Origin: a virus
Strand: one strand, 5' to 3'
IMG/VR virus record: IMGVR_UViG_2162886007_000043
Span: 1 to 26,627 of that record
Length of the DNA stretch: 26,627 nt
Shown here piece after piece: positions 1 through 26,627 of this stretch. A program made the translations under genes and the position numbers. A model generated the notes under the pieces. It was given only the letters and a program-made list of their open reading frames with translations, was not told the origin of the DNA and ran no database searches. How positions within the stretch are numbered: the stretch's first letter is position 1; the number at the start of each line of letters is the position of its first letter.

Positions 1-206
1 TTTGTAGAGATATCATGATTAAAATATTTCTTAACAATGAATTCAATCTCACGAACACTCTGATTTGTTTTAGCAACAATAACTACTGTTCTTCCTTCCA
101 AAAATACTAGACGAGCTGCTTCAAACACCATACGTCTAGTTCTTCCTGTGCTTCTCTTGCTTTGCATCATTTCTTTCAATGATAATACATCAATGTTGTT
201 TTTCAT
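1..206 (-). CDS. Partial small phage protein, possibly P-loop NTPase-like (3' end outside window)
   Basis: A reading frame opens at ATG 206-204 and stays open to the window edge (68 full codons), so the C-terminus is missing. The ATG overlaps the TGA of the upstream gene (ATGA), and an AAAGGTG ribosome site lies within that gene's end, so the two are translationally coupled. The visible protein is basic and contains STGRTRRM near residue 20, followed by a helix and the strand-like segment GRTVVIVAKTNQ. From memory this layout resembles phage proteins with a GRTTRM-type loop followed by a hydrophobic strand, which suggests a nucleotide-binding fold. With only 68 residues and no classical GxxxxGK[ST], the functional call is weak; the existence of the gene is well supported. 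Confidence 0.6.
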   Translation of the reverse strand, partial: MKNNIDVLSLKEMMQSKRSTGRTRRMVFEAARLVFLEGRTVVIVAKTNQSVREIEFIVKKYFNHDIST

Positions 207-517
207 AATTCACCTTTTACGACTTTTAAGATTTTAAACTTTTGCTCTCTTGTTAATTTATAAGACATATTAATTTCAAAATCTTTCCACTCTAAAAATT
301 CCAAATAGTCCTGTTCTGTTTTGTAAATTGTACCATAAGGCCATTCATCCACACTACCCAAACAATAACCGTTATGACTATTTTCAATACACTTTAGTTC
401 ATTAAAAGAAACACTAATATAGAAGTATTTTCTTCCAACTTTTACAACATCAACTAACTTTCCAGAACCATGTCTAGAATCGGAAGGAACATAATAAACA
501 ATATCATTAACTTTCAT
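203..517 (-). CDS. Conserved hypothetical small protein, probable beta-barrel
   Basis: This 104-residue protein starts at ATG 517 after a TGGAGTAAG ribosome site located in the end of the preceding gene, three bases away. The N-terminal half (MKVNDIVYYVPSDSRHGSG, then VVKVGRKYFYISV) has the alternating hydrophobic pattern of a small SH3-like barrel, and many phages carry short proteins that begin in this way. The C-terminal third is charged and helical (TREQKFKILKVVKGEL). It has no signal peptide or membrane segment, so it should be cytoplasmic. It belongs to a run of small co-transcribed genes downstream of the promoter near position 1670. Function is unknown. Confidence 0.7.
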   Translation of the reverse strand: MKVNDIVYYVPSDSRHGSGKLVDVVKVGRKYFYISVSFNELKCIENSHNGYCLGSVDEWPYGTIYKTEQDYLEFLEWKDFEINMSYKLTREQKFKILKVVKGEL

Positions 518-520
518 AAC

Positions 521-718
521 TTACTCCAAAATCAATTCACCATCATTAATTATAATATAACAATGTTGCTCAATATCAAAAGCAAAACAACTTAAACAAT
601 ATCTATATTGATTAGTGTGAGAACCAATAATAGCTGTCTTTGTTCCAACAGGAAGTTCTGATTGGCATTCCCTACATTTAGCTTTACGTGAAACTACAAC
701 GAACTTTAAACCTTGCAT
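521..718 (-). CDS. Small zinc-ribbon-like protein
   Basis: This 65-residue protein has two CxxC pairs, C15-x2-C18 and C41-x2-C44, separated by 22 residues, with a G and a Y between them (CRECQSELPVG ... YRYCLSCF). The spacing fits a zinc ribbon or treble-clef-type metal site. The start at ATG 718 is supported by a GAGG ribosome site ten bases upstream, which overlaps the end of the 45-residue gene. Such phage zinc fingers often bind nucleic acid or host proteins, but nothing here identifies the partner. It lies in the left-hand unit of tightly packed small genes. Confidence 0.7.
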   Translation of the reverse strand: MQGLKFVVVSRKAKCRECQSELPVGTKTAIIGSHTNQYRYCLSCFAFDIEQHCYIIINDGELILE

Positions 719-727
719 TATTAATCC

Positions 728-865
728 TCAATCAAAATAAAATTTAACTTCCCAATCACCATAATCATTTTGATAAATAAAGTATTCACACATTCCTGCA
801 ATAATACTGTTATTAATTGCAAATTCTTTTGCTTCTTCAAAAGAAGAAAATGATCTATTTCTCAT
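728..865 (-). CDS. Hypothetical 45-residue protein
   Basis: A short frame runs from ATG 865-863 to TGA 730-728, encoding 45 residues that begin MRNRSFSSFEEAKEFAI and end in the aromatic, acidic YGDWEVKFYFD. It is preceded by GGAGG nine bases upstream, an excellent ribosome site. Its ATG shares one base with the TAA of the upstream winged-helix gene (TAATG). It fills an otherwise empty gap of about 145 bases between two genes with the same tight coupling, which supports it as real. The predicted shape is one amphipathic helix followed by two strands, as in many tiny phage proteins that begin with a FxSxEEA pattern. Function is unknown. Confidence 0.7.
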   Translation of the reverse strand: MRNRSFSSFEEAKEFAINNSIIAGMCEYFIYQNDYGDWEVKFYFD

Positions 866-1626
866 TAATAATCCTCCAAATAACCATTTTGTAATTGTGA
901 CATCTGATAGATTCTCTCTCTAGCTTCTGACACACCTGATTTATATACAGAACTAAGACTACCTAATAATTGACCACTTGTCAACTTGTTTTCTGTCAAA
1001 TCATCTTGATGATACTCTACAGGGATATTCAAACTATTTGAATTATTCAATGAATTTAACATAGCAATATCACATTCATCATAATCTTGTTGTGTTACTT
1101 CATCTTCCTCTTCATGAATATCTTCTTCTTTGTTCTTCAATAAGTGTTTAAGTGCATCAGGAACACCCTTCACAACATTTGAACGTTCCTTACCTTGTTT
1201 ATCAAAACTTTCTTTCATGGCTTGTGAAACATTCGATTTAGGCATCTTTTTACCATGCTGTTCCTTACTTTTAGGTTTACTTGGTACGGTAGTGCCTGTA
1301 TTTACTTTCGTGTCACCAGAAGCTTCTGAAGAGCTTTTAGAGCTATCTAATAAATCAATTGCTTTCTTAGTTAAAGAATAATGTGTTGTTCTGTCGTATC
1401 CTTTCCCATAAGTGATTTCAATTAATCCATTTTCAATAAGTTTCTTTTTAGCACGTTGAATCTGAGATGCTGAAAACATCCCTTCTAAATCTTCTACAAG
1501 TTGTGTGTTTGTACGATATACAACTTCTCTTCCTGATGAATCTTTCCAATACTTTAAGTGACGTAATAGAACACTCGCAATGCTACCAACAATCTTAACT
1601 ACTGATGGATTTAAAATTTTAATCAT
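865..1626 (-). CDS. Winged-helix DNA-binding protein, possible replication or regulatory protein
   Basis: This 253-residue protein is the first gene after the promoter region. Residues about 1-95 look like a winged helix: helical LLRHLKYWKD, then TNTQLVEDLEG, then FSASQIQRAKKKLIENGLIE as turn plus recognition helix, then a wing around TYGKGYDRTTHYSLT. That arrangement is typical of the N-terminal domains of phage and plasmid replication proteins (DnaD-like or RepA-like) and of some phage regulators. Residues about 95-190 are a low-complexity Ser/Lys/Glu-rich linker with an acidic stretch (EEEDE). The C-terminus is short and helical. The start at ATG 1626 has AGGG upstream. A role in replication initiation or transcription control is inferred from fold and position; no replication partner gene is visible. 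Confidence 0.65.
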   Translation of the reverse strand: MIKILNPSVVKIVGSIASVLLRHLKYWKDSSGREVVYRTNTQLVEDLEGMFSASQIQRAKKKLIENGLIEITYGKGYDRTTHYSLTKKAIDLLDSSKSSSEASGDTKVNTGTTVPSKPKSKEQHGKKMPKSNVSQAMKESFDKQGKERSNVVKGVPDALKHLLKNKEEDIHEEEDEVTQQDYDECDIAMLNSLNNSNSLNIPVEYHQDDLTENKLTSGQLLGSLSSVYKSGVSEARERIYQMSQLQNGYLEDY

Positions 1627-1658
1627 TATGTTTTCCCTACAACCAACAACAGGTGTGA

Positions 1659-1687
1659 AGTTTAGTCTTGTGTTTTTTGTTTGTCAA
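1659..1687 (-). promoter_or_regulatory. Candidate sigma70 promoter for the left gene cluster
   Basis: On the minus strand a perfect TTGACA (1687-1682) is followed by a 17-base spacer and TAAACT (1664-1659), which matches TATAAT at four of six positions. The predicted transcript would begin near 1652, about 25 bases before the ATG of the winged-helix gene, with its ribosome site in between. It lies just downstream of the terminator of the tail/lysis unit, where a new promoter is needed. No upstream extended -10 TG was seen. The call rests on sequence match and position only. Confidence 0.6.
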
Positions 1688-1742
1688 TTCCCCTATAAAA
1701 GAAATATTTAAAAACTATTCTATTCCTATTAGACATTTTTCA

Positions 1743-1818
1743 ATTGTGAAATATTGAATTTTCATAAACGTAAAATTGTTATTTCGATATTGAATTATGC
1801 TTATTGTGAAATCGAAAT
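1743..1818 (-). repeat. Repeated AT-rich motifs upstream of the promoter (possible operators or iterons)
   Basis: In plus-strand terms, ATTGTGAAAT occurs at 1743-1752 and 1803-1812, and ATATTGAATT occurs at 1751-1760 and 1787-1796. The 8-base palindromic arms ATTTCGAT (1781-1788) and ATCGAAAT (1811-1818) flank a 22-base spacer. All lie between the terminator and the promoter in non-coding DNA. Repeated and inverted motifs in this setting commonly bind a regulator or replication protein, and the neighbouring gene encodes a winged-helix protein. Low-complexity AT-rich DNA can give such matches by chance, so confidence is moderate. Confidence 0.45.
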
Positions 1819-1839
1819 ATGAATAAAAACAATAGACGT

Positions 1840-1867
1840 AAAAAATCCCCACCCGAAGGCAGGGATT
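1840..1867 (-). terminator. Rho-independent terminator of the tail/lysis operon
   Basis: Read on the minus strand, a 10-base-pair stem (AATCCCTGCC with GGTGGGGATT, including two G-T pairs) closes a TTCG tetraloop and runs straight into a run of six T. The UUCG loop closed by C-G is an exceptionally stable RNA hairpin. It lies about 20 bases after the stop codon of the 1137-residue fibre gene. On the plus strand there is no T run after the stem, so it should act in one direction. Confidence 0.93.
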
Positions 1868-1887
1868 AGAATAGAAAATATTAATTT

Positions 1888-4800
1888 TTAATTAACATCT
1901 TTTAATATCTTCGATGCAGCCTGACCAAACACCAATAATCCATTTGGATTGTTGGGATGACAGTAGTCTGCTGACCAAAGCTTAGAAGACTTTTTAATTA
2001 CAATGGATGCGCCATTTGCTGGAACATTGGCATCAAAAACCAACTGATAAGGCTTAAATAAGGTTGAATCATTACTTAATGTTGGGTCGGTAATCCCACT
2101 TGCCCAGTGCATTGATAAACCGCCAGTAATACGGCATTTCTTGTGTTCAACACCATCGACTGTAACAATCCAGTCTCCCAATACATATGCCGTGCCACTG
2201 ACAGCATAAGAACTTGCCCCAGTGCTCGTTATTGTTTGATGAGTTGTCATGGTTTGTGTGTGTTGATACAAGCGAGTCGCATTATAGAAATCAACAAAAG
2301 TGATGTTGTAATCTTTTGCGATCTTTTGACCGAGCTCACGGTAGCCAAATAAACGACGATGATAGTAATTTGGGATACCACTTGTGCCGATTGCAAATTT
2401 ACAATCAGGTAAAGCAGACCAAACAGTGTCACACAATGTTTTGACTTGAGATGCCCATGTCGGTGCATTTGTAATAATTACATGTTCACCAACAAGATCT
2501 GACAACGTATTGCACTGATAGAAATCAGATGCAGAGATTGTTCGATTTAGGGTGATTGTATTAGTAGCACTGTTGTACGATTTAATCATGCGAACAGCAA
2601 CACGACTTACTTTGCCACCATAATTACCGATAGTTACAACATCACCTACTGCAATACCTGTATCTGTGATGCTTGATGCAAGCTGAATAGTGCTTTCAGT
2701 TATTGCAATGATTGGAAGCCTTGTATCTGTAACCGTCTTATTGTCAGAAGTGCCTGTAATCGTTGTGAAGTAATTACTTGAGCTATCTGCAAGGATTTGA
2801 GCATTCGTCAAACCCGATCGTGTCATAGTCGCTTTTGCTACAAATGTTTGCCAGTCATCATTCGTGCATGACTCCAACAAAACAATGTCAGGATTAAAGT
2901 TAATGACTTCACTAATCGTATTTAACTTAATAGCATGATCAATAAAGTAATCAGCCATCCAACCGCCAATACCAGCATTCATAATATGATGCATACGGTT
3001 AGTGACAAAATTCAAATCAAGATATGGAGTTGATCCAGTTGCACCAGTAGCTAAACTTTTAACAAGCAACTTAAATTTGCGAGATTTAATATCGTCAAAC
3101 TTGTATGTCACTACAGCACGACTATCTGATTGTCTAAATCCAATGCCACTTGATACAGAAGCAGGCAATGTCGTATCAAATGATACTGATCCATCCCCAT
3201 ATGCACTTTCTAAATTTGAAGTGAATCCAACTGCAACATTCCCAAGCGTTCCACGCATATGCGAAATGCTTTCACCGTAGTTGTAATTAATGTTAATATT
3301 TCCAGTTGGTGCGACTTTAAACCAGATTTGATGAGTCACTTTGTTTAAAGTGCTGTTGTACTTTCTAGTAACCATGTAATCATCTGATGCGGGAATAGTT
3401 CCACCCGCACCTTGCACATTCAAACTACCCGTCTTAGCGACACCATCTACTGTTACAGCGTGACCATATGTAAAGCATTCTTCTAGATCAAATTTGAGAT
3501 CAGCACCATTACCTGTGAATGATTTTGAACGAGTACCAAAGGGTAATGTATTTAATGTGCTGAAAGTGTCATAGAGAACATCATCTACATACACTTCAAT
3601 ATTTGCTGCGCCTGCATTACCACGCTCACGACCGATTGAGATTGATAGCTCATCACCACTTAGTGTGAATTCAGTAAAACTATTAACACCTGAAATACGC
3701 TTAGCTTGACCTAAATACCAATTTTCACCTGTCAGGGTAGTTGCTGTTTGAGCAACATCTTTAGCATGTAATGTACTTGCATATTTAGTTCGAAAATTTT
3801 GTTCAATGATACCAACAAAACTTTGCTGACCCAAATAACCCTGACCCCAAGTGATTGATGAGCCTGCAACTGCAATTCTATACGGTTTTGTAGCTAAGAA
3901 AGTTGAACTTGACTGCGTAGAGATCTGAGCAATAGCAGATGTATTTGCATCTGCAATTTCACGAGCTAATGCTAAGTTCTTAGCTGTTGGGTTGATCTTT
4001 AATGCACTATTTGCATTGTTAAGTAGCAAGCCATCGCTTAATGAATCCCAATCAATTGTCATTTTTGCAGTAAGTGCACTTGCACCAACTGGTATTAAGT
4101 CAACTGTTTGAATCCCTTTTCTCTGAACACCAAGCTCATTAAACTGCATTACAGACAGACCAGCATTATTAGCAACAAAGATGCGGTTGCCATAGCTCAC
4201 ATGGTTTTTTGCAAAAACAGATATTACAAAATATGGGTAAGCATGGGTGCCTGTTACTTCAATCCCTTTAATTGCGTACGCAAGCTTTTTGTCAGCTTCA
4301 CTTGCAATAGAGAAAGCTGTCTCATAAGTTGGAGCTAACCAAATCGGCTTATTTGTCTTAAATGGCTCAGCAACTTTTGCAGTATTTTGAGATACTTCGT
4401 TATATAAATTGCGTGCTGACTTATCGATATAAAGCCGAGATGATGAGCTAAGCGAAGCGGAAAAACCATCTGGCAATGCATCCCAATTTATCGTAGCAAA
4501 TCCTGACACTGTAGCTCCAGTTAAGGCTACGGTCTCTTGCCCTTTCTTGATAACTGTTGAGTCGGCAATATAGCTACTAACAACTGCACTGTCATCTAGA
4601 ACAAGAACACGTGAACCTAATGTACTATGGTTTTTAGTTACTGTCGCAACACGATAGTTTGTGCTCGAATTAGTGCCTGTTAAAGACAGTGCTGATATTG
4701 ATAAGGCTGCTGTTTTAAAGTCTGCCGAACTTAACAGAATGTCAGCTTTTTTGGAAAGATCTAACCAAGGTTGCTTTAACAGTATGTCTTGATTGATCAT

Positions 4801-5301
4801 GGTTACTTTTGAGTCTGTATATGCCTTTGAATCTGTCAAAGAGTCATAACCTTTTACCCAAGCCGTTCCATTATAGTAATAATCACCATTATTAGTTGCT
4901 GTTGGGTCGTTCATTACTTTAGCAACTTGACCTGTAGTCATACCTGTTGCTGCTTGTAGGTTAGCTAACGTATCAAAGGCTTTGAAGTAACCACCAGAAA
5001 CCGTACCAACTTTTGTATCTATCTCTGATTTAGTATATGTTTCCGTTTTTTTATAAACATCTGAAATATTTGCTTTAGGTGAAACAAGACTGTCTGTTTC
5101 AATTTTAGTATATGTGGTAGCTTGATCAGCTTTTAAAGAAACATCTTGTTTTGTTGCGACATCTTTAAAGTTTACCAACCAATCACGAATTGTTAAGAAA
5201 GTTACAGCATAATTGCCGTAACCTCCAGTTGGTACTTTTAAAGCATCTTGTATCTGAGATGAACTTAATTCTGGTGCATCTACAATTCTTAAATCTGCCA
5301 T
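1888..5301 (-). CDS. Large tail fibre/spike with SGNH-hydrolase domain
   Basis: This 1137-residue protein is probably a receptor-binding or glycan-modifying virion protein. Residues 1-45 form an anchor with KVPTGGYGNYAVT, closely matching the next fibre gene. Residues 50-100 are coiled-coil-like (KADQATTYTK, YTKSEIDTKV). Residues about 195-303 and 336-449 are two copies of one beta-rich module. SGNH blocks follow: AGSSITWG at 479-486 with Ser482 as probable nucleophile (the usual Asp of GDS is Ser481), NAGIGG at 775-780, CTND with Asn814, and DYCH with Asp1112 and His1115. The blocks are far apart because of large beta-rich insertions. The ribosome site AAGGAAAA precedes ATG 5301. Deacetylation of capsule or LPS sugars is the likely reaction by family analogy; the substrate cannot be read from sequence. 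Confidence 0.85.
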   Translation of the reverse strand: MADLRIVDAPELSSSQIQDALKVPTGGYGNYAVTFLTIRDWLVNFKDVATKQDVSLKADQATTYTKIETDSLVSPKANISDVYKKTETYTKSEIDTKVGTVSGGYFKAFDTLANLQAATGMTTGQVAKVMNDPTATNNGDYYYNGTAWVKGYDSLTDSKAYTDSKVTMINQDILLKQPWLDLSKKADILLSSADFKTAALSISALSLTGTNSSTNYRVATVTKNHSTLGSRVLVLDDSAVVSSYIADSTVIKKGQETVALTGATVSGFATINWDALPDGFSASLSSSSRLYIDKSARNLYNEVSQNTAKVAEPFKTNKPIWLAPTYETAFSIASEADKKLAYAIKGIEVTGTHAYPYFVISVFAKNHVSYGNRIFVANNAGLSVMQFNELGVQRKGIQTVDLIPVGASALTAKMTIDWDSLSDGLLLNNANSALKINPTAKNLALAREIADANTSAIAQISTQSSSTFLATKPYRIAVAGSSITWGQGYLGQQSFVGIIEQNFRTKYASTLHAKDVAQTATTLTGENWYLGQAKRISGVNSFTEFTLSGDELSISIGRERGNAGAANIEVYVDDVLYDTFSTLNTLPFGTRSKSFTGNGADLKFDLEECFTYGHAVTVDGVAKTGSLNVQGAGGTIPASDDYMVTRKYNSTLNKVTHQIWFKVAPTGNININYNYGESISHMRGTLGNVAVGFTSNLESAYGDGSVSFDTTLPASVSSGIGFRQSDSRAVVTYKFDDIKSRKFKLLVKSLATGATGSTPYLDLNFVTNRMHHIMNAGIGGWMADYFIDHAIKLNTISEVINFNPDIVLLESCTNDDWQTFVAKATMTRSGLTNAQILADSSSNYFTTITGTSDNKTVTDTRLPIIAITESTIQLASSITDTGIAVGDVVTIGNYGGKVSRVAVRMIKSYNSATNTITLNRTISASDFYQCNTLSDLVGEHVIITNAPTWASQVKTLCDTVWSALPDCKFAIGTSGIPNYYHRRLFGYRELGQKIAKDYNITFVDFYNATRLYQHTQTMTTHQTITSTGASSYAVSGTAYVLGDWIVTVDGVEHKKCRITGGLSMHWASGITDPTLSNDSTLFKPYQLVFDANVPANGASIVIKKSSKLWSADYCHPNNPNGLLVFGQAASKILKDVN
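3955..4719 (-). repeat. Duplicated beta module inside the 1137-residue fibre
   Basis: Codons 195-303 (4393-4719) and 336-449 (3955-4296) encode two diverged copies of one module. Shared landmarks in order are V-TGT, (K/A)NH followed by GSR or GNR, KKGQETVAL versus RKGIQTVDL, INWDALPDG versus IDWDSLSDG, and SARNL versus TAKNL. The duplication is clear at the protein level and diverged in DNA. A carbohydrate-binding or shaft role is inferred. Confidence 0.78.
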
Positions 5302-5313
5302 TTATTTTCCTTA

Positions 5314-7824
5314 TTAATATGCCATTCGACCAATTAGTTTGCTAACAATGTAATTGGCTTGCAAGATACGTCCTGCTGTGTTTGGGTGAAGACCGTCTGC
5401 TAAATACAAATGTTGACTTCCTGTTTCAAGATCACGAATAATTCCACATTCATGATGTTGATCGATAAGAGTAAATCCATACCGAAGAGCCATTTTAGAA
5501 AGACCATCAATCAAAGGGGATAATTCTGTACTGTCAGCACTTGCTCGTTGTAATGGGTTCGCATAAAAACAAACTGCATTAGGAAAGTTTTTCTTAATTG
5601 TCCAAAATGCCCAGCGTGCAGCTTCTAGTGTCTTAGTTCTATCTAGATCATTGAGAGTAGCTTTTGACATTGCTGTTTCATAATCACCTAAACTTACTAA
5701 ACCATCATTAGTACCCATTGCTGTGATAATAATGTCAGGTGTCTCCGCATTCGTAATTGCAGTATTAACTTGGTGAGACATCATTTGCCAAAGGTTAGTT
5801 TGACCATATTCTCTAAAAGCAGCACCAGATTTTGCATAGTTTCGGTACGCAGACATCTGTAATTGTTCTTTAGCATACGTAGGCCAGTTTGGAAATGGTG
5901 TGGTTGTTTCATCAAAAATACCATCATCTACACGACTTGTTTGTGTGATAGAATCACCGAAGAATAAGTATTTAGCACCAAAAGCACGAGAAACCAAACC
6001 ACCATCAGAACCAGAGCTTGCTATATCTGTTCCAAATAGAGCTTTTAAATCACCTTTAACATAAGCCTCATATGTTGTAGCTACTGAGCCACTTTCAATT
6101 TGAATAGTGTCTAAATTAAGTGACCAAGTATCGATTCCATCTTTAAGACAAATTTGGAAATAAACAGCATTTGCTGGGATGGTACTAGCAGTAACACCTG
6201 TTGCGTTAAGTAAAACAGGAGCATTACTGATCCAATTTTTATCTTTGTCTAAAAAACGATATGCTCGATATGCAACACTACTTGGTGTCAATCCACTTAC
6301 AGTAAGTGAATTCAAACCTCTAATATAAATTGGTTGAGTAGTTACACTATTGAGATGATATTGAAGAACACCCTGTGCAGTAATTCTATAGTTATATAAA
6401 AGTGGTGAACTCTTATCAAAAATATTTTTAGAAAGACTTTCAAAAACAGGCTCAACGATTGCATAAACTTGTGCTGGATCAACATAAAAGTCTGCTGCAT
6501 AAATGCTTTTTAATTTTCCTCTAATATAAGCTGTATAAGCTGTAGAAACTATTCCAACTTCAAGTTGAATTGTATCTAAGTTTAGAGTCCAAGTATCAAT
6601 ACCATCTTTTAATGTGAGTTGAAACCACATAGCATTTGTTGGTACAGTAATAACTTTAGCTGTTTGATTTAGGTCAATTGGAGCGTTACTAAGCCACTTC
6701 TTATCCTTATCAAGAAATCTGTAAGCTCTGTAAGCTTGTGTACTTGCAGTAAGACCACTAACTACAATAGAAGACATTCCTGCAACGCTTATCAAAGAAG
6801 TGGTTACACTGTTTGTATGTTCTTCTATATTACCAAATTGATTTATTCGTCTATTCATTAATAGAGGAGAATTTTTATCAAAAAAGTTTTTTGATAAACT
6901 CTCAAAAATAGGATTGATACTATTAACCGTTCTTGCATCGAAAGTAGAATCTATATCTAAATTAACAGCAGTTTTTACTAGTGTTGTTAATGCTGTGTCA
7001 TCACTAAATGTTAACCAACCAGACCACACATTTGAGGCATTTCGAAAACGATATGTAATTTTCTGAGAATTAAATGACCAAACATATTGGGCCACAACGC
7101 TAGTAGAAACAGGCATAACTAACATGTAAGCCCATTGGTTATTAAACGGTGGTTTATTAGGGCTGCTATCCCACGTTGCTCCAGAAAAGAAGTAATACAT
7201 TCCATAACCAGTAATTGTATTAAAATCTGTTGGTTCTGAAATAGGTTGTGGTTTAAATATTTTATTTGAATCAGAATAAGCTTTTGCCTGCGTTAGAGGG
7301 TCGAAAGTAGATTTTACAAAACTCGTACCATCATATTGATATAAGCCATTATTGGCACTGGTAGGATCATTTGTAATGTAAACCGAACTGTTTGCAGGGA
7401 TATTTGCCTTATCAGTATTAGCTTCAGCTAATGTCTTATATGCCTTATTACCTGTATTTGCGTATGCTGAAATTAAAGATTCAAGTTGGTCATCTAAAGA
7501 ATCAACTTCTGATTTCGTGTAAGTTGTTGCCTTGTCTGCTTTAAGGTCTAATGCTTGTTGTTGTGCTGTGCTGACAGGCTTGTTAAGATCAGAAGTATTA
7601 TCCGCGTGCTCTAATCCAACTTGATACTTAGTAACATTATGTGGATTATTTTTATTTGAAGTGTGTGAATATAACTCTTCATCAGTAGCAAAATCACCAT
7701 TAAGTTTAAAGTGTTCTGCAATTTCTCCTATTGTTACAGCGTAATCTCCGAATCCACCTGTAGGTATTTTCATTGCATCAATCGGCTTTAATGTCGGAAG
7801 GTTTTGAATTTTAATACTAGACAT
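5314..7824 (-). CDS. Tail fibre/spike with pyocin-knob-like and SGNH-hydrolase domains
   Basis: This 836-residue protein has an N-terminal virion anchor (MKIPTGGFGDYAVT, residues 18-31) shared with the following gene. Then comes a common fibre element (NPHNVTKYQVGLEHADNTSD, from about residue 60). A pyocin-knob-like segment at about 189-273 contains the typical GYGMYYF and WSGWLTF ends. Two tandem beta-rich modules lie at 307-440 and 461-594. The C-terminal SGNH domain has all expected blocks: GDSIT with Ser625, KSGAA around Gly667, GTND with Asn706, and DGLHPN with Asp810 and His813. SGNH enzymes on phage tails usually remove acetyl or other ester groups from surface glycans. GAGGAAAA precedes ATG 7824. 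This copy keeps a canonical active site, so activity is more secure here than in the neighbouring 1137-residue protein. Confidence 0.9.
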   Translation of the reverse strand: MSSIKIQNLPTLKPIDAMKIPTGGFGDYAVTIGEIAEHFKLNGDFATDEELYSHTSNKNNPHNVTKYQVGLEHADNTSDLNKPVSTAQQQALDLKADKATTYTKSEVDSLDDQLESLISAYANTGNKAYKTLAEANTDKANIPANSSVYITNDPTSANNGLYQYDGTSFVKSTFDPLTQAKAYSDSNKIFKPQPISEPTDFNTITGYGMYYFFSGATWDSSPNKPPFNNQWAYMLVMPVSTSVVAQYVWSFNSQKITYRFRNASNVWSGWLTFSDDTALTTLVKTAVNLDIDSTFDARTVNSINPIFESLSKNFFDKNSPLLMNRRINQFGNIEEHTNSVTTSLISVAGMSSIVVSGLTASTQAYRAYRFLDKDKKWLSNAPIDLNQTAKVITVPTNAMWFQLTLKDGIDTWTLNLDTIQLEVGIVSTAYTAYIRGKLKSIYAADFYVDPAQVYAIVEPVFESLSKNIFDKSSPLLYNYRITAQGVLQYHLNSVTTQPIYIRGLNSLTVSGLTPSSVAYRAYRFLDKDKNWISNAPVLLNATGVTASTIPANAVYFQICLKDGIDTWSLNLDTIQIESGSVATTYEAYVKGDLKALFGTDIASSGSDGGLVSRAFGAKYLFFGDSITQTSRVDDGIFDETTTPFPNWPTYAKEQLQMSAYRNYAKSGAAFREYGQTNLWQMMSHQVNTAITNAETPDIIITAMGTNDGLVSLGDYETAMSKATLNDLDRTKTLEAARWAFWTIKKNFPNAVCFYANPLQRASADSTELSPLIDGLSKMALRYGFTLIDQHHECGIIRDLETGSQHLYLADGLHPNTAGRILQANYIVSKLIGRMAY
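6043..6906 (-). repeat. Tandem duplicated protein module inside the 836-residue fibre
   Basis: Codons for residues 307-440 (6505-6906) and 461-594 (6043-6444) encode two copies of one beta-rich module, offset by 154 residues. Both begin FESLSKN(F/I)FDK and share VVSGLT- or TVSGLT-like turns, the near-identical AYRAYRFLDKDK, and KDGIDTW followed by LNLDTIQ. The DNA copies have diverged, so the duplication is old or under selection. The fold looks like a carbohydrate-binding jelly roll, which is inference. Confidence 0.85.
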
Positions 7825-7851
7825 ATTTTCCTCGAATATTATTATAATTTA

Positions 7852-9453
7852 TTATGGTATAGCTAACTCTTCAATACCTGTTGTATGTATTGTAAATACG
7901 TTACCTGAGTTCATACTTGACATTGAGCTTATAGTTTCATTTACTCCAGCAGCAGTAGCTGCATCTGAAATAATCGCCCCAGCTCTGATAGCCCAAAAAA
8001 TCAATGCAGTTTGTTCTTGTTGAGAAGCTAAAATCTTACTATTAATTTGGTTAACACCAATTGTTTTTATTTTATAATTGTCATTTGTTATGGTGAAGAA
8101 GTTTGCTGAAGTTGCTACGGTTACTGTAGGTAAAACTTTACCTTTCATCCATAACATACCACCATAACGAGCAAAATATAAATTAGTATAAGTCATATTC
8201 CAATTGGCAGGAGTTACAAACGTACCAACTTGACTATGATGTACCCAAGTAATTCCTGTAGCAGCATCAGTTACAGACTTTTGTAGTTTACCCATTGCTG
8301 TTAAAACAGTATCAGATGCAGTAATTGCACTTGCTGAAGATGGAATAGATAATCCTGTAAGGAGTGTATTACGAACAGTTGTTGCAAAATTACTTGTTAG
8401 ATTATTCAGTTGTCCTTGTAGCTTACCAAATGCTGATAGAACACTATCTGTTGCTGTAACTAAAGCATTACCAATTAACAAGTTTGTCAATAAGGTATTT
8501 TGAACTTTTGTCTCAGAGAATTGGTTTATATTATTAATCTGGTCTTGAGTTTTACCAAATGCTTGTAATACCGTATCAGAATTTGTAATTGAACCACCAG
8601 TAACAGGAACGAATCCAGCTAAGGGAGTTAATCTAACTCTTGGTTCTGTGAAATATAAATTTGTGCCTTCTGGAATCTGAGTGGTAATCGTATTATGTGG
8701 ATTACCCTGAGATTGAGAATGATCATAAGCTATCTTACCTCTATCACCACGATAAGCTGTAGCTGAAGTTTCACCTAGTGCTACTCCGCCGCCTCCAATC
8801 TCAACATAAGTTGACCCAGACCATCTATATGTTTTATTTACATCCATTGCAATGTAAATCTTACCTGATTCACCAGTTGTGGGGAAAGAAGATAAATTTG
8901 GATATTCTATGACATCATCAACAAATGATGGCAATTGATTGGCAGGAATAACACCATTAACTAAATCTGCTTTAGTTGTTAATGCTTGATTAACAGCTTG
9001 TGCATCTGCTTTTAAATCAATTTGGTCTTGAAGTAAAGAATCTTGCTGGTCTACGTAAACTTTATTAGACTTGTCGGCAATAGAAGTTGCTAATGCTTGA
9101 TCTTGTGAATCCACATAAGTTTTATTGGCTTTTAAATTAACTTGTGCAGTAATTGAAGAATCCACACTGTTTACATAACTTAAATCAGCTTTTGTGTCGT
9201 TTAAGTTGCCAATCTGATCATCGATGTCAACTCTAAGGGCATTAACACTTCCAATTGGTTCTGCACCAACATCTGAATAGTTTAAAGTAATGTGTTCGCC
9301 TGTTTTATTGTTTACACTCTGTATTCCACTTTGAGCTGTAGGGTTAGTTATCATTGCTCCAAAAGGAATAATGAATACTTTTTCACCTTCTTGGATTTGA
9401 GGATTTATATCATAAGGACTTACATCCCAATAAACTTTAATAACTGCTTCCAT
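7852..9453 (-). CDS. Tail fibre protein with coiled-coil and repeated shaft modules
   Basis: This protein has about 533 residues. I chose ATG 9453, which overlaps the upstream TGA as TGATG with AAGGA eight to nine bases upstream; a GTG one codon earlier is possible. Residues below count from that GTG. Residues 80-165 are heptad-rich and repeat KA(N/D)..YVD.QD (trimeric coiled coil). Residues 185-222 form a small fibre module (SGKIYIAMDVNKTYRW). Residues 234-275 carry the widespread AYRGDRGKIAYDH and NPHNT fibre motif. Residues 278-395 hold three copies of a shaft unit ending in DTVLxAFGKLQ. The C-terminal ~130 residues are beta-rich and probably form the tip. There is no enzymatic motif, so it is a structural adhesin or a scaffold for the SGNH fibres. 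Confidence 0.82.
   Translation of the reverse strand: MEAVIKVYWDVSPYDINPQIQEGEKVFIIPFGAMITNPTAQSGIQSVNNKTGEHITLNYSDVGAEPIGSVNALRVDIDDQIGNLNDTKADLSYVNSVDSSITAQVNLKANKTYVDSQDQALATSIADKSNKVYVDQQDSLLQDQIDLKADAQAVNQALTTKADLVNGVIPANQLPSFVDDVIEYPNLSSFPTTGESGKIYIAMDVNKTYRWSGSTYVEIGGGGVALGETSATAYRGDRGKIAYDHSQSQGNPHNTITTQIPEGTNLYFTEPRVRLTPLAGFVPVTGGSITNSDTVLQAFGKTQDQINNINQFSETKVQNTLLTNLLIGNALVTATDSVLSAFGKLQGQLNNLTSNFATTVRNTLLTGLSIPSSASAITASDTVLTAMGKLQKSVTDAATGITWVHHSQVGTFVTPANWNMTYTNLYFARYGGMLWMKGKVLPTVTVATSANFFTITNDNYKIKTIGVNQINSKILASQQEQTALIFWAIRAGAIISDAATAAGVNETISSMSSMNSGNVFTIHTTGIEELAIP
8272..8625 (-). repeat. Three tandem shaft repeats in the 534-residue fibre
   Basis: Three units of about 40 residues each contain (T/S)PLAG or TLLTxL at the start and end in DTVLQAFGKTQDQINN, DSVLSAFGKLQGQLNN and DTVLTAMGKLQKSV. 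Heptad-like spacing after FGK suggests a helical segment in a trimeric shaft. Confidence 0.82.
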
Positions 9454-9800
9454 CACGTAATTCCTTTAATCACTCTAAAGCTAAAGTTATGTGAATGTCT
9501 AACCTCATCTGAGATGGTAATTTTTAAATCTAAGGTTGCTATTCCAATTTTCCAAAGTGAAGTTTGACTACTTGGAACAGATAAAAGAAAGAACCCAGAA
9601 TCTGCAACTTGATCTGTATAAGGTGAAATTATTGGAGAGCTAATAACTGTTCCTACTGAATTTACAATTTTACAATCAATTGTTATATCAGGGGTGATTG
9701 GAATTCCTACATTATTTGTTTGATCAAAAAATCTCATTGGAATATTAAAGCTATCACCAATTTTAAATAATGGTAAATCTGTACTACAATTGATTGTCAT
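9453..9800 (-). CDS. Small beta-rich protein, possible fibre adaptor
   Basis: This 115-residue protein starts at ATG 9800 with AAGGTGG upstream and ends at a TGA that overlaps the start of the next fibre gene, indicating coupled translation. The sequence alternates short hydrophobic strands (FNIPMRFFDQ, ITIDCKIVNS, ATLDLKITISD, HNFSFRVIKG) with polar turns, in the way of an immunoglobulin-like sandwich. The pattern resembles small BppU-N-like proteins of phage baseplates, but I cannot assign a family. Its place directly before a fibre gene suggests an adaptor between fibre and baseplate, or an assembly helper. No signal peptide or membrane segment is visible. Confidence 0.65.
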   Translation of the reverse strand: MTINCSTDLPLFKIGDSFNIPMRFFDQTNNVGIPITPDITIDCKIVNSVGTVISSPIISPYTDQVADSGFFLLSVPSSQTSLWKIGIATLDLKITISDEVRHSHNFSFRVIKGIT

Positions 9801-9808
9801 AATCCACC

Positions 9809-10405
9809 TTAAAATAATGCATCTTCAAATAGTTTTGCATAGTCAGAAACTAAGGTTGCTTTATCTAAACCATTAATAATCTTTCTTGCGTTATAATAAT
9901 CTTTGTTTGTATAATTTATATAATCAGACAATTTCTTACCAGTGAACCATCCATCCATCATCCCAACAACCAATATTTCAGAAGCATATTTTAAATCCAT
10001 TACTTGATCTGGGTTTCTTAAAAAGTCTGAATTTAATAGTTTTCCAGCTTTTAAATAATTATCGTACCAAGTTATTTGTAAATATGATCTTCCATAGTAA
10101 AGATGTGGAAAGTCTTTATGAAGATAAGCTTTATCTTTCTTTCCATTTGTCCAGCTATACAACTCACCTCGTGAATTTTTATACCAAGTTCCGTATGGTC
10201 TTCCACTTCCCTTTCCATACTCTTCTATAGGTTGCATTGTTCTTGCTGTCTCATGATAAGTAGTAGCAAAAACATAAGCTGATTGTGTCTTACTTATTCC
10301 ATGTTTATTTATTGATGCTAAAATGGAGTTTATGCCATCTACTTGAGTTTGTTTTAATGATCCACCAAACAATGTATTTCTTATTTTTGAAAAGTTAATG
10401 TTCAT
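9809..10405 (-). CDS. Endolysin, glycoside hydrolase family 19 (chitinase-like)
   Basis: The protein has 198 residues from ATG 10405. A frame-compatible GTG at 10420 would add five residues, but the ribosome site GAGGAA overlaps that GTG and sits correctly for the ATG. It shows the GH19 lysozyme/chitinase pattern: FATTYHETARTMQPIEEYG with a probable catalytic Glu in HET (residue 52) and a second acidic position in IEEYG (61 or 62), then YYGRSYLQITWYDNY (from about residue 103). Phage GH19 enzymes cleave glycan strands of peptidoglycan. There is no N-terminal signal or SAR segment, so release should depend on a holin. It overlaps the upstream holin-like gene by 11 bases. Confidence 0.9.
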   Translation of the reverse strand: MNINFSKIRNTLFGGSLKQTQVDGINSILASINKHGISKTQSAYVFATTYHETARTMQPIEEYGKGSGRPYGTWYKNSRGELYSWTNGKKDKAYLHKDFPHLYYGRSYLQITWYDNYLKAGKLLNSDFLRNPDQVMDLKYASEILVVGMMDGWFTGKKLSDYINYTNKDYYNARKIINGLDKATLVSDYAKLFEDALF

Positions 10406-10715
10406 TCTTGTGTTCCTCACAATGCTTTAATATTTTATTTATTCTTTCATCTCTTAAATTATATTCTTTAATAATATATTTAACTAAAAGCAATGTTGCG
10501 ATAACAACAATAAAGAATGCTGATAACAATACAGGCTCTGGGGCTTTTTCCAAGTAATGAGCACTACTACCTAAAACAATAAGTGATAAAGCAGTTAGTG
10601 CTCTAAAGATAGCGCTCTTAAACGTGTTTGCAAATAGAGGGGTACATTCACACCAAATAACAATAAATGTCTGTATAATTAAACAGAGTTGAATCAAAGC
10701 AATATATATAGTCAT
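10395..10715 (-). CDS. Small three-segment membrane protein, holin or antiholin candidate
   Basis: This 106-residue protein has three hydrophobic stretches, at about residues 3-22, 38-56 and 62-82, followed by a charged C-terminal tail (KEYNLRDERINKILKHCEEHKNEH) that would lie in the cytoplasm. Its size, topology and place directly before and overlapping the endolysin fit a class I holin. A second similar-size membrane gene precedes it, so one of the pair may be an antiholin or a membrane accessory. The ribosome site is AGGA, upstream of ATG 10715. The first segment contains two Cys (WCECT). No lipobox or spanin features are seen. Confidence 0.72.
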   Translation of the reverse strand: MTIYIALIQLCLIIQTFIVIWCECTPLFANTFKSAIFRALTALSLIVLGSSAHYLEKAPEPVLLSAFFIVVIATLLLVKYIIKEYNLRDERINKILKHCEEHKNEH

Positions 10716-10729
10716 GATAAATCCTAATA

Positions 10730-11119
10730 TTATTTATTGGTAAACTTGGAAATCAAGTTTTTAATAATATCTTTAATACCAGTGAAAATTAAAGATATGA
10801 TATCATCAGTGTTTTTTACAACAGCATCTAATATTTTTAATGATGATAGTCCGAAAAGTAAGTAAATAAGAAAGCAGTACCAGTACTCTGTAACATGAAG
10901 TTTTACGATCAATGCATTTCCAACACCAATCGAAATAACAACACCAACAACAATACAGGCGATACCAACTAAACTATAAAATATCTTCTCAGCTAATTCT
11001 TTCTTTTGCCATTCAACATCATGTCTTTTATACCAAACAGCTAAGGCACTTCCAATTAAAGAAGGGAATAACCATTTAAGAATACCGATGGCGGTAATTG
11101 TTGAGGTGTTTGCTTCCAT
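10730..11119 (-). CDS. Holin-like membrane protein
   Basis: This 129-residue protein has hydrophobic segments at about residues 10-28, 47-68 and 77-98. A basic, charged loop (YKRHDVEWQKKELAEK) separates the first two, and an amphipathic C-terminal helix ends in LISKFTNK. The arrangement of a short N-terminus, one segment, a WYKR-type basic loop and then two segments is typical of phage holins. It opens the lysis cassette, 14 bases before the second membrane gene and about 700 bases before the endolysin. The ribosome site is weak (AAGAG), which may limit synthesis and delay lysis; that is inference. ATG 11119 follows the stop of the collar fibre almost immediately. Confidence 0.72.
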   Translation of the reverse strand: MEANTSTITAIGILKWLFPSLIGSALAVWYKRHDVEWQKKELAEKIFYSLVGIACIVVGVVISIGVGNALIVKLHVTEYWYCFLIYLLFGLSSLKILDAVVKNTDDIISLIFTGIKDIIKNLISKFTNK

Positions 11120-11120
11120 T

Positions 11121-12296
11121 TTATTTAACTCTTATTAGTGTAACAAAGGCTATATTTTTAGGACGTGTCTCGTCTCCCATTACATTAGGGTTTTCTTCAT
11201 TAGGATCAGCACCTTGATAAACTTCTCCATCATTTGTATACCAAAGGTAGTTATCATTATCTAAACCACCACTAGAGCCTTGGAACCCTTTGTTACTTGA
11301 TTTACCAAACAACCCAGCAGTTTCATATGTTTCACCTAGTTGTTGAATATGCTTGTGCTTTTCTACAGTATCTTCTTGAATTGTTCCAAGCTCACGACCA
11401 GAATCAATTCCTTTACCATTATCCCATTCACGCTCAAACAAACCACGTTTATCTGGTAGATTGAAAGTAGTGCTACCATCACCAGCACCAAACCTAGTTC
11501 CGATACGTTGGAATAGGATTGGATATAGAGTTCGGCTAACAGCTTGTCCATGTGCATACATTAATCGGTCTGAAGGAACAACTTGATCTGAGTAGGAAAT
11601 CATAGCTCCGATTGGAAGAATTTCATCCATTACTTGAGATATCAACGACTGAACCCACTGTGTAGTTGCTGTTGCTGAACTGTTTTCTGTTAAAGGTGGA
11701 TTAGCAGAGCCAAACGTAGCAACTATCTGACCATCATTTAAAATTACTGATTTGTCACCATCATGGAATAATCCGTCATTTTGATGAGCTTTAAATGAAA
11801 AACCAAAGTTATCATCCCCAGTATCTGTTAGTCCAACAGCAGCAAGATAACCATTACCTGAAACCTTTCCGTCAACTTCAGGGGTTGCTTTTGACACATA
11901 AAGATCGAGATATCCATCTTCAGTTTTAATCTTGTTTATTTCTTCAGTTAGATCAATAACTGAAGCATTACTTGCCCAAGCAATAACCCAAAAACTAGAA
12001 CTCTCTGGTAAATCTGGTTGCTCGTTGATATTCTGTGTAAGTGCTTTATAAACATTCCCAGAGTAGGCTATGTGGGCATTAACTGGATATTCAGTTGAGT
12101 TATCCCATTCAGGAACACCATTCTGCATTAAGTATGCAATAGCAACATCTTGTCTATTCTCAATAAAGTTAACAAGTTCATATTTTGGTTTTTCTACAAC
12201 ATGACCTTGTTCAATCTTCTCTGATGTTGGTTGTATAATATTCCCGTTATTTGCCCAAACACCGTTGTTGTAATTTGGTTTAGTGTAAATTGTCAT
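11121..12296 (-). CDS. Tail fibre with phage tail-collar domain
   Basis: This 391-residue protein begins with a fibre anchor (residues 1-60, including KIEQGHVVEKPKYELVNF). A chitin-binding-like segment follows at 64-107 (W...TEYPVNAHIAYSGNVYKAL ... SSFWVIAW). A middle beta region contains a typical fibre shaft sequence. At about 226-315 there is a tail-collar domain (PF07484 type): LPIGAMISYSD, then LYPILFQRIGTRFGAGDGS, TTFNLPDKRGLFERE, and HKH at 313-315. Such collar proteins are short tail fibres on the baseplate. It directly follows the DUF2612 baseplate gene, where the first fibre gene of myovirus tail clusters usually stands. AAGGAA precedes ATG 12296. Confidence 0.9.
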   Translation of the reverse strand: MTIYTKPNYNNGVWANNGNIIQPTSEKIEQGHVVEKPKYELVNFIENRQDVAIAYLMQNGVPEWDNSTEYPVNAHIAYSGNVYKALTQNINEQPDLPESSSFWVIAWASNASVIDLTEEINKIKTEDGYLDLYVSKATPEVDGKVSGNGYLAAVGLTDTGDDNFGFSFKAHQNDGLFHDGDKSVILNDGQIVATFGSANPPLTENSSATATTQWVQSLISQVMDEILPIGAMISYSDQVVPSDRLMYAHGQAVSRTLYPILFQRIGTRFGAGDGSTTFNLPDKRGLFEREWDNGKGIDSGRELGTIQEDTVEKHKHIQQLGETYETAGLFGKSSNKGFQGSSGGLDNDNYLWYTNDGEVYQGADPNEENPNVMGDETRPKNIAFVTLIRVK

Positions 12297-12305
12297 TATT
12301 ATTCC

Positions 12306-12932
12306 TTATGTTGTTCCTTCTATCATTTCTACTCTGACACCAACAGCAATAGGAAGAATGTCATCTAACGTACCAATTTTATCTATGAAATAACTAACCA
12401 TACCAATAGGATCGTCAACAATAATCTGAATCAATCCGTGAGTTTGAACCGTTACTGTTGCAGAAGAATTTCCAGCTAAAAGATTGATTACTTCAATAAG
12501 ATCATTTGTCTTGCAATTAGTATTATTCTTAATTATTCTTGCTTTTATAATTCTCTTATATTCTTCGTCTGTTAATAGTCTGCTGGTTGCTGCATTATAG
12601 TAACCATAACTATTCCATAAACCACCAACATTAGGATCGATTGCTGTACCAAATGTTTCAGCTTGATAAGCACCTTCAAATCCAAAATAAGGTTCTGTAT
12701 TAAAGGAAACAAGAATTCGACTTTGACCAACAATACGCCCAATTAAATCTAGTTGAGAATTTTCAGCAGAATCGATATCAAGTAAATGTTCTCCATACCA
12801 TATGAAATCATTCTGTTGATCTTCATAAGCAGCTACAATACTCTCAAGAAGTCCTAAGAATATTGGACTATCTTTAAAAATAGAAGTAACTAATGCTTTA
12901 GTCTCAGCTTGATAATCAATTGATGTAATCAT
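12306..12932 (-). CDS. Baseplate protein, DUF2612 family
   Basis: This 208-residue protein matches DUF2612 from memory: a helical N-terminus, then SAENSQLDLIGRIVGQSR (from residue 55), a Gly/Tyr/Phe-rich middle (PYFGFEGAY, GLWNSYGYYN), LLTDEEYKRIIKARIIKNN, and a C-terminal beta segment with IQIIVDDPIG. The family stands after the J-like protein in many myoviruses and is thought to be part of the wedge-to-fibre connection, comparable to P2 gpI or T4 gp53-type positions. The strong ribosome site GGGAG precedes ATG 12932. The context (J before, fibre after) agrees fully. Confidence 0.88.
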   Translation of the reverse strand: MITSIDYQAETKALVTSIFKDSPIFLGLLESIVAAYEDQQNDFIWYGEHLLDIDSAENSQLDLIGRIVGQSRILVSFNTEPYFGFEGAYQAETFGTAIDPNVGGLWNSYGYYNAATSRLLTDEEYKRIIKARIIKNNTNCKTNDLIEVINLLAGNSSATVTVQTHGLIQIIVDDPIGMVSYFIDKIGTLDDILPIAVGVRVEMIEGTT

Positions 12933-12934
12933 TA

Positions 12935-14386
12935 TTAACTCCCGCCGATTTGAATATTCTCATGACTAATTGTAGCTAATTCATTATGATTAATAATAAT
13001 ATCTTCTGTTCCTAAAGGTTGACCAACACGGCTAATCTTTAAGTTTCGGACGCTAAATCCACGAATGCTGTTAATTGGTTCGTACAAACGAGAATAATAA
13101 ATATCTTCACCAACAGTAAGCTCATTAAAGTATTCAACAATAGCTTGTTTAATCTGTGTTTGCCCACCAATAGGAAAATCAGGATAAACAGTTAGCGACA
13201 TAGAAATTTGGATTGGTGCTTGTTGAGGTCTAGAGAATCTTTTAATATGTTGACCACCATTAATATCTGTAACAGTTTTAACAATATCTCCAGATGTTTC
13301 AATTCCAGCAGCTAAGTAATCAAATAAAGCTAATGCGATATCATCCTCATTACCACCTTGCACAGTTACTGCAACACCATTATTTGTAATACCACTACCT
13401 GTTGTATTGTTCGTTGTGTTTTGCTGAACACTTGCGAAAGTAACACCATTAACCTGATTTAATGCAAATAATAAAGAGTTGTACGAACCTACAGAATTAC
13501 CGCCTTTATTCAATTTCATACGGTATCGGTAGTCTTCATCATCTTCTACGCCTTGAGAAGCATCAACTTTAAATGGATTTGTAACACCCCTCCATCCTGC
13601 AATAGAAGTTCCAATTGAAGTAATTGTATTTTCTAAAGCTTCTGAGCTTGCATAGGAATCAGAAGTAATGTTTACAGGTTTATAGCTTCTATTCAGTAAT
13701 AATTCTGATGAAGAAGTAAAATCACCAGTTCTGTATTGGTCTGTAATTACAACCTTAACTGTATTATCATTATTTCGACTAGCTGTTAAGTACGAAGATT
13801 GTGAATTAACTGCATCAACAATCCTGTTAGCTACTTGAAGTATTGTTGTATCATTAACACCAAGTTGAACAGTAATGTTTGGGCTTTCACTGAGATAACC
13901 ATTAATAGAATATGTTATTGTGTACAATGGAACGATTGAATTAATAGTAATCTCAACACCATTAACTGCTGTTGTTGTGAATGCTACATCTGAATTTGTT
14001 GTATAGGTATCACCAGTCCTAACACTTGATATTCTACTATTCTCAGGAACTAGCGTTCCAATATCACCATAAAGCATTCCCATTCCTACAGCTTGACTAC
14101 TTCCTCTTCTGCTACTTCTATGGATTGAACCAAGAAAATCTAACTGTAAACCTTCTGCTGAATTAAAATCTAAAGCATTGATCCATGACGGTAATACTTG
14201 TGCGTTCTGAACTGCTGGTAAACTTGTTATTGAAAATATTCTACCTAAAACACTACTATCATCTGTTCTTAACTGTGTTGAGTTAAGATATGGAGCTAGA
14301 ACAATATTAGCTCTATCAACCATTGTTTGTTTGACCTGATCAATTCCATCAACAACCAAGCCCTTTTCATCAAAGCTAACACCCAT
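12935..14386 (-). CDS. Baseplate J-like wedge protein
   Basis: This 483-residue protein has the hallmarks of the baseplate J/gp47 family. An N-terminal helix (VDGIDQVKQTMVDRANIVLAP) is followed by SAEGLQLDFLGSIHRSSRRG at about 76-95. Next come a beta-rich domain (residues 110-260), GWRGVTNPF with DDEDYRYRMKL near 265-290, and the C-terminal YFNELTVGEDIYYSRLYEPI segment. It forms the wedge ring around the hub with the gp25-like protein encoded directly upstream. The start at ATG 14386 has AGGAGA about 11 bases upstream. The length is near the usual size for contractile-tail J proteins of this type. Confidence 0.93.
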   Translation of the reverse strand: MGVSFDEKGLVVDGIDQVKQTMVDRANIVLAPYLNSTQLRTDDSSVLGRIFSITSLPAVQNAQVLPSWINALDFNSAEGLQLDFLGSIHRSSRRGSSQAVGMGMLYGDIGTLVPENSRISSVRTGDTYTTNSDVAFTTTAVNGVEITINSIVPLYTITYSINGYLSESPNITVQLGVNDTTILQVANRIVDAVNSQSSYLTASRNNDNTVKVVITDQYRTGDFTSSSELLLNRSYKPVNITSDSYASSEALENTITSIGTSIAGWRGVTNPFKVDASQGVEDDEDYRYRMKLNKGGNSVGSYNSLLFALNQVNGVTFASVQQNTTNNTTGSGITNNGVAVTVQGGNEDDIALALFDYLAAGIETSGDIVKTVTDINGGQHIKRFSRPQQAPIQISMSLTVYPDFPIGGQTQIKQAIVEYFNELTVGEDIYYSRLYEPINSIRGFSVRNLKISRVGQPLGTEDIIINHNELATISHENIQIGGS

Positions 14387-14404
14387 TCTTTTTATATCTC
14401 CTAA

Positions 14405-14818
14405 TTATAATTGTGTTTTTAGAATAAGATTATCTTCTGTTGTTAAGACAATTCCTTGGTCAGTGACTAAAATGAAGAATCTAACAATAGCTTCTTCTTC
14501 AATACTTTTAACTTGGAACTCACAAGAGTAACTATAATTCTCAATACGAGAATCAAAAAATAGGATGTCATCAACTAAAACTTCTTTTTTTATCTCTGTT
14601 TGCATGATGGCATCAACTGCTGACTTTGTTCGATTAACACCAAACACTTCATTTACATAATCAATCCCATAAAATACATCCATAAACCATTCGCGCTTAA
14701 ACGTCTTTAATCTTAGGTAAAGCATTTGAATAAGATCAGTTACAGTTGTATTTGAGATTAATAAGTCTCCGCCATCAAGTACTAAATCTTCTGTTACTTG
14801 ATTAAATAATAAATCCAT
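14405..14818 (-). CDS. gp25-like baseplate wedge protein
   Basis: This 137-residue protein shows the gp25/W (DUF2634-like) pattern: EDLVLDGGDLLISNTT at the N-terminus, DLIQMLYLRLKTFKREWFMD with the conserved basic-Glu-Trp-Phe stretch, then FYGIDYVNEVFG, and a beta-rich C-terminus. It is a core component of the baseplate wedge and seeds sheath polymerisation in contractile systems. The start (ATG 14818) lies three bases after the stop of the spike gene, whose end carries AGGATAAG as ribosome site. Gene order spike, gp25, J is the standard one. Confidence 0.9.
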   Translation of the reverse strand: MDLLFNQVTEDLVLDGGDLLISNTTVTDLIQMLYLRLKTFKREWFMDVFYGIDYVNEVFGVNRTKSAVDAIMQTEIKKEVLVDDILFFDSRIENYSYSCEFQVKSIEEEAIVRFFILVTDQGIVLTTEDNLILKTQL

Positions 14819-14821
14819 ATC

Positions 14822-15529
14822 TTATCCTATTGGGTTTGGAGGTGCAGTGTTGCTATTACCACTCATTACACCGCCATGATTGTGCGTTGTAGCGAATTTA
14901 TAGAAAGATATGTCTCTTACTACCACATCACCTTTTGTCTTTACTATAGCGTTACCAGCGTCAACTAGAGGGGTATCTAAAATTACACTCTCTGCTTTAA
15001 TTGTTGTCTGAGCAGGACATATCAAATTTACTGAGCCATCTTCATTAAAAGAAAGCTTGATCTCATTCTGAGTCTTCTTATTGTGTACAAAGTTTAGTGA
15101 CTGACTATCAAATTGATTTGTGTAGTTGTTTGGATTTAAAGGAGATTCTTGATAAGGATTGAATCCAACATGAGCGATAGCATTTCCCAAGTCTAAGATA
15201 GAAAAGCTTTGAGGATCATGCATCTCTTTTGTGCCATTTTTGTAGGCTTCAATATCCTTATCAGTAAATTGAAGTAGAACACCATCTCCTTGGTCTAAGG
15301 GCCAAGATATTGTTGTCTTGCCTGTACTTGGGTAAATAACAGGAACTCGTTTGATGATATCATATTCATCAACATCTCCCGTATTATAAAGCTTATTAAC
15401 TACGGGTTGTACATCAATAAAACCATCTTGTAATTCTTGTACATTTACAACAATTGCTGGACAGCAGAAGTTCATATTCTTTAGATGATAGAATAAGCTA
15501 TTTCTTATAATTGTTTCTATTTGAGCCAT
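14822..15529 (-). CDS. Baseplate central spike, gp138-like, with metal-binding tip
   Basis: This 235-residue protein begins with a Gp138 N-terminal-type OB fold (residues 20-125: PAIVVNV, FIDVQPVVNKLY, RVPVIYPSTG, WPLDQGDGVLLQFTDKDIEA). A short beta-helix shaft follows (residues 150-210, repeated short strands such as VNLICPAQTTIKAESVILD). It ends in THNHGGVMSGNSNTAPPNP, where His216 and His218 form the HxH iron-binding tip known from gpV-type spikes. It is therefore the membrane-piercing needle. It carries no lysozyme domain. The ribosome site AGAGGAAGAG precedes ATG 15529. Confidence 0.9.
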   Translation of the reverse strand: MAQIETIIRNSLFYHLKNMNFCCPAIVVNVQELQDGFIDVQPVVNKLYNTGDVDEYDIIKRVPVIYPSTGKTTISWPLDQGDGVLLQFTDKDIEAYKNGTKEMHDPQSFSILDLGNAIAHVGFNPYQESPLNPNNYTNQFDSQSLNFVHNKKTQNEIKLSFNEDGSVNLICPAQTTIKAESVILDTPLVDAGNAIVKTKGDVVVRDISFYKFATTHNHGGVMSGNSNTAPPNPIG

Positions 15530-15540
15530 TACTCTTCCTC

Positions 15541-16863
15541 TTATTCTTCTGATACCATGTTTTCAGTATTATCACTACCAAGATTAGTATCATCATTTAA
15601 ATTACCAGAGACTGTTTGGTTTGATTCAAATTCCTGAACTTGTTCTTGTGTAGCCACCTTGTCATACTTACCACCGCTATCCTCACAATTAAGCTCCATT
15701 GTGTGCTTGCCATCTCTGTTATTTCCATTGTACTTAACAGTTCTAACTCGATAGACTCCATTTGCTTCAGCAATCTTAGATTCAATTTTTACATGAGATT
15801 GTGGTTTGACTGAAGGATTAAGCAAAGCTTCAACAGAAATGTATTTTCTAATAATTTTTATTTTGTAATTTTTTGGTTTTATAGCTTTAGGTGTCTTGCC
15901 TTTACTAATTGCTTTTTGTCTTGCTATCTCAGCTTTCTCAGCAGCCTTCTGTTTTTTCTGTGCCACAGTTGCAAGAGACTCTTGTGTTGCTTCTTCGTTG
16001 GCATTCAACTTCCATTTCTCTGGAGCGTTTACTAGTTTTTGTTCTAGTCTAGGAGTTCCAACTAATCCTGTATCTTTGTTTAAAACAATTGCTGTTTCAT
16101 TTGCTTCATCTTCAGAAGTAACAAATATTTTATTAAACTGTTCAGCTTCGAGTAAGTTTTTATCATTGACTTGAGCAAGTTTCTCATAGCCTAATCTAGC
16201 CCAAGATGAAACAATGTGAACCTTATTATCAGGAATAGTGAACATCAATGTTCTTGTTCCATCGTCATTGAAAACAATGTGATGAGTCAATCCGTAGTTA
16301 TAACAAAACTTTTCTAAAACAGATTTAATATTTCCTCTTTGGGGGTGATTGATCTTTTTAGTTCTAATCCATTCTGTAACCGCTTCGACATCATCTTCTT
16401 GTACGTTAACTAAGTGGAAACCAACAGTCATATTCATATCTTCTGCTATACCAACAGCAGCTTGAAATATAGATGTCACACCACTATCAACAATAGTTGT
16501 CTTAGAGAAGGCATAATCCATGAAGTTTGCACTAACATCGATTACAGTAACTATCTCACTTCCTGAATATTCAGGAACAACTCGTGTGATAGAGGCGATG
16601 AAGAGTAACTTAATGATGTCATTAACATATCCAGTTCTTAAATATAACTCTCCACCACTCCCGCCAATAGACCTTCTGGTTTCCTCTGTCAATCCGTAGA
16701 TTTTAACCTGACCTACAGAAGCTTCATTTGATTCATCGATTGTTTTATAGAATGTAAATTCTATTTTTAAATCATTTCCGATCTCAATCTTTTCGCCAGT
16801 CTTAAAGTTTCTAACTTCAATCTCAATAACTCGACCAAATTGATATCCTTCTGTAATAGCCAT
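15541..16863 (-). CDS. Baseplate hub protein (gp27/gp44-like)
   Basis: This 440-residue protein stands between plug and spike genes, where the hub is expected. The first ~120 residues are a beta domain (RVIEIEVRNF, LKIEFTFYKT, EASVGQVKIYGLTEE). Residues 130-260 contain the hub's second domain with SVLEKFCYNYGLTHHIVF. The segment LNKDTGLVGTPRLEQ (about 261-275) is a motif I recall from this hub family. Residues about 290-340 form an Ala/Lys/Gln-rich, helix-prone insertion. A beta domain follows (VSVEALLNPS-like, HVKIES, GVYRVRTVKYNGN) and then an acidic, disordered tail from residue 400. The strong AAGGAGAG site precedes ATG 16863. Confidence 0.85.
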   Translation of the reverse strand: MAITEGYQFGRVIEIEVRNFKTGEKIEIGNDLKIEFTFYKTIDESNEASVGQVKIYGLTEETRRSIGGSGGELYLRTGYVNDIIKLLFIASITRVVPEYSGSEIVTVIDVSANFMDYAFSKTTIVDSGVTSIFQAAVGIAEDMNMTVGFHLVNVQEDDVEAVTEWIRTKKINHPQRGNIKSVLEKFCYNYGLTHHIVFNDDGTRTLMFTIPDNKVHIVSSWARLGYEKLAQVNDKNLLEAEQFNKIFVTSEDEANETAIVLNKDTGLVGTPRLEQKLVNAPEKWKLNANEEATQESLATVAQKKQKAAEKAEIARQKAISKGKTPKAIKPKNYKIKIIRKYISVEALLNPSVKPQSHVKIESKIAEANGVYRVRTVKYNGNNRDGKHTMELNCEDSGGKYDKVATQEQVQEFESNQTVSGNLNDDTNLGSDNTENMVSEE

Positions 16864-16872
16864 AAACTCTCC

Positions 16873-17274
16873 TTAATTACCTACAGCTTGTTCTCTGTAC
16901 GTTTTGTAAATCGTATCCTTGACTTCTGTTCTGTTCCCAACAAAAGCAATGAACATTTGAGACTTCCAATTATAGAAGTCAACTTCTGTTCGGTAATTAT
17001 CTATAAGCTCTAAAGTTACATAGTAATTCAAACCCAAGAGTTGAGAGTTGATATTTAAATCAACTCTTCGTCCAACATCTAAGAAGGTTCTTTCAAGTAA
17101 TACAGTTCCGTTAGTAGTTGTTAAACTTATCCATCTTTTATCCAGTCTCTCATTGTAACCAACATTCATAACAACACTAAGGAAGTCTAGGTTGAATGTC
17201 GTGGTATATGAGTTTAGATTGAGTGGAACGATGCGAAGAATGTCTAGATCAAAATAACCTTTTTCTTGTGCCAT
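16873..17274 (-). CDS. Baseplate plug-like protein
   Basis: This protein of about 133 residues fits the phage baseplate plug family (Pam3 gp18-like). It begins with ILRIVPLNLNSYTTTFNLD, continues with MNVGYNERLDKRWISLTTTNGT and TFLDVGRRVDLN, and has a GLNYYVTLELIDN segment, which is the typical order for this family. I prefer ATG 17274, which forms TGATG with the stop of the upstream gene and has GGAG about nine bases upstream; a GTG one codon earlier is possible. The gene order Dit-like, plug, hub matches known contractile phages in which the plug closes the tube end at the baseplate. Confidence 0.85.
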   Translation of the reverse strand: MAQEKGYFDLDILRIVPLNLNSYTTTFNLDFLSVVMNVGYNERLDKRWISLTTTNGTVLLERTFLDVGRRVDLNINSQLLGLNYYVTLELIDNYRTEVDFYNWKSQMFIAFVGNRTEVKDTIYKTYREQAVGN

Positions 17275-18137
17275 CACTTCATCTCCACTCTGTATCCAGA
17301 ACCATAATTAACAACCCTTGTTTGACGACCACTTTCGCTTGAAATGGTTACAGCATTCTCATAAGCTTGTTTCTCAAACTCAAGACGTTTGTTATCTAAC
17401 TTGGTTTGTTGAAGATCAATCTTGGCTTTAGAATCATCTGCTAATCCAATCTTACCATCCTCAATCGTCTTGCTATCTTCAGGTTTTATACCTAAACCTG
17501 AACCATCCTCATCACCTGTAGATGATTTTGAAGAAGACGCTCCACCAGCATTAGTATTAGTTGATCTTGGAGTTTTAACCAACATGGGTTGTCTTTCTTC
17601 TGCTGTTAATACGTCTTTCCTAACATAAGCAATGTTAAGTTGTTGTATTGACATCCTGAAGAATGTGACTTTATCAACCCCTGCTTGTTCATTGGTTCCA
17701 TAAGTAACTAATACACAGTTGTTATATTCTTTTACTTTTGAAAGTGAAAGATTGGAATACTTGAGCTGAGGATCTGATTCATAACTATTCTGTTCAGTAA
17801 CTAGAAGAGTAAATACAATCCCATCTAAGATGAGGCTATCCAATTCATCTTCAATAATTAACTTCTGAGTAGAAGCTGGAGCAGAAGCAAAATTGAATTG
17901 ATTTCCATCCCACTTCAGCTCATTAGAAGCATTAAATATGTCATATCCAGAAATAATTCCTGAAAGATCAAAGCTAGGATTGTTAACAACAATGTGATCT
18001 GAAATTTGCATTCCGTTTTCAACAGGATTGTTGGAAACTGTTGCAGATAATGATTTAGATGCTTCAGTAACAGATGAGAATGATAGAACTTTGGTGACAG
18101 TTTGTGTTCTGTCTTTGATAATAATTGTATATATCAC
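17274..18137 (-). CDS. Dit-like distal tail protein with disordered C-terminal extension
   Basis: This 287-residue protein starts at GTG 18137 (GTGA overlap with the TGA of the tape measure; GGAG eight bases upstream; no earlier ATG is suitable). The N-terminal ~175 residues fit a Dit-like tail fold: IKDRTQTVTKVLSFSSVTEA, then NPVENGMQISDHIVVNNPSF and DLSGIISGYDIF, as in the Dit-like N-terminal domains of Felix O1- and KPP10-type phages. Residues about 190-225 are a Ser/Gly/Asp-rich linker, and 235-265 a helix likely to form a coiled coil. The protein should form a ring between tube end and hub. Confidence 0.83.
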   Translation of the reverse strand: MIYTIIIKDRTQTVTKVLSFSSVTEASKSLSATVSNNPVENGMQISDHIVVNNPSFDLSGIISGYDIFNASNELKWDGNQFNFASAPASTQKLIIEDELDSLILDGIVFTLLVTEQNSYESDPQLKYSNLSLSKVKEYNNCVLVTYGTNEQAGVDKVTFFRMSIQQLNIAYVRKDVLTAEERQPMLVKTPRSTNTNAGGASSSKSSTGDEDGSGLGIKPEDSKTIEDGKIGLADDSKAKIDLQQTKLDNKRLEFEKQAYENAVTISSESGRQTRVVNYGSGYRVEMK

Positions 18138-20209
18138 CCTACAAGCTCCAGAACTGTTGCGTTACCCAAGAAGTCTAGTTCACCTCTTGCAGTTAACTTA
18201 TTGTCTAAATAAATATTTATTGGTTTGGTTGCAGAAAGTACTTTGTCTAATGCTTTCTTAGTTAGATCACCACCATTTTCAGGCATCGCATTTGGTCTTC
18301 TTAGTAAAGGAGGAGCCTGATATTGTTGAGGAGGATTTCTTTGTTCAGGAGACATAAGGTTAGGTCTAACAATCTTAGTATTCCTAACATCACCAGTACC
18401 GCCAAAGTATTCACCACTAGACCAAGGATTGTTTCTATTCATGAAAGTATCAATAGGATTAGCAACCATATTCTTAGCATTGTAGAATGCTAATTTCATT
18501 TTCAATCCCAAGATATCAAACCAAAGACCTAAGCCTTTAATCTTTTCTCCCCAAACATCAATCCATGTTGTTTGACCTTGCATACCTTGGTTAACAGCTT
18601 TACCAACCTTCCAAAGAATACCTAGAATCGTAATCCACCAGAAGAATCTCTTACCAATTGCAATAATGGCTCTCATTAAGCCACCAGATAGGAATGCTCT
18701 AAATGCTACCCATATACCTCTTAAGTTTTTTACATTCTTAATAAGACTGACAATCAACTTTCCTTTGCGTAATAAAAGTAAACTTACTACACCAAGGATG
18801 ATTGCTAATGCTCCGTTTCCATCTGTAGCCTCGTCAAGAAGTTTCTTTAATTCCTTCCATCCTGTAATTACAAATTTAATCCCAGAGCCAACATCATTTA
18901 ATGCAAGAACAAGACTATTAAGACCTTCAAATAATCCTTTTAATGCGGTATCCAAACCACCTTGTAAGATGTTTTTAGATAGTGTATCGATGTTGTTCAT
19001 TAGGCGTTGTTGAGATACAAGAGATGTATTTAGAGCCTTATCTAATGCTCCATTCTTACGAGCCATATCTGAAGTAATCTTAGCTAATTCATCAGCTATT
19101 TCAGGTATTTTAACCTTACCAGCTTTCTGGAATTTATCGTAGTCAGTATCTTTAATACCATATGTTCTTACAGCAGCTTGTCTGAAGATTTCTCGTGATA
19201 AGCCACGCTCTGCCATCTGACCAACTTCTTCAGCCTCTACTTTACCTTTGGAAAGCATTTGACCTAAAGCACGATACACACCTTGTTGATCTTCCGCATT
19301 ACTACCAAAGACTGTCATTAATTCACCAAGACCAGTAAATAGCTTCTGTGTCTTCTCTAATGACATTTTACCTTGAGCGGATTGGAGAACCTTAGCAAAA
19401 CCCATGCCCATTTCTTTGGTGGATTGTCCTAAGCGATCAGATTCTTTTCTTACATACTCCATTGACTTAACAAAGTCAGCATTAGAGTCTGTAGCAGCAG
19501 TCATGATGTTTTCCATCTTCTGCATGTCACGACCACGAGTGATAACTTCTTTTGCTGCAAAACCACCAGCAGCTAAACCACCGCCAATTGCTGTAGCGGG
19601 AGCCATTGACCTAAAGAAAGGAGCAATGCTACCAAGCCAAGGAGATTCACCTCTACGACCTCCAAAGCCACTGAAAGGGATAACTGTTGTTCCACCTTGA
19701 CGTGGAGCATTTCCTTGATTTCTTCCTGTGACTGTAGAAGTCTTTTGACTAATATTTACTTTAGCATTTACAGAAGCATTATTTCTCAGTTCTTTAATCT
19801 TTTCATTAGCGCCTTTTAGTAAATCTTTAGTTCGCTGTACTTGATCTCCATAAGCTTTCCAGCGTTGCTCACCATAAACTAGACTACCATGAATCTTACC
19901 TAGACTTTGAGTTGTTGTTTTTTGATTCTTTGTAATACTCAGGAAAGCTTTATCAACTTTCTCAACAGCATTTTTTAGATCAACATAAGTTGCAGATAAT
20001 TTGTTATCTGACTTCTTGATCTTTAAATTACCATTAACTCTTACTAAAGCCCTATTCACTTGATTAAGAGAATCTGTAAGTACGCGAGCATTTCTTGCTA
20101 ATAAGGCTGTATCAGCACGAGCTTCTTTTAATGCAGCTTTAAACTGTACCAAACCTGAAGTATCAATGTTGAAGCCTAATGTAGCAAACATTTTAGTTAT
20201 TTGTTGCAT
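18134..20209 (-). CDS. Tail tape measure protein
   Basis: This 691-residue protein is the longest of the tail core and follows the chaperone gene, as expected. Residues 20-150 are helical with charged heptads. Residues about 165-192 are Gly-rich, and 205-220 are Gly/Ala-rich and hydrophobic. Residues 225-400 form the conserved tape measure domain (MQKMENIMTAATDSNADF, LGQSTKEMGMGFAKVLQSAQG, YRALGQMLSKGKVEAEEVGQM). Hydrophobic helices at about 466-480 and 508-537 may enter the host membrane during DNA delivery. At the common rule of about 0.15 nm per residue, the tail would be near 100 nm (inference). The start at ATG 20209 overlaps the end of the frameshifted chaperone by 17 bases. Confidence 0.93.
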   Translation of the reverse strand: MQQITKMFATLGFNIDTSGLVQFKAALKEARADTALLARNARVLTDSLNQVNRALVRVNGNLKIKKSDNKLSATYVDLKNAVEKVDKAFLSITKNQKTTTQSLGKIHGSLVYGEQRWKAYGDQVQRTKDLLKGANEKIKELRNNASVNAKVNISQKTSTVTGRNQGNAPRQGGTTVIPFSGFGGRRGESPWLGSIAPFFRSMAPATAIGGGLAAGGFAAKEVITRGRDMQKMENIMTAATDSNADFVKSMEYVRKESDRLGQSTKEMGMGFAKVLQSAQGKMSLEKTQKLFTGLGELMTVFGSNAEDQQGVYRALGQMLSKGKVEAEEVGQMAERGLSREIFRQAAVRTYGIKDTDYDKFQKAGKVKIPEIADELAKITSDMARKNGALDKALNTSLVSQQRLMNNIDTLSKNILQGGLDTALKGLFEGLNSLVLALNDVGSGIKFVITGWKELKKLLDEATDGNGALAIILGVVSLLLLRKGKLIVSLIKNVKNLRGIWVAFRAFLSGGLMRAIIAIGKRFFWWITILGILWKVGKAVNQGMQGQTTWIDVWGEKIKGLGLWFDILGLKMKLAFYNAKNMVANPIDTFMNRNNPWSSGEYFGGTGDVRNTKIVRPNLMSPEQRNPPQQYQAPPLLRRPNAMPENGGDLTKKALDKVLSATKPINIYLDNKLTARGELDFLGNATVLELVG

Positions 20210-20476
20210 TCTTTCTTACCCTTTCTTCTTCAGAGGCATACATGTTGTCAATATCTAAAACTTCCAGCATGTCGTAGACATCGCCTACTGTATATTTGTA
20301 TTTGAGATCATGAAGTGTTGAAGGTTTATCAATATCTTTAAAAGAAAGAATATGAAGCCACTCCAAAGGCATGGAAAAATTATTTTTTATTTGTTCTTCA
20401 TACTTCGGATTTACCCTCGATGTTGAATTTTCAGAGATTTCTCTTACTCTAAATTCAAACCGAGTTTTTGAAAAAC
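20193..20476 (-). CDS. Tail assembly chaperone, -1 frame extension (long form C-terminus)
   Basis: After the 128-residue chaperone stops (TAA 20446-20444), the -1 frame stays open from about 20490 to TAA 20195-20193. It encodes VREISENSTSRVNPKYEEQ and onward through PLEWLHILSFKDID, DLKYKYTVGDVYDMLEVLDI and an acidic end. It contains only one ATG (20372), giving 59 residues with no ribosome site, so independent translation is unlikely. Tail chaperones of the lambda G/GT type make a longer product by frameshifting at exactly this position, just before the tape measure gene. The fused product would have about 212 residues. Confidence 0.8.
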
Positions 20477-20830
20477 ATCGCTGTAGTTGAACTTAACTAC
20501 TTCAGCTACCAGCATTAACATTGGTACATATCGCATCTGGAATTCTTTATCGATATTAATCTTTTGACCATCTTTCTCAACATCACGAATCAAATCAAAA
20601 ACTAATGCTGTGAAATCATCTGTTCCATCAAAAAATAAATTCTGTAGTACTGGAGTTAAATCAATATCTTCTTCTGAGTCTTCAGATACAGAAGCTTGAG
20701 ATAATGCTCCAATAATAGGTGTTGCGTACTTGCTTAAACGTGCAAGTAATTTAAATCCTTTTTCACCAACAAAGGCATTAATAATGTATGGTTGATCATC
20801 AATATTTACGATCTTTTGCTTAATAGTCAT
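20444..20830 (-). CDS. Tail assembly chaperone, short form
   Basis: This 128-residue protein begins MTIKQKIVNIDDQPYIINAF and contains EKGFKLLARLSKYATPIIGAL, an acidic stretch (SEDSEEDIDLTP), and a helical C-terminus with PMLMLVAEVVKFNYSDVFQ. It resembles the tail assembly chaperones that bind the tape measure before tube polymerisation. Size, position between tube-like and tape measure genes, and an overlapping -1 extension all agree with a lambda gpG counterpart. The ribosome site AGGAGA precedes ATG 20830. Like other chaperones of this class it should be absent from mature virions. Confidence 0.85.
   Translation of the reverse strand: MTIKQKIVNIDDQPYIINAFVGEKGFKLLARLSKYATPIIGALSQASVSEDSEEDIDLTPVLQNLFFDGTDDFTALVFDLIRDVEKDGQKINIDKEFQMRYVPMLMLVAEVVKFNYSDVFQKLGLNLE
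20464..20476 (-). promoter_or_regulatory. Candidate -1 frameshift site
   Basis: On the minus strand GTTTTTC (20476-20470) runs straight into CAAAAAC (20470-20464), read in frame as GTT TTT CAA AAA CTC. Both homopolymer runs let a single A-site tRNA (Phe or Lys) re-pair after slipping back one base. The site is about seven codons before the 0-frame stop and within the -1 frame's open window, which is closed upstream by TAA. It is not a canonical X XXY YYZ heptamer in phase, so the exact slip point is uncertain. Confidence 0.5.
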
Positions 20831-20853
20831 ATAATCTCCTAATATTATATTTG

Positions 20854-21339
20854 TTATCCTGTAGAGGATTCTGAAAAAATGTTTGAAACAATCTTTGTTC
20901 CAACTTCTAATAAACCAAATTCAAAAGCTCTATCATCAGCTTGTTGTGATTGCATGATTCCAGCGCCTGACATTAAATGCCCTCTAAACTGACCAACTAG
21001 CTCACCATTATCGTAAACAGTGATTGATACCCAACCTCTGAAAGATAGTTGATCTTTTGCAAGAGTCTTTAGCATGTCAATGCATTGTGCTGTTGGTAGA
21101 ACGGTTACTGTTGCTTTTAAATTATCGAATGTGTCATAGTAAGCGTAATAATCTCTTGACACTCCAACATCTGAACGAGAGATTAAATCAACGCTTAGTT
21201 CAACAGAAACAACACCATCAAGTAGCATTCCTGCTACATAAAATTTATTCTTACTGGCATCGTAAACTTTCGTTTTTCTTGTGATTGCTGCGCCAAGGAG
21301 GTTTTGAGCTTTACCAAGTAAACCACTAACTACTGTCAT
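20854..21339 (-). CDS. Tail tube-like protein, third of three
   Basis: This 161-residue protein has the features of a tube subunit: KFYVAGMLLDGVVSVELSVDLI, a beta hairpin with DYYAYYDTFDNLKATVTVLPTAQCIDMLKTLA, then VSITVYDNGELVGQFRGHLM and a C-terminal strand (DRAFEFGLLEVGTKIV). The pattern of paired strands, then a V.LLQ.SP-like or V.VLPTA segment, then a helix, then more strands is shared with the two genes upstream. It lies just before the chaperone gene. It may be the major tube protein, a tube-end cap, or an initiator; sequence alone cannot decide. AAGGAGAG precedes ATG 21339. Confidence 0.65.
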   Translation of the reverse strand: MTVVSGLLGKAQNLLGAAITRKTKVYDASKNKFYVAGMLLDGVVSVELSVDLISRSDVGVSRDYYAYYDTFDNLKATVTVLPTAQCIDMLKTLAKDQLSFRGWVSITVYDNGELVGQFRGHLMSGAGIMQSQQADDRAFEFGLLEVGTKIVSNIFSESSTG

Positions 21340-21348
21340 AATCTCTCC

Positions 21349-21939
21349 TTAGAATCGACTGAATATTGTTTCTGAAAGGTTATCTAACATCTGACCAGTA
21401 ATGTCTGACATCTCCTGTAAACCTAATCCGAAACTCTCTGCTAAGTCTAATGCTTGAAATAAGTACTGCAATTTCTCTGCTATCTCGTAAGTCTCTATAC
21501 TACCTAATCTGTTATACTTTCCATCATGACATAGGAAAGTCCAAGTAGTCGTTTCAGCTCCATTTGTATATCTGGTTGCTGGTTCATCTTCAAAGAAGAC
21601 ATCAACTGCTGTGAAGTCTGGTCTGTCTGAACTATTTCCTTTATTTTGAATATCAATAGGCATCTTGAATTCGACACCCATCTTTTGATATAACTTATAA
21701 AGTTGATGTAACCAAGTATTAGATGGAGAAGCTTGAAGAAGGTGGACAGAGACTCTGTAGGTTCCAAAACGATCATTAAAGACAACTCTAGAACCATCCA
21801 TAGCTTTTTTATACGTTGCAGCACCTTCCAAGCGTTCAATGTCTACAACACCGTCTGGACTGAATCCATCAATATTGATTCCAAATAACTTAACCCTTAC
21901 GAGTGAAGGAGCATATGAAAGAACTCTTTGTGTAGACAT
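21349..21939 (-). CDS. Tail tube-like protein, second of three
   Basis: This 196-residue protein begins with VRVKLFGINIDGFSPDGVV, continues with SRVVFNDRFGTYRVSVHLLQ and SPSNTWLHQLYKLYQ, then TAVDVFFEDEPATRYTNGAE and TTTWTFLCHDGKYN. The order (strands, V.LLQ.SP.N..L helix, strands, TTTW or RDW near the end) matches the DUF3277-type tube gene upstream, so the two are likely distant paralogues. The C-terminal ~45 residues (from YEIAEKLQYLFQALDLAESF) are an additional helical segment not present in a plain tube subunit. It could be a tube-terminal or sheath-tube connector protein. AAAGGAAAA precedes ATG 21939. Confidence 0.6.
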   Translation of the reverse strand: MSTQRVLSYAPSLVRVKLFGINIDGFSPDGVVDIERLEGAATYKKAMDGSRVVFNDRFGTYRVSVHLLQASPSNTWLHQLYKLYQKMGVEFKMPIDIQNKGNSSDRPDFTAVDVFFEDEPATRYTNGAETTTWTFLCHDGKYNRLGSIETYEIAEKLQYLFQALDLAESFGLGLQEMSDITGQMLDNLSETIFSRF

Positions 21940-21952
21940 TTATTTTCCTTTC

Positions 21953-22486
21953 TTAGTTAGCGATCCAAGTCTCGTCAATGACGATACCTAAAGCAGCTAA
22001 TTTATCAACTTGTTCTTGTGGAAGAAGAACGTTACCGCCAATGTGTTGTTCTGCATATGGAAGAATTAACATCCAATCACGTGTAGAAGCTGAGGCACTG
22101 TAGTCATAAGTAGTTGGTTGAACAGCATAAGCTTGATCAGAATACGCATATGAACGACCAGATTTATCTGTAATCGTACATGTGAATAAACCACCGCCAC
22201 GTAAATCTTGTTCGTCATACAAAGCTACAGCAGATAAGAAATCGTTATATTCACTGATTTGCAAAAGTGATACTGTCGCTCGAATTGTCTTATCTAGACT
22301 GTGTGTACGTTGATGATAACCATCCGCTCCAACTGTAGGCTCCCAAGTCTGGGTAGGTCGCTCAATACTAACCATACTGTCTGCACCATAACCAGCGAGA
22401 ACAAAAGATTGGTTTGTAGCTGTGTGACTAATCACGATTGTTAGTTGTGAAGGAACATATGATCCTACTAATCTTTTATTTGACAT
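21953..22486 (-). CDS. Tail tube protein, DUF3277-like, first of three
   Basis: This 177-residue protein directly follows the sheath genes. It contains VPSQLTIVISHTATNQSFVLAGYG, the conserved TWEPTVGADGYHQRTHSLDKTIRATVSLLQISEYN region (about residues 47-82; key residues VGADG and SLLQxS), GGGLFTCTITDKSGR, YAVQPTTYDYSASAS and TRDWMLILPYAE. That matches the DUF3277 group described for KPP10- and Felix O1-type phages as the tail tube. Of the three consecutive genes this is the clearest tube call. The ribosome site is modest (AAGAGAATA) for a major structural protein. Confidence 0.8.
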   Translation of the reverse strand: MSNKRLVGSYVPSQLTIVISHTATNQSFVLAGYGADSMVSIERPTQTWEPTVGADGYHQRTHSLDKTIRATVSLLQISEYNDFLSAVALYDEQDLRGGGLFTCTITDKSGRSYAYSDQAYAVQPTTYDYSASASTRDWMLILPYAEQHIGGNVLLPQEQVDKLAALGIVIDETWIAN

Positions 22487-22507
22487 TTATTATTCTCTTA
22501 TTAATGA

Positions 22508-23548
22508 TTATGGGTAAACTGTACCTTTAACACCGTCAACATAAATAATTGCACCAGCAAGACGAGCACGGAATGTAATACCGTCAAGTACGCCATTAGC
22601 ACGTTGTTGTGATGTTAAATTTAAAGCATTAGGTACGTTGATTTGGAAAGGAGTTTCATCTGTTAAGATGTTATTAGTAACTGCTTCACTCAACACTGTA
22701 TAAAGTTCTGCTTTAAACAAATCAATACCAGCGTTTGTATAGAGAATACGTTCATTGACAAGTAGTAAGTTCCAGTAGCGTTCAGCAATACGAACTTTTA
22801 GCCAGATAGAACCAAGCATTACATGAATCTTCTCACCACCAACAACATTCATATTACCAACGATTACTGGATCAGCACCTACCTTAGTGTAGAACTGTAA
22901 GTTCTTATCTTTAAGATAGCCAACCTCTGTAGTTGTGTAATTTTCTGGTGTAAGACCAACAAGAGTTTTATAACCCCAGAGGTTACTACCAATTGTTACT
23001 GTAGAATGACGACCAACATAAGCAGCTTCAGGCGCAACAAGAGCTGTATCTTTTGTATACATAACGATTGTATGCATCATTGATTGTCCTTTAAGGACAG
23101 AAGCTAAGTCGGTTGTAGCTGAAGTGATTGCAGCAGGATTACTATCATGTGTTACATAGATCAAATCTTGAGTTTCAATGAATGTTGCAATTGCAATTTT
23201 TTCTGCATCTGTATCGGCATCAGTGATTAAAAAGAACCATTCACTAGTAGCTGCTAAGAGTTTATTAATCTCCGCAACGTAATCAACTGTTCCAGTAGTT
23301 TCAACTGCCTTACCAACGATTACCGAACGTACTCTTGGGTTTTGAGCAAACATTCTAGATGCTGCAATATAAGCAAAGTCAGTTGTTAAGAATCCATCAG
23401 AAAGCATAGAAGTTGTATCTTCATATTCTCTGTAGTCTTCTGCAAAACGTGTATGAACTGATAAAATTGCTGTTGTCTGCAAATCTCGAATTGTTTTACT
23501 TGTTGTTTCTCTTGTAATATCAACCTTTACAATAGATTCAATTTTCAT
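22508..23548 (-). CDS. Contractile tail sheath protein, DUF3383-like
   Basis: This 346-residue protein begins with IESIVKVDITRETTSKTIRD, followed by FLTTDFAYIAASRMFAQNPR and VRSVIVGKAVETTG, typical of sheath N-terminal domains. The conserved C-terminal part has LWGYKTLVGLTPENYT, DKNLQFYTKVGADPVIVGNM, VGGEKIHVMLGSIWLKVRIAE, then LLLVNERILYTNAGIDLFKAE, and RARLAGAIIYVDGVKGTVYP at the end. The order matches DUF3383 sheath proteins. It would polymerise around the tube and contract upon infection. AAGGAAAA precedes ATG 23548. Confidence 0.88.
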   Translation of the reverse strand: MKIESIVKVDITRETTSKTIRDLQTTAILSVHTRFAEDYREYEDTTSMLSDGFLTTDFAYIAASRMFAQNPRVRSVIVGKAVETTGTVDYVAEINKLLAATSEWFFLITDADTDAEKIAIATFIETQDLIYVTHDSNPAAITSATTDLASVLKGQSMMHTIVMYTKDTALVAPEAAYVGRHSTVTIGSNLWGYKTLVGLTPENYTTTEVGYLKDKNLQFYTKVGADPVIVGNMNVVGGEKIHVMLGSIWLKVRIAERYWNLLLVNERILYTNAGIDLFKAELYTVLSEAVTNNILTDETPFQINVPNALNLTSQQRANGVLDGITFRARLAGAIIYVDGVKGTVYP

Positions 23549-23570
23549 TTGTTTTCCTTATTATTTATTC

Positions 23571-24731
23571 TTATTGATAAATACTACCTTCTACTTGATC
23601 AACACCAAGTATTGAGTAGAGAAGTGTTGCTGTAAATTTAAAACTTACACTATTATTAATCCTGTCTAGATTTCTTTCTTTTATCGAATAAGATGAAAAA
23701 AGATTCTCTCTAACAGCAATATCTAGAGGCTCTTTAACGCGCTGCTCAAATTGCAATAATCCATTTTGAGTTGCATTAACTCTTTCTGAAGAATAAAGCA
23801 AAGACCAGCAATTCTTTTGTATAGCCCATTTAACCCAGTCCAAACCAACTTCTTGGTCTATTGGGTATCCTCTTGTTGTCTTACCAGTTCCAACCGTAAC
23901 AGGATTATCTTTAATGGTTGTGTAGGAATTAGACAATAATGGAATTTCTTTTAAGTCGAAGACTGCTGCTCCAACTAGTGTTTTATATAACCACTGAATC
24001 CTTGATGGGAATATCCAACCACATCTTCCAATCCAAGCAGCTTCAGGATAATAATAAGGAATGGTAAGTGCTTCTTCATCTGAATAATCATCAACTTCTA
24101 GAGTTACAGGGCCTGAACTATCCCAATTGACGATATCTGATACAGGAACAAAGTTGTCAAATAACCAAGAATCTGTACCATCTGTTGTTGGATAGGAATT
24201 GGTTGAGAGTTCAAATAATAAACCAGAATCTGCCTCGACAATTGATCCACTATCATATAAAAGATATTCTTCAAATATAGGTTGCCACCAATAAACTAAT
24301 TTTCTTCCTCCAACAAGGTCAGAAACATTTTCTGTAGTTGAGAAAAATTGTAATTTAATATCTGGTTGAATAAGCTCATTAAAGGTTAAGACCTCAATAA
24401 GATTCTTACTCTCGATAACAACGTAATAATAATCATCATTAGTGTCTACCAAATATGCTTCGCTATAACTTTCAGAAGAACGTTTAACTCTTGATATTAC
24501 TTGCATGTTGCTATTCTGATTGAAAACAGCTCTACAGAAGTTGTAAAGACTAGAAGATTTCATGAATCCAGCATCTACAACGTCTTTAAGTGATGTGATT
24601 CTTACCGTTCTATCGCCAACAGTATCATTCTCATGGATGAATCCTATTGTTTGGAAAGCGCCTTGAACCAGAGTAGTTTCTTGTTCTATATTAATATCAA
24701 CTTTAATAGGCGGCTTTAATATTTCTTGCAT
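23571..24731 (-). CDS. Second sheath-like protein (divergent paralogue)
   Basis: This 386-residue protein shares the overall plan of the next gene: VDINIEQETTLVQGAFQ at the N-terminus, SSLYNFCRAVFNQNSNMQ in place of AYIAASRMFAQNPR, PEAAWIGRCGWIFPSRIQW followed by LYKTLVGAAV, then QEVGLDWVKWAIQKNCWSLL and YSSERVNATQNGLLQFEQRV, ending FKFTATLLYSILGVDQVEGSIYQ. The middle (about 110-215) is acidic and Tyr/Asp-rich and differs. AGGAG precedes ATG 24731. It may be a minor sheath, a sheath-terminating collar or a baseplate-proximal initiator. Paralogy is seen in aligned motifs; role is inferred. Confidence 0.78.
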   Translation of the reverse strand: MQEILKPPIKVDINIEQETTLVQGAFQTIGFIHENDTVGDRTVRITSLKDVVDAGFMKSSSLYNFCRAVFNQNSNMQVISRVKRSSESYSEAYLVDTNDDYYYVVIESKNLIEVLTFNELIQPDIKLQFFSTTENVSDLVGGRKLVYWWQPIFEEYLLYDSGSIVEADSGLLFELSTNSYPTTDGTDSWLFDNFVPVSDIVNWDSSGPVTLEVDDYSDEEALTIPYYYPEAAWIGRCGWIFPSRIQWLYKTLVGAAVFDLKEIPLLSNSYTTIKDNPVTVGTGKTTRGYPIDQEVGLDWVKWAIQKNCWSLLYSSERVNATQNGLLQFEQRVKEPLDIAVRENLFSSYSIKERNLDRINNSVSFKFTATLLYSILGVDQVEGSIYQ

Positions 24732-24742
24732 TATAGCTCCTA

Positions 24743-26113
24743 TTAAGAAACGTAAACTTCTCTAGCAAAAGACATTCTAGTAATTGCATTAATTGTTATG
24801 CTTAATCCAGCATCAGAACCAGACATAGCAACTTCTAAGATATAACCACTTGGAGATGGGATGCTATCATTATCAGCAATAGTTATTAACTCATCTGCAA
24901 ACGTTCCAGCAGATAAGTTATTTGCTAAAGTTATTGCCTTGACATAAGTAAATCCGCTTACAGGATTTCTAATTCTTAATGTTAATACTTCAGGGCTTGT
25001 TGCAGAGGTAGATTTTCCGCTAAACGATCCTTGTATTCTCCAACCATGTACTTGTCCCATAATTGGGTTTTCAATTAATCTTCCTGTTGGAGAAGTTCCT
25101 CGGTTAGCATCAAAGAAACCAGCATATGAATTTGGGGTTGCTTTAGGGTATGTTGTAGTTGGAGAAGCAACTACAACTGGTGTAGCTGTAACAATGTCAA
25201 ATGTTTTATAAGTATTTGCTGTAAAATTGCTTAATGATAATCCAGTGTAAGTAACTTTAACTTGTCCTGCTTGTGTTGATAAAGCATCTAGCTGTGCTTG
25301 AGTTTTACCGAAAGCTTGTAGAATAGTATCGGTAGCAACTACATCTGTTTTTGTTGCTAAGTTTAGCCCTGTTAATGGAGTTGCTCTAACATCAGCTTGA
25401 CTAACTGTAACAGTTAAAGGTGTAGCTAAATCTGCTGTTGCAACAAGACCTGTAGCGCTAATATAACCTGTTGTTGGCTTTGTTCCAGTTCCTCCAATCC
25501 AATCAATCACACGTATTACTTGTTGAGAGCTTGAATTATTAGCAATTGCTAAAACGGGATCCCAACCATTCTCACCAGAACTTCCTTGAATGCCTTGATC
25601 GCCTTTATTTCCTTTGATATTAACAGCATCAGCGATGTTAGTTACTAAACCACTTACACCAATGTATCTATTAGATGCTGGAGGTGTTCCTGTGCCGCCT
25701 GTCCAACCTGTAATCTTTACAACCTTACCGCCACTTCCATTGTCTACCAATGCGTAAATAGCACTCCAACCGTTAGTACCGTTCGTTCCATTTGTTCCGT
25801 TAGTACCAGCAGCGCCTTTTAAGTTTGCTGAGGATGTTCCTGAGCCAGAAGTAATCGTAAGTGTTGTACCATTCCAAGAGTGTGTGGCAGAAATTCCGTT
25901 TGTACCATTAGCTCCATTTTGACCTGCTGGGCCTTGAATTCCCTGATCTCCCTTTTCCCCTTGAACATTCTCTACCATCCAAAATTGAAAAGTATCTCTT
26001 GGAAGTAACTGTGCTTTACCGTCATTAATAATGACAAAACTATCGTTATTTGTAAATTCAGTGCTTGGGATGATAGGTAAGTCTGCAATATTAATTTCAG
26101 CCATAATTGACAT
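24743..26113 (-). CDS. Collagen-like fibre protein between neck and sheath genes
   Basis: This 456-residue protein has an anchor-like N-terminus (INIADLPIIPSTEFTNNDSF). Three Gly-X-Y collagen blocks lie at about 52-74, 100-115 and 168-183. Two related ~45-residue modules follow them, at 115-156 and 183-222, both GW...A.., then W.GGTGT.P and GLV. A shaft repeat at 243-278 ends DTILQAFGKTQ, and a C-terminal beta domain from about 285 has a jelly-roll look. The start is either ATG 26113 or ATG 26104; GAGG lies close to the first. The gene overlaps the upstream stop by 17 bases. It is probably a trimeric virion fibre or a neck/whisker decoration. Confidence 0.78.
   Translation of the reverse strand: MSIMAEINIADLPIIPSTEFTNNDSFVIINDGKAQLLPRDTFQFWMVENVQGEKGDQGIQGPAGQNGANGTNGISATHSWNGTTLTITSGSGTSSANLKGAAGTNGTNGTNGTNGWSAIYALVDNGSGGKVVKITGWTGGTGTPPASNRYIGVSGLVTNIADAVNIKGNKGDQGIQGSSGENGWDPVLAIANNSSSQQVIRVIDWIGGTGTKPTTGYISATGLVATADLATPLTVTVSQADVRATPLTGLNLATKTDVVATDTILQAFGKTQAQLDALSTQAGQVKVTYTGLSLSNFTANTYKTFDIVTATPVVVASPTTTYPKATPNSYAGFFDANRGTSPTGRLIENPIMGQVHGWRIQGSFSGKSTSATSPEVLTLRIRNPVSGFTYVKAITLANNLSAGTFADELITIADNDSIPSPSGYILEVAMSGSDAGLSITINAITRMSFAREVYVS
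25280..25387 (-). repeat. Shaft repeat shared with another fibre gene
   Basis: Codons 243-278 of the collagen-like gene encode RATPLTGLNLATKTDVVATD followed by TILQAFGKTQAQLDAL. The same unit occurs three times in the fibre gene at 8272-8625 (for example ASDTVLTAMGKLQ and NSDTVLQAFGKTQ), about 16 kb away. Each unit probably forms a beta turn plus a coiled-coil helix in a trimeric shaft. Confidence 0.75.
25565..25960 (-). repeat. Collagen-like triplet blocks and duplicated knob module
   Basis: The region encodes three Gly-X-Y runs: GEKGDQGIQGPAGQNGANG, GAAGTNGTNGTNGTNG and GNKGDQGIQGSSGENG. The middle one is a repeated GTN at the protein level, seen in DNA as an almost perfect 9-base repeat near 25770-25800. 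GDQGIQG is present in the first and third blocks. Between and after them stand two copies of a short GW-to-GLV module. Such runs expand and contract easily by recombination. Confidence 0.85.
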
Positions 26114-26621
26114 TAACCTCGATTGTTTCTATTGTATTATTAGCATCAGTTAGAGCGCCTGTAACAGAAACATCGGTAATCTCATCAGCATAGAAATCTT
26201 CAATTCTATTTGATAATACTGTGATGTCAAATGTTGCTCGTTTATATATGACTGCATCGACTGGTGCGGAGGTGTAGTTAAGGTCAGATACAAAATTTAC
26301 ACCAAGACCTTGCTCATAGAATTTAAAAATTGCATCTTCACTTTCAATCCCTTCATGAAGTGTTTCAAAAGTATCTTGAATAGGATCAGTTCCTAAAGCA
26401 TGCAATGTTAGTCGATAAATAACCTGTACAGTTTGATTTGTTGTTTGTGTTTTAGTTTTTGTAGTAATATTTTTACTAGCCTTTCCAATTTTTGTCTTAT
26501 TTAGAATACTTACCAAACAATAAGGAGCTGCTGGCTCAACACCATTCCTATCTGCAAGAATATATTTAATTGTAGGCTCTGTGCTTTCTAAAGCAGCTAT
26601 TAATCTTTGTTCAAATAGCAT
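26097..26621 (-). CDS. Neck terminator / tail completion protein (gp12-like)
   Basis: This 174-residue protein fits the phage neck terminator gp12-like (LIC12616) group: FEQRLIAALESTEPTIKYIL, PAAPYCLVSILNKTKIGKAS, QTVQVIYRLTLHALGTDPIQDTFETLHEG (about 64-92; key YRLTLHALG), FVSDLNYTSAPVDAVIYKRATFDI, with a beta-rich C-terminus. Its role is to cap the tail at the head-proximal end so that head and tail can join. ATG 26621 lies six bases from the window edge, so the ribosome site is not visible, and an earlier start outside the window cannot be excluded. Confidence 0.8.
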   Translation of the reverse strand: MLFEQRLIAALESTEPTIKYILADRNGVEPAAPYCLVSILNKTKIGKASKNITTKTKTQTTNQTVQVIYRLTLHALGTDPIQDTFETLHEGIESEDAIFKFYEQGLGVNFVSDLNYTSAPVDAVIYKRATFDITVLSNRIEDFYADEITDVSVTGALTDANNTIETIEVNVNYG

Positions 26622-26627
26622 TGTAGC

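Follow-up and report, generated by a model that had tools for sequence, protein, structure and literature searches.

Paired tail spikes and spike-borne esterases have both been described in phages. The two-tailspike locus of Acinetobacter phage TaPaz encodes gp78 and gp79 (PMC8228797), and as of 2024 it was reported to be the sole member of its group in which both spikes are complete (PMC11126041). The bodies of these spikes are pectate-lyase-like or glycosidase depolymerases. As for esterases, gp41 of Aristophanes is a tailspike deacetylase that takes O-acetyl groups off the K26 capsule (PMC8471582), and two SGNH fibres of Klebsiella prophages have esterase activity on a model ester (PMC13123978); the latter article also cites deacetylation of LPS by G7C gp63.1. 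In Klebsiella prophage KPS3995-contig_8, both TSP1 and TSP2 harbor SGNH domains (PMC12115436). Furthermore, receptor-binding proteins (RBPs) can be assembled into a branched complex, as in CBA120 (PMC8825819). Dual spikes in the TaPaz group, tailspike deacetylases and paired SGNH spikes are thus already published, and the locus described here is a sound, mostly ordinary variation on the two-spike layout. What is new is a predicted esterase–esterase pair in a TaPaz-type array and a family of putative SGNH enzymes of the GSS type.

The window, which means the whole stretch of DNA analyzed here (26.6 kb; 26,627 nucleotides), is equal in length to the entire virus record IMGVR_UViG_2162886007_000043, which is probably a piece of a larger phage. 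Because the record is probably such a fragment, we can only infer the host, which would be Acinetobacter, from the resemblance of the phage to known Acinetobacter viruses. The minus strand holds a contractile-tail module, and its baseplate proteins, endolysin and downstream replication proteins match those of Acinetobacter phages TaPaz, B9, BS46, and Phab24. Core proteins are 34–80% identical to those of TaPaz in tblastn comparison. Within the TaPaz group, identity is about 76–80% for the endolysin (80% for TaPaz), 57% for gpJ, 52% for gpI, and 39–52% for the downstream replication protein (52% for TaPaz), with a DNA identity of 64–68%. TaPaz, B9, and BS46 have their genes in the same order (endolysin, slot 1, slot 2, replication gene), and synteny at the spike locus extends to Phab24, Ab3, and Ab5; as in the TaPaz array, two adjacent spike genes lie between the endolysin and replication genes. 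An exception to this synteny is a pair of genes intervening between the endolysin and slot 1, encoding a 534 aa fibre (7852–9456, minus strand) and a 115 aa protein (9453–9800, minus strand); none of the compared TaPaz-group phages has an annotated gene there. The minus strand also encodes a 391 aa tail fibre (11121–12296) that matches the Collar and short-tail-fibre receptor-binding domains of Pfam and, weakly, CBM_5_12, and a 456 aa collagen-like fibre (24743–26113) whose start, INIADLP, resembles the spike anchors described below and hints at a third user of this anchor style.

The initial annotation had marked two neighbouring fibre genes, and the boundaries it gave are exact: an 836 aa ORF in slot 1 (5314–7824, minus strand) and a 1137 aa ORF in slot 2 (1888–5301, minus strand) are both intact and lie in one operon, separated by a 12-base gap and each preceded by its own ribosome-binding sequence. 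Directly past slot 2, a terminator-like hairpin with a 10-pair stem, a TTCG loop and a T-rich tail is found at 1844–1867 on the minus strand, although a scan of the window gave no more hairpins than shuffled sequences, so that this call is weak by itself. Similarity between the two proteins is limited to their N-terminal ~195 residues (31% identity, E=1e-16), which comprise an anchor, a stalk and a knob module with the NDPT..NNG motif. The knob module, noticed earlier as a small common element NDPT..NNG.Y.Y.GT, is indeed present in both proteins and by itself is 41% identical over 69 aa. With such values over both the whole region and the module, the N-terminal likeness is not due to chance. 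Behind the knob the proteins part, as had been proposed: no significant similarity was found between their central regions, and in the SGNH domains similarity is confined to the surroundings of the catalytic blocks. Each central region has its own tandem duplication, with copies 60% identical in the 836 aa protein and 28% identical (E=2e-14) in the 1137 aa protein. The unrelated bodies, together with the anchors orthologous to two different slots, rule out a recent duplication of one spike. The knob is widespread among Acinetobacter phage spikes, including those of Phab24, SWH-Ab-1, PD-6A3, and Aristophanes, and also occurs in other podophage spikes and in the distant relative L027; it is therefore an exchangeable module and no mark of this pair. 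In L027, the spike (529–5016, minus strand) has a PTGG anchor and a GDS...DxxH set by motif with no Pfam match, and two genes past it there is a pectate-lyase-like spike without a PTGG anchor. For both spikes, structure models of the N-terminal regions are of low confidence. Sequence searches of PDB gave no convincing match for either spike; weak matches to NadA and GCN4 fusions fit a trimeric stalk and are not evidence for it. A plasmid search found no relatives of the spikes.

One anchor had been assumed to be shared by both spikes. The N-termini are related, having PTGG(Y/F)G(N/D) as a common core and being 40% identical across 48 aa, but they belong to two distinct types, orthologous to those of the gp78 and gp79 slots of TaPaz. 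Over these 48 residues, the anchor of the 836 aa protein (7681–7824, minus strand) is 54–77% identical to slot-1 anchors, including those of TaPaz, B9, BS46, and Phab24, versus 36–46% to slot-2 anchors. That of the 1137 aa protein (5158–5301, minus strand) is 44–48% identical to slot-2 anchors, reaching 63% across the N-terminal 35 aa of TaPaz gp79, versus 31–43% to slot-1 anchors. The best tblastn anchor matches in TaPaz and Ab3 are the genes at the corresponding positions. In a tree of 16 anchors, a single branch parts slot 1 from slot 2 in 90% of bootstrap trees, to be read with a short alignment, moderate support (78/89) and long branches, including that of the 1137 aa anchor. Since both anchors are orthologous to positionally fixed types in the relatives, the spike pair is older than this phage.

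The occupation of the two slots varies. Both are filled by complete spikes in TaPaz, while B9, BS46, Ab3, and Ab5 have one spike plus a 256–291 aa protein bearing the slot-2 anchor without a recognized enzyme. Three of these four short proteins are exactly 291 aa long, so that they may be functional rather than products of decay. The Phab24 slot-1 spike has the anchor nearest to that of the 836 aa protein (77% across 48 aa and 65% across 185 aa) and likewise carries an SGNH-superfamily esterase, but of a different family (Pfam SASA), and its slot-2 product, of 257 aa, lacks the PTGG anchor. In phiAB441, slot 1 encodes only 100 aa and slot 2 is complete. In the MD-2021a record only slot 1 is present and a slot-2 anchor protein was not found, which rules out that both anchors are always required.

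These patterns bear on how the two spikes would be mounted. The suggestion that they compete for the same baseplate site, as alternative ligands giving mixed particles, is improbable: the common anchor core and the single operon with separate ribosome-binding sequences would suit it, but throughout the TaPaz group each of two fixed gene positions keeps its own anchor type, and it would make little sense for several relatives to retain a short slot-2 protein without a recognized enzyme as a mere competitor. Conservation of two types at fixed positions makes two docking positions, one per anchor type, the likelier arrangement, for which the sequences argue without giving proof. A branched complex, with one spike on the baseplate and the other docked onto the first as in G7C or CBA120, is also rather unlikely. 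The pair does resemble gp63.1 and gp66 of G7C, which are reportedly neighbouring RBPs that are related at their N-termini and of which one is an SGNH esterase. Branch-point proteins, however, are known to bear additional N-terminal docking domains, whereas the N-terminal parts of both spikes here are alike and short, with an anchor, a stalk and one knob, and the slots are truncated or missing independently of each other in phiAB441 and MD-2021a. With two docking positions, each spike would attach to the baseplate of the virion through its own slot-specific anchor and, judging from what is known of such families, would probably be a stalked homotrimer.

The slot-1 spike consists of the anchor (aa 1–48, with PTGGFGDYAVT at 21), stalk, knob (about aa 115–195, 7240–7482, with NDPTSANNG at 152), a tandem beta module (copy 1, aa 303–445, 6490–6918; copy 2, aa 457–600, 6025–6456) and a C-terminal SGNH hydrolase domain (aa 619–826, 5347–5970), all on the minus strand. 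Blocks I, III, and V of the latter occur in order as GDSIT at 623, GTND at 704 and DGLH at 810–813, giving S625, N706, D810 and H813, and the Pfam scores are 47.9 bits for PF13472, over its cut-off of 32.9, and 41.5 bits for PF00657. Spacing is compact, with about 44 residues between blocks I and II and about 105 between III and V. The structure model of the protein is poor (pLDDT 43). Its body (aa 185–836) is 77–78% identical to a lone SGNH fibre in two prophages, L007 and L008, and the surroundings of the L007 fibre share 93% identity with Acinetobacter phage 5W; SH-Ab 15599 gp197 also matches at 42%. A single genome (IMG 2651869784) carries two prophage records, L007 and L048, with relatives of this body at 77–78% and 62%, respectively. 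A genome-collection scan with the 836 aa protein gave a sole match, to a short N-terminal/stalk segment in a Lachnospiraceae bin. Aristophanes gp41 has a knob of the same type (56% identity across 72 aa) and, as is predicted for the slot-1 spike, is an SGNH esterase, but Aristophanes is a podophage with a single spike, and tblastn gave no match to the body.

There is a more complicated architecture in slot 2. Behind the anchor (PTGGYGNYAVT at 24), stalk and knob (aa 107–173, 4783–4983, with NDPTATNNG at 131), a different tandem beta module (copy 1, aa 176–299, 4405–4776; copy 2, aa 318–443, 3973–4350) is followed by an SGNH domain of the GSS type (aa 475–1137, 1891–3879), again on the minus strand. 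The motif sets, GDS/GTND/DxxH in slot 1 and GSS/CTND/DxxH in slot 2, and the nucleophile serines at 625 and 482, are located where the initial annotation had them. In the 1137 aa protein, GSSITWG starts at 480, CTND at 812, and DYCH covers 1112–1115. The catalytic Ser, Gly, Asn and Asp/His are in order and conserved: block I (G480, S481, S482), G777, G779 and G780 of block II (G777–G780), and N814 of block III are invariant in 13 of 13 aligned sequences, and D1112 and H1115 of block V are kept in all 12 that reach these positions. GSS had been set apart from the canonical set, but with this invariance it is the signature of its own SGNH family and not a degenerate form. About 297 residues separate blocks I and II, and about 300 separate blocks III and V. 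Starting at residue 475, the predicted structure is of mostly good confidence (pLDDT 70–95 except short stretches such as 486–488 and 704–721) and has what appears to be an SGNH core split by three beta domains. According to the secondary structure of the model and the homologues, the first is inserted between block I and block II (about aa 510–775, 2977–3774), the second past block III (about aa 820–945, 2467–2844) and the third ahead of block V (about aa 1018–1105, 1987–2250), all on the minus strand. The domain scores 24.5 bits with the Pfam GDSL model, under the curated cut-off of 32.9, which is a detection threshold and not a biochemical definition; 8 of 13 family members match the model at E<=0.01. 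The C-termini of both spikes thus appear to be SGNH domains as proposed, over the Pfam cut-off in slot 1 and by 13-sequence conservation and fold model in slot 2.

The substitution of GSS for GDS and the weak Pfam score might instead point to a catalytically dead, binding-only SGNH lectin in slot 2. This is very doubtful, because the Asp of GDS is itself no catalytic residue in SGNH enzymes, and Ser482, Gly779, Asn814, Asp1112 and His1115 are kept in relatives down to 25% identity. Foldseek matches of the slot-2 enzyme, with modest scores, include the peptidoglycan O-acetylesterase Ape1 of Neisseria and Campylobacter (PDB 4k3u and 8gld), CE2 acetyl esterases and CBM36-type modules. The match to Ape1 has E=5.9e-4, prob 0.99, and a TM-score of 0.34 by target, with large inserts. 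Ape1 and CE2 esterases are among the best fold matches and, as predicted for the slot-2 enzyme, combine an SGNH domain with extra beta-sandwich domains, but they have 325–375 residues and about 7% identity, and their motif is GDS, not GSS.

Relatives of the 1137 aa protein were not found by single-query and genome-collection scans and emerged only through a scan with the SGNH core followed by alignment-based scans. The GSS-type family with three inserted beta domains was then found at 17 viral-contig loci, and a metagenomic phage protein in BFVD (A0A8S5NF96) matches the slot-2 model over its full length (E=2e-39). With the window copy and two relatives as queries, tblastn detected no GSS enzyme in 50,697 deposited phage records, and no PHROG covers it; the window copy has a single PHROG match, which lies in the stalk. 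The family is widespread in phages and is given no name by the searched libraries. At 49% identity, the slot-2 body matches L032, whose adjoining tail genes resemble those of Acinetobacter phages AbTJ and Ab105-1phi, and further relatives are fibres from viral records that differ in composition (GC 35–65%). In one genome (IMG 2784132037), two prophage records, L028 and L029, each encode one SGNH fibre of the GSS type, and the N-termini of the two differ. A motif screen of the loci examined for a second spike detected no second large ORF of the G[DS]S-type SGNH.

Taken together, we consider it quite likely that the two proteins form a two-slot spike array, filling slots 1 and 2 of a TaPaz/B9/BS46-like Acinetobacter myophage, and that both are O-acyl esterases of capsule or LPS. 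The paired SGNH esterase fibres proposed earlier find support in the conserved catalytic residues of both proteins, the Pfam match in slot 1 and the fold model in slot 2. Each body was probably gained by domain exchange right behind the knob module, and the duplicated modules are probably carbohydrate-binding. Because both bodies carry a duplicated module and then an SGNH serine esterase, the phage most likely binds capsule or LPS and strips O-acyl groups, probably O-acetyl, from it at adsorption. The enzymes come from different SGNH lineages and would probably act on different glycans or at different positions; the different central modules also suggest different targets, so that two glycans or two acetylation states are plausible. 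A bolder scheme holds that the slot-2 enzyme belongs to an undescribed, widespread family of phage serine esterases (GSSxTWGxG, three inserted beta domains), that its substrate is of another kind than the known capsule O-acetyl groups, and that it acts sequentially with the slot-1 esterase on the same glycan; we give it little credence.

Compared with TaPaz, the window has the same gene order, two slot-specific anchors, two complete enzymatic spikes and bodies resembling host or prophage proteins, and differs in having a knob module, the two extra genes and, by prediction, an SGNH esterase in place of a depolymerase in both bodies. KPS3995-contig_8 is likewise a case of two spikes per phage with SGNH domains in both, but it is an unrelated phage with two SGNH domains in one spike. 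The window adds a second case of two complete spikes to the TaPaz group, and among those seen in this analysis it is the first for which an esterase is predicted in both. The GSS-type SGNH family is an uncharacterized group of candidate phage polysaccharide esterases. The conserved slot-1 and slot-2 anchors offer a ready test for whether dual spikes use two baseplate positions, and the putative esterase pair is relevant to the question of how several hosts are covered by capsule-modifying phages that form no depolymerase halos.
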